DNA of 64,000 bases, taken from NCBI GenBank assembly GCA_947477885.1, contig CANJUD010000012.1, forward strand, positions 1-64,000, written 5' to 3'. The translations under genes were made by a program, and so were the position numbers. Of this stretch, positions 1-64,000 are shown in pieces. Under the pieces are notes generated by a model that did not search any database, was not told the origin of the DNA, and saw only the letters and a list, made by a program, of their open reading frames with translations. The stretch comes from Bacteroidota bacterium (GTDB taxonomy: Bacteria > Bacteroidota > Bacteroidia > UKL13-3). How positions within the stretch are numbered: the first letter of the stretch is position 1; every line of letters begins with the position of its first letter.

Positions 1-609
1 GCTTTACTGATAAACACAAATAGTGGTAAAGTTATTGACGAAAACCTTGTAGAAGAAGGTTTTATTTTTTTGACTGACAAGAATGATCATAAGGGTTGGT
101 CTCATTCATTCAAATTAAAACATTGTTTAAATATTTCAGGTATAAGCGGCGGTTTACCTAGTAAAAAAGGCGATTCTGTTCAGTGGTGGAAATTGCAAAA
201 TCACACAAATGATTTTAACAACTTGTTACTTCATTGGATTTCGTTTTTCGAAAATAAAAAAAACGAATACGATGATTCATTAACTGATACTGCTAACAAG
301 TTATGGTACTGGCGTTCTATGGTAAATGATGATAAGCCTCTGGATATAAAAAAATCAAGTTGGTCACCTGCGATCAAAGGCGAGTGGTCAAAATATAACG
401 ATACACTTCTCAGATATGACGATTATGGAAACATTCTTTACGGTGCGGCAGGTGCAGCATTGGGATTAGAAGAAAGATATTTATTGACAGGCGCAAATTT
501 AAATCAGTTAAAAAAAACAGGTTTTGATGATGTAAAAGATTCTTATTCGATAAAACGGGGGATAGCTATTTATAAAAACAACTTTAAAAAAATAAAAAAA
601 ATAGCATAA
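1..609 (+). CDS. Polymorphic toxin, C-terminal part with type 44 toxin domain (5' end outside window)
   Basis: The frame is open from base 1, so this is the 3' end of a longer gene; the TTG at 70 is only an internal codon. The last ~110 residues match the polymorphic toxin type 44 (Ntox44) family as I know it: a W-rich helix (LWYWRSMV, bases ~301-325), then YDDYGN, YGAAGAALG, LLTGA and a final RGIAIY segment, all in family order. Ntox44 domains are predicted RNase-like toxins carried at the C-terminus of large secreted proteins for contact-dependent competition. The delivery part (RHS, PAAR or T9SS type) is not visible. The adjoining membrane protein gene at 610, which starts on the base after the stop codon, is the expected place for an immunity gene. 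The family call is by recognition; catalysis is not shown. Confidence 0.75.
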   Translation, partial: ALLINTNSGKVIDENLVEEGFIFLTDKNDHKGWSHSFKLKHCLNISGISGGLPSKKGDSVQWWKLQNHTNDFNNLLLHWISFFENKKNEYDDSLTDTANKLWYWRSMVNDDKPLDIKKSSWSPAIKGEWSKYNDTLLRYDDYGNILYGAAGAALGLEERYLLTGANLNQLKKTGFDDVKDSYSIKRGIAIYKNNFKKIKKIA

Positions 610-1164
610 ATGTTATTTCGCAGATTTTATACGCCAAGTGATAAGCTATTATTGATCACTTTGTTAGGTTTTGCAATTTTATCATTAGTAATTATTTCAT
701 TTAATCCATTTATATATTTAGAAGTTATTATAGTTAATATAATAGTATTTTGTTTGTTAAGTGTTTTTTTTAAAGAGTTTGTCTTTTACTCAATAAATTG
801 GATTGTTATTTTACTTCTTTTGCTTCACACATGGGAAACAATAGATATAAAACTAAATAAATTTAAATATTATTATTCATTTGAACCGTTGACGAAATAT
901 GACTGTTTAGCAGCCTACAATTTAGACAAAAATGAAATATCTCAAAATGTTCATTGTAAATATGGCTTATCACTTAATGAAAAAGAAGAAATAAATACAT
1001 ATGTGGAGAAAAACAAAGATTTAATTGAGCATTTAAAGAAGCTTGGCTGTCACTCTATAGAATTTTCTGAAAAATATATACAATTTTGGTATGATGACAT
1101 TGTAATAGATTTAAATAAAATTGATGATTATACAATTGTTTACGAAACCAGTGATTTAAATTAA
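610..1164 (+). CDS. Candidate immunity protein: three-helix membrane protein with cytoplasmic tail
   Basis: A 184-residue protein I do not recognise by family. It has three hydrophobic stretches (about residues 13-30, 32-53 and 57-73), then a soluble, charged C-terminal domain of ~110 residues. Its ATG follows the toxin stop codon with no gap, so the two are almost certainly co-transcribed. In polymorphic toxin loci the gene just downstream of the toxin is usually the immunity gene, which is the basis of this call. A membrane immunity protein would be somewhat unusual against a cytoplasmic nuclease, so it could instead be an unrelated accessory gene. The base composition is very AT-rich, like the toxin tail, which suits an acquired module. 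Confidence 0.45.
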   Translation: MLFRRFYTPSDKLLLITLLGFAILSLVIISFNPFIYLEVIIVNIIVFCLLSVFFKEFVFYSINWIVILLLLLHTWETIDIKLNKFKYYYSFEPLTKYDCLAAYNLDKNEISQNVHCKYGLSLNEKEEINTYVEKNKDLIEHLKKLGCHSIEFSEKYIQFWYDDIVIDLNKIDDYTIVYETSDLN

Positions 1165-1408
1165 ATTGCAACTAACATTTTCTGCCCACAGGCAGACACA
1201 CAAGCACCACATTTATTTTGCCCCGACACGCAACGTCGGAGTTGAATTTTGTGTCTCGTCCTAAAATATGTTTACACTAAAAAGTGTAAAAAATGGACAA
1301 AAAAATTATTCAAAAAGCAGGTAAATATTTTACCGAGGAGTAAAAACACAAAATCATTCAGGAGTTAATTTCAAACCAATGCACCAAAGCAGAAAATAGG
1401 GAATAGGA
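1165..1408. other. Non-coding stretch downstream of the toxin/immunity pair
   Basis: No convincing ORF on either strand. It holds a short hairpin, CCGAC-N7-GTCGG at 1223-1239, with no T-run, so it is a weak terminator candidate at best. The rest is AT-rich spacer leading into the remnant of a T9SS tail. Confidence 0.4.
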
Positions 1409-1560
1409 TTACTCTATCATCTTAATCACCTTAAATATGTATCTTTTTTCATTGGTGTTCAGTTGCAATATATACATTGCACCCGCAAGGTTTTCAGTAT
1501 CTACCACCAAATTTGAGAATTGATTTACAGGCACATTATTGTAACTTGCAACCTGCTTGC
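1409..1560 (-). pseudogene. Orphan T9SS type A sorting-domain tail
   Basis: On the minus strand, a frame different from the recombinase ends in a stop at 1409-1411. It encodes a typical end of a T9SS type A signal: ...KQVASYNN, a middle segment ending VDTENLAGAMYILQL, then the basic KRYIFKVIKM tail. In T9SS cargo this ~80-residue domain is the C-terminal secretion signal, and the LAGAMYI-x-FKVIKM spacing matches the usual L..G.Y.....G....KK.. pattern. Only the last ~45 residues remain. The 5' side runs straight into the truncated recombinase near 1556-1568, so this is debris of a cargo gene lost through an insertion or deletion. Confidence 0.65.
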
Positions 1561-2153
1561 AAATCGGGTTTGCCATTGAAAAGCCATTCGGTTGGTTGCT
1601 CTGCTTGTATATAAGGTTGTAGTCCTCGTATTAATATTTTACTCAAGGGAACATACCTGTCTTTTTTTCCTTTGCCCTTGCGTACATGAAGCTTCTGGCG
1701 GTCGAAGTCCAGATCAGCTATCATTAGATTGCGAACCTCGAAACAACGCAAACCGCAACCATATAATAATCCCAATAAGATACGGTGCATGAGCAGTTGC
1801 GGTGCTTTTAGCAATCGTTTTACCTCTTCTTTGCTTAGCACTACCGGCAGCTTTTTTTCATGCTTAATCATGGGTAGTTCTATATGTTTATCCTTAAGGC
1901 CCTCCATCCTAAATACATAGCGTAGGCCATACACCGTAAACTTAAAATAAGAATCGGAGGGTGTGTGGTGCTGCCGTTGCAATAGGTACAGATAATCATC
2001 AATCTGATCCCCATCTAACTCGGTGGGAACACAGCCAAAATGTAGGGCTAGCTTGGCCAGGTGCGTGCCATAGCTTTTTAAAGTACTCAGGCTTTTGCCC
2101 GATAGCGAAATCTTTCTCTCAAGCTTGCCAAACAAATCGGCAAAACCCGGCAC
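1536..2153 (-). pseudogene. Truncated tyrosine recombinase of an IS-associated type
   Basis: N-terminal ~200 residues of a phage-type integrase: a SAM-like DNA-binding region (LERKISLSG...LKSYGTHLAKLALHF), then the start of the catalytic domain with the first Arg box (LLYGCGLRCFEVRNL) and the Lys beta-hairpin (KGKGKKDRYVPL). The sequence stops after WLFNGKPD, so the HxxR box and the nucleophilic Tyr are absent and it cannot be active. The ORF begins at a GTG (2153). A better start, ATG at 2201-2203, lies in another frame and reaches this frame only by removing one base from a run of eight A, which suggests a second lesion. Such integrases often accompany IS91-like elements in Bacteroidota (family knowledge, not proof here). 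Confidence 0.7.
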
Positions 2154-2309
2154 TGTTGCACATGCACTGGCAACAAGTGTGGGGGTTGTTTCTTTTTTTT
2201 CATGATATTAAAATTATTCTGTAAAGGAAATATATTATATCATATATTTGTCTCCGAATGGTTAAAACTACCAAAGGTTTAGTGCAGCACGGGTTTGGCA
2301 AAAGTGGCG

Positions 2310-2375
2310 GTTCAGTGCTCCGCAGACACATTTGTGGTTAATGAAAGTTTGGTTCTCCGCATCAACATTTGTGGT
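2310..2375. repeat. Two imperfect direct repeats of ~29 bp
   Basis: Two adjacent copies share the cores CTCCGCA and CATTTGTGGT (2310-2339 and 2347-2375). They lie upstream of the recombinase remnant, so they may be recombinase binding repeats or an element end. Confidence 0.5.
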
Positions 2376-2434
2376 AAAAATCGCCAACTTCTTGTAGCTG
2401 CAAACCGTTAAAGGCAATAAAAAATAAGTTTTAA

Positions 2435-3838
2435 TTACACATGCAAAGCCCTATTCGCAGTAGCGGCTAAACAAGCTTCTTTAAATGCTTCGGTATAGGT
2501 TGGGTGGGCGTGACTCATGCGAGATATATCTTCTGCACTGGCACGAAACTCCATAGCTACCACTGCTTCTGCTATCAAATCCGCAGCACGCGGGCCAATC
2601 ATGTGTACGCCTAATATTTCATCCGTTGTGGCGTCGGCTAATACTTTTATTTGCCCATCTAAATCCATAGAGGCACGGGCACGACCGCTAGCACGGAAGG
2701 GAAACGAGCCTAATTTATATGCCATATTTTTTGCTTTCAGTTCTTCTTCTGTATATCCTACCGAAGCTACTTCGGGCCAAGTATAAACTACTCCTGGAAT
2801 CAATAAATAATTGATATGTGGTTTTTGTCCTGATATATATTCGGCCACCATCACACCTTCTTCTTCTGCTTTGTGGGCAAGCATCGCACCCTTCACCACA
2901 TCGCCTATTGCATATATATTGGGCACATTGGTTTGCAAATGTTCATCGGTTTCTATACGTCCGCGTTCGTCTGTTTTCACGCCTGCTTTATCTAAAGCCA
3001 ATCCATCAGTATATGCTTTACGACCTACTGATACCAAACAATAATCGCCTTTAAATTCTTGTTCTTTGCCTTGTGCATCAAGTGCTTTTACTATTACTTC
3101 TTTGCCTTTTGCAACAGCACTTAATACTTTATGACTTGTATTAATTCCCATTCCCAATTTTTTGAGAACACGCCCCAAGTCTTTGCCCATGGTTCTGTCC
3201 ATGGTTGGTATAATACTGTCAGCATATTCTATAATACTCACTTGGCTGCCCAATCGTGCGTATACTGAACCCAATTCTAAACCTATTACACCACCACCTA
3301 TTACAATTAAATGCTTTGGAATTTCGCTCAAGTTCAATGCTTCAGTACTGGTGATGATGCGTTTTTTATCAATATTAATCCCTGGCAATGAAACTGGCTT
3401 AGAACCTGTGGCTATAATAGTTTTAGAAGTTTCTATAATAGTCTCTTTGCCTTTGCTATCAGTTATTTTTACCTGAGTGGGACTTACAAAAGAACCTAAA
3501 CCTGTATATACTTCAACTTTATTTTTTTTCATCAAAAAAGTGATACCATCGCAAGTTTGTTTTACCACTTCGTTTTTGCGTTTGATCATTTGTTCCAAGT
3601 TTACTTTCAATGTTCCGGTTTCAATTCCATGCTCTTTAAAAGTATGCGTGGCATTATTATAATGCTCGCTGCTATCGAGCAAAGCCTTGCTGGGTATACA
3701 ACCAACATTTAGGCAAGTGCCGCCTAAGGTATTATACTTTTCTATCAGTGCTACTTTCATTCCCAATTGTGCGCAGCGTATGGCTGCCACATAGCCCCCA
3801 GGCCCTGAACCAATAATGGTGATATCGAATTTGTTCAT
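2435..3838 (-). CDS. lpdA: Dihydrolipoyl dehydrogenase (E3)
   Basis: 467 residues, the normal length for E3. It re-oxidises dihydrolipoamide in the pyruvate and 2-oxoglutarate dehydrogenase and glycine cleavage complexes, using FAD and NAD. Visible signatures are the N-terminal FAD-binding GSGPGGYVAAIRCAQLG, the redox disulfide in GGTCLNVGCIPSKALL (residues ~39-54), the NAD-binding GGGVIGLELGSVYARLG (~180-197), the second FAD motif YAIGDV, and the C-terminal interface segment with the catalytic His (AHAHPTYTEAFKEA). The gene stands alone between the recombinase remnant and a DUF2809 gene. A TAnnTTTG-type promoter element lies 23-30 bases upstream of the ATG. Confidence 0.97.
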   Translation of the reverse strand: MNKFDITIIGSGPGGYVAAIRCAQLGMKVALIEKYNTLGGTCLNVGCIPSKALLDSSEHYNNATHTFKEHGIETGTLKVNLEQMIKRKNEVVKQTCDGITFLMKKNKVEVYTGLGSFVSPTQVKITDSKGKETIIETSKTIIATGSKPVSLPGINIDKKRIITSTEALNLSEIPKHLIVIGGGVIGLELGSVYARLGSQVSIIEYADSIIPTMDRTMGKDLGRVLKKLGMGINTSHKVLSAVAKGKEVIVKALDAQGKEQEFKGDYCLVSVGRKAYTDGLALDKAGVKTDERGRIETDEHLQTNVPNIYAIGDVVKGAMLAHKAEEEGVMVAEYISGQKPHINYLLIPGVVYTWPEVASVGYTEEELKAKNMAYKLGSFPFRASGRARASMDLDGQIKVLADATTDEILGVHMIGPRAADLIAEAVVAMEFRASAEDISRMSHAHPTYTEAFKEACLAATANRALHV

Positions 3839-3860
3839 GTATATATTATAAGTGTGGGTG

Positions 3861-3868
3861 CAAATTTA
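3861..3868 (-). promoter_or_regulatory. Bacteroidota -7 promoter element for lpdA
   Basis: Minus strand TAAATTTG fits the TAnnTTTG consensus. It would place the start of transcription roughly 15 bases before the lpdA ATG. No clear -33 TTTG was found. Confidence 0.55.
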
Positions 3869-3878
3869 CGAAGAAGTG

Positions 3879-3905
3879 GTCAGTAATCAGTAATCAGTAA
3901 TCAGT
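3879..3905. repeat. Heptamer array (ATCAGTA type)
   Basis: About four units of the 7-bp motif [AA/AT/GT]CAGTA in tandem. The same motif forms longer arrays at 27931 and near 16661 and 43443. Confidence 0.75.
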
Positions 3906-3913
3906 GGGCTAGG

Positions 3914-4303
3914 TCACGTCCTGACAGTACGCTTGCTAAACAAAAATTTGTCGAGGCAAAATACCAAAAGAATTCCTACAGAATAGCATATAATATCAGT
4001 CAAGGCAAAATCAAATCCCAGTATCAACCCGCCAATAGTTGTTGCACGAATTTCTTTGATCCAAGGAGCCTTATATCGTTCAGAAAATTCGATAAGGACG
4101 GATAATATCCAAGAATATATAGCTGCGTGGTATAATGATTTACTATATATTATAAAACGAAATCCCCAGTAAATCATCATTGCCCAGATTGCATCGCCGC
4201 TGTATTCTTGCAAAAAACCTGGTAGGTAGTTGCCAAATTTTCGGGAGGCTAATCCTATTACTAAAGTTATTGCTGCAATAAATATATAATTATATCTTTT
4301 CAT
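3914..4303 (-). CDS. DUF2809 membrane protein
   Basis: 129 residues with four hydrophobic segments. The sequence fits the DUF2809 family of small integral membrane proteins: RKFGNYLPGFLQEYSGDAIWAMMIYW near the N-terminus, which in this family follows the first helix, and a later helix starting FDFALTDIICYSVGI. Function unknown. It stands alone and lies upstream of a 19-bp perfect inverted repeat. The last residues (KRTVRT) run into repeat-rich DNA, so the extreme C-terminus may be altered. Confidence 0.75.
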   Translation of the reverse strand: MKRYNYIFIAAITLVIGLASRKFGNYLPGFLQEYSGDAIWAMMIYWGFRFIIYSKSLYHAAIYSWILSVLIEFSERYKAPWIKEIRATTIGGLILGFDFALTDIICYSVGILLVFCLDKFLFSKRTVRT

Positions 4304-4352
4304 TATGTTTTATTCGTTCGCTATAATATCCGAATGGCTATATAATATTTTT

Positions 4353-4400
4353 CCCACAGATTTCACAGATAGCATATTATTTATCTGTGAAATCTGTGGG
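4353..4400. repeat. Perfect 19-bp inverted repeat
   Basis: Arms at 4353-4371 and 4382-4400 (CCCACAGATTTCACAGATA and its complement) with a 10-base loop. It lies just past the 3' end of the menE-like gene and before the DUF2809 gene. There is no T-run on the minus strand, so it is either a dispersed palindromic repeat or an RNA hairpin that stabilises the 3' end. Confidence 0.8.
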
Positions 4401-4412
4401 ACATTTTGGTTA

Positions 4413-5504
4413 TCAATATTGCAATAACTTCTTCAAAGTAATCCTATCCATCTTTCCACTATCTGTTTTGGGTAATCCATTTATATATAATACTTCTTTG
4501 GGTTTTTCATAAACAGATAATTGATCAAAATTGAAATCTATTTTTTCATCCCCTTCTATAAGCAATACTACCCTCTCCCCCAGCCTATCATCAGGTTTGG
4601 AGGATATGATATAATTTCTGTTTTGGATTTGAGCTGCCAATTTTTGTTCTAAAATTTCAGGATTAATTTTTATTCCGCCAGTATTAATTACAAAATCTGC
4701 CCTTCCAATAAATTTGATTTTGTTTGTATTTTTTAGGTCGGCTATATCATTTGTTTGTAGCCAAATATTGTTTGTGATATCTCCTTTTATTTTCAAACAA
4801 TCTCGTTCATCGGTTCCAATTTCTATTCCATCAAAAATCTTATAATATTCTTCTGTTATTCCTTTGCTCAACTTACGTAAAGCTATGCTGGAAGACGTTT
4901 CCGTCATGCCATAAGTTTGGTAAATTTCATTTGTAAATGTATATAATATTTCTTCTAAATGTTTGCTTATTGGAGAACCACCTAGGAGTACGGATTTTAT
5001 ATTTTGTATTTTCACCCTGAGCGTAGTCGAAGGGTTGTTTTTTATTAATTTTTCTAGCTGTAAGGGAACAAATGATGAATGATGAATTTCTATATTTTGC
5101 TCAAAAAATGCTATAATACTTCCAACTTGTGGCGGGCACACATATATATTTAATCCCAACTGCAACGCACGAAGCAAAACCATCGCACCTCCTATATGAC
5201 GTGGGTTTAAGCATAGTAAACAATTTTGATTTGGAATATATTCAATAACCGATGCTGTACGAGTTATGGAAGCAATAATTTGCTGCCGTGTTACTATAAT
5301 ACTTTTTGCATTTCCAGTCGAGCCCGATGTGAAGAACTCAAAAAATTCTTCTCCGTCAACCCAGCGTTTTGCAAGTGCTAATATATATTCATTTGATGAC
5401 AACAACTCTTCATGAAAATCATCCTGCGATGTCATCTCCGTTACCTCATCAAAAAAAACTTTCTGATGGCTTGGATAAAAATATATATAGTTTTTTTCTA
5501 TCAC
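4413..5504 (-). CDS. menE: Short AMP-binding acyl-CoA ligase, probably o-succinylbenzoate-CoA ligase
   Basis: 363 residues, the short form usual for MenE in Bacteroidota. The adenylation motif TSGSTGNAKSIIV (~59-71), the YQTYGMTETSSS motif, the GRADFVINTGG hinge and the C-terminal catalytic Lys in LPKTDSGKMDR are all present. MenE makes o-succinylbenzoyl-CoA for menaquinone, the main quinone of this phylum. The start is GTG at 5504, seven bases after the stop of the upstream gene; an internal ATG at residue ~24 is the alternative. No other men gene is in the window, so the specific substrate is inferred. The stretch encoding NPSTTLRVK coincides with a dispersed repeat inside the gene (5013-5037). 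Confidence 0.75.
   Translation of the reverse strand: MIEKNYIYFYPSHQKVFFDEVTEMTSQDDFHEELLSSNEYILALAKRWVDGEEFFEFFTSGSTGNAKSIIVTRQQIIASITRTASVIEYIPNQNCLLCLNPRHIGGAMVLLRALQLGLNIYVCPPQVGSIIAFFEQNIEIHHSSFVPLQLEKLIKNNPSTTLRVKIQNIKSVLLGGSPISKHLEEILYTFTNEIYQTYGMTETSSSIALRKLSKGITEEYYKIFDGIEIGTDERDCLKIKGDITNNIWLQTNDIADLKNTNKIKFIGRADFVINTGGIKINPEILEQKLAAQIQNRNYIISSKPDDRLGERVVLLIEGDEKIDFNFDQLSVYEKPKEVLYINGLPKTDSGKMDRITLKKLLQY
5013..5037. repeat. Dispersed repeat inserted within the menE coding region
   Basis: The 20-mer CCCTGAGCGTAGTCGAAGGG here occurs again, inverted, at 28913-28932 in non-coding DNA. Related copies lie near 46500, 47110, 58178 and 63262. Here it is in frame and encodes the residues PSTTLRV. 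Confidence 0.8.
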
Positions 5505-5511
5505 TTAAAAA

Positions 5512-5901
5512 TCACACACCGCCTTTTTTGAGGTCGGTATACAACAAATATACAAAAGCCAAAAACAAAATGCCATGCGATACAGCTACTGGCGACAATA
5601 TTGTTCCCTGCACGGCAGCCAAGCCAGAAGTCAATAATAAGCCCCCGTGAAATATAGTCAACGTGAACAAAGCCGTGAGCACCGAAGGACGATTATTGAG
5701 GAAACGAACGGAGATTAGACTGAGAAATCCCATAGCGGCCAAGCTGAAACCCAGCATGCGGCACAGAGGCAAAATAGCAGTTGCTACATCTTTGGCATTA
5801 TCTTCCGATGGCTTCGAATCGTGCACCACAAAAGGGAACAGCACAAATACTAGCGACATAATAAAACAATAAATGGTATTGGTATTGAGAATAAATTTCA
5901 T
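5512..5901 (-). CDS. Small four-helix membrane protein of unknown function
   Basis: 129 residues with four predicted helices: residues ~10-27 (TIYCFIMSLVFVLFPFVV), ~42-65, ~74-96 (LTALFTLTIFHGGLLLTSGL) and ~104-121. The order and length resemble small DUF4345/DoxX-like membrane proteins, but no diagnostic motif lets me name a family. It is seven bases upstream of the menE-like gene on the same strand and likely shares its transcript. A TAnnTTTG element (minus strand, 5930-5937) precedes it, which supports the ATG at 5901. Confidence 0.6.
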   Translation of the reverse strand: MKFILNTNTIYCFIMSLVFVLFPFVVHDSKPSEDNAKDVATAILPLCRMLGFSLAAMGFLSLISVRFLNNRPSVLTALFTLTIFHGGLLLTSGLAAVQGTILSPVAVSHGILFLAFVYLLYTDLKKGGV

Positions 5902-5929
5902 GGATTGAAAATAAATTTTTTACAGGGGG

Positions 5930-5937
5930 CAAACTTA
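5930..5937 (-). promoter_or_regulatory. Bacteroidota -7 promoter element for the 5512-5901/menE unit
   Basis: Minus strand TAAGTTTG, 29-36 bases before the ATG at 5901. The -33 element is not obvious. Confidence 0.5.
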
Positions 5938-5972
5938 ACGAAATTTGCGTCCTTATTTACAATTATACAATT

Positions 5973-7514
5973 ATGAACGAACGGAGAGTGAGAGTACGAT
6001 TTGCACCTAGTCCCACGGGACCCCTACATATTGGCGGGGTTCGCACGGCATTATATAATTATTTGATGGCGAAAAAAAGTGGTGGCGATTTTATTTTACG
6101 CATCGAAGACACCGACCAAAACCGCTTTGTGCCCGGTGCCGAGCAATATATTATTGACTCACTCAAGTGGGTGGGTATTGAGCCTAACGAGGGTGTTGGA
6201 TTCGGCGACGGCCCGCATGCACCCTACCGCCAAAGCGAACGCAAACCCATGTATCGCCAGTATGCCGAGCAATTGATTGAAGCAGGTCATGCCTATTATG
6301 CATTCGATACAACCGAAGATTTGGAAGCCATGCGTGAACGATTGAAGTCGAGCAATATTGAGGCGAAGTACGATGCGATTACGCGTAGCACGATGATTAA
6401 TTCAATCACTTTGCCAGAAGATGAAGTGAAACGCCGCCTCGATGCAGGCGATCCCTATGTAATCCGTTTCAAACTTGCACGCAAAGATGAAGTGAAATTT
6501 CATGATGAGATAAGAGGTTGGGTGGTTTTCAATACTGCAACAATGGATGACAAAGTTTTATTGAAACATGATGGTATGCCCACCTATCATTTGGCCAATG
6601 TGGTTGATGATTATTTGATGCAGATTACCCATGTAGTGCGCGGCGAAGAGTGGCTACCATCAGCACCTTTGCATGTATTATTATATAAATATTTGGGTTG
6701 GGAAGATATGATGCCCAAGTTTGCTCACCTACCACTATTATTAAAACCAGAAGGTGCGGGAAAACTAAGCAAACGCGACGGCGACAGATTGGGTTTCCCT
6801 GTATTCCCTTTGCAATGGCAAGATCCTGAAACTAAAGAAATATCAAGCGGATATAAAGAAAGTGGATATTATAAAGAAGCTGTAATTAATATGTTGGCAT
6901 TATTAGGTTGGCACCCAAGTAGCAATCAAGAATTATTTTCTTTGGATGAATTAGTTGATGCATTTACTGTAGATAAAATTGCAAAAAGCGGAGCCAAATT
7001 CGATTTGCAAAAAGCCAACTGGTTCAACCAACATTACCTCCGTTTGCAAACTAATGAACAACTTGCTGCCAGTGTAAAACCATTGCTTGATGCAAAAGAT
7101 ATAATAGTTGATGACGCTTTTCTAGCAACCGTTTGCGGACTTGCAAAAGAGAAAGTGAACTTCGTAAATGAAATTCCAGATTATTGTAGTTATCTATTTG
7201 CGGATCCACAAAACTATGATGAAGATGTTCGTAAGAAACGCTGGAAGGCTTTCATGCCTAGTTTCTGCGAAAGTATGATAACAAAAATAAACGCCTTAAC
7301 AAACTATACACATACAGAAATTGAAGCAGCATTTCATACAACTTTAACTGAAATGAATTTGCAAAGCAAAGATGTATTGCAAGCGTTTCGTTGGGCATTG
7401 AGTGGTGTGGGTGGCGGACCTCCAATTTTTGAAATGGCTGAATTGTTGGGTAAAGAAAGTGTTATAAAGAGATTGGAAAAAGCTACAACAATTGAAGTGA
7501 TTGAAACAGTATAA
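5973..7514 (+). CDS. gltX: Glutamyl-tRNA synthetase
   Basis: 513 residues, class I synthetase charging tRNA-Glu. The HIGH-type signature is at residues ~9-29 (FAPSPTGPLHIGGVRTALYN). The KMSKS-type loop is KLSKRDG (~264-270), followed by the Bacteroidota-typical insertion with GFPVFPLQW. The C-terminal helical anticodon-binding domain fills residues ~350-505. An E/D-rich RIEDTDQNR follows the first fold motif. It lies divergent from the 5512-5901/menE unit and is followed by a repeat-rich gap. Start ATG at 5973. Confidence 0.97.
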   Translation: MNERRVRVRFAPSPTGPLHIGGVRTALYNYLMAKKSGGDFILRIEDTDQNRFVPGAEQYIIDSLKWVGIEPNEGVGFGDGPHAPYRQSERKPMYRQYAEQLIEAGHAYYAFDTTEDLEAMRERLKSSNIEAKYDAITRSTMINSITLPEDEVKRRLDAGDPYVIRFKLARKDEVKFHDEIRGWVVFNTATMDDKVLLKHDGMPTYHLANVVDDYLMQITHVVRGEEWLPSAPLHVLLYKYLGWEDMMPKFAHLPLLLKPEGAGKLSKRDGDRLGFPVFPLQWQDPETKEISSGYKESGYYKEAVINMLALLGWHPSSNQELFSLDELVDAFTVDKIAKSGAKFDLQKANWFNQHYLRLQTNEQLAASVKPLLDAKDIIVDDAFLATVCGLAKEKVNFVNEIPDYCSYLFADPQNYDEDVRKKRWKAFMPSFCESMITKINALTNYTHTEIEAAFHTTLTEMNLQSKDVLQAFRWALSGVGGGPPIFEMAELLGKESVIKRLEKATTIEVIETV

Positions 7515-7519
7515 AATGG

Positions 7520-7632
7520 TAAATGTCAGTCTTAGTTTATCGAAGACGGCGTTTGGAAGCATGCTTTTAAATTTGTCAGTGCTTCGATAAAACTCAGCAT
7601 GACAAATTTAAGCCTCCTCGCAATGACGACAG
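7520..7632. repeat. Dispersed repeats after gltX
   Basis: Contains a hairpin with 10-bp arms (AAATTTGTCA ... TGACAAATTT, 7569-7609) and the recurrent TCCTCGCAATGACG motif (also near 21877 and 37830). The part CAGTCTTAGTTTATCGAAGACGG resembles 43967-43990. Confidence 0.55.
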
Positions 7633-7660
7633 GAATTAAAATATATAATATAATAACAAC

Positions 7661-8665
7661 ATGAAACTAGTAACCTACAAACACAACCACACCGAGCACT
7701 TGGGCATACTCGCCCACACCGACCGTATATATCCCATTAGCGAAATCGACGAAAAAATTCCGGACGATATGGGAATTCTTTTATTAGAAGGTGAGCAGGC
7801 GATGTTCCAAGTTCGTTATTATAATGATATGATACAACAAAATGCCGATGCATATAAAAGTATATCATTAAATGATGTTATATTACAAGCTCCTGTGCCC
7901 CGTCCCACCTCATGCAGAGATGGGTATGCGTTTCGCCAACATGTAGCAGCAGCTCGCCGCAACAGAGGTGTGCCTATGATAGAAGAGTTTGATCAATATC
8001 CTATTTTTTATTTCACCAATCATAATGCCATACAAGGCCCCGGCGATTTGTGGTGCATGCCCGACCATTTTCAAAAACTAGATTTTGAATTGGAAATTGC
8101 TGCGGTGATTGGCAAAAAAGGAAGAAATATTAAAGCTGCCGATGCCGATAAATATATAGCAGGCTATACTATTATGAACGACATGAGTGCCCGCACTTTG
8201 CAAATGGAAGAAATGTTGTTGAACCTAGGCCCCGCCAAGGGCAAGGATTTCAGCACCGTGATAGGCCCATGGTTTGTAACGCCCGATGAACTCGAACAAT
8301 ATATAGTTCCAGCCAAACCCAACCATACCGGCAATCGCCACAATTTGCAAATGATATGCAGGGTGAATGGTATACAAGTATCGCAAGGCAATGTGGGCGA
8401 CATGGACTGGACCTTTGCCGAGATTATAGAACGCTGTGCATACGGTGTAGATATTTGGCCCGGTGATGTAATAGGCTCTGGCACTGTAGGTACTGGTTGT
8501 TTCCTCGAACTAAATGGAACTGGATTGCTCCACGACAAAGAATTCAAACCCCAATGGCTCAAAGAAAATGATGTGGTTGAAATGGAAATAACAGGATTGG
8601 GATTACTATCTAATACGATTAAAAAAGTAGATAGTGATTTTTCGATTTTGGCTTTGAAGAAATAG
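7661..8665 (+). CDS. Fumarylacetoacetate hydrolase family protein
   Basis: 334 residues with the FAH fold: RDGYAFRQHVAAARRNRG, the metal/substrate segment around DFELEIAAVIGKKGRNI, the NDMSAR core motif, KGKDFSTVIGPWFVTPDEL, and GDVIGSGTVGTGC near the C-terminus. The family hydrolyses C-C bonds in acylpyruvates. This ~330-residue form is the one linked to tyrosine catabolism in Bacteroidota, where it would cleave fumarylacetoacetate at the end of the homogentisate path. An hppD gene for the same path lies at 59911. Isomerase or decarboxylase activity of related FAH members is an alternative. Confidence 0.8.
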   Translation: MKLVTYKHNHTEHLGILAHTDRIYPISEIDEKIPDDMGILLLEGEQAMFQVRYYNDMIQQNADAYKSISLNDVILQAPVPRPTSCRDGYAFRQHVAAARRNRGVPMIEEFDQYPIFYFTNHNAIQGPGDLWCMPDHFQKLDFELEIAAVIGKKGRNIKAADADKYIAGYTIMNDMSARTLQMEEMLLNLGPAKGKDFSTVIGPWFVTPDELEQYIVPAKPNHTGNRHNLQMICRVNGIQVSQGNVGDMDWTFAEIIERCAYGVDIWPGDVIGSGTVGTGCFLELNGTGLLHDKEFKPQWLKENDVVEMEITGLGLLSNTIKKVDSDFSILALKK

Positions 8666-8711
8666 ATTTTAGATTTATATAAAATACCTTTGCATTTAGG
8701 TATATAACTAA

Positions 8712-9311
8712 ATGCTGCTTTTTAATCGACATTTTCGCAAAAATATTCGCCTTAAAGGATATGATTATTCTCAGGCTGGATTGTATTTTATTACTATATG
8801 CACAAATAATATGAAATGCTTATATGGAAAAATCATAGATGAGGAAATGATATTAAACGATTATGGAATCATTGCCTATAATGAATGGCTAAAATTACCC
8901 GAACGATTCCCAAATTTGGAATTAGATGTATTTCAAATAATGCCAAATCATATGCATGGAATACTTGCCCTAAAAAAAAATGATGCCGTACATGCATCCC
9001 TCGGGGATGCTAATATGGCCACCCCTCCGCACAAGGCCGGGGCGAGCCTTGACCCTACCAACACACCAAAAACCATTGGCGATATTGTGGGGGCATACAA
9101 ATCATTGGTGGCTAATAATTGCTTGGAAACATTTAAAAAAATAAAAATAAATGATGGAATCTCTCCCGATAAAATCCCTATGATGGGGAAACTATGGCAA
9201 AATAATTTCTATGAACATATAATAAGAAATGATGCAGCCCATCTTCGAATTTCACAATATATAATAAACAACCCTAAAAAATGGAAGGGTGATAAATTTT
9301 ATGAACGATAA
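8712..9311 (+). CDS. REP-associated tyrosine transposase (RAYT, Y1 HUH type)
   Basis: 199 residues. It begins with the family's RHFRKNIRLKGYDYSQAG, YFITICT strand and metal-binding HUH motif PNHMHGI (residues ~78-84). The single catalytic Tyr is in NNFYEHIIRN (~167-176), followed by YIINNPKKW. RAYTs are single-copy, domesticated relatives of IS200/IS605 transposases that process REP hairpins. The linker after the HUH motif (residues ~95-118) contains a perfect hairpin, GCATCCC-TCG-GGGATGC (8994-9010). No IS ends are seen. REP-like palindromes recur through this window (16444, 56826, 59767). A TACCTTTG element lies at 8685-8692. Confidence 0.85.
   Translation: MLLFNRHFRKNIRLKGYDYSQAGLYFITICTNNMKCLYGKIIDEEMILNDYGIIAYNEWLKLPERFPNLELDVFQIMPNHMHGILALKKNDAVHASLGDANMATPPHKAGASLDPTNTPKTIGDIVGAYKSLVANNCLETFKKIKINDGISPDKIPMMGKLWQNNFYEHIIRNDAAHLRISQYIINNPKKWKGDKFYER
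8994..9010. repeat. REP-like hairpin inside the RAYT gene
   Basis: GCATCCC-TCG-GGGATGC, a 7-bp perfect stem with a 3-base loop, in the variable linker of the transposase. Confidence 0.7.
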
Positions 9312-9323
9312 TATATATTAATA

Positions 9324-10076
9324 TTACAATGAATTATTCAATAACGGCAACTCCACCACCTTCCCATACAGCGGATGCTTCACAGCTTTTTCGTGCACCA
9401 ACCACAGGTGTTTCATATTATGTGTATCGCCACCAATAAAGTTCACCATTTGGTTTTGTATTAAATGCTCGGCTACTTTTTTGGCTTGGGGATTATAGTA
9501 TCCGATAATGGATAAAAGATTCATTTGAAATAATACGCCGCTGCCAACTATCTGCTCATAATCATCAGTGCCTGGGATGAAATATTGATAACGCTCGGGG
9601 TGGGCGAGCACGGGAATATAGCCTGATGTTTTGAGTTCGAAAATAGCAGATAGCAAATTCATGGGCATATCCATAAAACCTGTTTCTATTAATACATATT
9701 TTTCTTTACCAAACGAAAGAATATTATGGGCCAGTACCTTCTTTTCAAAACTATCATCTACATAATACTCAGCAGCTGCCTCTAATTTTATGGTGAGGCC
9801 TGCTTTCTGCATTTCCTCACGCACCATTTCTAATTTGGCATTAATAATCTCAGGTGAATTTTTATAAAAATCACTCATCACATGGGGTGTGGTAATGGCT
9901 TTTGTATATCCTTTACTTTCTAAAATTTTTAATATCTCTATCGATTCCCCCATCTCTTTGCAACCATCATCAATACCAGGCAGGTAATGACTGTGAAAAT
10001 CGACCTTAATAGGATTTACAAAATCGGCGGGCAGTTCTTTTTCTTTTCTGCGGAATATGTTGGATAAGAAACTCAT
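9324..10076 (-). CDS. PHP-type tyrosine-protein phosphatase, CpsB/YwqE family
   Basis: 250 residues of the PHP metal-dependent phosphatase fold: VDFHSHYLPGIDDG (~25-38), a TTPH segment (TTPHVMSDFY), the AAAEYYVDD strand, PVLAHPERY and the terminal FIGGDTHNMKH. The His/Asp metal ligands are all visible. These enzymes dephosphorylate bacterial tyrosine kinases that control capsule or exopolysaccharide export. No kinase or polysaccharide export gene is nearby. It is convergent with the RAYT gene, separated by 12 bases. The start ATG at 10076 gives the usual family length. Confidence 0.85.
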   Translation of the reverse strand: MSFLSNIFRRKEKELPADFVNPIKVDFHSHYLPGIDDGCKEMGESIEILKILESKGYTKAITTPHVMSDFYKNSPEIINAKLEMVREEMQKAGLTIKLEAAAEYYVDDSFEKKVLAHNILSFGKEKYVLIETGFMDMPMNLLSAIFELKTSGYIPVLAHPERYQYFIPGTDDYEQIVGSGVLFQMNLLSIIGYYNPQAKKVAEHLIQNQMVNFIGGDTHNMKHLWLVHEKAVKHPLYGKVVELPLLNNSL

Positions 10077-10251
10077 TGTTTTGGGGTTGCAAATTACTGA
10101 TTTAATTGGATATTATTTTTACCATTAATTTTACAGCGTCATTCTGACGAGGAACGAGGAAGAATCCCATGGAATGTGAGCTCGATCAGATGAGATTTAT
10201 AGCATTGAATTTAAAATCAAGTCCCAATTCCATTAATGCTATATTCGCAGA

Positions 10252-10548
10252 ATGGAACGCGGTGGTTCGATATACATTCTCACAAATAAATACAATACTA
10301 CACTATACGTTGGTGTTACCTCTAATTTAATAGATAGAATAAGCGAACACAAAAATAAAAAACATCCTCATTCATTTTCCTCAAGGTACAATTTACAAAA
10401 ACTTGTCTATTATGAAAGTTTTCATAGTATTGAAGAGGCAATTATTAGAGAGAAACGAATTAAAGGTTGGATTAGATCCAAGAAGATAGAATTAATAGAA
10501 TCGATAAATAAGGATTGGAAGGACTTATATGATAATTTGTGGGAGTAA
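10252..10548 (+). CDS. Small GIY-YIG nuclease-family protein
   Basis: 98 residues covering the complete GIY-YIG domain: GGSIYILTNKYN with the Y-I-L variant of the first Y motif, then TLYVGVTSNLIDRISEHK with the catalytic Arg, and IREKRIKGWIRSKKIELIE, which holds the conserved Glu and the basic C-terminal helix typical of the UPF0213/URI-like group. Function of this stand-alone group is poorly known. Proposed roles are DNA repair or mobility. It is intact, unlike the copy at 46795, and it sits between inverted repeats (10136-10663), so it may be the product that acts on them. Confidence 0.88.
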   Translation: MERGGSIYILTNKYNTTLYVGVTSNLIDRISEHKNKKHPHSFSSRYNLQKLVYYESFHSIEEAIIREKRIKGWIRSKKIELIESINKDWKDLYDNLWE

Positions 10549-10603
10549 AGCAGAGGGTCGCCGACAACATTTCATTCCGAGCAAACATTCCATGAGATTC
10601 TTC

Positions 10604-10650
10604 GTCTCGTCAGAAACTGCAATAATTTTATAGGACTATTTCTGACGAGA
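10604..10650. repeat. Hairpin at the right side of the GIY-YIG unit
   Basis: Perfect 12-bp stem (TCTCGTCAGAAA/TTTCTGACGAGA) with a 23-base loop. Confidence 0.8.
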
Positions 10651-10684
10651 ATCAGAATGACGCGTAACTATAAAAAGGTAAAAC

Positions 10685-10716
10685 AAAAAACGCCACCCAA
10701 TAATGAGCAGCGTTTC
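10685..10716 (-). terminator. Probable rho-independent terminator of rplY
   Basis: Minus strand AAACGCTGC...GGCGTT followed by a T-run, 22-53 bases after the rplY stop. The stem is short and imperfect. Confidence 0.5.
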
Positions 10717-10737
10717 GAAATATTATTTATAAAATTA

Positions 10738-11322
10738 TTATTTACCAGGAGCAGCGGCAGCTTCTTGTTTGGTAGAACGTGTTACCGTTACACTTACAAT
10801 AGCATTGGCTGGAGCATCAAGAATAGTGATGCCTGGCAAGTTAATATCTTGTACTTTGATTGATTTGCCCAATTCAAGAGCATCAATTTTTACTTCAACA
10901 AAATCTGGGAAGTCTTTAATCAAGCCACGTAAAGTCATTTTACGGATTTTCTTCACCATTTTACCACCTGCACGCACACCGGGTGAGTTGCCTGTGATAT
11001 TCACGGGTATCTGCATAGTAACTGGCTTATCTTCAGATACTGAAAGGAAATCCACATGAATAATGGTATCATTTACCGGGTGGTATTGTACTTCTTGAAT
11101 AATGGCATTATGCATTTCACCATCTACATCCAATTTGGCTTTATAGGTATTTGGGGTGTATATAATGTCTTTAAAATCGGAAGCGTACATGTAAAAATGC
11201 AAAGGCTCTTTTTGATCGCCACCATATAATACACAAGGTACTTTGCCTTCGTTACGCAAATCTCTTGAACCGCGTTTGCCTGTGTTTTCTCTTTTGTTTC
11301 CGAATAATGCTACTGCTTTCAT
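10738..11322 (-). CDS. rplY: 50S ribosomal protein L25, long (CTC) form
   Basis: 194 residues: N-terminal L25 domain (RGSRDLRNEGKVPCVLYGG, residues ~17-35, contacting 5S rRNA), the conserved YHPVNDTIIHVDFLSV segment, then the TL5/CTC C-terminal beta domain (PGVRAGGKMVKKIRKMTLRG, IKVQDINLPG). The last 15 residues are Ala/Lys-rich, as usual. Its common neighbours prs and pth are not here. A TACTTTTG element is at 11364-11371 and a hairpin terminator lies downstream. It is divergent from metF. Confidence 0.95.
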   Translation of the reverse strand: MKAVALFGNKRENTGKRGSRDLRNEGKVPCVLYGGDQKEPLHFYMYASDFKDIIYTPNTYKAKLDVDGEMHNAIIQEVQYHPVNDTIIHVDFLSVSEDKPVTMQIPVNITGNSPGVRAGGKMVKKIRKMTLRGLIKDFPDFVEVKIDALELGKSIKVQDINLPGITILDAPANAIVSVTVTRSTKQEAAAAPGK

Positions 11323-11363
11323 GTCTGTATTGTTAATTTATTTACCCTCAATAAAAAGGGCTG

Positions 11364-11371
11364 CAAAAGTA
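11364..11371 (-). promoter_or_regulatory. Bacteroidota -7 element for rplY
   Basis: Minus strand TACTTTTG, giving a leader of roughly 35 bases. Confidence 0.55.
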
Positions 11372-11433
11372 ACACGATAATCTAAATTTGGCAAATCATT
11401 TTTAAATATTTATCGCAACCCAATGCAAATGCT

Positions 11434-11441
11434 TAATTTTG
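11434..11441 (+). promoter_or_regulatory. Bacteroidota -7 element for metF, close to the ATG
   Basis: TAATTTTG ends eight bases before the metF ATG. With the usual distance of about 5-7 bases to the transcript start, the mRNA would be leaderless or nearly so. Confidence 0.5.
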
Positions 11442-11448
11442 CCGTGAG

Positions 11449-12402
11449 ATGAAAATAACACAATACATCGAAAACGCTACAGATACGCTGTTTTCCATCG
11501 AGATATTGCCTCCTTTAAAAGGTAAAAGCATCGACAGTATTTACAATGGTATTGATCCTTTGATGGAATTTAAACCCGTTTTTGTGGATGTTACCTACCA
11601 CCGTGAAGAGTATATTTATCGCAAACGTACCGATGGAGGACTCGAAAAAATCTCGACCCGCAAGCGTCCGGGTACCGTGGCCATTTGTGCTGCCATCATG
11701 AACCGATACAAGGTAGAAGCCGTGCCGCACATCATCTGCGGAGGTTTTAACAAAGAAGAAACTGAGAATGCATTAATCGATTTACATTTTTTGGGAATTG
11801 AAAATGTATTGGCCTTGCGAGGTGATAGCATAAAAAATGAACCCCAGTTTAACGCCGAGCCTGATGGAAACAAAAATGCTTTGGAGTTGATACAGCAAAT
11901 CATCAACATGAACAATGGCATATACATGGACCAAGAACTTACCAATCCCTTCCCCACAGATTTTTGTGCGGGCGTTGCTTGTTATCCGGAGAAACATTTT
12001 GAAGCACCCAACATTACTTCCGATTTAAATTTCTTAAAACGCAAAGTGGATGCAGGTGCGAAATATGCTGTTACCCAGATGTTTTTCGACAATAGTAAAT
12101 ATTTTGAATTTGTAGCCAAGTGCAGAGAAATGGGAATCGACATCCCAATTATACCCGGACTGAAACCATTGACCACCAAGAAACAACTGAGCATACTGCC
12201 CAAAATATTTGCCATCGATATCCCCGAAGAATTATCCAATGCTGTTGAGAAAGCAGCCGATGATAAAGCCGTAAAACAAATTGGAATTGAATGGGCCATC
12301 ATGCAATCAAAAGAATTGAAACAGGCAAAAGTACCCGTGCTGCATTATTATACCATGGGCCAGAGTGAAGCTACCAAGGTCATTGCAAGTCAAGTTTTTT
12401 AA
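11449..12402 (+). CDS. metF: Methylenetetrahydrofolate reductase
   Basis: 317 residues, the bacterial MetF length. It reduces 5,10-methylene-THF to 5-methyl-THF for methionine synthesis, with FAD. Signatures are FSIEILPPLKGKSID near the N-terminus (FEF/PPK-like), VDVTYHREEY, the HIICGGFNKEE segment, NVLALRGD, and GAKYAVTQMFFDN with the IPIIPGLKP motif. A metK gene lies elsewhere in the window (61920). A leaderless-like promoter precedes the gene. Confidence 0.95.
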   Translation: MKITQYIENATDTLFSIEILPPLKGKSIDSIYNGIDPLMEFKPVFVDVTYHREEYIYRKRTDGGLEKISTRKRPGTVAICAAIMNRYKVEAVPHIICGGFNKEETENALIDLHFLGIENVLALRGDSIKNEPQFNAEPDGNKNALELIQQIINMNNGIYMDQELTNPFPTDFCAGVACYPEKHFEAPNITSDLNFLKRKVDAGAKYAVTQMFFDNSKYFEFVAKCREMGIDIPIIPGLKPLTTKKQLSILPKIFAIDIPEELSNAVEKAADDKAVKQIGIEWAIMQSKELKQAKVPVLHYYTMGQSEATKVIASQVF

Positions 12403-12457
12403 TTTATTTTTGGAGTAGTAATTGCAACCTTTGGCCTACAAAAGACGTAAACTGTAA

Positions 12458-13714
12458 ATGAAGAAAATTATCATCCTACTTCTTATCATAATTAGTGCAA
12501 GGGCTCATGCATCTTCCATATTTATCCCCATGGACGAGAGCCAGAAAGATCATCTCAAATCTTATGGCATCACTTATTGGGTGCTTGCCAAAGGGGTTGA
12601 AGCTGAGTGGTTGCTCAATTACAAAGGCGGTAGTTTTATGTTTGTCTACAGCGAAAGTTTTGAAAAAGAATGCAAAATACGCGGCATCACCTACCAAAAA
12701 ATTAGTGATGCCCAATCGCAAGGTATCCGCGAAGAAATAGCACAGCCCGATCAAAATATGGAAGTGGTGAAACTATATAAAGCCCCAAAGGTTGCAGTAT
12801 ATTCTCCCAAAACCAAACAACCTTGGGATGATGCGGTAACACTGGCCATGACGTATGCCGAGATTCCTTATGAAGTAGTATTTGATGATGAAGTATTGGA
12901 TGGAAAACTTCCCACATATGACTGGTTACACTTGCACCACGAAGATTTTACGGGGCAGTATGGAAAATTTTATGGGGCCTTTCACAATGCTGCATGGTAT
13001 CAAACCGAGGTGAGAGAATCAGAGGCGATGGCAACAAAGCATGGATTTGCAAAAGTGTCGCAACTGAAATTGGCAGTGGCCAAAAAGATTCGTGATTTTG
13101 TAATGGGTGGCGGATATTTATTTGCCATGTGCAGTGCTACCGACAGTTATGATATCGCACTGGCAGCCGATGGTGTTGATATATGTGAAAGTATATTTGA
13201 TGGCGATGGTTCAGATGCCAACTCTGATAAGAAACTAAACTTCACCAATACTTTTGCTTTCGAAAAATTTACTTTGCTCAAAGACCCTTATACTTATGAA
13301 TACTCCAGCATAGACTGCCGCCCTGAGATGCGTAATGTGCGTGAAGAAGAAGATTATTTTACCTTATTTGATTTCAGTGCCAAGAGTGATGTGGTCCCAA
13401 CGATGTTGTGTCAAGACCATACAAAAATTGTTAAAGGCTTTATGGGCCAAACTACTGCTTTCCATAAAGAATTTATAAAAAACACCGTGGTGGTTATGGG
13501 CGAAAATAAATCACTGGGCGAAGCAAAGTATTTGCATGGCGATTATGGCAAAGGCACTTGGACTTTCTATGGAGGTCATGACCCAGAAGATTATCAGCAT
13601 ATAGTGGGCGAACCACCAACAGATATATCTTTGTTCCCAAATTCACCCGGATACAGATTAATATTAAACAATGTATTATTCCCATCGGCCAAAAAGAAAA
13701 AATTAAAAACATAA
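12458..13714 (+). CDS. Periplasmic protein of the Bacteroidota 'asparagine synthetase B'-labelled family
   Basis: 418 residues with a Sec signal peptide (residues 1-18, ending ARAHA-S). The rest is highly similar to a family very conserved in Bacteroidota that is often labelled asparagine synthetase B. Family landmarks: IFIPMDESQKDHLKSYGI, YSPKTKQPWDDAVTLAMTYA, YDWLHLHHEDFTGQYGKFY, GGGYLFAMCSATDSYDIALA, and GTWTFYGGHDPEDYQH. There is no asparagine synthetase ATP-PPi domain and no N-terminal Cys glutaminase. The GGGY..CSATD region looks like a glutamine-amidotransferase-like fold, so the real function is unknown. It heads a tightly packed run of five genes. Confidence 0.7.
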   Translation: MKKIIILLLIIISARAHASSIFIPMDESQKDHLKSYGITYWVLAKGVEAEWLLNYKGGSFMFVYSESFEKECKIRGITYQKISDAQSQGIREEIAQPDQNMEVVKLYKAPKVAVYSPKTKQPWDDAVTLAMTYAEIPYEVVFDDEVLDGKLPTYDWLHLHHEDFTGQYGKFYGAFHNAAWYQTEVRESEAMATKHGFAKVSQLKLAVAKKIRDFVMGGGYLFAMCSATDSYDIALAADGVDICESIFDGDGSDANSDKKLNFTNTFAFEKFTLLKDPYTYEYSSIDCRPEMRNVREEEDYFTLFDFSAKSDVVPTMLCQDHTKIVKGFMGQTTAFHKEFIKNTVVVMGENKSLGEAKYLHGDYGKGTWTFYGGHDPEDYQHIVGEPPTDISLFPNSPGYRLILNNVLFPSAKKKKLKT

Positions 13715-14394
13715 TGATTCAAGAAACAAGCTCGATTAATGCAGCACTTAGCGGACTATTTGAAGGATATGCTTTGGTAAAAAAACTTCCAAATGACTAT
13801 CATACATTAGTCGCAGCCCTACAGCAGTCATTCAGTGAAGAAGCTGGATTTGAAGACAAGTTGAGAAAACTGGATGAAGTATTTTCACGCAATCCACAAT
13901 ATATAGATTTGCAAGAAGCCGTTTTCGATTTGCTGATGGTGCATTTTTTATCGGTGGATGCAAATAGATTTGATCCCGATTATTTTGAAAGCCCTGCTTG
14001 GTTGCAGATAGAAGAAAACACATTAGACAGAGGCACCGAACTGCTTAATTTGTTATTATATATTGACGAATGTAAACACGATGAATTGGAGCAATCGCTC
14101 GAAGATTTCCTTGATGAATTTTTACTGACACAGGAAGATGGTTTCAGCGAAGAACATGAGATATATGCGTCGCTAATTGAGCTACAAGAAATGGTAGATG
14201 AAGAAGTGGATGATATTATGAAAGCTGCTGATAGTGTAGGTGCTGAAGACCCTATGCATGATTATATATTACCAATATTATTATTCTTTAAAGGCGATAT
14301 AGATACCAACGATCTTGCAAATAAGTTGGATGATAAACACGCATTGCAAATGGCTTATCTTTGCAGCCTAAAACAGTATCAAATAAATTTATGA
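13714..14394 (+). CDS. Acidic hypothetical protein
   Basis: 226 residues, not recognised. Strongly acidic and apparently all-helical; no signal peptide or membrane helix. Notable are the DELEQSLEDFLDEFLLTQEDG and EEVDDIMKAADS regions. The ATG overlaps the last base of the previous stop (TAATG), and its own stop overlaps the next ATG (ATGA), so it is translated in a coupled operon with the periplasmic protein and the DUF4199 genes. Confidence 0.7.
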   Translation: MIQETSSINAALSGLFEGYALVKKLPNDYHTLVAALQQSFSEEAGFEDKLRKLDEVFSRNPQYIDLQEAVFDLLMVHFLSVDANRFDPDYFESPAWLQIEENTLDRGTELLNLLLYIDECKHDELEQSLEDFLDEFLLTQEDGFSEEHEIYASLIELQEMVDEEVDDIMKAADSVGAEDPMHDYILPILLFFKGDIDTNDLANKLDDKHALQMAYLCSLKQYQINL

Positions 14395-14954
14395 GTGACG
14401 AAAATTTAATACAAGAAGAAACCCCAAGTCCTTTAAAAACTACTTTAATTGTGGGAGGGATTTTGGGTGTGTTTATGCTGCTATATAATTATATTTTTAT
14501 ATGGAGTGGCGACATGAAAGACATGGAGGGTAATAAGATATATAGTTATATACAGTATTTTATTATCCTAGGTTTTGGATTGGCGGCAATAAAAATTCAC
14601 CGTGATAAAAACCTAGGTGGGGAAATTAGTTATGGAAAAGCATTTGTTACTTCTTTGCTTACCATACTTTGGTTTTCTATTATAGTAGCAGCATTTACTT
14701 ATTTTTATTTCAAATTCAATCCCGAGAAGATTGATGAAATTATGCGTGAAGGCATGAAATCGATGGAGAAAAAAGTAGATAAAGGTGAAATGACCGAGAC
14801 AGATTTTGACAATGCCGAACAGTTTATGCAAATGATAAACGGGGCGATGCCCATGGCTTTTTTCTCCTTTATGGGATGTATACTTCCAGGTATTATCACC
14901 TCATTAATTGCAGCAGCATTTCACAAACTTATTAAATCCAAAAAACATGAGTGA
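14391..14954 (+). CDS. DUF4199 membrane protein (copy 1)
   Basis: 187 residues from the ATG at 14391, whose ATGA overlaps the preceding stop; an upstream in-frame start at 14361 would add ten residues inside the preceding gene and is less likely. Four membrane segments: ~17-40, ~55-72, ~83-104 (VTSLLTILWFSIIVAAFTYFY) and ~152-175 (ending in ...ITSLIAAAFHKL). A charged helix with GMKSMEKKVDKGEMTETDFD lies between the last two. DUF4199 is a Bacteroidota family of unknown function often placed next to GT2 glycosyltransferases, as here. Confidence 0.75.
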   Translation: MSDENLIQEETPSPLKTTLIVGGILGVFMLLYNYIFIWSGDMKDMEGNKIYSYIQYFIILGFGLAAIKIHRDKNLGGEISYGKAFVTSLLTILWFSIIVAAFTYFYFKFNPEKIDEIMREGMKSMEKKVDKGEMTETDFDNAEQFMQMINGAMPMAFFSFMGCILPGIITSLIAAAFHKLIKSKKHE

Positions 14955-15456
14955 AGAAAAACCAGAATTGATATCACCTCTAGGATCCGCTTTAAAATTT
15001 GGATTGGCAATGGGTATATTGCTTATTATATATCTATATTTTACCACCCGTAAAACTATTGATGACAACCATAGCTTAGCTGGCAATTATAATATATTAA
15101 ATTTACTGATGGTGTTAGTGCCCATTGTACTAGCAATATTAGAACACCGCAAAAAATTTGCTGGCCGACCCATGAGACTCACTGAAGGACTGGGTACTGG
15201 CGTGATTACCGTTTTTATTGGTGGTGCGATATCTTCTCTATTTTTATTTATATATTATATTTCCAATGCCGATGTAATGGCCGCATTGGAAAGAATTAGT
15301 TTGCAAGAAAATCCTGGGCAACCACAAAGTATTTTGGAAGCCGGTAATTTCAAAAAAGCAATTTTAGCTTGCCTCAGTATATATATGATTACTTTTATGG
15401 TGGGTTTTATATTATCATTAATTTCGTCATTATTCTTATTTAAACGTAAAGCCTAA
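14947..15456 (+). CDS. DUF4199 membrane protein (copy 2)
   Basis: 169 residues from ATG 14947 (overlapping the previous stop by 8 bases, ATGAGTGA); the in-frame start at 14908 would lie inside the previous gene. It is a paralogue of copy 1, with the same four-helix plan: helices ~16-34, ~45-66, ~80-102 and ~140-163, and the loop EHRKKFAGRPMRLTEGLGTG. The tandem arrangement points to a duplication, possibly giving a heteromer. The stop overlaps the start of the glycosyltransferase (TAATG). Confidence 0.75.
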   Translation: MSEEKPELISPLGSALKFGLAMGILLIIYLYFTTRKTIDDNHSLAGNYNILNLLMVLVPIVLAILEHRKKFAGRPMRLTEGLGTGVITVFIGGAISSLFLFIYYISNADVMAALERISLQENPGQPQSILEAGNFKKAILACLSIYMITFMVGFILSLISSLFLFKRKA

Positions 15457-16412
15457 TGTTGGATATATCTATTATAGTACCCGTATATAACGAAGATGAA
15501 TCGTTGCCCGAACTAGCCGCTTGGATTAAAAGGGTTTTGGATGAACATCATTACACTTACGAAGTGATTATGATAGATGATGGAAGTACGGATAAAAGTT
15601 GGGACGTGACTAATAAATTGCATCAAGAAAATCACCATATAAAAGGTCTACAATTTCGCAGAAACTATGGTAAATCTGCTGCACTCAATGTGGGTTTCCA
15701 ACACGCTGCGGGCAAGGTGGTAGTAACTATGGATGCCGACTTGCAAGACAGTCCAGATGAATTACCTGAACTATATAAAATGATAATGGAAGGTGGTTAC
15801 GATTTGGTGAGCGGTTGGAAAGCAAAAAGATATGACCCCATTACGAAAACTATTCCTACCAAATTATTCAATTGGGCCACACGCAAAATGAGTGGCATTG
15901 AACTCCACGATTTCAACTGTGGACTAAAAGCATATAAACACGAAGTAGTAAAAAATATAGAAGTATATGGCGAGATGCACCGCTATATTCCTGTAATAGC
16001 AAAATGGGCAGGCTTCAAAAAAATTGGAGAGAAAGAAGTAGTTCACCAGGCACGTAAATATGGTGTAACTAAGTTCGGCTTGTCAAGATTTATGAATGGC
16101 TTTTTAGATTTGCTAAGTATATTTTTTGTAGGCAAATTTGGCAAACGCCCGATGCACTTTTTTGGCTTTATGGGTGGCCTTTCTTTCCTGATTGGATTTA
16201 TATTAACCATCAAACTTATATGGGACAAAGTATACGCATCCATGCACGGATATACCGTGCGTGATATTGTTGACAAACCTTTGTTCTACTTAGCTCTTAC
16301 AGCTATTATTATAGGTGTTCAATTATTCCTCGCAGGCTTTATTGGTGAGCTCGTTTCTCGTAATAGTAGTGAACGAAACTATTATGCTTTGAAAGAGAAG
16401 TTGGGGGTTTAA
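15456..16412 (+). CDS. Family 2 glycosyltransferase, polyprenyl-phosphate type, with membrane tail
   Basis: 318 residues. The N-terminal GT-A domain has ISIIVPVYNEDESLPEL, VIMIDDGSTDKSWD, VVTMDADLQDSP (DxD) and the acceptor motif around HDFNCGLKAYK. Two membrane helices close the protein (FFGFMGGLSFLIGFI, ~220-240, and LALTAIIIGVQLFLAGFIGEL, ~272-295). This layout matches DPM1/GtrB-like enzymes that put sugar on a polyprenyl phosphate. It ends a coupled operon with two DUF4199 genes. A REPIN-like pair follows the stop. Confidence 0.88.
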   Translation: MLDISIIVPVYNEDESLPELAAWIKRVLDEHHYTYEVIMIDDGSTDKSWDVTNKLHQENHHIKGLQFRRNYGKSAALNVGFQHAAGKVVVTMDADLQDSPDELPELYKMIMEGGYDLVSGWKAKRYDPITKTIPTKLFNWATRKMSGIELHDFNCGLKAYKHEVVKNIEVYGEMHRYIPVIAKWAGFKKIGEKEVVHQARKYGVTKFGLSRFMNGFLDLLSIFFVGKFGKRPMHFFGFMGGLSFLIGFILTIKLIWDKVYASMHGYTVRDIVDKPLFYLALTAIIIGVQLFLAGFIGELVSRNSSERNYYALKEKLGV

Positions 16413-16443
16413 CAATACATATTTTTCGCAGATTTTATATTGC

Positions 16444-16537
16444 GTCCCTACGGGACTTTGATATATATATAATTTCCGATACTACCGATATTTCGTCCCT
16501 ACGGGACTATAGATTAGATGGACAGTCCCGTAGGGAC
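16444..16537. repeat. REP-like palindromes, one inverted pair plus one single
   Basis: GTCCC-TAC-GGGAC or its complement at 16444-16456, 16495-16507 and 16525-16537. The last two form a larger inverted pair with arms including GATATTTCGTCCC. They lie between the convergent genes for the glycosyltransferase and the fucosyltransferase-like protein. Confidence 0.85.
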
Positions 16538-16556
16538 GAAATATTGGTTCGGAACT

Positions 16557-16600
16557 AGAGATGCTGAAATAATCCCAATAATTATCGGGACAGCATGACG
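16557..16600. repeat. Dispersed repeat GAGATGCTGAAATAATCCC...GGGACAGCATGACG
   Basis: A near-identical inverted copy exists at 61719-61762. Its centre, CCCAATAATTATCGGG here, is palindromic, so each copy can fold. Confidence 0.75.
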
Positions 16601-16660
16601 CATTGTTTACGAATAATGGATCATTCAGCTGACGAGTTGCATCACCCAACTGACCGCAGT

Positions 16661-16688
16661 TTACTGATTACTGTTTACTGTTTACTAA
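16661..16688. repeat. Short heptamer array (TACTGAT/TACTGTT)
   Basis: Three to four units of the 7-bp family, on the complementary strand relative to the array at 27931. Confidence 0.65.
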
Positions 16689-17665
16689 TTAAAACTATCC
16701 AAGGTAAATTTTATATCATTGATATAAGAAGCGTATCTCGAGAAATTACTATTATACATATGTGGTCCTTTCACTTGAACAATCTCATTACAAGTGCTCA
16801 GCAGATAAAAATCTAATATCGTTCTTTTTAAAACTTGTTCATCATCGCTCATATCTACATGGCCTATACCATCGTCCATAATGGTAATGCGAGCTAGGTC
16901 TTTGTTAATGATGATAGGTTTGATATGTTTTAAAAATGTTACCGAATCTGAAAATATATAATAGTGATTGTATTTACTTTCAGTGATTACTTTGAGCACT
17001 TGCTCCGTACATTGATTTATTAAATTTATTTTTTCTCCCTCAGTTAAATTGTGAACAGCTGTATCTTTAAAATCGCCCAAAGCAGAAGTGAATCTTAAAT
17101 GGATACCGCAACTATTTTCATTCCCTTTAATCTCGTTTTTAAAATTTGTATAGTAAGTATCGAACGAAAATAACTGATGAAACTCTTTGCCCCAGGCCAG
17201 CGAGCTCACATTTTTATCAGCATAGCTATTTAAAAGTTTTAAGTAATCTTGATTGCAATAGATATGATATTGTGCTAATTTATTATTTGAAAAAACATTA
17301 AGGAGTGACTCCTTTTCAGCATACATAATATCATTTAAAAAAATGGGTTTTACAAATTTTTTATTATAATATATTTCACTGTCATCAGCATAAAATTCTT
17401 TATTGATATGCAGAAATTCATCGAGGTTAAAATAACCAGGAGCGATATGAACTTTAAAATCGCACCCCAACTGGTTTGCTAATGATTTAACGCTAACAAT
17501 CCCTTTCAATCGGTCAACTAGGCCGCCATGCATAGTTTTCCCATCTAGCATTAATACCAATTGCGTCTTTCCAGTTAGTTTTAGTGGTTCAGTATTGGTA
17601 TAATACTTTTTTAATTCCCTTTCCCGAACGAAACGCCTTAGTTTATTTTTTATTTTTTTCAGCAT
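16685..17665 (-). CDS. Fucosyltransferase-like protein (GT-B, O-FucT/FUT-like)
   Basis: 326 residues, basic N-terminus without signal peptide. Clues to a fucosyltransferase-like GT-B fold are GGLVDRLKGIVSVKSLANQLG (the GG-x-x-DRL-x-G loop, ~48-68), CGIHLRFTSALGDF (H-x-R, ~190) and the nucleotide-binding end KRTILDFYLLSTCNEIVQVKG with SNFSRYASY after it. Likely role: a sugar modification of surface glycan or glycoprotein. Distant similarity only; another GT-B family is possible. It is convergent with the GT2 operon, and a TAnnTTTG element sits ~16-23 bases before the ATG. Confidence 0.5.
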   Translation of the reverse strand: MLKKIKNKLRRFVRERELKKYYTNTEPLKLTGKTQLVLMLDGKTMHGGLVDRLKGIVSVKSLANQLGCDFKVHIAPGYFNLDEFLHINKEFYADDSEIYYNKKFVKPIFLNDIMYAEKESLLNVFSNNKLAQYHIYCNQDYLKLLNSYADKNVSSLAWGKEFHQLFSFDTYYTNFKNEIKGNENSCGIHLRFTSALGDFKDTAVHNLTEGEKINLINQCTEQVLKVITESKYNHYYIFSDSVTFLKHIKPIIINKDLARITIMDDGIGHVDMSDDEQVLKRTILDFYLLSTCNEIVQVKGPHMYNSNFSRYASYINDIKFTLDSFN

Positions 17666-17680
17666 GGGCTATAAAGCTTG

Positions 17681-17688
17681 CAAATGTA
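17681..17688 (-). promoter_or_regulatory. Bacteroidota -7 element for the fucosyltransferase-like gene
   Basis: Minus strand TACATTTG, giving a leader of only about nine bases. Confidence 0.5.
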
Positions 17689-17703
17689 GCATAATTTTTT
17701 AAT

Positions 17704-18108
17704 TTATGATAAAAACCTTTGCTTCAATTCAGGGGTTGGGATCATACAACTATCTTGTTTCCCAAATACGCGGTACCGCGACTGGGCAACAATATTATAA
17801 AAAAAATCTCGAATAAATTTGGGGATAATCAAAAACCCATATAATAGTTTCCAGCCACCGCCCAGTTTCTTTGCAACCTTTAGTACCGCTGATGATTTCA
17901 AATAGTACTGCCCCCCTTGAATATATACAAACGAATTAAAATCATTTAATGGTAAATCAAATTTTTTAAGTAAGGTTTGCCCGCTATCCGATTGCAATGC
18001 TGCAAATTTAAATTTATTTTTTTTATCGTGTTTTATTACAAACTGAACAGAACTATGACACAAATTACATACACCATCAAACAATATAATGTGTTCGTTA
18101 TGAGTCAT
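17704..18108 (-). CDS. DCC-family thiol-disulfide oxidoreductase (DUF393)
   Basis: 134 residues. The family signature is at the N-terminus: ILFDGVCNLCHSSVQFVIK (DG-V-C-x-x-C, residues ~7-26), then KFAALQSDSGQTLL, a hydrophobic middle and the YRVFGKQDSC motif near the C-terminus. DCC proteins are small thioredoxin-like proteins of uncertain role. The start overlaps the end of the upstream TIGR01777 gene by 11 bases, so the two are likely co-translated. Confidence 0.88.
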   Translation of the reverse strand: MTHNEHIILFDGVCNLCHSSVQFVIKHDKKNKFKFAALQSDSGQTLLKKFDLPLNDFNSFVYIQGGQYYLKSSAVLKVAKKLGGGWKLLYGFLIIPKFIRDFFYNIVAQSRYRVFGKQDSCMIPTPELKQRFLS

Positions 18109-18994
18109 GGGTTAATATATCTTTTAGTGCCAATTCAATGTCTGGGTATTTGAACGTAAAGCCTGCTTTCATTAGCTTCTCTGGCAATACCCAGTGACTT
18201 TTCAGTATCAATTCTGCTTGAGTTTTTATGATTAGTGCACCTATTTCTAATAACCATTTGGGAGAAGGCAAGCCTATTTTTACCTTCATCAAATTTCTGA
18301 ATGTTTTCATCAGAGTTTTATTTTTAATAGCATTCGGCGATGCACAATTAAATGAGCCATTTAGTTCTTGATGTTTCTGAAAAAACAAAACCATCTGGTA
18401 TAAATCTTCTATATGCACCCAACTGAACATTTGATTTCCATTGCCTTGCTGACCGCCTAATCCAAATCGAACCAAGTTAGCCAAAGGTTTTACTGCTCCA
18501 CCATCTTTGCCCAATACAATAGTAATACGCAATGCAACTTGCCTAGTTTTGGGGGGATGAAAAGAGAAGAATATTCCTTCCCACTGTTTCACAATTCCCA
18601 CAGAAAAACCAGTGCCTACTTCGCCAGTATCTTCCGTCATACCATGGTCTTCGGCATAGCGATATAAGGTGCCTGAGCTAGAGTTAATCCAAAGTGGTGG
18701 TGGGTTTTTGCATTGCAATATAGCTTCGCCCAATGCTTTGGTAGTTTCAATCCTCGAACTTAAAATTACTGCTTTGTTTTGTTCCGTATATCTGCAATCG
18801 ACCGATTTACCTGCAAGGTTTATCACCATTTCAGAATTTTCTATTGCCTCTAAAATTGCAGCAGAATTGCCCCATTGCACATGATTTGGCTGTCGGGAAA
18901 TTATTATAATATCATATCCTAATTTTTTGAACTGCTCTGCAAAATATTTTCCTACAAATCCGGTTCCTCCAGCTAAAACAATTTTCTTATTCAT
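18098..18994 (-). CDS. TIGR01777-family NAD(P)-dependent epimerase/oxidoreductase
   Basis: 298 residues. The extended SDR Rossmann motif is at the N-terminus (VLAGGTGFVGKYFAEQFKKLG), followed by the MVINLAGKSVDCRYTEQNK motif diagnostic of the TIGR01777/YfcH group, WINSSSGTLY, and LRITIVLGKDGGAVKPL. The C-terminus has LPSPKWLLEIGALIIKTQAELILKS, also typical. Substrate unknown. Overlaps the DCC gene by 11 bases. Confidence 0.9.
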   Translation of the reverse strand: MNKKIVLAGGTGFVGKYFAEQFKKLGYDIIIISRQPNHVQWGNSAAILEAIENSEMVINLAGKSVDCRYTEQNKAVILSSRIETTKALGEAILQCKNPPPLWINSSSGTLYRYAEDHGMTEDTGEVGTGFSVGIVKQWEGIFFSFHPPKTRQVALRITIVLGKDGGAVKPLANLVRFGLGGQQGNGNQMFSWVHIEDLYQMVLFFQKHQELNGSFNCASPNAIKNKTLMKTFRNLMKVKIGLPSPKWLLEIGALIIKTQAELILKSHWVLPEKLMKAGFTFKYPDIELALKDILTHDS

Positions 18995-19112
18995 AACATG
19001 GCGAAATTAACAATTAAATGTGAAGTAAAAATATTAAAATATTAAAACTGATATATTGAAATTCTAATCATAAAAAAAGCCCTCCGAACTAACGAAGAGC
19101 CTTTTAAAATAA

Positions 19113-19126
19113 TTCGCCGCGGCGAA
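19113..19126. repeat. GC palindrome TTCGCCGCGGCGAA
   Basis: Perfect 14-bp palindrome downstream of a lipoprotein gene. Near-identical sites are at 19760, 25205, 38341 and 38390. Confidence 0.8.
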
Positions 19127-19137
19127 TACATTCCCTA

Positions 19138-19614
19138 TTATTTTGGTATCACATTAAAATTAATGGTGATTACATAATCGTTTCTAACCTCATTCTTGTC
19201 GCACTTGCCATGCTTGGTTGGGCGTGAACCTTTTGGTGGCGGAGGACCTTGCTTGGTACTATCCATTGGAGGAGGCGTTTTGGCAGAATCTAAAGGTGGT
19301 GGAGGTCCAGCATGGCTACCTTCAACAGTACTCAAAACTACTTTGTCAGTTCCTGTATAGGTAGCATCAGGCACATACTTATACATAAGTGCACCTAGTG
19401 AATCTACACCCAATATACTAATACTTCCGTGTGCAGGTTGTGTAGTAATTGCAAATGCATCATTGGTGTTTGTGGGTAATGCATAAGCGTACGTTGCACC
19501 TTGGGCTACAGTGGCATTCTCGGTGGGTGTGAGCAGCGTCTCTGCTTTCTTGCAGCTCGGCATGAAGAACATCGCAGTGCCGGTAATTGCCAGCATTAAA
19601 ATTGATTTTTTCAT
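19138..19614 (-). CDS. Lipoprotein with an Ig-like (cadherin-type) domain and a Pro-rich tail
   Basis: From the ATG at 19614 this is 158 residues; the longer ORF from 19701 adds a basic N-terminus with no signal and is less likely. Lipoprotein signal: MKKSILMLAITGTAMFFMPSC with the lipobox Cys at residue ~21. An Ig-like stretch follows (ITTQPAHGSISILGVDSLGAL, YVPDATYTGTDKVVLSTVEG), then a Pro-rich linker (GPPPPLDS, PPPMDST, GPPPPKGS) and a C-terminal basic, Cys-containing end. No family name is assigned. Confidence 0.6.
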   Translation of the reverse strand: MKKSILMLAITGTAMFFMPSCKKAETLLTPTENATVAQGATYAYALPTNTNDAFAITTQPAHGSISILGVDSLGALMYKYVPDATYTGTDKVVLSTVEGSHAGPPPPLDSAKTPPPMDSTKQGPPPPKGSRPTKHGKCDKNEVRNDYVITINFNVIPK

Positions 19615-19949
19615 AATTCTGTTTTTGTTGTTAATTGGTGATTGAAATAATAATTTAGTAGATGTTCGTCGTATATTTTTTAATTGCTTTTCAAATACCA
19701 TTACGGGGGCAATTTTTAAAAGGTGGGGGCAGAAGAAGATTTTATATTTTATATTTTTGTCCGCCGCGGCGGATTACATTTTACTGACAAAAGATGAAAG
19801 ATGCATTCAGTAGAATTACGGAACGAAAGATAGGTATGGAGTAGAAAGTAACAATTGAATAGTGATAATAATCTTTATTATATAAAAGGATTAGGCACAT
19901 AGTTTACAAAAGACACAAACTGTCAAATATATACAGTTGATTTGCCAGT
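19615..19949. other. Intergenic region with GC palindrome, otherwise featureless
   Basis: Holds the palindrome TCCGCCGCGGCGGA at 19760-19773. Both flanking genes start on this side (divergent). No clear promoter was seen for the plus-strand gene at 19950. Confidence 0.5.
19760..19773. repeat. GC palindrome TCCGCCGCGGCGGA
   Basis: Perfect 14-bp palindrome; identical to the site at 38390-38403. Confidence 0.85.
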
Positions 19950-20054
19950 ATGAAAAAAGATATATTAGATTTTAAAAGCATGAATTATTTGGAGTTCACA
20001 GACAGATTTAAAACAGACCAAGACTGTTCTGATTATCTGTGGCAACTCAAATGG
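19950..20054 (+). mobile_element. IS1595-like transposase 5' fragment
   Basis: The first ~35 codons match the F-x(2-3)-F-x-T(D/E)-x2-C-x2-YL-x2-L(K/R)W pattern at the start of IS1595-family transposases. The rest of the element is missing. Confidence 0.55.
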
Positions 20055-21815
20055 GTAGGCGATAGCATTACCATTAAGTTTAAACCCACTATAGCATTAA
20101 ACACCAACAAAACTATATATTGTGGTTCTCAAACAATAGCCGCACAGGTAAATTATAGATATAGTGATACCGTACAAGTAACATGGGGAGATGGGAAAGA
20201 TACGCTATTATATGTTGCAGATACCAACCTTGTAGATAGTGTGCAGTTGCAACATATATATAACAAAACTGGCAACTATACCACAAGCAGCAAGGCATGG
20301 AACAGTAACTGTTATGATAGTGTGGCTAATATATATAATATAAGCGTAGATACTATACCCAAGGCAAGTTTTAGTGCAGATTATATAACAAGCTGTGGTG
20401 CAAAAACTATATTACTTTCAGATACTTCAAAATTTGATAGTGTTATAATAAATAGAACTTGGCATATATATAAACCTAATGGTTTGGATACAACTATTAC
20501 CACAGGTACAAATAATCAATTATCATTTTTGTTCAATGATACAGGAATGTATTCTGTTAAATTAACAGTACAAAGCAAACAGGGTTGTATAGCTTCAATA
20601 GAGAATATTAATTATATACAAATAAATCCATTTCCTATTAGTAAAATAAGTGGGAAAACAGGTTGGTGTGGTGCGGATTCGACTACGCTCACCGTAACAG
20701 GAGGTATGCGTTATATATGGAGCACGGGAGATACAACTGCTTCTATATTTTTAAAACCTATCGCATCTAACTATTATAGTGTGCTTGTCACTAATAACTA
20801 TAATTGTTCTGTTAAAGATTCAGTTTATATAAGTGTTGGCAAAATTGTAACACCCTATTTCACGCCCAATTATCTCCAAAGCTGTGGAAACAGCACTATC
20901 ACCCTTACAGATAGCAGCGGCGATATGGATAGCCTTATACAGCAAAGAAAATGGACAATCTATTATCCTAACAACATAGTAAAACAATATGATACTGTTA
21001 CTACCAACAAACTAAAACTAATAGTACAGGATACTGGATACTATAATGCAAAACTTATATATATAACCAAACAGGGTTGCACAGATTCATTATATAAAAC
21101 AAATGTATTCCGTATACTACCACAGCCTGCTGTGTATATAGATAGTCCGAGCAATAACCCATTGTGTTTTGGAGATAGTTTTATACTCACCGCCAAACAA
21201 AAAGATATAAATTATCCACCGCTGGTAACATATAAATGGAACGCTGGGCAAGTGGCCACACCAAGTATTAAAGTAGATACCGCAAACAGTTATTATGTGA
21301 GTGCTTCCAATACTTACGGCTGCGGGGCACAAAGTAATACCGTTAAAATTAGTTTCTTGCCTCAGCTGTTTGCCAATATTAAAAAAGCAACCGATAGTTT
21401 ATATGTGGTCACCACAAGAAAAATTGTAAGCTATACTTGGCATAAAGACAGTATCGTATACAATACTACATCATCATTGTATCACCCGCCCACGGGTAGG
21501 TATTATGTGCATGTGGAGGATGCGAATGGATGTGTGGGTAGCAGCGGGTCTTTATTATATACAAACAGTATTAGTTATATCAATGAAGTACCCAATGGGA
21601 TAAGGGTATATCCGAATCCTACAAATGATATGTTAAATATTGAAGGGCTGCCGAGTGGGAAAACAAACATTGCGATGTATGACCTGTTAGGAAAAAAAGT
21701 GTATAATACTTTTACAAATGGAGAAGCATTATATACTATATCAGTCGGGCATTTAGCAAAAGGATTATATATACTTTGTGTTGGGGAAGAAAAGGTAAAA
21801 ATAGCTGTTGAGTAA
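19950..21815 (+). CDS. PKD-domain T9SS cargo protein with an IS1595-like transposase N-terminus
   Basis: 621 residues. The C-terminus is a T9SS type A signal (IRVYPNPTNDMLNIEGLPSG, then LAKGLYILCVGEEKVKI). Residues ~50-480 contain several PKD-like repeats with VTWGDGKD and YNKTGNYT motifs. There is no signal peptide, which is wrong for a T9SS substrate. The first ~35 residues (including MNYLEFTDRFKTDQDCSDYL and the WQLKW end) look like the N-terminus of IS1595-family transposases, which continue with a zinc ribbon; here PKD-type sequence follows instead. It is probably a gene fusion from a deletion, and the product is likely not secreted. Confidence 0.7.
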   Translation: MKKDILDFKSMNYLEFTDRFKTDQDCSDYLWQLKWVGDSITIKFKPTIALNTNKTIYCGSQTIAAQVNYRYSDTVQVTWGDGKDTLLYVADTNLVDSVQLQHIYNKTGNYTTSSKAWNSNCYDSVANIYNISVDTIPKASFSADYITSCGAKTILLSDTSKFDSVIINRTWHIYKPNGLDTTITTGTNNQLSFLFNDTGMYSVKLTVQSKQGCIASIENINYIQINPFPISKISGKTGWCGADSTTLTVTGGMRYIWSTGDTTASIFLKPIASNYYSVLVTNNYNCSVKDSVYISVGKIVTPYFTPNYLQSCGNSTITLTDSSGDMDSLIQQRKWTIYYPNNIVKQYDTVTTNKLKLIVQDTGYYNAKLIYITKQGCTDSLYKTNVFRILPQPAVYIDSPSNNPLCFGDSFILTAKQKDINYPPLVTYKWNAGQVATPSIKVDTANSYYVSASNTYGCGAQSNTVKISFLPQLFANIKKATDSLYVVTTRKIVSYTWHKDSIVYNTTSSLYHPPTGRYYVHVEDANGCVGSSGSLLYTNSISYINEVPNGIRVYPNPTNDMLNIEGLPSGKTNIAMYDLLGKKVYNTFTNGEALYTISVGHLAKGLYILCVGEEKVKIAVE

Positions 21816-21903
21816 TTTGTTCAATGCTTCGCGTTTAGGGTTAGCCGCGTCGCCCTACCCGCATGGCTTGCACACTGCTCCTCGCAATGACGCGTAAGGG
21901 GGT

Positions 21904-24900
21904 TTAATCTCTCCTATTCAACTTACACCAGTCACATTTCCCGCAACCTTTGTCGAACTCGTGGTTTTTGATTCTATGGTAAACATCCTTTATTTGTCCT
22001 GATAGTAACGCAGTTTCTTCGTGTATGATATTCAATGTCTCCTCATGAAACACTTTGGTATCCTTATCCGGTTCTATAAATTGATATACTGCTTTATCGA
22101 AGTTCCAACCGCGGCTGCGGGCTTTGGGGTCGTTGTCTAATAGTATTTTATAGAATACAGCTTGTCTCCAATAATCACCGCCGAGTGCAAGTTCCGGATC
22201 TACATTTTCAGGGTCGGGGCGGTTCAATTTTGCCTTCTCAAACTTACCTGTTTTATAATCTATTACGGTAGCTTTGCTACCATCAAATTCCAGTTTATCT
22301 ATAAATCCTTTTAAGGGTATATCATTAAAAATTACGGCTTCCATCCTCACCTCAGTTTGTATAATAGGATTCCATTTATCTTTGAAATGTGCATGATATC
22401 TTTTCAAAACATCAATTCCATATTCTATTCTGCGTTCGTATTCTTCAGCTACAAATTCATGTTTCCTTAAATACATTTCGTAAGTAAAAAAACTCACGAG
22501 CTCTTCTGCATTGTCGAAAGTTTTTTCTTCTTTGTTTTTATTAAAGTATCGCTCCAAAGCCTTATGCACTGTGCTCCCGAATGATAATGCTGGAGAACTT
22601 CCAGTAGGAACTTTCAACAAATACATATAATAAAAACCGATCGGGCATTCTAAATATGCATTAAGATGTGATACACTTAATTTATAATCGCCCAACAGAT
22701 TTTCCATTTCTTCGTTGGCCAACAATTCGGGCTTGGTTTCTTTTTGTTCTTCCATCACCAAAGCCAATGCTTCTGCCAAAATATCTCCATCCGCTTCGGG
22801 GCGTTCTATGATAATACCTGCTTGTTCCACCTCCGGAACAAATCGCGTAGGGATTGATTCTTTGCCTTCGTTATCATTATTATAATAACTCATATACAAA
22901 CCTTTTTTTGCCCGAGTCATCCCCACATAAAATAATCTCCGACTTTCTTCTATCGCTAGGTCATCTGTATTCACAGCCATCTGACTGGCTTGGCGTTGGG
23001 TATGATCTAATATATTTGGTGGAAATTTAAATCTATCACCCTTTTTACTTCCTTCCCAATATTTGCCAACAAGTCCTACCATAAATACATGCTCAAATTC
23101 CAAACCTTTGCTGCTATGTGCCGTAGTAAATTTCACACCTTTGCCAGTGCCAGTATTTAACACCGCTTCCAAAGTTATATGATACTCTGTCATTAATTTT
23201 AAACTTTGCATAAAGCGTTCTATATTTAATCCGGGTGCTTTATGTTCTTCAATTGTTATATAATTATGCAAAGCATGAATCTGTTGCAAATACAAATTTC
23301 TTTCGGGATGATGCAGTGCAAATTTCAATGCCCCCGAACGGGTAATCACGTCTTCAAAAAACTGTAATAAAGTTTTATTGGCACATGCCGGAACCCAATG
23401 GTTTATATTATCGGCCAATTTTGAAGCCGTCTTTTCAAATTCACTCAACCCGCTGAAAAGATTAGGCTTTTCGGGCGTTGCTATATTTTCCAACGCAATG
23501 CGAAGTGAATTTATATTACCTTTTGTTTTGGGTGTTTTTTGCCACTTAGCCATAAATCGAGCAGCTTCAACAGGCGGACCAAAACCCAAGAAATCTATAT
23601 GTAATAGCTGGAATAATAAATCATCATTACTGTGCGGTCTGTCGACTTGGATTTTTATATAATTAAGTAACTTAATTAAATGTTGCGTAAACGGTTCTTT
23701 TAATACATCTATTTTCCGTTGCAAACTCACAGGTATTTCTTTTTGCTTGAAAAACTTAACGAGGTTTTCTACCTGACGGTGCTCTCTATATATAATTGCA
23801 ATTTCTGCAGGGTCGGTATTCTCTTCTATCAATTCCATGATATGCTTGGCGACGCCCGCCATTTCAGCAGTTTCGGTAGGATAGTTTATAATAACTGGCT
23901 GATGTATATCATTGGCAAATTTTCCTTTTGCAATTAATTTTTTATCTAATTTTTCAAAGCCAGCAATACGTGTAATACGCTCAATATTTAAATCGATAAC
24001 GGCTTTGGATGCATCCAAAATATGTTGGTTACTTCTGTAATTATCTTGCAACATCACCACTTTTAAATGGGCATCATATTGTTGTTTGAAATTAAAAATA
24101 TTAGCCACATTCGCACCTTGAAATCTATATATACTTTGGTCATCATCGCCTACTACAAATATATTGGGATTGGGCCAATAACTGCATAACATTTGCACCA
24201 ATTGGTTTTGTGCATCATTCGTATCCTGAAACTCATCGACCAATATATATTGATAACGTTCCTGTGAGGTTTGTAATACATGGGGGCGATCTTTGAACAA
24301 TTGAAGCACCCACAATATCATATCATTAAAATCGTAGCGGCCCAGTTCTTTTAATTGTTCATTATACACGGGACATAGATTTGCTGCTGCAATGAGTTGC
24401 TCCATACCCTGTCGTAAATCGAAATTAGGTTTTGGTTTCGCATCGCCTGCATTGAATTGCTTGTACTTTTTTTGATAATAAAATTCTGGATTTGTATTAT
24501 TACTTTCTACTTCTATAATATATTCTTTTGCTTTCGTTTCTATATAATCGGGCATCCAATTTTCATGCTTCATCACACTGAATAATTTTTGCAAATGAGC
24601 TACATCATAATATGGTGCACCGCCTTGTCTTTTTAGTGGATGACTGAGCGGTAATTTGTCAATCATTTTTCGCAGCAATTCTATTACTTCAATTTCCGTA
24701 ACCGGACTCATCTCACGCAATCCAAAATCGGCAGCGTTTTGCTGGATGATATCATTACAAAACGAGTGAAAAGTTTCTATTTTTATTCTGTATGCATCGG
24801 GTCCAATCATGCCTAGCAAACGTTTACGCATAGCCACCACACCTGCATTGGTATAGGTAATACATAATATATTCTCAGGTGCAGCGTGGGTAGTATCTGC

Positions 24901-25053
24901 CTCCAATATACGCCCGATACGTGTGGCAAGAATCTGTGTCTTGCCCGTGCCTGGACCAGCAATTACGAGCACTGGGCCTTCTATCTGATCAACTGCTTGG
25001 CGTTGGGCTTCGTTCAGTTTATTATATGCGTCTTGGTATGGAGTTGTTGACAT
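21904..25053 (-). CDS. UvrD/Rep-type helicase with C-terminal Fe-S PD-(D/E)XK nuclease
   Basis: About 1049 residues from ATG 25053 (an upstream in-frame ATG at 25095 adds 14 residues). SF1A motifs in order: GPGTGKT, VDEFQDTND, GDDDQSIYRFQGAN, LQDNYRSN, FTTAHSSKGLEFEHVF, and RRLFYVGMTRAKK. The C-terminal ~230 residues carry an AddB/RecB-type nuclease: SVSHLNAYLECPIGF, VIDYKTGKFEK, and a cysteine cluster CGKCDWC near the end, which with the Cys of ECPIGF gives the four Cys of an Fe-S nuclease. Likely works in double-strand-break processing or mismatch/replication repair. A TAnnTTTG element is at 25110-25117. Confidence 0.88.
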   Translation of the reverse strand: MSTTPYQDAYNKLNEAQRQAVDQIEGPVLVIAGPGTGKTQILATRIGRILEADTTHAAPENILCITYTNAGVVAMRKRLLGMIGPDAYRIKIETFHSFCNDIIQQNAADFGLREMSPVTEIEVIELLRKMIDKLPLSHPLKRQGGAPYYDVAHLQKLFSVMKHENWMPDYIETKAKEYIIEVESNNTNPEFYYQKKYKQFNAGDAKPKPNFDLRQGMEQLIAAANLCPVYNEQLKELGRYDFNDMILWVLQLFKDRPHVLQTSQERYQYILVDEFQDTNDAQNQLVQMLCSYWPNPNIFVVGDDDQSIYRFQGANVANIFNFKQQYDAHLKVVMLQDNYRSNQHILDASKAVIDLNIERITRIAGFEKLDKKLIAKGKFANDIHQPVIINYPTETAEMAGVAKHIMELIEENTDPAEIAIIYREHRQVENLVKFFKQKEIPVSLQRKIDVLKEPFTQHLIKLLNYIKIQVDRPHSNDDLLFQLLHIDFLGFGPPVEAARFMAKWQKTPKTKGNINSLRIALENIATPEKPNLFSGLSEFEKTASKLADNINHWVPACANKTLLQFFEDVITRSGALKFALHHPERNLYLQQIHALHNYITIEEHKAPGLNIERFMQSLKLMTEYHITLEAVLNTGTGKGVKFTTAHSSKGLEFEHVFMVGLVGKYWEGSKKGDRFKFPPNILDHTQRQASQMAVNTDDLAIEESRRLFYVGMTRAKKGLYMSYYNNDNEGKESIPTRFVPEVEQAGIIIERPEADGDILAEALALVMEEQKETKPELLANEEMENLLGDYKLSVSHLNAYLECPIGFYYMYLLKVPTGSSPALSFGSTVHKALERYFNKNKEEKTFDNAEELVSFFTYEMYLRKHEFVAEEYERRIEYGIDVLKRYHAHFKDKWNPIIQTEVRMEAVIFNDIPLKGFIDKLEFDGSKATVIDYKTGKFEKAKLNRPDPENVDPELALGGDYWRQAVFYKILLDNDPKARSRGWNFDKAVYQFIEPDKDTKVFHEETLNIIHEETALLSGQIKDVYHRIKNHEFDKGCGKCDWCKLNRRD

Positions 25054-25109
25054 AAAGTTATGGGATATGTTATGGTTGACGGGTACACCAACCATGGACG
25101 ATTAAGGTA

Positions 25110-25137
25110 CAAATATAATTGGAATTGCTACATCAAA
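25110..25137 (-). promoter_or_regulatory. Putative promoter of the helicase gene
   Basis: Minus strand TATATTTG at 25110-25117 and a TTTG at 25134-25137, 16 bases apart. This is slightly short of the usual 19-23 spacing. Confidence 0.4.
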
Positions 25138-25204
25138 AGCAGTAGTTAATAAAATTTGGGGAAGTTGTGGATAGGTGGGGTTTTCTGAATCACGGAGTAG
25201 TCGT

Positions 25205-25218
25205 TCGCCGCGGCGGAA
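25205..25218. repeat. GC palindrome TCGCCGCGGCGGA
   Basis: Imperfect 13-14-bp member of the CCGCCGCGGCGG family, in the gap between two minus-strand genes. Confidence 0.7.
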
Positions 25219-25307
25219 CACAGAATGTACAGATTTTTCGGGGTGTTATAATTCGTAGTTCGACTCCACTAGGGACTACAAGATGTCGGGCTAAGCTGAG
25301 TCGAACC

Positions 25308-27404
25308 CTACTCCACCAACAAACTCTTACTCACACTACCCTTCTCAGTTACAAATATCAATTGATAAATTCCTTTACTTAAAGTATTGTTATATATGTT
25401 CCCAAGTTCGAAAGTTTGGCTATTGTTTGGAAGAAGCACGTTGGACAGTTGTTTTCCCGTCATATCAACTACAATTAAGCGGGTATTGTTATATATAGTT
25501 TCGGGTAATTTAATAGTTGCATTTCCGTTAGTTGGGTTAGGAAATATTTCTATATTGTTTGCTATTTCTACATTAGTAGTTGCTAAGGGGAAACCGCCGA
25601 TATTGATATTATCCATATAAAAGTTATTACCAACCCCGCTTGTAATAAACGTGAATTTGAGCATCAAATTTTGTACGGCTTGGTAACCACTCAAACTTAC
25701 TTTCTCCCTACGCCAATCGGCGGCTGATGCAGGAATGAAGGAACTGTTTTGTGACGTAGTGGTTTCTAATTTACCACCAGATTTTGAATATATATTATTC
25801 CAATTTATACCACAATCATTAGAGGCAAATACTTTTAAATTGTCAAAACTACTGGCACTGCGGCGTGAGTAGGAAATAAAAAATTCTAAATTTGCTGCCA
25901 ACTTTGTAGTCATATCAAAAGGCACTAATGAGAGTTCGCAATAATCGCCTGGATTAAAATTATTATAGTTATTGATGTATAAACATGAACTACTGTTATA
26001 TCCTGTTGTTTTATTTAGCTTAAAACCATTGCTACTATTAGTAGTGAAGGTACTTAACTCAGCAGGCAAGGCAGTATTGCTATCAAACCCAAATTGCCAA
26101 GGCGATTTATATCCCGAAATATTAGATATTACATTGATATATGCAGTTTTGGTTACTGAGTCTTTACCACTCGCATTTGAAACCACTAATTTTACATACA
26201 CAGTGCCTGCTTTGGTAAATGACACTGTAGGGTCTGCACTGTTATCAGTAGCGGGATTCCCATTTTCGAAATACCAAGTATAATTTGCAACTTTGCCCCG
26301 TGTACTGTTATCATAAAACTTAATCTGACTGCCCTGACATACATTAAGTAATGGGGTATAAAAATCGGCTTTGGGAATGCAGAGTGCTGTATTCGAAGTA
26401 TCATATACGCCTGTTGTTTTTAGATTTGCTACTGTAGAAATATTGGTTCTATAATTTTGAAAAATATAATCTATTACATCTTTTTGTCCTGCTGAAAACA
26501 TATTCTGGCATTTGCCATCTGCATAATCCATATAGTTTTCTGTTTGATCGGGAAGGTCGGGCACATCATTGGTGCAGCTGTTCCAATTACTAGCAGGGCA
26601 ACTTGAATTAGCCACATCTACTGGCGGAGTATCATATACATCTTCTGCTGGGAAAGTACCATTGCAACCACCTTGAAAAGTATGAAACAAACCCAACCAA
26701 TGTCCAACTTCGTGCGTAGCCACACGCCCCTTGTAACCGTTATTAGCAGCAGTTCCTATACTTCCAAAAAAATCACCGCGTATAATTACACCATCTGTTT
26801 TGGTAGCTCCTGAGCCTGGATAAGGAAACTGGGCATATCCTAAAACTGTTCCCCCTGTTCCACCGCCACCAACATTACCGTCTATGGTTTTCACAATCCA
26901 TATATTCAGATAATTACTTTTGGGCCATGGATTTAATTTACTTGCATCATTGGCAGTATTAGTCAATGAAGAATATATACGATCGATGCCATCGGTGCAA
27001 TTCCCTTGCGGGTCTTTGCTAGCCATGCGAAACTCTACTTCACAATCGGCAGCTACATTTTGAAAGGTGCTGCGGGTACTACTCGCATCTGCATTTTGGC
27101 GACGAAAATCGAGATTGATAATTCTTATTTGGTCGAGTATCTGGTCTCTCGAAATATTCTCAGAACCATACTGATGTAATACATGAACTACTACAGGTAT
27201 AATACGCACATTGGCACGAGCACTTTTTTGTGAATGGCCTGCCAATCGTATACCTTGTTGTGCATTGATGATTTCATTTTTTAAAGTCGCATTATTATTT
27301 AACTGCTTCTGAAAATATTCATCGGTGAGACATGATTGTGCTTGTGTTTTGAAATTGCTGAAAACAAAAATACTGACACTAATAATAACAAATAATTTTT
27401 TCAT
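25308..27404 (-). CDS. M43 metalloprotease with PKD domain and T9SS type A signal
   Basis: 698 residues. Signal peptide at residues 1-22 (ending KTQAQ). The metzincin zinc motif HEVGHWLGLFH (HExxHxxGxxH) sits at residues ~230-240 and is typical of pappalysin-type M43B proteases, with Cys pairs nearby. A PKD domain follows (PKADFYTPLL, YTWYFENGNP, FTKAGTVYVKLVVSN, residues ~350-420). The end is a T9SS type A signal: IEIFPNPTNGNATI, then LSKGIYQLIFVTEKGSVSKSL. It is a secreted or surface protease. A TAnnTTTG element is at 27434-27441. Confidence 0.93.
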   Translation of the reverse strand: MKKLFVIISVSIFVFSNFKTQAQSCLTDEYFQKQLNNNATLKNEIINAQQGIRLAGHSQKSARANVRIIPVVVHVLHQYGSENISRDQILDQIRIINLDFRRQNADASSTRSTFQNVAADCEVEFRMASKDPQGNCTDGIDRIYSSLTNTANDASKLNPWPKSNYLNIWIVKTIDGNVGGGGTGGTVLGYAQFPYPGSGATKTDGVIIRGDFFGSIGTAANNGYKGRVATHEVGHWLGLFHTFQGGCNGTFPAEDVYDTPPVDVANSSCPASNWNSCTNDVPDLPDQTENYMDYADGKCQNMFSAGQKDVIDYIFQNYRTNISTVANLKTTGVYDTSNTALCIPKADFYTPLLNVCQGSQIKFYDNSTRGKVANYTWYFENGNPATDNSADPTVSFTKAGTVYVKLVVSNASGKDSVTKTAYINVISNISGYKSPWQFGFDSNTALPAELSTFTTNSSNGFKLNKTTGYNSSSCLYINNYNNFNPGDYCELSLVPFDMTTKLAANLEFFISYSRRSASSFDNLKVFASNDCGINWNNIYSKSGGKLETTTSQNSSFIPASAADWRREKVSLSGYQAVQNLMLKFTFITSGVGNNFYMDNINIGGFPLATTNVEIANNIEIFPNPTNGNATIKLPETIYNNTRLIVVDMTGKQLSNVLLPNNSQTFELGNIYNNTLSKGIYQLIFVTEKGSVSKSLLVE

Positions 27405-27433
27405 GGAATATAATAATGCTAAATCTAAAGGGT

Positions 27434-27441
27434 CAAAAATA
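27434..27441 (-). promoter_or_regulatory. Bacteroidota -7 element for the M43 protease
   Basis: Minus strand TATTTTTG, 30-37 bases before the ATG. Confidence 0.45.
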
Positions 27442-27546
27442 ATGCTTATTTGTGAAAGTTAACTGTTCGTTGCGTAAAATGGTTGCAATATTGGATTCGG
27501 GGGCGGGCTTCCTGAATTCACAATTCCTAATTCCCAAATCCTACAT

Positions 27547-27554
27547 TACCTTTG
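27547..27554 (+). promoter_or_regulatory. Bacteroidota -7 element immediately before rbfA
   Basis: TACCTTTG ends five bases before the rbfA ATG (27559), so the message is probably leaderless. Confidence 0.5.
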
Positions 27555-27558
27555 CACC

Positions 27559-27921
27559 ATGGCTTCCATCCGACAAGAAAAATTTGCAAGACTTTTACAG
27601 CGTGATTTGTCAAACATCATACAGCAACGTACCCACAGTTATTTCGAGGGTAAAATGCTAATGGTGAACGATGTAGAAGTATCTCCCGATTTGGGATATG
27701 CGAAAATTTATTTGGGATTTATCAACCAAACCGAGAAGGATTATTTACTTGGATTGGTACAATTTTACTCCAAAGAAATAAGGCACGAACTTGCACAGAA
27801 AATTAGGAACGAAGTACGCAAAATTCCAGAGCTCACTTTCTATATTGACAATACTTTGGACAATGCGTTGAAGATGGAGAAGATATTGGAGAAGTTGAAG
27901 GAAAACGATGAACTGAAATAG
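27559..27921 (+). CDS. rbfA: Ribosome-binding factor A
   Basis: 120 residues, the usual RbfA length. It matures the 16S rRNA 5' end and helps 30S assembly. Visible: RQEKFARLLQRDLSNIIQQ at the start, the KH-like central part VNDVEVSPDLGYAKIYLGF, and the C-terminal IPELTFYIDNTLDNALKMEKIL, matching the conserved P-x-L-x-F-x(2)D-x(4,5)-A pattern. An ATG upstream in another frame is a shadow. It is separated from the next plus-strand gene by a heptamer array. Confidence 0.93.
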   Translation: MASIRQEKFARLLQRDLSNIIQQRTHSYFEGKMLMVNDVEVSPDLGYAKIYLGFINQTEKDYLLGLVQFYSKEIRHELAQKIRNEVRKIPELTFYIDNTLDNALKMEKILEKLKENDELK

Positions 27922-27930
27922 TAAATAGTA

Positions 27931-28063
27931 AACAGTAATCAGTAGTCAGTAAACAGTAAACAGTAATCAGTAGTCAGTAGTCAGTAAACAGTAAACAGTA
28001 GTCAGTAGTGCTGACGCCGAATGGCACTGACTACTGATTACTGACTACTAACTACTAAAAATA
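27931..28063. repeat. Heptamer array with inverted second arm
   Basis: Eleven perfect consecutive 7-bp units of [AA/AT/GT]CAGTA (27931-28007). A unique centre containing GCCGAATGGCACTG follows, then inverted arm TACTGAT/TACTGAC-type heptamers to ~28063. The structure can fold into a long, imperfect hairpin. Confidence 0.85.
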
Positions 28064-28105
28064 TAAATCATTAAATCAAACCTCGTTAAATCATAAAATA
28101 ATACT

Positions 28106-28912
28106 ATGCATTACGATCCCATAAAAGACGGCCTTGGCAGATTTTTTAATAAGAGCACAGGAAGCCGCAAATTTTTCTACAAACTATTGGACCTTTTGTT
28201 ACTGCGTTGCTGGCATATTCATAGCGAGTTGCGTGCATGGCTAAAAGAAAATCCAAACAAAACAGAAGTACTAGATGCTGGCTCTGGTTTCGGACAATAT
28301 AGTTTTTGGATGGCGAATAAAAATAGTAAATTCAATATTACTTCGGTAGATGTAAAAGAAGATTACTTGGCCGACTGCAGTGTGTTTTTTAAAGACTGCG
28401 GTTTGAATAATGTGAAATTTGAAGTCGGTGATCTCACCAATTTCCCGCGTAAAGATTCATACGATTTGATTGTGTGTGTGGATGTGATGGAACATATATT
28501 GGAAGATGTGGAAGTGTTCAAACATTTTTATACCAACTTAAAACCCGGTGGCATGATGCTCGTGTCAACCCCCAGCGACCAAGGTGGTAGCGATGTGGGC
28601 GATGATAGTGATGAATCATTTATTAGCGAACATGTGCGTGATGGTTATAATATTAATGAGATACAAGACAAACTTCGATTAGCTGGTTTTACCAAAACTT
28701 CTGCTAGATACAGTTATGGTACACCGGGCAAAATTTCTTGGAGATTATCTATGAAATATCCTATTCAAATGCTTAATACTTCTAAATTGTTTTATATCAT
28801 TATTCCATTTTGGTACTTGGTATTTTATCCGTTTTGTTATATATTAAATTGGATGGATACATTAGGCTCACACAAGACCGGAACAGGTTTGATAGTGAAA
28901 GCTTGGAAATAG
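28106..28912 (+). CDS. Class I SAM-dependent methyltransferase with C-terminal membrane helix
   Basis: 268 residues. Motif I is VLDAGSGFGQYSFWMA (~54-69), motif II region ITSVDVKEDYL, motif IV YDLIVCVDVMEHILEDVE and post-IV LKPGGMMLVSTPS, all as in class I methyltransferases. The C-terminus has a hydrophobic stretch (IIIPFWYLVFYPFCYILNW, residues ~230-250), suggesting membrane attachment, which points to lipid or quinone-like or cell-surface substrates. It is not UbiE/MenG by length and I cannot name the substrate. Confidence 0.8.
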   Translation: MHYDPIKDGLGRFFNKSTGSRKFFYKLLDLLLLRCWHIHSELRAWLKENPNKTEVLDAGSGFGQYSFWMANKNSKFNITSVDVKEDYLADCSVFFKDCGLNNVKFEVGDLTNFPRKDSYDLIVCVDVMEHILEDVEVFKHFYTNLKPGGMMLVSTPSDQGGSDVGDDSDESFISEHVRDGYNINEIQDKLRLAGFTKTSARYSYGTPGKISWRLSMKYPIQMLNTSKLFYIIIPFWYLVFYPFCYILNWMDTLGSHKTGTGLIVKAWK

Positions 28913-28938
28913 CCCTTCGACTACGCTCAGGGCAGGCT
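28911..28938. repeat. Dispersed CCCTTCGACTACGCTCAGGG repeat
   Basis: The 20-mer is identical, inverted, to 5015-5034 inside the menE-like gene. It lies just before xerC. Confidence 0.8.
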
Positions 28939-28978
28939 AAACTTGGATAATATATATATAATAAAAAGCTATTATATA

Positions 28979-29869
28979 ATGAACATCGAAACTGCTCAAA
29001 CTATATATATAGATTATCTCAAATTTGAGAAGAAAGCATCGCCACATACTGTTGCTGCCTATGAGACAGATTTGGGACAGTTTTTTCCTTTTGTAAAAGC
29101 AGATTTTGATATAGAAAACTTGGAAGAAATTTCTCACCAAGTTATTCGAAGTTGGCTGGTACAACTGATGGGCGATGGGATTAGTCCACGGTCGGTAAAT
29201 AGAAAAATTACCTGTTTGCAAAGTTTTTTTAAGTATCATATAAGGTTGGGAAATATTATACAAAATCCGATACAAAAAGTACAAAGACCCAAGCAAGGAA
29301 AAAAACTTCCTGTATTTATCGACGAACAAAATATCAATGATTTTTTGAATATCAAAAGTGAAGAGAATGATTTTGCCACGCAACGTGACCAAATGATTTT
29401 ACTGTTACTATATCATTGCGGAATCCGTCGGGCAGAGTTGGTGGGATTGAAAGCTGCGGATGTAGATTTATTGCGTGGACAAATTAAAGTTCTTGGCAAA
29501 AGAAACAAAGAACGAATCATTCCTATATTAAAAGAATTGCAAGAAGCTATTAAAGAATATATCATCGCAAAAAAAGAAAAAAGTTATGATAATGCAGAAT
29601 TATTATGCAGTGATAAAGGTGTAGCACTAAGCACCGGAATGGTATATACCAAAGTAAAATTTTTCTTATCTCAATTTACTACTTTGCAGAAGCGAAGTCC
29701 GCATGTGCTGCGGCATACGTTCGCTACACATATGCTCAATCACGGAGCCGATTTGAATGCGATAAAAGAACTACTCGGCCATGCAAATTTAGCCGCCACA
29801 CAAGTATATACCCATAACAGTTTCGAACGTCTAAAATTGCAGCATAAGCAAGCACACCCGAAGGGATAA
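28979..29869 (+). CDS. xerC: Tyrosine recombinase XerC/D
   Basis: 296 residues from ATG 28979; the in-frame start at 28943 is in the repeat/AT leader and less likely. An N-terminal SAM-like core-binding domain (KASPHTVAAYETDLGQFFPF) is followed by a complete catalytic set: Arg in YHCGIRRAELVGL, Lys region VLGKRNKERIIPI, HxxR in SPHVLRHTFATHML, and GHANLAATQVYTH with the nucleophilic Tyr. It resolves chromosome dimers with its partner at dif. In contrast to the recombinase remnant at 1536, all active-site residues are present. Confidence 0.92.
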   Translation: MNIETAQTIYIDYLKFEKKASPHTVAAYETDLGQFFPFVKADFDIENLEEISHQVIRSWLVQLMGDGISPRSVNRKITCLQSFFKYHIRLGNIIQNPIQKVQRPKQGKKLPVFIDEQNINDFLNIKSEENDFATQRDQMILLLLYHCGIRRAELVGLKAADVDLLRGQIKVLGKRNKERIIPILKELQEAIKEYIIAKKEKSYDNAELLCSDKGVALSTGMVYTKVKFFLSQFTTLQKRSPHVLRHTFATHMLNHGADLNAIKELLGHANLAATQVYTHNSFERLKLQHKQAHPKG

Positions 29870-29877
29870 GTGAACTA

Positions 29878-31329
29878 TTATAACTTAATAAATTTAAGTT
29901 TCAGCTCTTGATTATTATTATACACATAAATATAATATACACCCGAGGGTAAGTATTGCATATCAAGCTCCATATTATTTATTATAGTTACTTGATTTCG
30001 ATAAACCACTTCTCCTAAACTATTTGAAACCATTAGTTCGCAATCGGGGAAGGTATTTTGATGCGTATTGAACAATATTTTATGCGTTGCAGGGTTCGGA
30101 TACAATTCCATATGCATTTGCACTTTATCTACAATTAAAGTTGAAACGCGACCATCATTGGTATCAATTTTATAAGCAAACAATTGGGCAATATGATAGG
30201 TTCGACCTACATAATCATCAATGCTGTGCCCAGCTTTTGCAGGGTTTGCCACCTGTGTAATACAATCGGCACTATTGGTGGTACTGTCAAAAACTACTAC
30301 GGGCATATTGAGTCCTGCGGTTCGATATGAACCTATCATATTTTTGATTTCGCTACTACCATTTACTTGTGGCCTGTTAATTAAATAAGCACACCCTGCA
30401 TTAGTTACAGCACAATATGCCAAGCCCGCATATAATAAGTTACGCCCATAGGGTACCAACAAGTCGTTTGGCTGGTGATACATATATAATAGTGGAGGCG
30501 ATGAATACGTATATTTTGAAAACAAATCAGGAAGAATGCCCCCATAAAAACTTGCCAATCCTTTAATAGCATATACTTTGGAGTTCAAATTTAAATCGCC
30601 ATAGATACTGCCCAAATCGGGGCGTGTCAACTTCATAGAGGCTATGGAGGTGGCCAAATTGTAACCTTTTATACAGGGTGTTTCCAAATCAATATAAGGG
30701 GCTTTCATGCTTGATTGTTGGCCATATATTGAATCCTTTTCTGCTGGGTCATCTAAAAATGCAGCACTTAGTGCAATAAATCCACCGGCACTTTCTCCAA
30801 TTAAAAATACATTATTTGCATTGATATGATAAGCAGTATCATTTATCAAAAACCGTATCGCTCCTTTGGCATCTTGCGTGGCACGATAGATGGCTCTATA
30901 ATACTCAACGGTATCTTGGGCATTCAAACAATCCCATGGCAGACCCAGCTGTGTTACATTACAATGCCATTTGCTATTAGTATTAAACATCCCTAAACGG
31001 TAATTTATTGAAGCAGTGACATAGCCTCTTTTAGCAAATTCTTTTAACATACGTTGCTGTATAAAATCGTCTTTACTACCTGCTATAAAAGCACCACCAT
31101 GTATAATAATCATGAGTGGTCTTCCATACTTTGGGAAAGTATCATTGCTTGGCAAGCAAACATCCAAAGTTAAATCTCTGGAGGTACCTGCAAAATCAAC
31201 CGCACTTCCATATGAAATATTTTTAAATTGTTGTATACTGTAGCTGGTATCCACCCACTTTTGACCATGGATAGCACCGAAAATAAAAATAAAAAAAACG
31301 GAAAATAAAATTACTTTTTTCATTATCAT
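29878..31329 (-). CDS. Secreted alpha/beta-hydrolase (esterase) with T9SS type A signal
   Basis: 483 residues. Signal peptide 1-22 (FSVFFIFIFGAIHGQ); the third codon is a second ATG and either may start it. Oxyanion motif HGGAFIAGS (~77-85), nucleophile elbow GESAGGFIALSAA (~175-187) and a possible catalytic His in AGHSIDDYV. This matches the carboxylesterase-type alpha/beta-hydrolases. The C-terminus is a T9SS type A tail (MELYPNPATHKILFNTHQN, then YLPSGVYYIYVYNNNQELKL). The next minus-strand gene, three bases away, is the M1 peptidase, so the two form an operon. Confidence 0.88.
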   Translation of the reverse strand: MIMKKVILFSVFFIFIFGAIHGQKWVDTSYSIQQFKNISYGSAVDFAGTSRDLTLDVCLPSNDTFPKYGRPLMIIIHGGAFIAGSKDDFIQQRMLKEFAKRGYVTASINYRLGMFNTNSKWHCNVTQLGLPWDCLNAQDTVEYYRAIYRATQDAKGAIRFLINDTAYHINANNVFLIGESAGGFIALSAAFLDDPAEKDSIYGQQSSMKAPYIDLETPCIKGYNLATSIASMKLTRPDLGSIYGDLNLNSKVYAIKGLASFYGGILPDLFSKYTYSSPPLLYMYHQPNDLLVPYGRNLLYAGLAYCAVTNAGCAYLINRPQVNGSSEIKNMIGSYRTAGLNMPVVVFDSTTNSADCITQVANPAKAGHSIDDYVGRTYHIAQLFAYKIDTNDGRVSTLIVDKVQMHMELYPNPATHKILFNTHQNTFPDCELMVSNSLGEVVYRNQVTIINNMELDMQYLPSGVYYIYVYNNNQELKLKFIKL

Positions 31330-31332
31330 AAA

Positions 31333-34300
31333 TTACATAAAATTGTTTATTCGGATATTTTTACGATGGGTTGAATTAATTCTATTTAAATCTAAGTTAA
31401 AGCATATTGTATTAAAAAACGATTTATAAATAGATGGATTTAATTTATAAAAATCATGCATAGATTTACTATATAATAGTGGTATATAAATTGTTAATCC
31501 TTTATCGATTATGGGCAATGAAATGCCGGCACAATATAAAGAAGTAACTGCCTCTGTCTTTGTACTTAAATTCAAACCATTATAGACACTTACATCGGCA
31601 TAAATTCTAAAGGGTATTTTTCCAGGCAAGGGTAATTCAAAATTGGCGGCGGTAAGCCAACTGCTGCTCATAAAATTTCCAGCCATAGGTATATGCATAT
31701 TACCATCGCGGGTGAGCACTTGTTGCGACCAAATATTATTACCATATACTTGCTCGTTTCTACCGGGCATCAAATGGTCGTAGGTAAAATCTTGCATACC
31801 TGAATTACCCGATGCGTATAAATTTGACCTGTCACCTAAATAAGTAGAATTGCTTTTTACTATACCACCAAAAAACCTATAATATAATTTCTTTTTTATA
31901 TTGAAATTAAAATGCCCGGATGCAGTTGCTTGCAAGCGGCTTGTATTGCCTGTTAAGGCTTTCACTTGGTAAGTAATAGGATTAAGCTTGCTATTATCTT
32001 TTGAATTAAATTCTATATATGTATAAGTACTAAAACTCATCACTCTTGATGTGGTTTGTATATTTTTCCCACTTTCCTCAATTCCAAGTATACCAAATGT
32101 CAAATTGTTGTCTCTTAAACTCCTTGGATTCTTTTTACCGAACAATAATTTCACATACAAATCTGTACGACTATAAGAAATTAAAGTATCATTATTATTT
32201 TTGGAAACTTTGATTTTACCGCTACTAAAACGTCGAAAATTCACACCCACTTCCACCATATATATTTTCTTCTTTCCAGTTTTAATAAACTTGGTCACAT
32301 CGCCCATGCCACCTAAGCGTTGGCTTTTGAAACCATATACCGGCATTAATGTATATTGCAAACTGCGTAAAGGAACTATTTCATTACTTAACATAAAACC
32401 TAGCATCAATCCATCATATTTATTTGCTAATATCATAGGGTCTAGATAAATATTATGATCGTTGCTTTGACCAATACCCAATAATTTTATATGAGAAGGT
32501 TCTTTGCCCTTGAATAAAAACCCACGTTTTATATAATTGTTTTTGAGGTTGTTTTCCATCATATAATGTCCTGTATCTATCTTCACCCACTTCCAGTCGT
32601 TACAAGGCACTTCAAAAGTTTTCTTTCCCTTAAAGCCTTCAAATGTGTATGCTTTTTCTTCCCCTATTTTTGTTTTTGTATTAATAAATACGGGGCTTTC
32701 TACACCACCTTTGTTCTTTATGGTTATATATAATTTATCTTGTAATTGTTTTGCTTTCACAAGTTTGTAATCTACCGTTTTCGTAGTGCCAATTAATATA
32801 TCAAAAAACCAATCTAATTTCTTTCCGCTCACCCTTTCAAATACTTCACGAATATCTCCAGGCAATGGATGTTTGAATTTCCATATATTATAATACTCAC
32901 GCATACATTTATCCATCATTTCATTGCCCAAATATTCACGCAGATAATTAAATACCAAAGCTGTTTTACCATATACAATTGCTCCGTAATTCCCATCGGT
33001 ATAATCGGCTGCATGTCCCTCTATTTGCTGGTCTACACCTGCAAATTGTTGCATTTGATATAATATATAATGTTGGTCGATATCGCTCAATTCTTTTACA
33101 CCTGCATAAGTTTTTACTGCATTATTACTATCCAATCTGTTTTTGTACCAATCTTCATAAAACGAATTAATTCCTTCATCCATCCATGGGTGTTCACGTT
33201 CGTTACTGCCCAGTATTCCATAAAACCAATTATGCCCTACTTCATGTTCTATAGTAGTTGCATCCAAAGTGGGCATTACTGTAATAGTTGGGTACTCCAT
33301 GCCACCGCCCGCTAGCAATGGGCCTTGCACCACGGTAACTACATCATAAGGATACTCACCCACGTGACTTCCCAAAAACTCTACGGTATTTTTAATTGTT
33401 TTAAGTGCCCTGCTATAACTTTTAGTTTTATCGAAAGCATCTTTGTCTGTAATTTTTTTTGTTTTAGCTATATAATATACTTTACTCACTACTTTCCTTC
33501 CACTCTTTAATATAATATCCTCACTTACTATTCTGAAATCTGGATTGGCAAACCAAGCAAAATCATGTACTTTATCTTGTTTATATATACTAGTAGTTGT
33601 GCCATCATTATTATTTATTTTGCTTTGTTCATTGCCTGTTGCAGCAATTATATATTTTGTGGGAACAGTTATCTTTACATTAAAAGATCCGAACTCACTA
33701 TAAAATTCTCCTTGGTCCAAATACGGAATCGGGTTCCAACCCGCCGCATCATATACTGCAGGTTTTGGGTACCATTGGGTGATATTAAAATTATAGTTTT
33801 CTGTTTCTTTATCATAACCCCAACCCAAGCGTGAAAATACTTTAGGGATTTGTACACGAAAGGGAGTTTCTATGGTGCATGCATCGCCGGGGGCTAGTGG
33901 CATGGGAAGTATTAGCAATACAAAATCAGTTCCCAGCCCACCTAGTGTTGGCTGTGTTTTAGAAAATTTGTCCATTTTATTTTTTGCCGCAATACCATTC
34001 ACAAAAAAACTCAAAGAATCTATATAACCTTTGCAACTATCTGGAGCAAAATAAAAATCCAAACTTCCATTTTGTACCTGCTGTTTGGCAAATTCAGTCT
34101 CATTATTTTGATAGGCATTGGGCCACAAATGAATATATATTTCACGCAGCGTTTCAGGCGAGTTATTAGTATAAGCCATTTTGATTTTGCCATTTAATTG
34201 TCGTTTTATATCGTCCAGTTTTACTTCAATATCATAGTCGCACTGCTGTTGCCAAGTGCTTTGTTTGCTCACTTGTTGGGCATGTGACGGTAAGTTGTTG

Positions 34301-34365
34301 AAAAAAACAAGACTAATTAGCGACAAGAAAGTACCAATTGACCTGCGGTTGGATAAAATTTGCAT
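31333..34365 (-). CDS. M1 family metallopeptidase, large
   Basis: 1010 residues. Signal peptide ends around residue 29 (PSHAQQ). M1 hallmarks: the exopeptidase loop GGGMEYPT (GAMEN-like), then the zinc motif HEVGHNWFYGI with 18 residues to the second Glu in DEGINSFYE (HExxH-x18-E, residues ~376-402). The N-terminal ~200 residues are the M1 beta-sandwich, and the C-terminal ~400 residues hold beta-rich sequence that resembles an outer-membrane or linker extension rather than an ERAP tail. It sits in the envelope or is exported. A TAnnTTTG element is at 34411-34418. Confidence 0.92.
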   Translation of the reverse strand: MQILSNRRSIGTFLSLISLVFFNNLPSHAQQVSKQSTWQQQCDYDIEVKLDDIKRQLNGKIKMAYTNNSPETLREIYIHLWPNAYQNNETEFAKQQVQNGSLDFYFAPDSCKGYIDSLSFFVNGIAAKNKMDKFSKTQPTLGGLGTDFVLLILPMPLAPGDACTIETPFRVQIPKVFSRLGWGYDKETENYNFNITQWYPKPAVYDAAGWNPIPYLDQGEFYSEFGSFNVKITVPTKYIIAATGNEQSKINNNDGTTTSIYKQDKVHDFAWFANPDFRIVSEDIILKSGRKVVSKVYYIAKTKKITDKDAFDKTKSYSRALKTIKNTVEFLGSHVGEYPYDVVTVVQGPLLAGGGMEYPTITVMPTLDATTIEHEVGHNWFYGILGSNEREHPWMDEGINSFYEDWYKNRLDSNNAVKTYAGVKELSDIDQHYILYQMQQFAGVDQQIEGHAADYTDGNYGAIVYGKTALVFNYLREYLGNEMMDKCMREYYNIWKFKHPLPGDIREVFERVSGKKLDWFFDILIGTTKTVDYKLVKAKQLQDKLYITIKNKGGVESPVFINTKTKIGEEKAYTFEGFKGKKTFEVPCNDWKWVKIDTGHYMMENNLKNNYIKRGFLFKGKEPSHIKLLGIGQSNDHNIYLDPMILANKYDGLMLGFMLSNEIVPLRSLQYTLMPVYGFKSQRLGGMGDVTKFIKTGKKKIYMVEVGVNFRRFSSGKIKVSKNNNDTLISYSRTDLYVKLLFGKKNPRSLRDNNLTFGILGIEESGKNIQTTSRVMSFSTYTYIEFNSKDNSKLNPITYQVKALTGNTSRLQATASGHFNFNIKKKLYYRFFGGIVKSNSTYLGDRSNLYASGNSGMQDFTYDHLMPGRNEQVYGNNIWSQQVLTRDGNMHIPMAGNFMSSSWLTAANFELPLPGKIPFRIYADVSVYNGLNLSTKTEAVTSLYCAGISLPIIDKGLTIYIPLLYSKSMHDFYKLNPSIYKSFFNTICFNLDLNRINSTHRKNIRINNFM

Positions 34366-34410
34366 CAGGTTTATTACGTTTTTTTAATTATCTTTGAATT
34401 TAAACGACGG

Positions 34411-34418
34411 CAAATATA
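34411..34418 (-). promoter_or_regulatory. Bacteroidota -7 element for the M1 peptidase/esterase operon
   Basis: Minus strand TATATTTG, about 46 bases before the ATG at 34365. Confidence 0.5.
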
Positions 34419-34445
34419 AGCCTGTTACGATATTATTAATAGCAT

Positions 34446-35843
34446 ATGAAGATGCAAGAACAACCAGAAGATAAAGAACTACTCTCATTGGTAGAAGCCT
34501 TTGAAAAATCGCTGAATAGCAGTAACAGTGCGTATTTCGACGAGGAGCAGTTGGAGGATATTATAGAATTTTATATGAGTCGCAACAATTTAAAGCGTGC
34601 TGATATTGCTGTTACCAAAGCTGAAGAGACATTCCCCTACTCCACTACATTTCTAATTAAAAAAGCCAGCATCCGGCTAATGGAAGGCAAGCTAATATTA
34701 GCCAGGCAACATATAGAAAAAGCTGAATCGCTTGAGCCTCTTAACCCAGACGTGATGTTACTAAAAGCGGAACTCGCTTCACAAAACGACCAATATGAAG
34801 ATGCGGAACAGTGGTTTGAAAAAGCCTTAGAGTATGCCGAAGATGTTAATGATATATATTTTGGAATGGCGGTAATTTATCTCAATGCCATGCGTTTTGA
34901 AAAAGCTGCGAATACCTTCGAAAAAATATTGGAAACCGAGGCAGAAAATGTTCATGCATTATATGAAATGGCACTTTGTTATCACGAGTTGGGAAGATAT
35001 AATGATGCCATTCGTGCATTTAATAAATATATAGATATCGAACCTTATTCTGCATTTGCATGGTACAACTTGGGAAGTAGTTATGCTTCCAAAGGCTCGC
35101 CACAAAAGGCCATTGAAGCTTTTGATTATGCCACTATTATAGATGATGGTTTTTCATCGGCATGGTATAATAAGGGCAATGCACAATACGAATCGGGTCA
35201 GTACGAATTTGCAATTGAAAGCTATAAAAAAGTAATAGAACTAGAAGGCGATGATGCCACCACTTATTGCAATTTGGGCAATTGTTATCATGCTTTAAAT
35301 TTATTTGGATTGGCAATGGGTTACTTTAAGAAAGCACTCAAACTAAATCCAAAAAGCAGCGATGGGATTTTCGGGCTTGCATTAATTGCTCACGAAAGAC
35401 AAAACTATGATGAGGCAGAAGTATTATTGCAAAGGGCCATTAAACAAGACCCGCACAACAGCGAATACCATGGGGCTTACGGCGATTTATTATATGAAAA
35501 AGGATTGCCACTTGATGCTGTAAAAGAATATCAAGCTGCAATAGATTTGGACCCAGATGATACTGATGCATGGACTTATATGAGTAGTTGTTATAAAGAG
35601 GAAGGCATGATAGAAGAAGCTTGCGAAACGCTAGTTAATGCAATAAAAACTGTCCCCGATGAATATAGTTTTTACTTTATGTTAGCTGCAAATTATTTAG
35701 AGGCGGACCAAACAAGAGCCGAAGGAATGGATTGGCTGCAACGTGCCATCAAACATAGTAAAGACAAAGAAGGCTTGTTCAAAATAAATCCCGACTTGCG
35801 AGATGATGACCAGATTGTGGAGTTTATTAAGGGGTTGAAATAG
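34446..35843 (+). CDS. Cytoplasmic TPR-repeat protein
   Basis: 465 residues with no signal peptide. About ten TPR repeats, with the canonical W-x-x-[LG]-G-x(2)-Y pattern, e.g. SAFAWYNLGSSYASKG, SAWYNKGNAQYESGQYEFA and TYCNLGNCYHALNLFGLAM. A TPR-only scaffold with acidic N-terminus. It is widespread in Bacteroidota beside envelope genes, but a partner cannot be named from the sequence. Confidence 0.88.
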   Translation: MKMQEQPEDKELLSLVEAFEKSLNSSNSAYFDEEQLEDIIEFYMSRNNLKRADIAVTKAEETFPYSTTFLIKKASIRLMEGKLILARQHIEKAESLEPLNPDVMLLKAELASQNDQYEDAEQWFEKALEYAEDVNDIYFGMAVIYLNAMRFEKAANTFEKILETEAENVHALYEMALCYHELGRYNDAIRAFNKYIDIEPYSAFAWYNLGSSYASKGSPQKAIEAFDYATIIDDGFSSAWYNKGNAQYESGQYEFAIESYKKVIELEGDDATTYCNLGNCYHALNLFGLAMGYFKKALKLNPKSSDGIFGLALIAHERQNYDEAEVLLQRAIKQDPHNSEYHGAYGDLLYEKGLPLDAVKEYQAAIDLDPDDTDAWTYMSSCYKEEGMIEEACETLVNAIKTVPDEYSFYFMLAANYLEADQTRAEGMDWLQRAIKHSKDKEGLFKINPDLRDDDQIVEFIKGLK

Positions 35844-35893
35844 TATATATAATTACGAATTGGTAATTACGAATTACGAATGCTGTTTTATGT

Positions 35894-35976
35894 CCTGCCT
35901 CTGGTTGGTGTTTTCACAGACTAGAATCTGAAACTGTCAAGTTTGTGTTTGGTGAAAACACCAAACCACAGGCAGG
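35894..35976. repeat. Inverted repeat with ~24-bp imperfect arms
   Basis: Left arm 35894-35917 (CCTGCCTCTGGTTGGTGTTT...) and right arm 35952-35976, with one mismatch and one bulge. It lies between two convergent genes (TPR and the CoA-ligase-like gene). A short array of ATTACGAATT units precedes it (35852-35880). Confidence 0.8.
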
Positions 35977-35996
35977 TAAAAACGCTAAAAGCGGTA

Positions 35997-37313
35997 TTAC
36001 AACTGCGACAAAATCAACTGCGGCTTGCCTGAGGGAGTTGAGGGTATATGATCCACTTCTATATATTCAATGGGAAATTTCTCTTGCAAATGCTCGTGAA
36101 TAATTTGCGTAATTTTATCTAATACAGACTGATTGAATCCCGTATCTTTTATATATTCAAATTGTATAGAATCTAAATTTTTTTGTATGACACGAAATTG
36201 CTTTATTTCTGGAAAATGTTCTAATATTCCAGTAAAAAAATGAACTATCATAAATTTATTAGAACGTGTTTTTACAATATCTGTATCACGTCCAATTATT
36301 TTTTCGAGTATGGGGAAATCCATTCCGCAATCACACTTTTTCTCATCAGGTGCAAGGATGGCCAAATCTCCCAAATAATATCTGATTAAGGGCATGGAGA
36401 AACTATCCAAACGTGTTACCACTACCTTGCCCAATTGACCCGCTGGTACTGGGTTTCCATCATCATCCAAAATCTCAACATATACATGCGGACTCATGAT
36501 ATGCATTTGCCCATGACTACATTGCCCAGCTATCATAAATCCCTCCGTGCAACCATAGGTATCATATACTTTTGCACCAAATTGTTTCTCTAATAATTGA
36601 CGATAATGTGGAAACATTTTATCGCCCCAACTAATAGCAGAATCAAATTTTAAATCTTTTATATTGTTTCTTTCTGCAATACTTGCATATACATATAAAC
36701 TAGAGGCATAACCGCCCAAATGTTTGAATTTTTTCTTGGAGAGTTTTTTTAATTTATCAGCAGCTTCTTGTTCGGTAATATTATAGGCAACTACATATTC
36801 GGTATTCAATAAAATATCTTTAATACGCTTCACTACGCCTCGCTTAGGCGACATGCCTGTTTGCATAAATGCATTTCCAAATTTGTATCCTGCCCACTCC
36901 CACCACAATGTTTGTATCGCTTGTGATAGTGATGCTTCTGCTTTCGATAAATATACTTGCCCTTGTATACCACTTGAGCCACTGCTTTTCTCAACAATCA
37001 GTTTCGATTTATCGCCCACTACAAAATCATCTTCGTGTAATTTTATCTCGTTTTTATATAATACTGGAAATTCTAAAATATCATCATAAGCCTCTCTGCT
37101 TAATTCAATGTTTTTCTTTTTGTAATAGGGTACATGATTGCATGCATAATCCAATATATAACCCAAACGTTCTTTCTGTATTTGCTTCAATTCTGCACTG
37201 CTCAATTTTTGAAAACCCCTCCACTCATCCAAGTGGTGCATGTATTTGGTGCCCAATACAAAATCGCCCAAGGGCAGCACAATTGATTCCAAAAATTTAT
37301 TATAGATTGACAT
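35997..37313 (-). CDS. Phenylacetate-CoA ligase family (PaaK/CapK-like)
   Basis: 438 residues. The adenylate-forming motif is SSGSSGIQGQVYLSKAEAS (~110-128), the YDTYGCTEGF motif (~250) and LIRYYLGDLAIL follow, and a KCDCGMDFPILEKIIGRDTDIV motif holds the hinge Asp. The C-terminus ends in HIPSTPSGKPQLI, containing the Gly-Lys near the end. Such genes activate aryl or fatty acids, and some act in capsular polysaccharide gene clusters (CapK). Substrate unknown; no phenylacetate pathway gene is nearby. Confidence 0.78.
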   Translation of the reverse strand: MSIYNKFLESIVLPLGDFVLGTKYMHHLDEWRGFQKLSSAELKQIQKERLGYILDYACNHVPYYKKKNIELSREAYDDILEFPVLYKNEIKLHEDDFVVGDKSKLIVEKSSGSSGIQGQVYLSKAEASLSQAIQTLWWEWAGYKFGNAFMQTGMSPKRGVVKRIKDILLNTEYVVAYNITEQEAADKLKKLSKKKFKHLGGYASSLYVYASIAERNNIKDLKFDSAISWGDKMFPHYRQLLEKQFGAKVYDTYGCTEGFMIAGQCSHGQMHIMSPHVYVEILDDDGNPVPAGQLGKVVVTRLDSFSMPLIRYYLGDLAILAPDEKKCDCGMDFPILEKIIGRDTDIVKTRSNKFMIVHFFTGILEHFPEIKQFRVIQKNLDSIQFEYIKDTGFNQSVLDKITQIIHEHLQEKFPIEYIEVDHIPSTPSGKPQLILSQL

Positions 37314-37321
37314 TTAGGGTG

Positions 37322-37329
37322 CAAATATA
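37322..37329 (-). promoter_or_regulatory. Bacteroidota -7 element for the PaaK-like gene
   Basis: Minus strand TATATTTG ends nine bases before the ATG (37313). A second possible element, TACTTTTG, lies at 37343-37350. Confidence 0.45.
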
Positions 37330-37399
37330 ATATCAATTAACACAAAAGTATATTATGGCAAGGTATCTTTACACTTGTGGTTAAATAAAATGATATGTT

Positions 37400-37664
37400 A
37401 TGAAATATTTACTGATTAATATTTTTCTATTCAGCGTGTTTAGTATGCTTGGGCAAACAGCTTCAGACTATTATAATCAAGCAAAAACAAAAGAAGGATT
37501 GCAAGATTATACTATAGTTACCAAGGCAAAGTGAGGAATTTTACGAAAGAGGCAATTCCAAAATAAGATTAAAAGACCATAAAGGTGCTTGCAAAGATTG
37601 GCATATAGCGGCAAATTTTTTTTACAAACCAGCATTTAAAAAATTAAAACAGTATTACAACTAA
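37400..37664 (+). pseudogene. Broken TPR-type small secreted protein
   Basis: From ATG 37400 the frame gives a signal peptide and MKYLLINIFLFSVFSMLGQ, then TASDYYNQAKTKEGLQDYT, and stops at TGA 37532-37534. A second frame (from 37533, +1) continues EEFYERGNSKIRLKDHKGACKDW and runs to the TAA at 37662. Both parts match the ends of a Bacteroidota secreted TPR protein (Y-x2-A-x4-...YY-x-RGNSK...A-C-x-DW-x2-A). The junction lacks the expected middle of the TPR, so a deletion plus frameshift is likely. Too short for ordinary ORF calling. Confidence 0.6.
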
Positions 37665-37852
37665 TCTATATAATTGTTTGATAACTAAATCGGATATTAG
37701 ACCCTTAATAATTCCATACATCACTTCTAGGGTTAGTTTGTATATCCAAGCTAGGGAAACCGAAGCAATATCCATTGGAGCATAATCCTAGAGTGGAGAT
37801 TGCCACGTCGTCCCGAATGCATTCGAGATCCTCGCAATGACGGCAATAAATA
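37665..37852. other. Intergenic repeats
   Basis: Contains the perfect 12-bp palindrome CGAATGCATTCG at 37814-37825 and the recurrent TCCTCGCAATGACGGC motif (37829-37844). Confidence 0.5.
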
Positions 37853-37890
37853 AAAAAGCAGCCCTGAAATTAATCAGAACTGCTTTTTAT
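37853..37890 (-). terminator. Rho-independent terminator of the lipoprotein at 37906
   Basis: Minus strand AAAAAGCAG...CTGCTTTTTT around an inner CTGA/TCAG stem, 16 bases past the stop codon. Confidence 0.7.
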
Positions 37891-37905
37891 TATAATAGTA
37901 TTTAC

Positions 37906-38313
37906 TTATTGCACATTCAATGTTAATGTAACCTGATTGGTTAAACCATCACGATTAACTACCGTAAAAGTATATTTTTCTGTGAGAGAGGCAGTACCAA
38001 CTACAATGGTGAAATCTTTTGCATACGCATCGGCATCGCCACCGCTTAGGGTTTGTTGGTCGAAGCTTGTGGCATTTGCACCATTGATACTTTTGGTAGC
38101 ACTAAATGTTTTAAGCACGTCCTTGTCTTCTGATTTTGATGCATTAATTCCGATTACAATTGTTTCCCCCTTGGCCACCGTTTTGTCGGCTGACACATAC
38201 GAACCGCCTGTTTTGAAAGAAATGTTTGGTAATTTACCTGAATCTTTTGTGCATGATGCAATAATGGCAATTGCTGCAAAAAGTATAATAATTGATTTGA
38301 TATTTTTATTCAT
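37906..38313 (-). CDS. Small lipoprotein of unknown function
   Basis: 135 residues. Lipoprotein signal: IIILFAAIAIIASC with the acylated Cys at residue ~21. The mature part is mostly beta-strand-like with a VAKGETIVIGINASKSED and a C-terminal NQVTLTLNVQ, so an Ig-like sandwich on the outer membrane is likely. No domain is recognised. Terminator downstream; GC palindromes at 38341-38354 and 38390-38403 lie upstream. Confidence 0.65.
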   Translation of the reverse strand: MNKNIKSIIILFAAIAIIASCTKDSGKLPNISFKTGGSYVSADKTVAKGETIVIGINASKSEDKDVLKTFSATKSINGANATSFDQQTLSGGDADAYAKDFTIVVGTASLTEKYTFTVVNRDGLTNQVTLTLNVQ

Positions 38314-38340
38314 AATGTTATTTGTTTTTTGATATTCATG

Positions 38341-38403
38341 TTCGCCGGGGCGAAGAAGATTTAATTGTTGTATTTTTTAGAATTGTTATTCCGCCGCGGC
38401 GGA
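38341..38403. repeat. Two GC palindromes, TTCGCCGGGGCGAA and TCCGCCGCGGCGGA
   Basis: 38341-38354 is one mismatch from the perfect family palindrome; 38390-38403 is identical to 19760-19773. They sit upstream of a lipoprotein. Confidence 0.8.
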
Positions 38404-38428
38404 TGATAATGATTTTTAAGTTTTGCTT

Positions 38429-38950
38429 TCATATTATGAAAAATTCTGGTGGCTCCGATTCAGTATGAGCATAGCCCATACAAAGCTGTGCATTATTTCT
38501 ATGATGGAATCTATTAAAAAGGTAGTTATTATTACTTTCTTTGTTGGCTACTTCAAAAAATAAATCTGGAAAAACCTTGAGTTGTTGTTTTTGTTTTGAT
38601 GGAACAATAGGACTTGAGGAATCGTCTTTATTCAATTCTGAAATATACCTTAATGTATTTTGCTCAGAGACATCAGCAAGTACTTCAAGTTCCTGGTCAG
38701 CATGATTACCTGATATCACATCATATAAAATCCCATCTATCCTCACTTCCCCTTCATTCATCCATTGCACTTTATGACTATTGGCGTTGATATTTATTCG
38801 TATGGTTTGGTATTTATTCAAGCTTTCTGTATCGTTTTTAGTCATACCCAAACAACAGGTGATTATAGCACTTCCAAATATACTCGAGCACCACAATACC
38901 AATATGAGTATCATAGTAACAGGCTGGCGATAGGTATATCGGTTTAGCAT
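38429..38950 (-). CDS. Hypothetical exported protein beside a TonB receptor
   Basis: 173 residues, not recognised. N-terminal hydrophobic segment (residues ~12-33, LILVLWCSSIFGSAIITCCLG) with a Cys pair that could be a signal peptide end or a metal-binding pair. The C-terminal half has several His and Cys (FHHRNNAQLCMGYAHTESEPPEFF). It begins right after the TonB receptor stop (one base gap), so it is in the same transcript. A role in handling what the receptor imports is possible but unproven. Confidence 0.5.
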   Translation of the reverse strand: MLNRYTYRQPVTMILILVLWCSSIFGSAIITCCLGMTKNDTESLNKYQTIRININANSHKVQWMNEGEVRIDGILYDVISGNHADQELEVLADVSEQNTLRYISELNKDDSSSPIVPSKQKQQLKVFPDLFFEVANKESNNNYLFNRFHHRNNAQLCMGYAHTESEPPEFFII

Positions 38951-38951
38951 C

Positions 38952-40985
38952 TTAGTTGGGATACAAATATAGTTTACAAGTTACCATAAAATTAACACCG
39001 GGGTTATACAAGCCATAATATTTCAAGCGTGAAAGATGGTCGAAGTAGGCAGTATTGGCAAGGTTGCGGCCTGATATGTATATATGCAATGGGTTACCTT
39101 TATAAGTAGTTTCAATACCTGCAGCAATATTGCATAAAACATAACCCAATGTGGCGGTTTCAAAAACTGCTTTATGTATTTGCGATGCATAAAATTCAGC
39201 ATCAGGTTCTATGTATACTTTTTTCTTTGCGATACTTTTCTCATATCGAATTCCCCATTTCATTTTGTTGGCAGGGATAAATGGCAAATAGCCACCATCA
39301 GCCTTAATGCCTGTTACTGTTGCAAATGAGCCATTCACTGAAATATTTTTTATATAGGTTGGTGTATATTTAACTATCGCTTCGCCACCATATAATTTTG
39401 CATTTTGTTGCTGATATTTATATACTACGTAAAAACTTTGCCATTTCTCGGTAGTGGGATTCAAATATATATAATTGAAAAACTTATTATAATAAGCTGA
39501 CAAGCTAAAGAACAAAGTTTTGTTATGAAATTCTAAACTTATATCGCCATTCAAATTCTGTTCTATTTTCATATTGGGGTCGCCTAGCTCATAACGATAC
39601 ACACCTTCGTGCAGGCCATTGGAAGCCAGTTCAGCAAGATTCGGACTTCTAAAACCAGAAGATACATTGCATTTGAAATTTATTTTTTTTGTGGGATAAA
39701 ATGAAGTCCCAAAAATTCCATTTACTGAAGGTCTTTGCATCAAAAATGGAAATATCTGATAATCTTTTATAGGCGTATTTAACGAACGTGTATATAATGT
39801 TTTTATACTTTTATAATTGCCCCCCAATCCCAATTCTATGATAGCTTTCTTAAATTGCTGCCGCACATAGCCTGATAGCGAGGCTTCAGCCATATTGGCA
39901 TCGGGTATTATAATACGTCCGCCGTAGTTGGTATTGTTCTCGAAGGTGAGTTGTGTATTGGTAGCTATAGTGGTTTTTTCTGATATATTCTTTTCCCATT
40001 TTGCCGTTCCCAATATGGAAATAAGATGCATATTTAAACTTATGTGCCCGCTACCTTCATCTTCCATCCTTAAATTAGATTGAAACCCTGCATTTACCTT
40101 TAATATAGATTTTTTTAGAAAAAATGTATTCTTCGAATTGAATATATTGAGCATCACCGTATGATGAGGATTGGCCATACTTCTACTCCAACGCTTGTCA
40201 GGTGTGATAAAACTATATATATCTTCCATAATAAATCCATAGTGATTCAGTGAAAAATTATATATATTTTCTTGTATTCTCTTTTTCTTTTTACAACCAT
40301 ATGCTGCTTTCAAATAATATCCATTTGAACGTGAATTGAGCACCCGGCTATTCTTCCCATCTGAATAATCGGCATGGCTTTCAATACCCAATCGCACGCG
40401 GCTCCAACGCTGTTTCTCCTTATTATAGTTTTTAAATCCGATATCTGTTAAAGTTCCACCGCTGTTGCTATAAAAACGAGTATTTATATCTATTACTTTT
40501 TTATGTGATGCATCTGGTTGTTCTTCTATAATATTAATCACACCACCTAATGCATCCGTTCCATATAATACAGAAGCAGGGCCTTTAATAATTTCTACTT
40601 TGTCAATGCCAATAAACGGGAGCCCCAGCCCATGCTCATCTTGCCACTGCTGGTTGTCGAATCTAAGTCCTGATAAAAGCACCAAAATCCTGTTTCCATA
40701 CAATCCACGTATTACAGGTTTTGATATAGAATTCCCTGTAGTCATCTGACTAATTCCAGGATTTTTCGCCAATGCATCAGATAAGTTAAATGGATTTTGC
40801 TGCTCAATTTTTTTGAGTTTCATTGTCTCTATATTTAAAGAATTTTTATATATAGGACTTTCGTTAATTCCAGTAATTACTACTTCCTTAAGTTCGTTCA
40901 AAGTATCTACTTGGGAAAAGAGATGCAATGGGGAAAAACATATAATAGTAAATATGAATTTGTATATATTATATTTTGTTTTCAA
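38952..40985 (-). CDS. TonB-dependent outer membrane receptor
   Basis: 677 residues from a TTG start that puts the signal peptide (residues 1-25, FIFTIICFSPLHLFSQ) first; there is no upstream ATG. A TonB-box-like region (LKEVVITGI) is followed by the plug domain: NPFNLSDALAKNPGISQ, KPVIRGLYGNRILVLLSG, and IDKVEIIKGPASVLYGTDALGGVINII. The rest is beta-barrel, ending PGVNFMVTCKLYLYPN, where the last residues differ from the usual terminal aromatic. There is no N-terminal carboxypeptidase-D-like domain and no SusD partner. The next gene on the strand is the hypothetical at 38429. Substrate unknown (siderophore, metal or vitamin). Confidence 0.9.
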   Translation of the reverse strand: MKTKYNIYKFIFTIICFSPLHLFSQVDTLNELKEVVITGINESPIYKNSLNIETMKLKKIEQQNPFNLSDALAKNPGISQMTTGNSISKPVIRGLYGNRILVLLSGLRFDNQQWQDEHGLGLPFIGIDKVEIIKGPASVLYGTDALGGVINIIEEQPDASHKKVIDINTRFYSNSGGTLTDIGFKNYNKEKQRWSRVRLGIESHADYSDGKNSRVLNSRSNGYYLKAAYGCKKKKRIQENIYNFSLNHYGFIMEDIYSFITPDKRWSRSMANPHHTVMLNIFNSKNTFFLKKSILKVNAGFQSNLRMEDEGSGHISLNMHLISILGTAKWEKNISEKTTIATNTQLTFENNTNYGGRIIIPDANMAEASLSGYVRQQFKKAIIELGLGGNYKSIKTLYTRSLNTPIKDYQIFPFLMQRPSVNGIFGTSFYPTKKINFKCNVSSGFRSPNLAELASNGLHEGVYRYELGDPNMKIEQNLNGDISLEFHNKTLFFSLSAYYNKFFNYIYLNPTTEKWQSFYVVYKYQQQNAKLYGGEAIVKYTPTYIKNISVNGSFATVTGIKADGGYLPFIPANKMKWGIRYEKSIAKKKVYIEPDAEFYASQIHKAVFETATLGYVLCNIAAGIETTYKGNPLHIYISGRNLANTAYFDHLSRLKYYGLYNPGVNFMVTCKLYLYPN

Positions 40986-41002
40986 TTTATAATTTCGCTT
41001 TT

Positions 41003-41043
41003 TGCATTCATCATTAACAATTAACCACTAGCCATTAACCCTC
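41003..41043. repeat. TTAATGGTTAATTG-type repeat
   Basis: Region CATTCATCATTAACAATTAACC... is related, inverted, to the start of the DUF4292 gene (54639-54675). It overlaps the end of the mutase gene. Confidence 0.4.
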
Positions 41044-42582
41044 ATATTCTCCAAAAGTTTTTCTAAACACATCTGCCACTTCGCCCAATGTTGCATAATT
41101 TGATACACTTTCTATAATACATGGCATTAAGTTGGTTCCGTCTTTGGCTTGCTGCTCTAGTGTTTCCAAGAGTTCAGTTACCTTAGTTTGATCACGTTGA
41201 CTTTTTACTTCGTTCAATCTTTTTATTTGACCTTCTCTTATACTATCATCTACTCTTAATATCGGAGTGTCCTGGTTATCGGGTTGTGTATATTTATTTA
41301 CACCTACTATAATAGTTTTTTCTGTCTCCACATTTTTCTGATGTATATAAGCTGCAGCTGCAATTTCTCTTTGCATAAATCCTTCTTCAATTGCTGAAAC
41401 AGATCCGCCCATATTGTCAATTCTTATAATATAATCTAAAGCCAATCGCTCCATTTCATCGGTCAAACTTTCTATATAATAACTACCGCCAAGTGGGTCA
41501 ACAGTTTGTGTTACGCCACTTTCATTTGCTATAATTTGTTGGGTTCTCAAAGCAATTTTCGCAGCAGCTTCCGTCGGCAAACTCAGTGCTTCATCAAATC
41601 CATTGGTATGCAAACTTTGCGTTCCTCCCATCACCGCCGACAATGCTTGCAGGGTAACACGTACTATATTATTTTGCGGTTGTTGGGCAGTTAATGTTGA
41701 GCCGCCAGTTTGTGTGTGAAATCGCAACATTTGTGCTTTCGGCTCTGTCGCTCCAAGCTCTTTTGTAATATTTGCCCAAATTCTTCTCGCTGCTCTAAAC
41801 TTTGCAACTTCTTCGAAAAAATTATTATGTGCATTAAAGAAAAATGACAAACGCGGAGCAAATGTATTAATATCTAATCCCTTGTCGATTGCGGCTTTCA
41901 GATAGGCTTTGCCGTTGCTCAAAGTAAAAGCTAACTCTTGCACCGCCGTAGAACCCGCCTCACGAATATGATAACCCGAAATGGAAATTGTATTCCATTT
42001 GGGAACTTCCTTGCCACAATATTCAAATACATCGGTTATTAAACGCATGCTTGGTTTAGGCGGATATATATAAGTGCCCCTTGCTGCATATTCTTTCAAA
42101 ATATCATTCTGTATAGTTCCACCAAGTTTTCTCACATCGCATCCGGTCTTTTTTCCCAGTGCTATATAAAACGCCAAAAGTGTGGATGCAGTTGCATTGA
42201 TAGTCATGGAGGTAGTGATCTGCTCAAGGTTAATTCCTTTGAACAATATTTCCATATCGGCCAATGAATCGATGGCTACACCAACTTTCCCCACTTCCCC
42301 ATCACTCATGGCATGGTCGCTATCATATCCAATCTGTGTAGGTAAATCGAAGGCGACGGAAAGGCCCATCGTTCCATTGTTCAGCAAATAGTGATAGCGT
42401 TTGTTCGATTCCTCAGCAGTTGAAAAACCTGCATACTGACGCATGGTCCACAGGCGGCCACGATACATATCTGGCTGCACACCCCGCGTGTAGGGAAACT
42501 CACCAGCATCTTCGGTATTGGGAATATGGGTTTTGTAAATCCTGTCTATCTCAATGCCCGAGGTGTTTTCAATTGGTTCCAT
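41035..42582 (-). CDS. Acyl-CoA mutase, catalytic subunit without a B12 domain
   Basis: 515 residues from ATG 42582 ([13 protein letters not shown]...); the longer frame to 42684 adds 34 residues that do not match the family. It is the TIM-barrel catalytic domain of the methylmalonyl-CoA mutase family: [72 protein letters not shown], and [20 protein letters not shown]. There is no C-terminal cobalamin domain, so it needs a separate B12-binding subunit that is not in this window. Methylmalonyl-CoA or a related acyl-CoA is the probable substrate. Confidence 0.88.
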
Positions 42583-42740
42583 CAAATAATTTTTTTTGTA
42601 AATATATCTGCAAAGATGCTTGATTTGATAGGGCATTTCCAAACATAATTCGTCAGCATTTGTATGCATAAATAGACACCCCACATACTGCGGTTGAAAA
42701 ACAATGTGCTCCTCATCATATTGCTAACACATATCCCGTT

Positions 42741-42748
42741 TACTTTTG
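42741..42748 (+). promoter_or_regulatory. Bacteroidota promoter element upstream of 42778
   Basis: TACTTTTG, about 30 bases before the ATG. A possible -33 TTG lies near 42721. Confidence 0.5.
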
Positions 42749-42777
42749 CCAACTGAAATTTTAACGCGATAACTCAC

Positions 42778-43338
42778 ATGAAAAAAATATATTCGTCTAT
42801 CTTACTATTGTTGCTTGTCACAACTTTTGTAACGGCCCAAACAACTTCACACAAAAAGAAACAAGCTGAAACAAAATCCAGTACTTTTAATTGTCCCAAA
42901 TTCCGCGAATTAAAATGGGGATCTATTAAAGATTCAATCCTTATAAATGGTGCTGCACCCACGTTTGTAAAAGCCAAACTGAAAGAAGATACCTGCGCGT
43001 ATTTTATTCAAGACGACGACATGACCATAGGCACCGTAGTATGCAAAAATATATATTACTCATTTAATGGTGCTGGCCGATTGGTGAAAGTAAGAATGGT
43101 TGTTCCCAAAGCACAAAAATCGGATATGAAATTTATTTTGGAAAGCAAGTTTGAAAAAGCAACAACAATTTTCGATTTATCAAATGCCTATGAATTAATA
43201 TGGAACAATATTGAAGAGGTGAGACTTACGCTAACAGATTATGATGACCCCACTATTGATTTCGTAACTGTAGAATTCACCAGCGATTTTGAAATGACCG
43301 AAGCTAAAAAAATCAACCGTTCAGTCGACGATTTTTAA
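42778..43338 (+). CDS. Secreted hypothetical protein
   Basis: 186 residues with a clear signal peptide (MKKIYSSILLLLLVTTFVTAQ, cleaved after residue ~21). Mature part: mixed alpha/beta with FRELKWGSIKDSILINGAAP and a C-terminal LTLTDYDDPTIDFVTVEF. I do not recognise the family. A promoter element and a strong terminator (43415-43438) bracket it, so it is a single-gene unit. Confidence 0.65.
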   Translation: MKKIYSSILLLLLVTTFVTAQTTSHKKKQAETKSSTFNCPKFRELKWGSIKDSILINGAAPTFVKAKLKEDTCAYFIQDDDMTIGTVVCKNIYYSFNGAGRLVKVRMVVPKAQKSDMKFILESKFEKATTIFDLSNAYELIWNNIEEVRLTLTDYDDPTIDFVTVEFTSDFEMTEAKKINRSVDDF

Positions 43339-43414
43339 GAAACAAAAAATATCTGTCTTGTTAGAACCGAGACGGCTAGGTAAAAATAACAAATGAGTTT
43401 GCCAACACAACCAG

Positions 43415-43438
43415 CCCGCTTCGGTAGCGGGTTTTTTT
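43415..43438 (+). terminator. Rho-independent terminator
   Basis: CCCGCT-TCGGT-AGCGGG stem followed by seven T, downstream of the secreted hypothetical gene. Confidence 0.88.
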
Positions 43439-43442
43439 AACA

Positions 43443-43588
43443 CCAGTAATCAGTAGACAGTAAACAGTGTTCAGTGCCTTGCGGCGGCAGCCACAACATT
43501 TGCTTTGCAAATAGGATACAGCTGATTACTGACTACTAATTGCCGCCGAATGGCACTGTTTACTGACCACTGTTTACTAACTACTAAA
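43443..43588. repeat. Heptamer array with a GC-rich centre, before the ferredoxin gene
   Basis: CAGTAATCAGTAGACAGTAAACAGT and an inverted end (TACTGAC, TACTGTT units). Inner arms CAGTGCC...GGCGGCA (43475-43492) and TGCCGCC...GGCACTG (43541-43557) pair. The second GCCGAATGGCACTG core is identical to the one at 28016-28030. Confidence 0.8.
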
Positions 43589-43894
43589 ATGCGTTTCGAC
43601 TATCATATATTTATCTGTGCCAACCAAAAAGCGGAAGGCAAAGTTTGCTGCGGGCAAGAACGCGGTTTGGAACTGGTTGCAGAGTTTCGCCGTGTGTTAC
43701 GCGATAAAGGACTCCAAGGAAAAGTGCGTGCCCAACGTGCCGGATGCATTGATGCGTGCGACTTTGGACCCAGCGTTGTTATATATCCCGGTGGCGAATA
43801 TTATGGCCATTTAAAACCCGAGAACGTGGAGCGGATTATAGAGGAACATATTATTGGGGGGAAAGCCGTGGAGGAGTTCTTAATAACATTTTAG
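43589..43894 (+). CDS. Small (2Fe-2S) ferredoxin-like protein
   Basis: 101 residues from ATG 43589; an in-frame ATG upstream (43550) starts in the heptamer repeat and is unlikely. Four cysteines in a thioredoxin-like [2Fe-2S] spacing: CANQKAEGKVCC in the first part and RAGCIDACDFGP in the second. The FGPSVVIYPGGEYYGHLKPENVERI segment matches the short 2Fe-2S ferredoxins related to the NuoE C-terminal and CbiX-associated domains. The role is unknown: electron carrier or partner of a reductase. Confidence 0.8.
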   Translation: MRFDYHIFICANQKAEGKVCCGQERGLELVAEFRRVLRDKGLQGKVRAQRAGCIDACDFGPSVVIYPGGEYYGHLKPENVERIIEEHIIGGKAVEEFLITF

Positions 43895-43920
43895 TAGTTT
43901 GTAAATTTAGAAAGAATAAC

Positions 43921-44039
43921 GAACAAGGATTAACGAATTAACATTTTAGAAGTGGCTTTTAGTCTCAGTTTATCGCAGACGGTATTTTACTAGAAGCGTT
44001 TAAAAAACTTCATAAATCAAAAATCGTTAATCCTTGTTC
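43921..44039. repeat. Inverted repeat GAACAAGGATTAACGA, 16-bp perfect arms
   Basis: Arms at 43921-43936 and 44024-44039, separated by ~87 bases that include a CTCAGTTTATCG motif related to the repeat after gltX. Confidence 0.8.
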
Positions 44040-44127
44040 TTAAATCAACTCTTCCAATCACGATTGCCATTCACCGCATTTAGGCTGCCACATGGCCCCA
44101 AATCCTGAATACCGAATCCTGAATCCC

Positions 44128-45321
44128 TTACTTACTCAAATACATACTCTTCTCTTTATATAATTGCCTAAAATAAGGATCATATAAATCTTTGATAAAG
44201 AGTATCGCCTCGCCGGTTGATTTCATTTCGGGGCCAAGTTCTTTTTCTATCTCGGGGAATTTGTTATAAGAAAAAACGGGTTCTTTAATTGCGAATCCTT
44301 CTAGCTTACGCATGATATTAAAGTCTTTCAATTTCTTGGCTCCAAGCATTACTTGGGTAGCAATATTTATATAAGGAACCTGATACGCCTTAGCAATAAA
44401 TGGCACTGTCCGACTCGCACGGGGATTGGCTTCTATCACATATACATAATTATCTTTTATGGCGAATTGTATATTTAATAATCCGCGAACATTGATAGCA
44501 TGTGCAAGTTTCACTGCATAGTCTGTCATGGTTTTTACTACGCCTGCATTGAGGGTGAACGGGGGCAATACGGCTGATGAATCTCCACTATGTATTCCCG
44601 CGGGTTCTATATGTTCCATCACACCTATTATATGTACATCCTCGCCATCGCATATGCAATCAACTTCGGCTTCTTCTGCTCTATCTAAAAAATGATCTAT
44701 TAGTACACGATTGCCTGGCAATTCTCCCATTAAACCTATAACAGCTTGTTCCAAATCTTCATCATTGATTACGATTTTCATCCCTTGACCACCTAGCACA
44801 TAGCTGGGGCGAACGAGCACGGGATAACCCACTTCCTTGGCAACTTTTATTGCTTCCTCCGCAGTTTCTGCAACACCATATGCTGGATATGGAATTCCCA
44901 ATTCTTTTAATAAATCGCTGAACAGGCCACGGTCTTCGGCAAGGTCCATATCTTTATAAGAAGTACCAATAATTTTCACCCCATGCTCTTCCAATTTTTT
45001 TGCAAGCTTCAAAGCGGTTTGTCCGCCGAGTTGTACTATAACACCTTCGGGTTTTTCGTGTAATATAATTTCACGCAAATGTTCCCAAAAAATAGGCTCA
45101 AAATATAATTTATCTGCCATATCAAAATCCGTACTCACAGTTTCTGGATTACAGTTTATCATAATAGCTTCATAGCCGCATTCTTGCGCAGCCATTAGTC
45201 CGTGCACGCAGCTGTAGTCGAACTCAATGCCTTGACCAATGCGGTTGGGGCCTGAACCGAGAACAATGATTTTCTTTTTGGGTGATGGAGCGGATTCGTT
45301 TGATTTTGGATGTTGTTGCAT
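44128..45321 (-). CDS. carB: Carbamoyl-phosphate synthase large subunit, C-terminal half only
   Basis: 397 residues. It matches the second ATP-grasp half of CarB: KKKIIVLGSGPNRIGQGIEF starts where the second half normally begins after the NES(A/I) linker, then GYEAIMINCNPETVSTDFD, GVIVQLGGQTALKL, VRPSYVLGGQGMKIVI, HIEPAGIHSGDSSAVLPPF and NPRASRTVPF. It ends at YKEKSMYLSK, the usual end of CarB in Bacteroidota, which lacks the MGS-type allosteric domain. The first half (~540 residues) is absent; upstream is an unrelated lipoprotein and a terminator. Either the gene is split (carB1 elsewhere) or this is a remnant. The ATP-grasp core looks intact. Confidence 0.85.
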   Translation of the reverse strand: MQQHPKSNESAPSPKKKIIVLGSGPNRIGQGIEFDYSCVHGLMAAQECGYEAIMINCNPETVSTDFDMADKLYFEPIFWEHLREIILHEKPEGVIVQLGGQTALKLAKKLEEHGVKIIGTSYKDMDLAEDRGLFSDLLKELGIPYPAYGVAETAEEAIKVAKEVGYPVLVRPSYVLGGQGMKIVINDEDLEQAVIGLMGELPGNRVLIDHFLDRAEEAEVDCICDGEDVHIIGVMEHIEPAGIHSGDSSAVLPPFTLNAGVVKTMTDYAVKLAHAINVRGLLNIQFAIKDNYVYVIEANPRASRTVPFIAKAYQVPYINIATQVMLGAKKLKDFNIMRKLEGFAIKEPVFSYNKFPEIEKELGPEMKSTGEAILFIKDLYDPYFRQLYKEKSMYLSK

Positions 45322-45336
45322 GGTTTTATATTATAT

Positions 45337-45373
45337 AAAAAAAGCAGCTTCAATATAATCGGCTGCTTTTTTT
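45337..45373 (-). terminator. Rho-independent terminator of the lipoprotein, just before carB
   Basis: Minus strand AAAAAAAGCAGC ... GCTGCTTTTTTT, only about 16 bases upstream of the carB ATG. It reads in both directions. Confidence 0.88.
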
Positions 45374-45394
45374 AATGACTCATTATTATAAATA

Positions 45395-46006
45395 TTATTT
45401 TGTTTTCTTTTCTGTTTTTTTCTCTTTTGTTTCTTTGCCTTCCTTCGCTTCTTTCCCCTCTCCTTTTTCTCCTTCACAAATTCCTTCGCAAGCATTGCAA
45501 TTATTCTCACAGTTTTTCATTTCTGTTTTGAAACAACTGTCATCACTTTTTGGATTAAACTTGGCAATAGTTGCAGCAATATCTGCCACTGCATTTTCGT
45601 ATGCTGCTTTTACTTTTTCTTCGCTTACTTCTTTGTCACCTTTGTCGGCCTTGTCTTTCATCACTTTCAACTCCACAGCTTTGGTTTCGGCCATGGCTAC
45701 GGCTTCTTTATATTCTTTATATGAACTCTCTAAATTCATTGTAATGTCCTCACACGATTTTTTTAATGAATCGCATTCTTTTTCTTTTCCTTTCAAGGGC
45801 TTGCAGCTCATTTTCTCCTCATTCATTTTCTTCATATCGTCTTTAATTTTTACAAGGTCGGCATCAAATGAAGCCAACACCGTTTTAAGGCTGTCGAAGT
45901 TTTTGATATAAGCAGAATCTCCGCCGTCTTTCTTGCCTGATTTGCAAGAAAATAAAACTGTAGAAGCTGTAAAAGCGAGAACAAAAAGAAATTTTAGATT
46001 TTTCAT
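45395..46006 (-). CDS. Lipoprotein with helical, Lys/Glu-rich sequence
   Basis: 203 residues from ATG 46006; the ORF to 46036 adds ten residues in the promoter leader. Lipoprotein signal FVLAFTASTVLFSC with Cys at residue ~20. A long coiled-coil-like region follows (KNFDSLKTVLASFDADLVKI...). Eight or so Cys in the second half include CFKTEMKNCENNCNACEGICEG, which could be a disulfide-rich or metal-binding patch. The C-terminus is highly charged Lys/Glu repeats. No family is recognised. A TACTTTTG element is at 46034-46041 and a terminator follows. Confidence 0.65.
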   Translation of the reverse strand: MKNLKFLFVLAFTASTVLFSCKSGKKDGGDSAYIKNFDSLKTVLASFDADLVKIKDDMKKMNEEKMSCKPLKGKEKECDSLKKSCEDITMNLESSYKEYKEAVAMAETKAVELKVMKDKADKGDKEVSEEKVKAAYENAVADIAATIAKFNPKSDDSCFKTEMKNCENNCNACEGICEGEKGEGKEAKEGKETKEKKTEKKTK

Positions 46007-46033
46007 AAGTGCATTGTGTTTTAATTTGCGGCA

Positions 46034-46041
46034 CAAAAGTA
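46034..46041 (-). promoter_or_regulatory. Bacteroidota -7 element for the lipoprotein
   Basis: Minus strand TACTTTTG, 28-35 bases before the chosen ATG at 46006. It overlaps the longer ORF's start region, so it supports the shorter start. A TTG-like -33 lies near 46065. Confidence 0.55.
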
Positions 46042-46069
46042 ATACCTACTGATTTAATAATTTTCAACA

Positions 46070-46486
46070 ATGGAACAACATTCTATCGACTCAAGCAAAG
46101 CCCCTGAACCCGTGGGTTTATATCCGCATGCCCGCCGTTTGGGCAACCTCCTCTTCCTTTCAGGCGTAGGCCCCCGTGAGCGTGGAACCAAAAAAATCCC
46201 CGGGGTAGAACTCGACGACCAGGGTAATATTACCAGCTACGATATCGCTGCCCAGTGCCATTCGGTTTTCAAAAACGTAAAATATATCCTCGAAGATTCT
46301 GGCAGTAGCTGGAATAATATTATAGACGTAACCGTCTACCTCACCAATATGAAAGACGATTTCCCCATCTATAATAAACTATGGGCCGAGTACTTTGCAG
46401 AAAATCCTCCCTGCAGAACTACGTTGGAGATAAATTGCCTGCCCACGCCCATTGGGATTGAGTTGAAAGTGGTGGCGACTATATAA
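46070..46486 (+). CDS. RidA-family protein (possibly 2-aminomuconate deaminase)
   Basis: 138 residues, the RidA/YjgF trimer fold: GLYPHARRLGNLLFLSGVGPR, then YILEDSGSSWNNIIDVTVYLTNMKDDFP and ENPPCRTTLEINCLP. The family removes reactive enamines/imines; this branch resembles the 2-aminomuconate deaminases of the kynurenine and 3-hydroxyanthranilate path more than classical RidA (inference from the sequence length and the CHSVFKNVKYIL segment). No other kynurenine genes are in view. Confidence 0.85.
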   Translation: MEQHSIDSSKAPEPVGLYPHARRLGNLLFLSGVGPRERGTKKIPGVELDDQGNITSYDIAAQCHSVFKNVKYILEDSGSSWNNIIDVTVYLTNMKDDFPIYNKLWAEYFAENPPCRTTLEINCLPTPIGIELKVVATI

Positions 46487-46794
46487 TAATCTTCTATTGC
46501 CATCCTTCGACTCCACTTCGGCTGTCGCTCAGCGCAGGCTGCTCAGGACGGCATTGTGCAGTGACCCTTCGACTCCACCTCGACTATCGCTCAGTGCAGT
46601 CTGCTCAGGATGGCAAAGATGCTGAAAGGTAGGTGAAATGTAGGTGAAATGGTGAGCAGAAAGTGGTGGCGAAATGGTGAGCGGAGTCGAACCGTGAGCC
46701 GGCAAAATCTGGAAAATGCTCTGACAAACTTTGGGAAATTATATATAGTTTTCAGATACAACAATACATGTTCATTTTATACTTTTGTATTACT
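46487..46794. repeat. Repeat-rich gap of CTTCGACTCC / CTCAGGACGGCA units
   Basis: At least two full copies of the TTCGACTCCACTTCG...GCTCAGGACGGCA type (46497-46615), then the tandem GGTGAGCAGAAAGTGG...GGTGAGCGGAGTCGAACC units (46650-46700). Some parts resemble tRNA T-loop sequence (GTCGAACC) but there is no tRNA fold. Confidence 0.75.
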
Positions 46795-47157
46795 ATGTTA
46801 TACGTTTATATACTTAAATGCTCAGATAATTCTTATTATACTGGTATAACCAATGAACCAGAAGTAAGACTCCTTCAACACAACAATGGCATTAATTCAA
46901 AAGCATATACTTATACAAGAAGGCCTCTAGAAATGTTATATTGTTCCGGATTTACTGATTATAATGATGCTGTATTATGAGAAAAACAAATTAAAAAATG
47001 GACACGAAAAAAGAAGGAAGCCTTAATTAGCGGAGATTGGAACCACTTGAAAGAACTGGCTTCTTGCAAGAATAAAACTTCACATAAGAATATTATTAAG
47101 TTATTCTTCGACTCCGCATCATCCTTCGACTCCGCTCAGGACGGCAATATCGACTAG
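46795..47157 (+). pseudogene. GIY-YIG nuclease gene with an in-frame stop and a repeat-derived tail
   Basis: From ATG 46795 the frame encodes LYVYILKCSDNSYYTGITNEP, which is a GIY-YIG domain, to DAVL, then TGA (46978-46980), then EKQIKKWTRKKKEALISGDWN and LKELA. In the family the residue at the TGA is normally Arg, so CGA (or AGA) to TGA mutation is the simplest cause. After the GIY-YIG part the frame reads FFDSASSFDSAQDG from the CTTCGACTCC repeat and stops at TAG 47155-47157. A full-length product needs stop readthrough. Confidence 0.75.
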
Positions 47158-47401
47158 GTTCAGATCTGCATTCCAAACGACAAATTATAACAAATGCCAA
47201 AGGGCTATGTATGAAAGGTGGTGAAATGGTGAGCGGAGTCTAACCACGAACCACCTAGCATCCTTCGACTCCGCATCATCCTTCGACTCCGCTCAGGACG
47301 GCATTCCGCGGTAAAATGGCGAGCAGAAAGTGGCGGTGAAATAGTGAGCGGAGCCGAACCGTGAACCACCTAGCATCCTTCGACTCCGCTCAGGATGGCA
47401 T
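47108..47401. repeat. Tandem repeat block
   Basis: Two large copies (47217-47305 and 47331-47401) of a unit GGTGAAATGGTGAGCGGAGTC...CACCTAGCATCCTTCG-ACTCCGCTCAGGACGGCATT, plus extra CTTCGACTCC copies at 47106-47149. The block ends at the 3' end of the PKD giant gene. Confidence 0.8.
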
Positions 47402-47404
47402 TTC

Positions 47405-50400
47405 CTACCTCACCAAAGTTAAAAAACCTTTATGGGTTTCATACTTGGTATATCCACGGAAGCGGCACGACAATATCCAATAATAAGTTCCTTCTGAGCA
47501 TTCACCACCTGTATTGAACACACGGCCATTCCAATTTTTACCATCATCACCTTCGCCATCTTCGGAACCAATAAATACCAATTCGCCCCAACGATTATAT
47601 ATATATAAACGATAATCATCTTCACCCAAAATATCAATATCAAATGCATCATTTATAGTATCACCATTTGCAGTAAATGCATTGGGTATCATGAGGTGAT
47701 GCTTAAGAAATGCATGTACTGGTTTACACAAACTATCCCAACAACCTAACTGATTATATGCCCATAAACATATATTAAATATACCAGTATCACCCCCATA
47801 ATTATGCAATGGTGCTACCTCGGTACTTTTATTGGAACTACCCTGCTGGCCTGGGTTCCCAAAATCCCAATTATACTTTACAGCCCATTTTGATTTTTGT
47901 ATCATTTGCACATCGCCTGTTTCCCCAATTTTGGTTGCATCCAAATCAAAGTCTGCTAAAATATTATCTACAAAAATAATTTTCGATATCTGGTGAAAAC
48001 AACTATCATATAATGGCGGTGGAATATTTCCAGGCATATAATGTATGGTATATGTTCCCGATTTGGCATAAGCATGTTTAATAGTTTTTGTTACTGCACT
48101 ATCATAAGTTCCATCGCCCCATTCAACACGATAAAATTTATAGGCGGTATCGCTCCTATCTATCAAATCGAAGTACTGGTGCGGGCATACAGTATCTGGC
48201 TTGGTAAAATCTGCATATAATTCAGGCTGTACGATTACAACTTTTTTAAGTTGAAAATTGGTATCAGGAAATATAGAAGAACAATAATATTTATTTTTTG
48301 TATCCGGATTATATATACTATCTTCACCATACATATATATTTCATAGCGACCGGGTTTTGTATAAGTAAACACAATATCTGTATCGCTGGTGGTTGATAT
48401 AATTGTATTATTGGAATCGCCCATTAACCATATATATCGGGAACAAGTAGTATCGATACTGGTATTGTGAAACCTTACCGTAAGCGGCCCACAGCCTATT
48501 GAGTCGGTTGCGATTTGGAAAGAAGGGATAGGACCTTTTACATATATTTGTTTAGAAATACTATCTTCACACCCTTCCTTATTTCTACTTTTTAGTTTCA
48601 CAGTAAACCATCCATATGATGAATAATTATGATAAGGATTTTGTAAATTACTCCCTCGTTTTCCATCACCAAAATCCCATTCCCACCGCACGGCGGTATC
48701 ATTTACAGGATTATAATCGGGGTCGGAAGTACTGTAACTGGAATCCCAAAGTTGTACATATTCACCGCATAAAAATTTGGTTTTTTTCTGATAGAAGTTG
48801 GTATGAAACTGCAATATATGAATACCAAAATCGGCATAAAAAGTATCTATACAACCTAGGCTATCAATACTTACCAACCACGGATGATATTTACTGGGTT
48901 TCTTATATACATGCGATGGGCGTGTGCCCGATGCTGAATCACCATCCCCAAAATGCCAATATAATTTTTCCAATCGTTTGGGATCTTTGAATAAATATTC
49001 TGGGTCATCATACTTATATTTTCCCACCAAACTCCAATACCACACATCGTCAAAAAACCGAGTAACCGTGCCCGGACATATAATAGTATCTGAAACCGTA
49101 AATGCATTATAATGGCCAATATCTACAAATATATAACTATAGGCACTACACCCATGCAGCTCATGTAAGGTAACCGTGACGGGCCAGTGCCCACTTCCTT
49201 TGTATATATGTTTTTGAGGTTTTATTAACCACTTTGGTCCCTGTATAGTGTCTTTTACTAAGGCACTCCCGTCATTAAAATCCCAAACCGCCACAAACGA
49301 ACTATCTTGAATTGAGTCGACAAGGGATATTTCTACTTCGCCATTTGAACAAACATTGGTATTATTAAGCAACAGTTTTACACGAGGTATATATACTTTA
49401 AACCAATTGTGTTTCCAAACGGTATCGATGCATGAATCTAAATAACCATTGCTTATATCGCAATCTGTATATCTTTTCCCACCGCCCGTTAATCCAACAA
49501 AACCGACAGTTACCCAGCCATCTGAACTACAAGTATAAGCATATCGAGTAACAGGGTTTCCATACTGATCGAGTGTTGGAATTATTGAATCTCTGCAATA
49601 GAAATTTGCTTTATCGCAAGCAGAGTCATAATTAATCCACCATTGTGTGAAATCACATGGGTTTCTAGGAATCATATTTTCTTTATGAAAAGTAACCAAG
49701 GTTAATTTGCAAGCATCAACTCTAGTAAAAGTAAAAGGACTAATTTTTGGAGGACCAATCCACATATAAGTGAGCATAGAATCAACACAATGTAAAATGG
49801 TATCTTCAGCTACAATTTTTACTTGGTAACACCCTTCTTTACTATATAAATGCTTGGCGGGATTATCGTGACTATAATTACAATTTTGATTGGGGTTAAT
49901 TCCCTTGACAGCCCATGTGGTGCACTGTGGAGCATTTTGGTCGCCGAAGTCAATACTCACTTTTCCATTTTTACCTTTTGCTTTTACCCAATCAATACAT
50001 ATAATTAATGGGTCTTTTCCTAGTTTGCATTGATTGTGATTTCTTATCTTTACACTACTATCATTTAATACTGGCCCATTAATATATATAGAATCGGAAA
50101 AGTCTTTTGTGCAAGTACCAAAAAATACAGTCTGATTGAAATAAAATGTCCCCGCTCCATAGTCTTTACTTATATGATAATAGTCCCATCCATTCCCATT
50201 TGCGTAAGGGTCTAATGGCGGGAAAAGCGGTTTATGATGTTCATCATAAAATGTAGTTTTATATCCTTTTATAGAACCTGATATTGGTGGCACACTTACC
50301 CACACATCATTGGTTCCTGAGCATGCATCGGGCACCGTATCTCGCATGATATAACTAGGAACTTGGGGAATATATATTGGTATGATGGTAGTATCTACAC

Positions 50401-51208
50401 AACCCGAATCATTATAACTATATAATTTTACGGTATCATAAACTCCTGCATAAAATGTTTTACAATATTGCAGATTGGTATCTATATAATTCCCCGATTG
50501 CCAGATACGGTGTGAAACATGCGAACCACCTTGTGCTAAAGAAATATCTGAAAAACAAATTCTGGGTGAATCGCAATTTTTGTCAACCGTATCCATATAA
50601 GCCCTGGCCAATAAATCTTGTTTGATTTTAATTTTTACCGCGATTTTTTTGGTACAACCTTTATTGTCTGTTATCTCCATATCTATAATAAAATCACCCG
50701 CTTGATTATAACTATGACATAGATTTTTGTTATTAAGTTGGTTTCCCGTGTCAATATTTGCCGATCCATCACCCCATAATACAATACGTTTCACAAGGTC
50801 AATACTGTCGGGGCTTTTTTTACTTTCATCGGTAATACATACAATATTGCCTACAAAACAATATTGCGATGATGAATTGGTAGAAAACTTGGCAACAGGT
50901 AAATTATATACTGCTATAGTTTTGCTATCGCTGCAGGAACCGCCACCTTGAATATTTGCTTTTACTTTTACGTTATAAGTTCCTGCCTTTGTATATAAAT
51001 TTGCTGGAGACGATAACGTAGATTTCTGCCCATCCCCAAAATCCCAATCATAACTTATTATAGTTTGCGAACCAGCATCCAAATAAAAAACCATACTACT
51101 TCCCAAGCAAGTATAGTTATCGCACTTTATGGCACAAGACTGCGCCGCCGCGTTCAAACACAGCAGATTTATTAGAAAAATGAACAGTAGTTGTTTATTT
51201 CGTATCAA
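47405..51208 (-). CDS. Giant multi-PKD protein with T9SS type B (gliding-motility-like) C-terminal domain
   Basis: 1267 residues from a TTG start that leaves a clean signal peptide (LLFIFLINLLCLNAAAQ). Ten or so PKD repeats, with the WDFGDG / DFGDGQ and Y..AGTY motifs, e.g. WDFGDGQKSTLS, VWDFNDGSALVKD, WEWDFGDGKRGS. The C-terminus is a CHU_C-type T9SS type B signal: IPNAFTANGDTINDAF, YRLYIYNRWGELVF and GTYYWILSCRF. Likely a surface-anchored adhesin or gliding-related filament protein. It has several Cys and no catalytic domain. The 3' side runs into tandem repeats. Confidence 0.92.
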   Translation of the reverse strand: MIRNKQLLFIFLINLLCLNAAAQSCAIKCDNYTCLGSSMVFYLDAGSQTIISYDWDFGDGQKSTLSSPANLYTKAGTYNVKVKANIQGGGSCSDSKTIAVYNLPVAKFSTNSSSQYCFVGNIVCITDESKKSPDSIDLVKRIVLWGDGSANIDTGNQLNNKNLCHSYNQAGDFIIDMEITDNKGCTKKIAVKIKIKQDLLARAYMDTVDKNCDSPRICFSDISLAQGGSHVSHRIWQSGNYIDTNLQYCKTFYAGVYDTVKLYSYNDSGCVDTTIIPIYIPQVPSYIMRDTVPDACSGTNDVWVSVPPISGSIKGYKTTFYDEHHKPLFPPLDPYANGNGWDYYHISKDYGAGTFYFNQTVFFGTCTKDFSDSIYINGPVLNDSSVKIRNHNQCKLGKDPLIICIDWVKAKGKNGKVSIDFGDQNAPQCTTWAVKGINPNQNCNYSHDNPAKHLYSKEGCYQVKIVAEDTILHCVDSMLTYMWIGPPKISPFTFTRVDACKLTLVTFHKENMIPRNPCDFTQWWINYDSACDKANFYCRDSIIPTLDQYGNPVTRYAYTCSSDGWVTVGFVGLTGGGKRYTDCDISNGYLDSCIDTVWKHNWFKVYIPRVKLLLNNTNVCSNGEVEISLVDSIQDSSFVAVWDFNDGSALVKDTIQGPKWLIKPQKHIYKGSGHWPVTVTLHELHGCSAYSYIFVDIGHYNAFTVSDTIICPGTVTRFFDDVWYWSLVGKYKYDDPEYLFKDPKRLEKLYWHFGDGDSASGTRPSHVYKKPSKYHPWLVSIDSLGCIDTFYADFGIHILQFHTNFYQKKTKFLCGEYVQLWDSSYSTSDPDYNPVNDTAVRWEWDFGDGKRGSNLQNPYHNYSSYGWFTVKLKSRNKEGCEDSISKQIYVKGPIPSFQIATDSIGCGPLTVRFHNTSIDTTCSRYIWLMGDSNNTIISTTSDTDIVFTYTKPGRYEIYMYGEDSIYNPDTKNKYYCSSIFPDTNFQLKKVVIVQPELYADFTKPDTVCPHQYFDLIDRSDTAYKFYRVEWGDGTYDSAVTKTIKHAYAKSGTYTIHYMPGNIPPPLYDSCFHQISKIIFVDNILADFDLDATKIGETGDVQMIQKSKWAVKYNWDFGNPGQQGSSNKSTEVAPLHNYGGDTGIFNICLWAYNQLGCWDSLCKPVHAFLKHHLMIPNAFTANGDTINDAFDIDILGEDDYRLYIYNRWGELVFIGSEDGEGDDGKNWNGRVFNTGGECSEGTYYWILSCRFRGYTKYETHKGFLTLVR

Positions 51209-51409
51209 AAAAGTGCAAATAGTTTAACAAATTAAAGTCTTTTTATTTATAGTAGTACAACAATTTATCAAATTGGGTGCATCCTTTTTTTTATTTCGTC
51301 TTGTCTTGATACTTGATACTAGCGACTTGATAATACTTATCCCCAATGTCTATTACTTTTCTTTGCCTATGCTGTTTAACTTTCTTAATTTTGAAACCTT
51401 ATAATTTAT

Positions 51410-51844
51410 ATGCTGAACGTACCTGTCGTAAATAAATCCGCAAATCCATTACCTGCCTACCAAACCGTGGCAGCAGCGGGCTTAGACTTAATGGCCAATA
51501 TTGAAATCCCAATTGAATTAAATTCATTGGAGCGCAAACTGATACCTACAGGTTTGTTTATTGAACTGCCTCTAGGCCACGAGGCACAGATTAGGCCCCG
51601 CAGCGGACTTGCCCTAAAAAAAGGAATTACTGTGCTTAATTCGCCTGGCACTATCGACGCTGATTACAGAGGTGAAATCCAAGTTTTAATCATAAATTTG
51701 TCTCCCGAAAAAGTGACTATCGCCCCAGGCGAACGTATTGCACAAATGATTGTATCGAAACATGAAACCATTGCATGGCAGCCTGTTGAACAACTGAGTG
51801 ATACCCAACGCGGAAGCGGCGGATATGGAAGTACCGGAATATAA
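51410..51844 (+). CDS. dut: dUTP diphosphatase
   Basis: 144 residues; all five trimeric dUTPase motifs are visible: AAGLDLMA (motif 1), [12 protein letters not shown] (motif 2), [14 protein letters not shown] (motif 3), GERIAQMIV (motif 4) and [10 protein letters not shown] (motif 5). It hydrolyses dUTP to dUMP and PPi. It leads a Bacteroidota-type cluster with the nucleotidyltransferase, TPR, DUF4292 and EnvC-like genes. Confidence 0.97.
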
Positions 51845-51868
51845 TATATATAATAGAAATAAACATAG

Positions 51869-52870
51869 ATGAACATTATCATACCCATGGCAGGCATGGG
51901 CAAACGCATGAGGCCACATACCCTCACCGTGCCCAAACCCCTGCTACCCGTGGCTGGCAAGCCCATTGTGCAAAGACTGGTTGAAGACTTAGCCAAAGAA
52001 ACCAATGAAAAAATTGAAGAAATCGCATTTATTATCGGACGCTTTGGTGAAGAAGCAGAACAAAGTCTGATAAAAATTGCCGAAAGCCTTGGGGCTAAAG
52101 GAAAAATATGTTATCAAGACGAACCCTTGGGAACAGGTCACGCCATTCTTTGTGCAGCCGAAAGCCTGAAAGGGAATGTGATAGTAGCATTTGCCGATAC
52201 GCTTTTTGTTGCCGATATCAAGATTGACCGAAATCTAGATGGTGTAATTTGGGTGAACCATGTTAAAAATCCAGAGCAATTTGGTGTGGTAAAAATGGGT
52301 GATGATGGATTTATCAGTGATATGATAGAGAAGCCCAAAGATTTTGTGAGCGACATGGCCATTATCGGTATCTATTATTTTAAAGATGGTGAAAATCTGC
52401 GTATAGAATTGCAATATTTAATCGACAATAATATCAAGGAAAAAGGCGAGTACCAGCTCACCAATGCTTTGGAGAATATGAAAAACAAGGGCCTCAAATT
52501 TGCCCCCGCAGCAGTTACCGAATGGCTCGACTGTGGCAATTATCAGAGCACTGTTTTCACCAACCAACGTGTATTGGAAAATAAAAAACACGAGAAATTA
52601 GTAAGTCCGTCAGCTAAATTAATCAATAGTATTATAATCGAACCTTGTTACATTGGCGATGGGGTAATTATAGAAAATTCAGTGGTGGGACCTTATACTT
52701 CAGTGGGAGATAATTGTAAAATATCAAATGCGGTAATCAATAATAGTATTATACAAAACAATACCCTTATTGACCAAGCAAATATTTGTAACAGTATGAT
52801 AGGGAATAGCGTTCAATATAAAGGGAAGCCCGACGAATTAAGCCTTGGCGATTATTCTGTTTTAACATAA
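51869..52870 (+). CDS. Sugar-1-phosphate nucleotidyltransferase with left-handed beta-helix tail
   Basis: 333 residues. N-terminal nucleotidyltransferase motif MNIIIPMAGMGKRMRPHT...KPLLPVAGKP (residues 1-33), then LGTGHAILCA, VIVAFADTLF, and EWLDCGNYQST. The C-terminal ~80 residues are a left-handed beta-helix with hexapeptide-like repeats (VIIENSVVGPYTSVGDNC, AVINNSIIQNN). It activates a sugar-1-phosphate with an NTP, so UDP-, dTDP- or GDP-sugar is made for cell-surface glycan. The exact sugar cannot be told from the sequence. Confidence 0.88.
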   Translation: MNIIIPMAGMGKRMRPHTLTVPKPLLPVAGKPIVQRLVEDLAKETNEKIEEIAFIIGRFGEEAEQSLIKIAESLGAKGKICYQDEPLGTGHAILCAAESLKGNVIVAFADTLFVADIKIDRNLDGVIWVNHVKNPEQFGVVKMGDDGFISDMIEKPKDFVSDMAIIGIYYFKDGENLRIELQYLIDNNIKEKGEYQLTNALENMKNKGLKFAPAAVTEWLDCGNYQSTVFTNQRVLENKKHEKLVSPSAKLINSIIIEPCYIGDGVIIENSVVGPYTSVGDNCKISNAVINNSIIQNNTLIDQANICNSMIGNSVQYKGKPDELSLGDYSVLT

Positions 52871-52877
52871 ATATATT

Positions 52878-54635
52878 TTGTTGCAATCAAAATTATACAA
52901 TCAAAGATGTTGCAAACATCAAATCATTAAAAGGATATTATATTTATTGGTAGCATTTACCAGTATCTCAAATTACAGTTTTTCCCAAACTTCTCTCGAA
53001 TCGGTTATTGCTGAACAGCAGAAAACAAAGCTCGACAATAGTTATTACGAAGCTCTGAAACAATTGGCATTATCTAATAAAGAAAGTGCTGAAACAGATT
53101 TATTGCGTTGCTTAGATATTGACCCCAAGCACCATGCAAGTATGTATTTGCTGGGCACACTGCATCAGGGCAAAGGCGATTACAGGCAAGCACTAATCTA
53201 CTACCTGAATGCCTCGAAACTAGACCCTAAAAACCGTTGGTATTTGCAGAGTTTGGCTGATATGTATAAAGCTGTGAGACAATTTGAAAAGGCCGCAAAA
53301 ATTTTTGAACTATTATATAAACTCGAACCTAATCAGATTAATCATCATTATAATGCTGCCGCCATGTGGGATATGAGCGGCAATGCAAGCAAAGCATTAA
53401 AAATATATAATAAAATTGAAAATAAAGAAGGGGTTAATGAGAAATCATCCTTTAGCAAAGAGGAAGTTTATTTGGAGAAAAAGGATATAAAAAATGCCAT
53501 TAAAACTTTATCAAAATTGGCAGATGCATTTCCCAAAGAAATTAGATATAAGGGAATGATGGCAGATTTATATTTGCAAAACAGACAAGATAATAAAGCC
53601 ATTAAAATATATTATGATATTGTAGATCAAAGCCCTAAAAGCGGTTTGGCTCACATGGCATTGTCGCAATATTATAATATGAAAGGTGACGATGACAGTG
53701 CGATACTTCACCTGAAACTAGCCTTTGCCAGTGACGATGTGTCGAGCAAAGACAAAATGGAAAACCTGATACCCCGTTTGCAACGTATCCGGAAATCAGA
53801 CCCAAAAGCTAGTGAAACTTTTGAAGACTTACTGAAAATATTAAAACGAAATGAAACAGGCGAACCCAATTTTTTCCTGATTTCAGCTCGCTATTATCAA
53901 ACTATAGAAAAGTACGTAGAGGCGAGAAATGATTTAGAAAAAGCTATACAATTATCACCCAATATACAAAATGCCCATGCCGAAATTATTGAAGTTGATA
54001 TCAAATTAAAAGATGATAAAAAATTAATTGAGCATGCCGATAGAGCCATTTCATACTTCCCACATGTAACCGGTTTTTACTTGTATAATGCCCAAGCTAA
54101 CTATCGTTTAAAAAACTATGAGCGTGTGGTAACCCTCTGCAAGCAAGGTATTGAAACTACCCCCATCGATCGCAGTATGAACGTACTATTATATACAACA
54201 CTGGGCGATGCCGCATATTTCGCCAAACAATATAATACTTCCGATTCTGCTTTTGAACAAGTATTGTTATTTGATATTGATAATTATTATACGTTAAATA
54301 ATTGGTCTTATTTTTTAGCTCTACGTGGTGAAAAACTGAGCAAAGCCGAAGAGATGTCGAAACGAACTGTAACTCGTTTTCCTGATAATGCAAATTATAT
54401 GGATACCTATGGTTATGTATTATATAAAAATAAAAAATACAATGATGCTGTATCATATCTAAAAAAAGCAATAAATGGTAATCCCGAAAATGGAGAAGTA
54501 TTGGAACATTATGCCGATGGTTTATACAAAAACGGAAAACCCGAAGAAGCCTTAAAATATTGGAAACTTGCCAAAGAAAAAGGTGGTGCAAGTGAATTGA
54601 TAGATCAGAAAATTAATACGAAGAAAACAGAATAA
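52878..54635 (+). CDS. Exported TPR protein of the envelope cluster
   Basis: 585 residues from a TTG at 52878, seven bases after the upstream stop; there is no in-frame ATG before the signal peptide (RILYLLVAFTSISNYSFSQ, ~19-37). About ten TPR repeats fill the rest (e.g. HASMYLLGTLHQGKGDYRQAL, NHHYNAAAMWDMSGNASKAL, NYMDTYGYVLYKNKKYNDA). It is likely periplasmic or attached to the outer membrane and acts as a scaffold; the neighbours suggest a link to cell-wall or surface assembly. Confidence 0.82.
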   Translation: MLQSKLYNQRCCKHQIIKRILYLLVAFTSISNYSFSQTSLESVIAEQQKTKLDNSYYEALKQLALSNKESAETDLLRCLDIDPKHHASMYLLGTLHQGKGDYRQALIYYLNASKLDPKNRWYLQSLADMYKAVRQFEKAAKIFELLYKLEPNQINHHYNAAAMWDMSGNASKALKIYNKIENKEGVNEKSSFSKEEVYLEKKDIKNAIKTLSKLADAFPKEIRYKGMMADLYLQNRQDNKAIKIYYDIVDQSPKSGLAHMALSQYYNMKGDDDSAILHLKLAFASDDVSSKDKMENLIPRLQRIRKSDPKASETFEDLLKILKRNETGEPNFFLISARYYQTIEKYVEARNDLEKAIQLSPNIQNAHAEIIEVDIKLKDDKKLIEHADRAISYFPHVTGFYLYNAQANYRLKNYERVVTLCKQGIETTPIDRSMNVLLYTTLGDAAYFAKQYNTSDSAFEQVLLFDIDNYYTLNNWSYFLALRGEKLSKAEEMSKRTVTRFPDNANYMDTYGYVLYKNKKYNDAVSYLKKAINGNPENGEVLEHYADGLYKNGKPEEALKYWKLAKEKGGASELIDQKINTKKTE

Positions 54636-54638
54636 ATA

Positions 54639-55493
54639 ATGGTTAATGATAAATGGTTAATGGTTAATGGCATTCGCCATAATAAAGTAAATTATAAATT
54701 TATATATATACTACTTTCTGTTTCTTTGTTTGCTTATTCGTGTAAATCGAAAAAGCATTTAACTAAAACTACCCCGGTAGCACAAAACGATACAGCGGCA
54801 AAAGTAAAAACTCCAGATTCAAATCCTGCTAAAACAGAAACTTATCAATTCAAAACTATTGATTGGAGTACTTTTACAGCTAAAGTAGATATTGATGTAA
54901 ACACCAGTGCCGTGAGTTTGCCTATCAGTAATTTTAGTGGCATCTTACGGATGAAAAAAGGAGAATATGTTTGGCTATCTGTTTCCGTTCCTTTTTTGGG
55001 AGAGCAAGCCAGAGTCTTAATTACCAAAGATTCAATAAAAGTACTCAACAAATTTAATAAATGTTATATACTTGCAGATTATGCTTACATACAAAAGTTT
55101 TCCAATGTTCCATTCTCGCTCGAGAAGCTACAGGCTGCACTGATAGGCAATCCTACCGTTGATTTGAGCTCTGCAATTTTTATTAAAGATAGTATAGGTG
55201 TTACTGCCAATGTGGAAGATAACGCTACCAAAAACACAATAAAAGCATTGCTTAATACGTTAGAGATATTTGAGAACGCCGTTGAAGATAAAATAAAAAA
55301 ACAGGATTTGAGAATAAACTATAGCAATTTCAATATGATTGAATCGACTAAAATACCTTATAGTTTGGAGTTTAATACCGTCCATCCCCAGCAAGCTAGT
55401 ATCAAATTTGATTATGATGAACCTATATTAAATAAAACACTCTCTCCCGACTTCAATATCCCTGCCAGTTATACAAACTGCTCAAATAAATAA
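54639..55493 (+). CDS. DUF4292 lipoprotein (LolB-like)
   Basis: 284 residues, three bases after the TPR gene. Lipoprotein signal IYILLSVSLFAYSC with the acylated Cys at about residue 34; a second ATG at 54660 gives a shorter start. The first ~20 residues come from a repeat (VNDKWLMVNG), so the extension may be non-native. The mature domain shows the DUF4292 pattern (FSGILRMKKGEYVWLSVSVP, RVLITKDSIKVLNK), which is thought to share the LolA/LolB fold. It probably carries or anchors lipoproteins at the outer membrane (inference). Confidence 0.78.
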   Translation: MVNDKWLMVNGIRHNKVNYKFIYILLSVSLFAYSCKSKKHLTKTTPVAQNDTAAKVKTPDSNPAKTETYQFKTIDWSTFTAKVDIDVNTSAVSLPISNFSGILRMKKGEYVWLSVSVPFLGEQARVLITKDSIKVLNKFNKCYILADYAYIQKFSNVPFSLEKLQAALIGNPTVDLSSAIFIKDSIGVTANVEDNATKNTIKALLNTLEIFENAVEDKIKKQDLRINYSNFNMIESTKIPYSLEFNTVHPQQASIKFDYDEPILNKTLSPDFNIPASYTNCSNK

Positions 55494-55495
55494 CG

Positions 55496-56797
55496 ATGAA
55501 AAGAATATATATATATATTGTCATTTTTATTGGCATCACCTTTGTTTCATTGGCACAACAGCCTAGCAAAAGTGATTTAGAAAAGCAGAAAAAACAAAAG
55601 CAAAAAGAGATACAAGAAATCAAAAATTATATCTCGAATAATAAAAATAGCCAATACCAATCGTTATATGTACTACAATCTTTAACAAGGCAAATATATA
55701 GCAGGCAGTCAGTGATATCAAACCTTGGCAGCCAAGTTGAATATTTGGAAAACGAATTAATAAATATTGAAGATTCTGTAGTTATTCTGGGACAAAACTT
55801 AAAACATCAAAAAACCAAGCTTGCCAAAATGGTGGTGGGTGCATATAAAAATCGTGACCATTATAATAAGTTGGTATATATATTTTCTGCCGCTTCCTTT
55901 AACCAGGCAGTTAATAGAATAAAGTATTATAAGAGTTTGGCCGAGCAACGCAAATCGCAGCTCAATAAAATAAAAGAAACAAAACTTATATTATCCGACA
56001 AACAAAAAAGATTGACTTTTACCAAAACAGATAAGGAATTTACTATTGGAGAAAAAGAAAGTGAAAAAAACGCCCTAAAGTTTGACCGCCTAGGCCAATC
56101 AGATGTATTACAAACATTGAAAGGGCAAGAAAAAGATCTGCAACGCCAACTAAATGACCGCAAAAAATCGATGGCACAACTCGACCATGCTATTAATGAT
56201 ATCATAAAAAGAGAAATAGAAGAAGCCAAACGAAAACAACGTGAAGCCGATGCAGCAGAAAAGAAAAAAAGAGAAGAAGAGAAACGCAAAAAACTGGAGC
56301 AGCAAAAAAAGGACGGCATAGAACCTAAAAAGGAAGACGAACCCAAGAAAGATTTGCCCACACATGCAGCAGTAGATCCGCTCACCACAAGCTTTGCAGC
56401 AAATCGAAACAGTTTGCCTTGGCCCCTTTCAAAAGGATTAATTGTAAGTTCGTTTGGTGTGCATTCGCATCCAAGTCTTAAAAATATTGTAGTAGAAAAT
56501 AATGGTGTTGACATTAGTACTTCTCCTGGAAGCACAGTTAATGCTGTATATAAAGGAACCGTAAAAGCCGTGGTAAAAATTCCTGGATTACAACAAATGG
56601 TAATGGTAAGTCACGGTAATTATTATACTGTTTATTGCCATCTAGAAAATGTAACCGTAAAAGTGGGCGACAACGTAAACGCCCGCCAATCGCTCGGCAG
56701 CATCTATACCGATGCGGATGAGGGACAAACTATATTACACTTTGAAGTGTGGAAGGATACCGTAAAATTGAATCCGGAGGATTGGTTGGGGAATTGA
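55496..56797 (+). CDS. EnvC-like murein hydrolase activator with a degenerate M23 domain
   Basis: 433 residues. Signal peptide residues 1-20 (IYIVIFIGITFVSLAQ). Two coiled coils (residues ~22-110 and ~150-270, e.g. EIEEAKRKQREADAAEKKKR) precede a LytM/M23 fold: VVENNGVDISTSPGS, MVMVSHGNYYTVYCHLENV and TILHFEVWKD. The catalytic His of H-x3-D is Asn (NNGVD) and the first His of the H-x-H pair is Ile (ILHFEV), so it should be inactive and act as an amidase activator, as EnvC does in cell division. It follows the DUF4292 gene by two bases. Confidence 0.85.
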   Translation: MKRIYIYIVIFIGITFVSLAQQPSKSDLEKQKKQKQKEIQEIKNYISNNKNSQYQSLYVLQSLTRQIYSRQSVISNLGSQVEYLENELINIEDSVVILGQNLKHQKTKLAKMVVGAYKNRDHYNKLVYIFSAASFNQAVNRIKYYKSLAEQRKSQLNKIKETKLILSDKQKRLTFTKTDKEFTIGEKESEKNALKFDRLGQSDVLQTLKGQEKDLQRQLNDRKKSMAQLDHAINDIIKREIEEAKRKQREADAAEKKKREEEKRKKLEQQKKDGIEPKKEDEPKKDLPTHAAVDPLTTSFAANRNSLPWPLSKGLIVSSFGVHSHPSLKNIVVENNGVDISTSPGSTVNAVYKGTVKAVVKIPGLQQMVMVSHGNYYTVYCHLENVTVKVGDNVNARQSLGSIYTDADEGQTILHFEVWKDTVKLNPEDWLGN

Positions 56798-56825
56798 GGA
56801 TATTAAATATATTTTTTCGTCGATT

Positions 56826-56995
56826 AAATATTTTGTCCCTACGGGACTTTACCACTCTCGCCCCATTTATTTTCTACCGATATATCGTCCCGATGGGACT
56901 GTGAAGTTTACACACTAATTAAAGTCCCATCGAGACTATATATCGGTAGCAGAAAATTATATACATATTCCCAAGTCCCGTACGGACGAAATATT
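56826..56995. repeat. Nested REPIN-like structure (four palindromic elements)
   Basis: Order A-B-B'-A': A 56826-56849, B 56874-56900, B' 56923-56949, A' 56973-56995. Each carries a GTCCC-N-GGGAC-like hairpin with flanks AAATATT (A) or CTACCGATAT (B); A pairs with A' and B with B'. It lies between convergent genes. Confidence 0.85.
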
Positions 56996-57047
56996 GTTTG
57001 CTGCGACAATTGTTTCCCCTCTCAACTTTTGGAAAGTTAAAGTTGCA

Positions 57048-58142
57048 CTATATCACCCCAAACTTCCCCCACATCGCACCACCGCAAGAATCGCTCACCG
57101 CACCGGTTACAGAGGATAATATATTGTTTTCATTTCTATAACGCAACACACCTAGGAATGCAAAAATCAATGCTTCTTTATAATTAATCGTTTGCTCATC
57201 GGGTATAATAATTTGGGCAGAAGTTTGTGCTTTGATACGGTCGATTAGATAATGATTGAATGCTCCACCTCCTGTTACCAGTACTTTTTGGGAAGCCAGT
57301 TTTTCTTCCTCGCCATCTACCATTTCATATAATGATTTGGAAATTTGTATAGCAACATGCTCCACCAAAGTACACATTTTATCTTCATGACTTAAAGAAA
57401 AATCTTTGGTAAGATGCCAAAAATCATTGTTGATCCATTCACGTCCCAAGCTTTTGGGTCCGGGGTTTTTATAATAGTCTACACGGTTAAGTACGTTTAA
57501 TAAATCTTCACTCACTTGTCCTGATGCAGCAATTTCTCCGCCTGTATCATATAATAATCCTTTGTTGCGAGCGATGCGGTTAAAAGCTATATTACAAGGG
57601 CACACATCATAAGCTATAGTTTTGCCGTTTTGCTCGCCACTTATATTGGCAATACCTCCCAAATTTAAACAATACTGATATTCAGAAAACAATAATTTAT
57701 CACCAACAGGAACCAATGGAGCCCCCTGCCCACCAAGGGCTACATCACCTTGGCGAAAATCGTTGATTACTGGCAAACCACAATTGCCAGTGATAGTTGC
57801 ACCATCACCAATTTGCAAAGTAAATCCTTCTTGTGGCGCATGATATAAGGTATGTCCATGCGAAGAAACGAAGTCAGGATTTATATGATACTTGTCTACA
57901 AAATCGGCAACCAAATGTCCCAAATATTTTCCATAAAACACATTTGTCTTTGCTATAATAGTTCCTTCTTGCCTGTTCAATTTCGACAAACGTACACGCC
58001 ACATTTCTTCGTATTCAACGGTGTCGGCATGCTTTAGTATATAACTCCATTTGCCATTGTCTTCTGTAAATTCTACATACGCCAAATCCACGCCATCCAT
58101 TGAGGTTCCTGACATGATTCCTATTACTTTGTAATGTTTCAT
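57048..58142 (-). CDS. anmK: Anhydro-N-acetylmuramic acid kinase
   Basis: 364 residues, full length. Conserved motifs: IGIMSGTSMDGVDLAYVEF at the N-terminus, SSHGHTLYHAPQEGFTLQIGDGATI, NDFRQGDVALGGQGAPLVPVGD, CLNLGGIANIS, and the C-terminal KVLVTGGGAFNHYLIDRI. It cleaves the anhydro ring and phosphorylates MurNAc in peptidoglycan recycling. The next minus-strand gene is a sugar MFS transporter. It is convergent with the envC-like gene. Start ATG at 58142. Confidence 0.96.
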   Translation of the reverse strand: MKHYKVIGIMSGTSMDGVDLAYVEFTEDNGKWSYILKHADTVEYEEMWRVRLSKLNRQEGTIIAKTNVFYGKYLGHLVADFVDKYHINPDFVSSHGHTLYHAPQEGFTLQIGDGATITGNCGLPVINDFRQGDVALGGQGAPLVPVGDKLLFSEYQYCLNLGGIANISGEQNGKTIAYDVCPCNIAFNRIARNKGLLYDTGGEIAASGQVSEDLLNVLNRVDYYKNPGPKSLGREWINNDFWHLTKDFSLSHEDKMCTLVEHVAIQISKSLYEMVDGEEEKLASQKVLVTGGGAFNHYLIDRIKAQTSAQIIIPDEQTINYKEALIFAFLGVLRYRNENNILSSVTGAVSDSCGGAMWGKFGVI

Positions 58143-58174
58143 TTTATATTTTCAATTTTATATTTAGTCTCCTT

Positions 58175-58230
58175 TTGTCATTCTGAGCGAAGTCGAAGAA
58201 TCCATCCTTCGACTCCGCTAAGGACAGCAT
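58175..58230. repeat. Dispersed CTGAGCGAAGTCGAAG / CTTCGACTCCGC repeats
   Basis: Two inverted members of the family seen at 46497, 47108 and 63262, between anmK and the transporter. Confidence 0.75.
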
Positions 58231-58234
58231 TTTT

Positions 58235-59635
58235 TTATATATCCGGATTAAGTCCTTGTTTTGTCAATATACTTTTTATTTTATATGCAAAGAAAGCCAA
58301 ATAAGCAAAGCACAAAACGGGTAACCAATACGAAGTCAAGATACCAAAACTATCTGCTAATTTTCCTTGCAAGGGCGGTATAATTGCTCCGCCCAAAATC
58401 ATCATAATTAAAAACGCAGCTCCCTGTCCGGTGTGCTTTCCAAGGCCTGTGATGGACATTGCAAATATACAGGGCCACATAATAGAGCAGCATAATCCGC
58501 CGCTCACGAATGCAAACAATGCCGTTTGCCCAGATGCGAATAAACCCGTGAGCATCGCTGCCATTCCTATCAATCCAAATATCATTAAAGTTCTTGCTGG
58601 TTTTTCATTCGCCATTAAAAATCCAATTACCAAAACCGAAACTGCAATAGCATATATATATAAATCACTCACATCATTTCCTTTGGTATGGTTTACAAAA
58701 AGTATAATAGCAAATGCAATAAATGGCAATATAACAGTTAATAATTTCTTGGTTACTTTTGAAAGATTAAATGCCCCGATAGCTCCCGTCCAACGGCCTA
58801 TCATCAAACTTCCCCAATACAATGATATATACTTATCAATCTGTGACGATTGTAAACTTCCAAATGCAGGTTGCTTTAATAATTCACCCATATTGCTTTG
58901 TATAGTTACCTCCACTCCCACATAAGTAAATATAGCTAACATCCCCCATTTCATTTGCGGAAACTTTAATGCTCCCATGCCCGGTTCAAAGGCTTCTTCG
59001 CTAGTTACATGCGGAAGTTTAGCAACACCTAATAATATAGTGGCGGCTAAAAAAACCAATGCCAGCATGATATATAATTCTTTAATAGCTGTGATACTCA
59101 CATTGGATGTTGCACTACTCACAGAACCAAACAGTATCATACTTACTATAATAGGTCCCAATAAAGTCCCAATAGAATTAATTCCTCCTGCAAGATTCAA
59201 TCGGTGCGATCCACTCTCAGGCGAGCCCAATGCCACCACAAAAGGCTGTGCGGCTATTTGCTGCAATGAAAATCCAAGTCCGATTACAAAGAATGAAGTT
59301 AATATAAATGGGAAAGACCCCACTTCCACAGCTGGCAACATCAACAATGCACCAACTACCGAAATAAGCAAACCTATAATAGTTCCTTTCTTGTATCCTA
59401 TTTTATTTAATATATCAACTTTAAAAATTTGCGAACTGAAATATAATAATAATGAACCTGTGAAATACGCAAAGTAAAATGCAAAGTCTATCAGCTGCGA
59501 CTCAAATTGTGAAAGATTGAAATGACTTTTGCAGAAAGGAATAAAGATGCCATTGGATGCCGCCACAAAACCCCAAAAGAAAAAAACGGAAATAATAACT
59601 GATAGCGATGAGGTTCCGTATTTTTTCTTTTCCAT
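58235..59635 (-). CDS. Sugar MFS transporter, FucP/GluP type
   Basis: 466 residues from ATG 59635 (MEKKKYG...); the longer frame to 59746 has no transporter homology at its start. Twelve membrane segments; the first is VIISVFFFWGFVAASNGIFIPF, with FSLQQIAAQPFVVALG, and WGSLMIGRWTGAIGA later. This matches the fucose/glucose permease family (proton symport). Adjacent to anmK, it could carry anhydroMurNAc or a related sugar; glucose or fucose are alternatives. Likely one operon with anmK, separated by the repeats. Confidence 0.82.
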   Translation of the reverse strand: MEKKKYGTSSLSVIISVFFFWGFVAASNGIFIPFCKSHFNLSQFESQLIDFAFYFAYFTGSLLLYFSSQIFKVDILNKIGYKKGTIIGLLISVVGALLMLPAVEVGSFPFILTSFFVIGLGFSLQQIAAQPFVVALGSPESGSHRLNLAGGINSIGTLLGPIIVSMILFGSVSSATSNVSITAIKELYIMLALVFLAATILLGVAKLPHVTSEEAFEPGMGALKFPQMKWGMLAIFTYVGVEVTIQSNMGELLKQPAFGSLQSSQIDKYISLYWGSLMIGRWTGAIGAFNLSKVTKKLLTVILPFIAFAIILFVNHTKGNDVSDLYIYAIAVSVLVIGFLMANEKPARTLMIFGLIGMAAMLTGLFASGQTALFAFVSGGLCCSIMWPCIFAMSITGLGKHTGQGAAFLIMMILGGAIIPPLQGKLADSFGILTSYWLPVLCFAYLAFFAYKIKSILTKQGLNPDI

Positions 59636-59766
59636 ATTCCCAGATTCTAAAATTAAAGCCCGCAAATTACAGAGGTCTGATACAATTTCCAAAAACGCTT
59701 TATCTACACAATATTCAACCATGATGTTCAATGTGGCTAAAGCCAATACATTATATAATCTCAGTC

Positions 59767-59838
59767 CCCCGCCCTGAAGGGCAGGGCAATAAATATTTCA
59801 ATAGTCCCTTTTCTATTGCCCTGCATTTCAAGGCGGGG
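59767..59838. repeat. REPIN-like inverted pair, 24-bp arms
   Basis: Left arm 59767-59790 (CCCCGCCCTGAAGGGCAGGG...) and right arm 59815-59838 pair with three mismatches, loop ~24 bases. Located between the divergent MFS and hppD genes. Confidence 0.85.
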
Positions 59839-59877
59839 TTCCAAAAAAACCTATTTCCCCAAACCCGACTAAAGTTG

Positions 59878-59885
59878 TAAATTTG
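59878..59885 (+). promoter_or_regulatory. Bacteroidota -7 element for hppD
   Basis: TAAATTTG, ending 25 bases before the hppD ATG at 59911. Confidence 0.55.
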
Positions 59886-59910
59886 CACACTTATTAAAAA
59901 TACAGAGCAC

Positions 59911-61038
59911 ATGACCACACAAACACTCGATACACCCACGCAAACCCAAGTTGATTTTTTACCTTTGCATGGCACCGACTATGTTGAATTTTATGTAGGC
60001 AATGCCAAGCAGGCAGCCCATTTCTATAAAACCGCCTTTGGCTTTCAGAGTCTTGCCTATGCTGGCCCCGAAACGGGTGTGCGGGATCGTGCATCTTATG
60101 TGCTGGTGCAAGATAAAATGCGTTTGGTACTCACTACGCCACTCACTCCCAATGGTGATATTGCCGAGCATTTGAAACTGCATGGCGATGGTGTGAAGGT
60201 TTTAGCCTTGATGGTGGACGATGCTTACCAAGCATTTGAAGAAACTACCACACGTGGCGGTAAACCTTATATGCAGCCCCAAACATTGACCGATGACAAT
60301 GGCGAAGTTCGCCTCTCAGGCATACATACTTATGGCGATACAGTTCACATTTTTGTGGAACGCAAAAACTATAAAGGAGTTTTCATGCCGGGCTACAGAG
60401 CTTGGAAATCGAACTATAATCCTGAGCCAGTTGGTTTGAAATATGTTGACCATTGCGTGGGCAATGTAGGCTGGAACGAAATGAACCCTTGGGTAAAATT
60501 TTATGAAGACGTCATGGGTTTTAGAAATATCCTTTCGTTTGATGACAATGATATTTCTACAGAATATTCTGCACTGATGAGTAAAGTAATGAGCAATGGA
60601 AATGGTTTCGTGAAATTCCCCATCAATGAACCTGCTGAAGGAAAAAAGAAATCGCAAGTAGAAGAATATTTGGATTTTTATTTGGGGCAAGGCGTGCAAC
60701 ATGTGGCCATTGCTACCGATGATATCGTAAGCACCGTTAACCAAATGGTTGCCCGTGGTGTAGAATTTTTAAGCATCCCCGATAATTATTATGAAAGTAT
60801 ACTTGACCGTGTAGGCCCAATTGACGAGGATTTAGAGCCTCTGCACAAACTTGGAATTTTAATTGACCGAGATGATGAAGGTTACCTGTTACAAATTTTC
60901 ACCAAACCCGTTGAAGATAGACCAACGCTGTTTTTTGAAATTATCCAACGCAAAGGAGCCCAATCTTTTGGCAAAGGAAATTTCAAAGCATTGTTTGAAG
61001 CACTAGAGCGTGAACAAGACAACAGAGGAAATTTGTAA
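59911..61038 (+). CDS. hppD: 4-Hydroxyphenylpyruvate dioxygenase
   Basis: 375 residues, the normal length. Fe(II) ligands are His in LKYVDHCVGNV (~183), His in GVQHVAIATDD (~262) and Glu in LFFEIIQRKG (~345); the conserved ENPAE-type C-terminal part is seen as FGKGNFKALFEALEREQ. It turns 4-hydroxyphenylpyruvate into homogentisate in tyrosine breakdown. Genes for homogentisate dioxygenase are not in view, but a fumarylacetoacetate-hydrolase gene is at 7661. A -7 element is at 59878-59885. Confidence 0.96.
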   Translation: MTTQTLDTPTQTQVDFLPLHGTDYVEFYVGNAKQAAHFYKTAFGFQSLAYAGPETGVRDRASYVLVQDKMRLVLTTPLTPNGDIAEHLKLHGDGVKVLALMVDDAYQAFEETTTRGGKPYMQPQTLTDDNGEVRLSGIHTYGDTVHIFVERKNYKGVFMPGYRAWKSNYNPEPVGLKYVDHCVGNVGWNEMNPWVKFYEDVMGFRNILSFDDNDISTEYSALMSKVMSNGNGFVKFPINEPAEGKKKSQVEEYLDFYLGQGVQHVAIATDDIVSTVNQMVARGVEFLSIPDNYYESILDRVGPIDEDLEPLHKLGILIDRDDEGYLLQIFTKPVEDRPTLFFEIIQRKGAQSFGKGNFKALFEALEREQDNRGNL

Positions 61039-61048
61039 AAAAAAGTAA

Positions 61049-61630
61049 ATGAAAAAATATATTATAATAACCTGCATCCTATTGTGTAGCATAGCAACAC
61101 AAGCATCGAAAGATGACAGCACTTTTTTCAAACACCAAAGCGGAGTTGGAATTTCTATATATCTTATTCCAGCCCCAAACTATACCATAATTAATGGCAC
61201 TTTTAATTATAATATCCGTTACCATTTTAAAATACTTAGCCCAAGCAGTTCTCTGTCGGCCAATATCAATACAGGTTTTGGCATTCCAGGATTAAGTGTC
61301 GGCTATATATTTATATCCCGATTTTTTCAATTCACTTTACCCGTAACTATCAACTATAATTTGGGAAACGGTGCGAGCAAAAACTCAAAACAAAGTACAG
61401 GAACCTATGTGGGAGCAGGAGCAAACCTCGATTTTATAGCTGCACCTAACAGTTTAAGAGATAATTTTCTTTCAATTGGCCCAGTCATTAATGTGGGTAT
61501 TCGCTTTGGCAGCTCCGATGGGAATGGTTCATCAAAGTATGATTTAAAGTTCTCTTACCTGTCTACTTTAAATAAAAATGGAAAAGGATTGAGCGATATT
61601 TTTGGGGTGAATTTGTATTATAATTTTTAA
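61049..61630 (+). CDS. Secreted beta-barrel-like hypothetical protein
   Basis: 193 residues with signal peptide (IIITCILLCSIATQA, residues ~4-18). The rest is a run of alternating hydrophobic strands with Gly/Asn (GVGISIYLIP, GFGIPGLSVGYIFISRFF, YVGAGANLDFIAAPN), suggestive of a small outer-membrane beta-barrel. Ends in FGVNLYYNF with a terminal Phe, typical for outer-membrane barrels. Ten bases after hppD, so it may be co-transcribed. Unknown function. Confidence 0.6.
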   Translation: MKKYIIITCILLCSIATQASKDDSTFFKHQSGVGISIYLIPAPNYTIINGTFNYNIRYHFKILSPSSSLSANINTGFGIPGLSVGYIFISRFFQFTLPVTINYNLGNGASKNSKQSTGTYVGAGANLDFIAAPNSLRDNFLSIGPVINVGIRFGSSDGNGSSKYDLKFSYLSTLNKNGKGLSDIFGVNLYYNF

Positions 61631-61827
61631 ATCTATATAATACTTTGTAAAGAAAAGAAACTATTATATTACAATACACATCTTTTATTATTTTTAGGAA
61701 CCTATTGGAAAAGGTGAGACGTCATGCTGTCCCGATAATTTCGGGATTATTTCAGCATCTCTAACGTGCGTTCTTAGATGCTGAAATAAATTGCTATAGA
61801 AATGTAATAATATATTAATTATATAAC
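61631..61827. other. Intergenic repeats after the beta-barrel gene
   Basis: Holds the dispersed repeat (61719-61762) that is the inverted near-copy of 16557-16600, with a further GATGCTGAAATAA copy at 61777-61790. No ORF. Confidence 0.6.
61719..61762. repeat. Dispersed repeat, inverted relative to 16557
   Basis: GACGTCATGCTGTCCCGATAATTTCGGG-type centre with a self-complementary CCCGATAATTTCGGG; near-identical to the complement of 16557-16600. Confidence 0.8.
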
Positions 61828-61865
61828 AAAAAAGCCCCGATAGAAAAATCCTATCGGGGCTTTTT
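61828..61865. terminator. Strong bidirectional rho-independent terminator
   Basis: AAAAAGCCCCGATAG - loop - CTATCGGGGCTTTTT with A- and T-runs. It serves the hppD/beta-barrel unit and metK from both sides. Confidence 0.95.
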
Positions 61866-61919
61866 GAGAATTCAGGAAAGTGGAGTCAGGTGTTTCCACC
61901 TGACTCCACTTTATATATT

Positions 61920-63227
61920 TTATTTCAAGCCAAAAGCTTTTTTCAATTTATCTACATAATCCAATTTTTCCCAAGTGAAAAGTTCCACTTTTTTGGTAAC
62001 TTTTTTACCATCGGGGCTACTGAAAGTTTTGGTTACTATTTCGTTTTTACGACCCATATGACCATAAGAAGCAGTTTCTAAATAGATAGGCTCACGCAAT
62101 TTCAAACGTTGCTCAATTGCATATGGACGTAAGTCAAAAACTTCTGAAAGTTTGTTGGCGATATCACCATCATGCATCACTTTACCTTTTTTGTCTTTCA
62201 CTTTGCAAGAGCCATAAGTATTCACAAACAAACCAACTGGTTTTGCTACGCCAATAGCATAAGCAACTTGAACGAGCACTTGGTCGCACATTCCGCTAGC
62301 TACCATATTTTTTGCGATATGACGAGTAGCATACGCTGCACTACGGTCTACTTTGCTGGGATCTTTGCCACTGAATGCACCACCTCCGTGAGCACCTTTG
62401 CCACCATAAGTATCAACGATAATTTTACGGCCCGTTAAACCTGTATCACCATGCGGTCCACCGATAACAAATTTTCCAGTAGGGTTAATATGATAAGTGA
62501 TTTTGCTATTGAATAATTTTTTGTACTCAGGATATTTTTTGGTAACACGGGGAATCAAAATATTCACCATATCATCATATATTTTGTCAAGCATTGCTTT
62601 ATCTGCAGCAGCTTCGTCTTTTGCACTAGCTGTTTTTGGTTTAACAAAATCATCATGCTGGGTACTGATAACGATGGTATCAATACGTTGTGGCTTATGA
62701 TCGTCGCTATATTCAATAGTAACTTGGCTTTTGGTATCGGGTCTCAAATATTTTATTTGTTTGTCTTCACGACGCAAATCGCTAAGTTCACGTAATAATA
62801 TATGAGCCAAGTCCAAAGCCAAAGGCATATAGTTAGATGTTTCGTTAGTAGCATAACCGAACATCATTCCTTGGTCGCCGGCACCTTGGTCTTCACGTTT
62901 TTTCTTGTCGACACCACGATTGATATCAGCACTTTGCTCGTGAATAGCACTTAGTATTCCACAGCTATTTGCATCAAACATATATTCGCTTTTTGTATAA
63001 CCAATTTTGGCTATCACTGCACGAACGATGCTTTGCACATCAAGATATGATTTTGATTTTACTTCGCCCGCTACAACTACTTGACCAGTGGTTACAAGTG
63101 TTTCGCAAGCCACTTTCGATTCAGGATCGAAAGCTAAAAAATTGTCAATTAGTCCGTCAGAAATCTGATCGGCTACTTTGTCTGGATGTCCTTCTGATAC
63201 GGACTCTGAGGTGAATAGATATGCCAT
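61920..63227 (-). CDS. metK: S-adenosylmethionine synthetase
   Basis: 435 residues (longer than E. coli at 384, normal for this phylum). Motifs: [19 protein letters not shown] (~16-34), [12 protein letters not shown] (~96-107), [19 protein letters not shown], and [26 protein letters not shown] (P-loop and catalytic strand). It makes SAM from methionine and ATP. A TTTG-N19-TACTTTTG promoter (minus, 63340-63370) lies ~113-143 bases upstream. No SAM riboswitch was visible in the leader; a repeat lies there instead. Confidence 0.97.
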
Positions 63228-63260
63228 TTATTATTTATTGATTTATTGATTTACGATTGC

Positions 63261-63287
63261 TGTCATCCTGAGCGAAGTCGAAGGATG
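63261..63287. repeat. CTGAGCGAAGTCGAAGGATGA repeat in the metK leader
   Basis: Member of the CTTCGACTCC family, here in the 5' leader of metK. Confidence 0.75.
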
Positions 63288-63339
63288 ATTTATTTTCCTA
63301 GGCTTATTATAACAATATATTGAAGCTTAAAAAGAGGTG

Positions 63340-63370
63340 CAAAAGTAAGCCCATTATCTTTATAATCAAA
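63340..63370 (-). promoter_or_regulatory. metK promoter, -33 and -7 elements
   Basis: Minus strand TTTG at 63370-63367, 19-base spacer, TACTTTTG at 63347-63340. This is the best full promoter in the window. Confidence 0.7.
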
Positions 63371-63405
63371 ATGTATGAGGAAGATTGATACCTGCAGATA
63401 GTCGA

Positions 63406-63849
63406 TTATCTCAATTTCTGAAAGAACTCTTTAAGTAAGGCTGACGACTCACCAGCCATTAATCCATTTTCTAATATTGTAGCAGGATGCAAAATATTTT
63501 TACCTAATTGTGAGAATCCTCTTTTCTGATCGGATGCACCAAAAATAACTTTGGCAGGCCTTGCCCAAAATATCGCACCCGCACACATCACACATGGTTC
63601 AAGGGTTATATATATAGTGCACTCTTCCAAATATTTTGAACCCAAATGATTGGCAGCCGCTGTTATTGCTTGCATCTCCGCATGAGCTGTTACATCATGC
63701 AATCGCTCGGTGAGATTATGTCCTTTCCCAATTATCCGATTATTACAAACCACAACAACACCAACAGGAACTTCATCCGCCTCAAATGCACGGTGGGCTT
63801 CCTTCATCGCCTCCCGCATCCAATATTCATCATTAAAAACTTCTATCAT
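63406..63849 (-). CDS. tadA: Nucleoside deaminase of the TadA family
   Basis: 147 residues from ATG 63849; a TTG at 63858 adds three residues and is less likely. Zinc deaminase motifs: HAEMQAI (residues ~53-59, His and catalytic Glu) and PCVMCAGAIFWARP (Cys pair). VPVGVVVV and EYWMREAMKEAHRAF match tRNA-adenosine deaminases, which make inosine at wobble position 34; a guanine or cytosine deaminase is an alternative. Confidence 0.88.
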   Translation of the reverse strand: MIEVFNDEYWMREAMKEAHRAFEADEVPVGVVVVCNNRIIGKGHNLTERLHDVTAHAEMQAITAAANHLGSKYLEECTIYITLEPCVMCAGAIFWARPAKVIFGASDQKRGFSQLGKNILHPATILENGLMAGESSALLKEFFQKLR

Positions 63850-63988
63850 ATACCGCAAATGTGGGCGTAAAACTAATAATACCGATAAGGTATCTGTAAA
63901 ATAATTTATTTTTTAATGGAGAACAGATACACTGTCGGTATTTACCATTGCAATTTTATAAAAACTATTTTATAAAAAGCAATTGGTA

Positions 63989-63996
63989 TAACTTTG
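63989..63996 (+). promoter_or_regulatory. Possible Bacteroidota -7 element at the right edge
   Basis: TAACTTTG reading toward the window end; a gene on the plus strand may start just beyond. Confidence 0.4.
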
Positions 63997-64000
63997 CAAG

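Follow-up and report, generated by a model that had tools for sequence, protein, structure and literature searches.

The window analysed here, a stretch of 64,000 nucleotides from a Bacteroidota genome, carries an open reading frame of 621 amino acids on the forward strand (19950..21815), whose ATG, at 19950, is the start codon of a transposase. The frame consists of about 35 residues of an IS1595-family transposase followed by the last 587 residues of a PKD/T9SS family protein. To its left lies a small lipoprotein-like gene, named from its sequence (19138..19701, minus strand), and to its right a minus-strand gene (21904..25095) that we take to encode a UvrD-type helicase. The intergenic stretch before the helicase gene (21844..21892) includes a CATTGCGAGGAG-type repeat; it is common to the same-genus genome G001, where it also lies beside the helicase gene, and it resembles the 3' flank of the PKD paralog L016. 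Repeats of this type occur three times in the window with at most one mismatch (7614-7625, 21878-21889, and 37828-37839) versus 0.18 expected by chance.

A preliminary description had proposed an in-frame fusion of an IS1595-like transposase start with a PKD/T9SS protein, and the genome itself bears this out, since both parents and the joint between them can be seen in it. When the first 73 residues were searched against the genome at the protein level, the matches fell into two sets: C9:142617 (L009) and C20:14155 (L010) align with residues 1-44 and 1-35, respectively, while residues 32-73 find their matches at eight different places, in open frames that are 904-1068 amino acids long.

The first parent left about 170 bp on the forward strand (19888..20055), made up of 62 bp of left end and leader, then the 35 codons that open the transposase gene of an IS1595-family element; it is recognized by DNA identity to L009 and L010. 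Its left boundary was placed at ~19888, where the three relics cease to agree. Window DNA matches L009 at 95% (19876-20055) and L010 at 88% (19887-20055). Over the 166 aligned columns from ATTAGGCAC at the left end to AATGGG, the window and L009 are identical at 162, with four differences; private differences number one in the window, three in L009, and 19 in L010. Protein identity to L009 is 77% over window residues 1-44, and the L009 frame itself matches PF12760 (Zn_ribbon_IS1595; 2.5e-6), PF12762 (DDE_Tnp_IS1595; 2.2e-8), and NF033547 (6.2e-29), all over the cut-offs. The first 57 residues of the window protein alone match no Pfam family at E<=1; the models need more sequence than this head offers, and L009 and L010 are what identify it. 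The whole window protein likewise has no match to PF12760 or PF12762 at E<=1, in agreement with the earlier reading of a transposase-type start with no zinc ribbon past the joint.

With the zinc ribbon and catalytic domain gone, the IS piece is a remnant and no longer an element. Its leader DNA and the 35 residues that open the frame correspond to the 5' end of IS1595-family insertion sequences, and two further relics lie in the same genome; unlike such elements, however, the window keeps only ~170 bp, with neither zinc ribbon nor catalytic domain nor detected right end, so this copy should be unable to move. In genome G022, a related element is present in copies that align over about 964 bp; by that measure, roughly a sixth remains in the window. 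The intact IS1595 that the preliminary description had suggested looking for was not found in the 25-contig assembly, where the one PF12762 match is itself truncated. A DNA search of 64 family genomes for close intact copies gave matches in three: the genome itself and two with partial matches (112-124 bases, 71-72%). Protein matches were found in 12 of 58 genomes, including its own, the best-scoring one outside it at 41% identity. A contig search of named records returned 18 loci at 33-56% identity, and the L009 frame was aligned to transposases from 10 of these (Bacteroidota and one Chlorobiota MAG, by titles), three of them with short frames.

We also considered whether the PKD gene could be the cargo of a transposon flanked by an IS end on either side. 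Searching 20056-22300 with the left end in reverse complement (25 or 15 bp) gave nothing above shuffles, a test that also fails in L009 and L010. The IS1595 target-site duplication is 8 bp long; the 8-mers next to 19888 on its left have further copies within the AT-rich PKD frame but none beyond the PKD stop. Such a transposon is not supported, as neither an inverted left end nor a target duplication was found past that stop, although this is weak evidence given that the right-end test fails in the other two relics as well. The left flank (19795-19880) has its best match outside its own place at E 0.26, in a search of three genomes.

The second parent is represented by the 3' part of a PKD/T9SS gene (20050..21815, forward strand), in which 587 residues are kept and ~450-465 N-terminal residues are missing; six paralogs match it from the first residue. 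Pfam searches of the window protein detected Por_Secre_tail (1e-12) and PKD_4 (3.8e-6), and the T9SS type A sorting domain (Por_Secre_tail) spans residues 553-615 (21606..21794, forward strand). Window residues 35-621 thus correspond to the C-terminal part of PKD-domain proteins with a T9SS type A sorting domain (PF18962, TIGR04183), but transposase sequence takes the place of some 450-465 N-terminal residues and of the signal segment that they include.

The six other PKD paralogs of this genome (on C15, C9, C1:399642, C2, C5:145352, and C5:1) match from the joint onward at 74-80% protein identity; at the DNA level, the match begins at window 20050-20052, with 78-82% identity. The C5:1 paralog, cut by a contig end, matches residues 1-453 only. 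Further places in the genome give partial or weak matches to the PKD part, and two more distant relatives share 37-46% identity over the first 41-42 residues. Ahead of the joint, the open frames of the six paralogs run for 395-473 residues when measured from the preceding stop, and for 452-465 residues from the first Met as counted by hand in five of them. The 5' half of L016 has 11 matches in the genome, nine of them in eight full paralogs (one in two frames) and the remaining two short (~50 residues), PKD-like, and located in other long frames. A free piece carrying the lost 5' end of the PKD gene, which the preliminary description had hoped to locate, is not among these 11.

Some members of the family have irregular structures. 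On C9, L013 (about 4500-4900), the sixth of the paralogs, has a signal-like segment out of frame with the rest of the gene, possibly through a frameshift. An orphan PKD tail lies at the end of contig C15 (L016, 1-415), a few kb before a full paralog. Genome G002 has a short PKD-family member on C205 (L122, 8127-8897) that lacks the middle: a signal-like head is fused, in frame, to the C-terminal ~158 residues.

At the joint, the two parents share a 6-bp microhomology, AATGGG (20050..20055, forward strand). The IS relics read CTCA/CGCA-AATGGG-GCA (CTCA in L009), five of the six PKD paralogs read GC-AATGGG-TGGG (the sixth, L017, has AGTGGG), and the window reads CTCA-AATGGG-TAGG. When positions of L009 and the paralogs were paired at random (847,200 pairings), a shared stretch of at least 6 bp arose in 0.23%. 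The shared 6 bp favors joining by short homology. We rejected the possibility that the 35 head residues are native to the PKD family, which would have undone the fusion reading: none of the six paralogs carries them across the joint, where they read GY[MKL]QWVGDS instead. Fusions that arise when a microhomology deletion occurs at the remnant of a mobile element have the same hallmarks of a short shared joint sequence, a truncated element, and a frame kept by chance, and we identified no difference from them.

The surroundings of the fused frame can be compared with related genomes. The left neighbor is conserved in G001, and the right neighbor is conserved in both G001 and G002. G002 has other genes on the 3' side of the helicase gene and is uninformative for the window locus, leaving G001 as the single genome with both neighbors in place. 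The two neighbors are about 1.3 kb apart in G001 versus 2.9 kb in the window; the alignment reaches window position 19801 and picks up again at 21844, and no PKD gene lies between both neighbors in G001. The PKD gene must therefore have been lost there or have come later into the window's lineage.

The two parts of the fused frame appear to differ in age. Synonymous divergence (dS) between the PKD part and the six paralogs is 0.758-1.254, the nearest being L016 (0.758) and L017 (0.762), which form the sister group of the window PKD part in the tree (support 0.97). The PKD part is thus old by sequence comparison, while the IS piece looks young, with its single private change in 166 columns among the three copies compared. 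The IS was thus probably a young arrival at a PKD gene that was already old. The PKD part shows no sign of decay: the frame is open over 587 codons, and dN/dS is no higher between the window and the six paralogs (0.10-0.24) than among the six (0.11-0.25). Because most of the divergence should predate the fusion, the low dN/dS of the window would reflect selection before it.

What the fused protein lacks is an export signal. By hydropathy only, its first 40 residues contain no hydrophobic segment that could serve as an N-terminal Sec signal (best 12-residue Kyte-Doolittle mean, 0.26), whereas all five paralogs measured start with a hydrophobic signal segment (2.2-2.9). Together with the 5' halves of the paralogs, this upholds the earlier statement that the start native to the family, signal segment included, is missing. 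The further suggestion that the original start was replaced holds in that the native start has been lost, but the junction is best taken as a deletion joint rather than as the recruitment of a new start. Known T9SS cargo requires a Sec signal to enter the periplasm; the fusion product should therefore not reach the T9SS, and we take it for a relic. Judged from sequence, the fusion is probably a young, non-functional relic with a T9SS tail, no export signal, and a frame that is still open; we infer the absence of function from the missing signal.

Our preferred reading, to which we give a probability of about 0.75, is an IS1595 insertion upstream of an old PKD paralog followed by a microhomology deletion that left a young relic. 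First, an IS1595-family element would have landed in the gap separating the lipoprotein-like gene from an older PKD/T9SS paralog that was still full-length. A deletion from AATGGG in the transposase gene to AATGGG in the PKD gene would have followed, taking with it the remainder of the IS together with some 450-465 PKD codons, among them those for the signal peptide; the chance that the frame survived this was one in three. Translation would begin at the transposase ATG, and the product would retain the PKD repeats and T9SS tail, without a Sec signal. We infer the order of events and the deletion itself from several observations: the IS parent is present in the same genome at the DNA level, the paralogs have their own 5' halves and signal segments, and the 6-bp match lies at the joint. 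We also count in favor of a deletion that the same element is internally deleted in L010 and truncated in L009, that an old PKD part is joined to a young IS piece, and that G001 has no PKD gene between the neighbors. Against this stand the open PKD frame without decay, the need for the PKD gene to have been lost in G001 or gained later in the window's lineage, the fact that the youth of the IS piece is judged from three copies, and the reliance on G001 as the sole genome for the locus.

Alternatively, the PKD 3' part could have been copied from another paralog into an IS1595 copy, by homologous pairing at the right intergenic repeat and microhomology on the left. The flank that L016 shares with the window, including the repeat, and the position of L016 and L017 as sister group are in line with such copying, and so is the repeat beside the helicase gene in G001. 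However, even these nearest paralogs are separated from the window by a dS that contrasts with the one private IS change, which disfavors a recent copy of any living paralog, and the donor would need to be lost or absent from the assembly. We therefore consider copying unlikely. That the joint is an assembly chimera is very improbable: the genome is a draft of 25 contigs with many similar PKD paralogs, but the 6 bp in common at the joint is below assembler overlaps, and the locus is syntenic with G001 on both sides.

We assign a low probability, above that of a chimera and well below that of copying, to a working gene, in which a PKD protein that remains intracellular would owe its expression and its new N-terminus to the transposase start. 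All 621 codons are open and the PKD part has a low dN/dS, as such a gene would; yet a protein with a T9SS tail but no signal segment is at odds with how such cargo is known to be exported, and the apparent youth of the IS piece leaves too little time for the low dN/dS to reflect post-fusion selection. The deletion relic thus remains our preferred reading.

Both sister relics also lie next to genes for T9SS-tailed proteins. L010 (2823-2585, minus strand, on C20) is an internally deleted IS1595 copy that directly follows the stop codon of a gene with a T9SS tail, serine-hydrolase-like by its sequence. It reads HIDEFFYRFIRRNNRKCIFSML after AAATGGGGCA, and HIDEFFYRFIRRNNRKCIFSML aligns to transposase C-termini: for seven of nine references, 0/1000 shuffles reach the alignment score, with 1/1000 for one and 91/1000 for L052, whose frame is cut short. 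L009 (2541-3290, on C9) represents the 5' three quarters (about 750 bp) of an IS1595 element and leads into the start codon of a sulfatase-like T9SS gene. This gene, also named from sequence, keeps its signal segment; the boundary between IS and gene was placed by eye.

Genes with a T9SS tail adjoin all three relics, a pattern noticed after the fact in a genome with at least 150 T9SS-tail domains over the cut-off (150 of 202 candidates scored). The left breakpoint of the L010 deletion lies ~3 bp from the window joint. The proximity of these two breaks, the T9SS-tail genes abutting three of three relics, and the run of the L009 IS into a T9SS start codon led us to the speculative idea that the stretch around AAATGGGG in the IS1595 element is a preferred breakpoint, with breaks beside T9SS genes repeatedly making chimeric genes; we regard this as improbable.

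The locus offers a base-by-base view of how a gene for a secreted protein would lose its head and gain a transposase start through a 6-bp match. For annotators, it is a warning that such a frame would be neither a transposase nor an exported T9SS protein. The event is of an ordinary type, seen here in a clean case, and says little that is new about IS1595 or the PKD/T9SS family.
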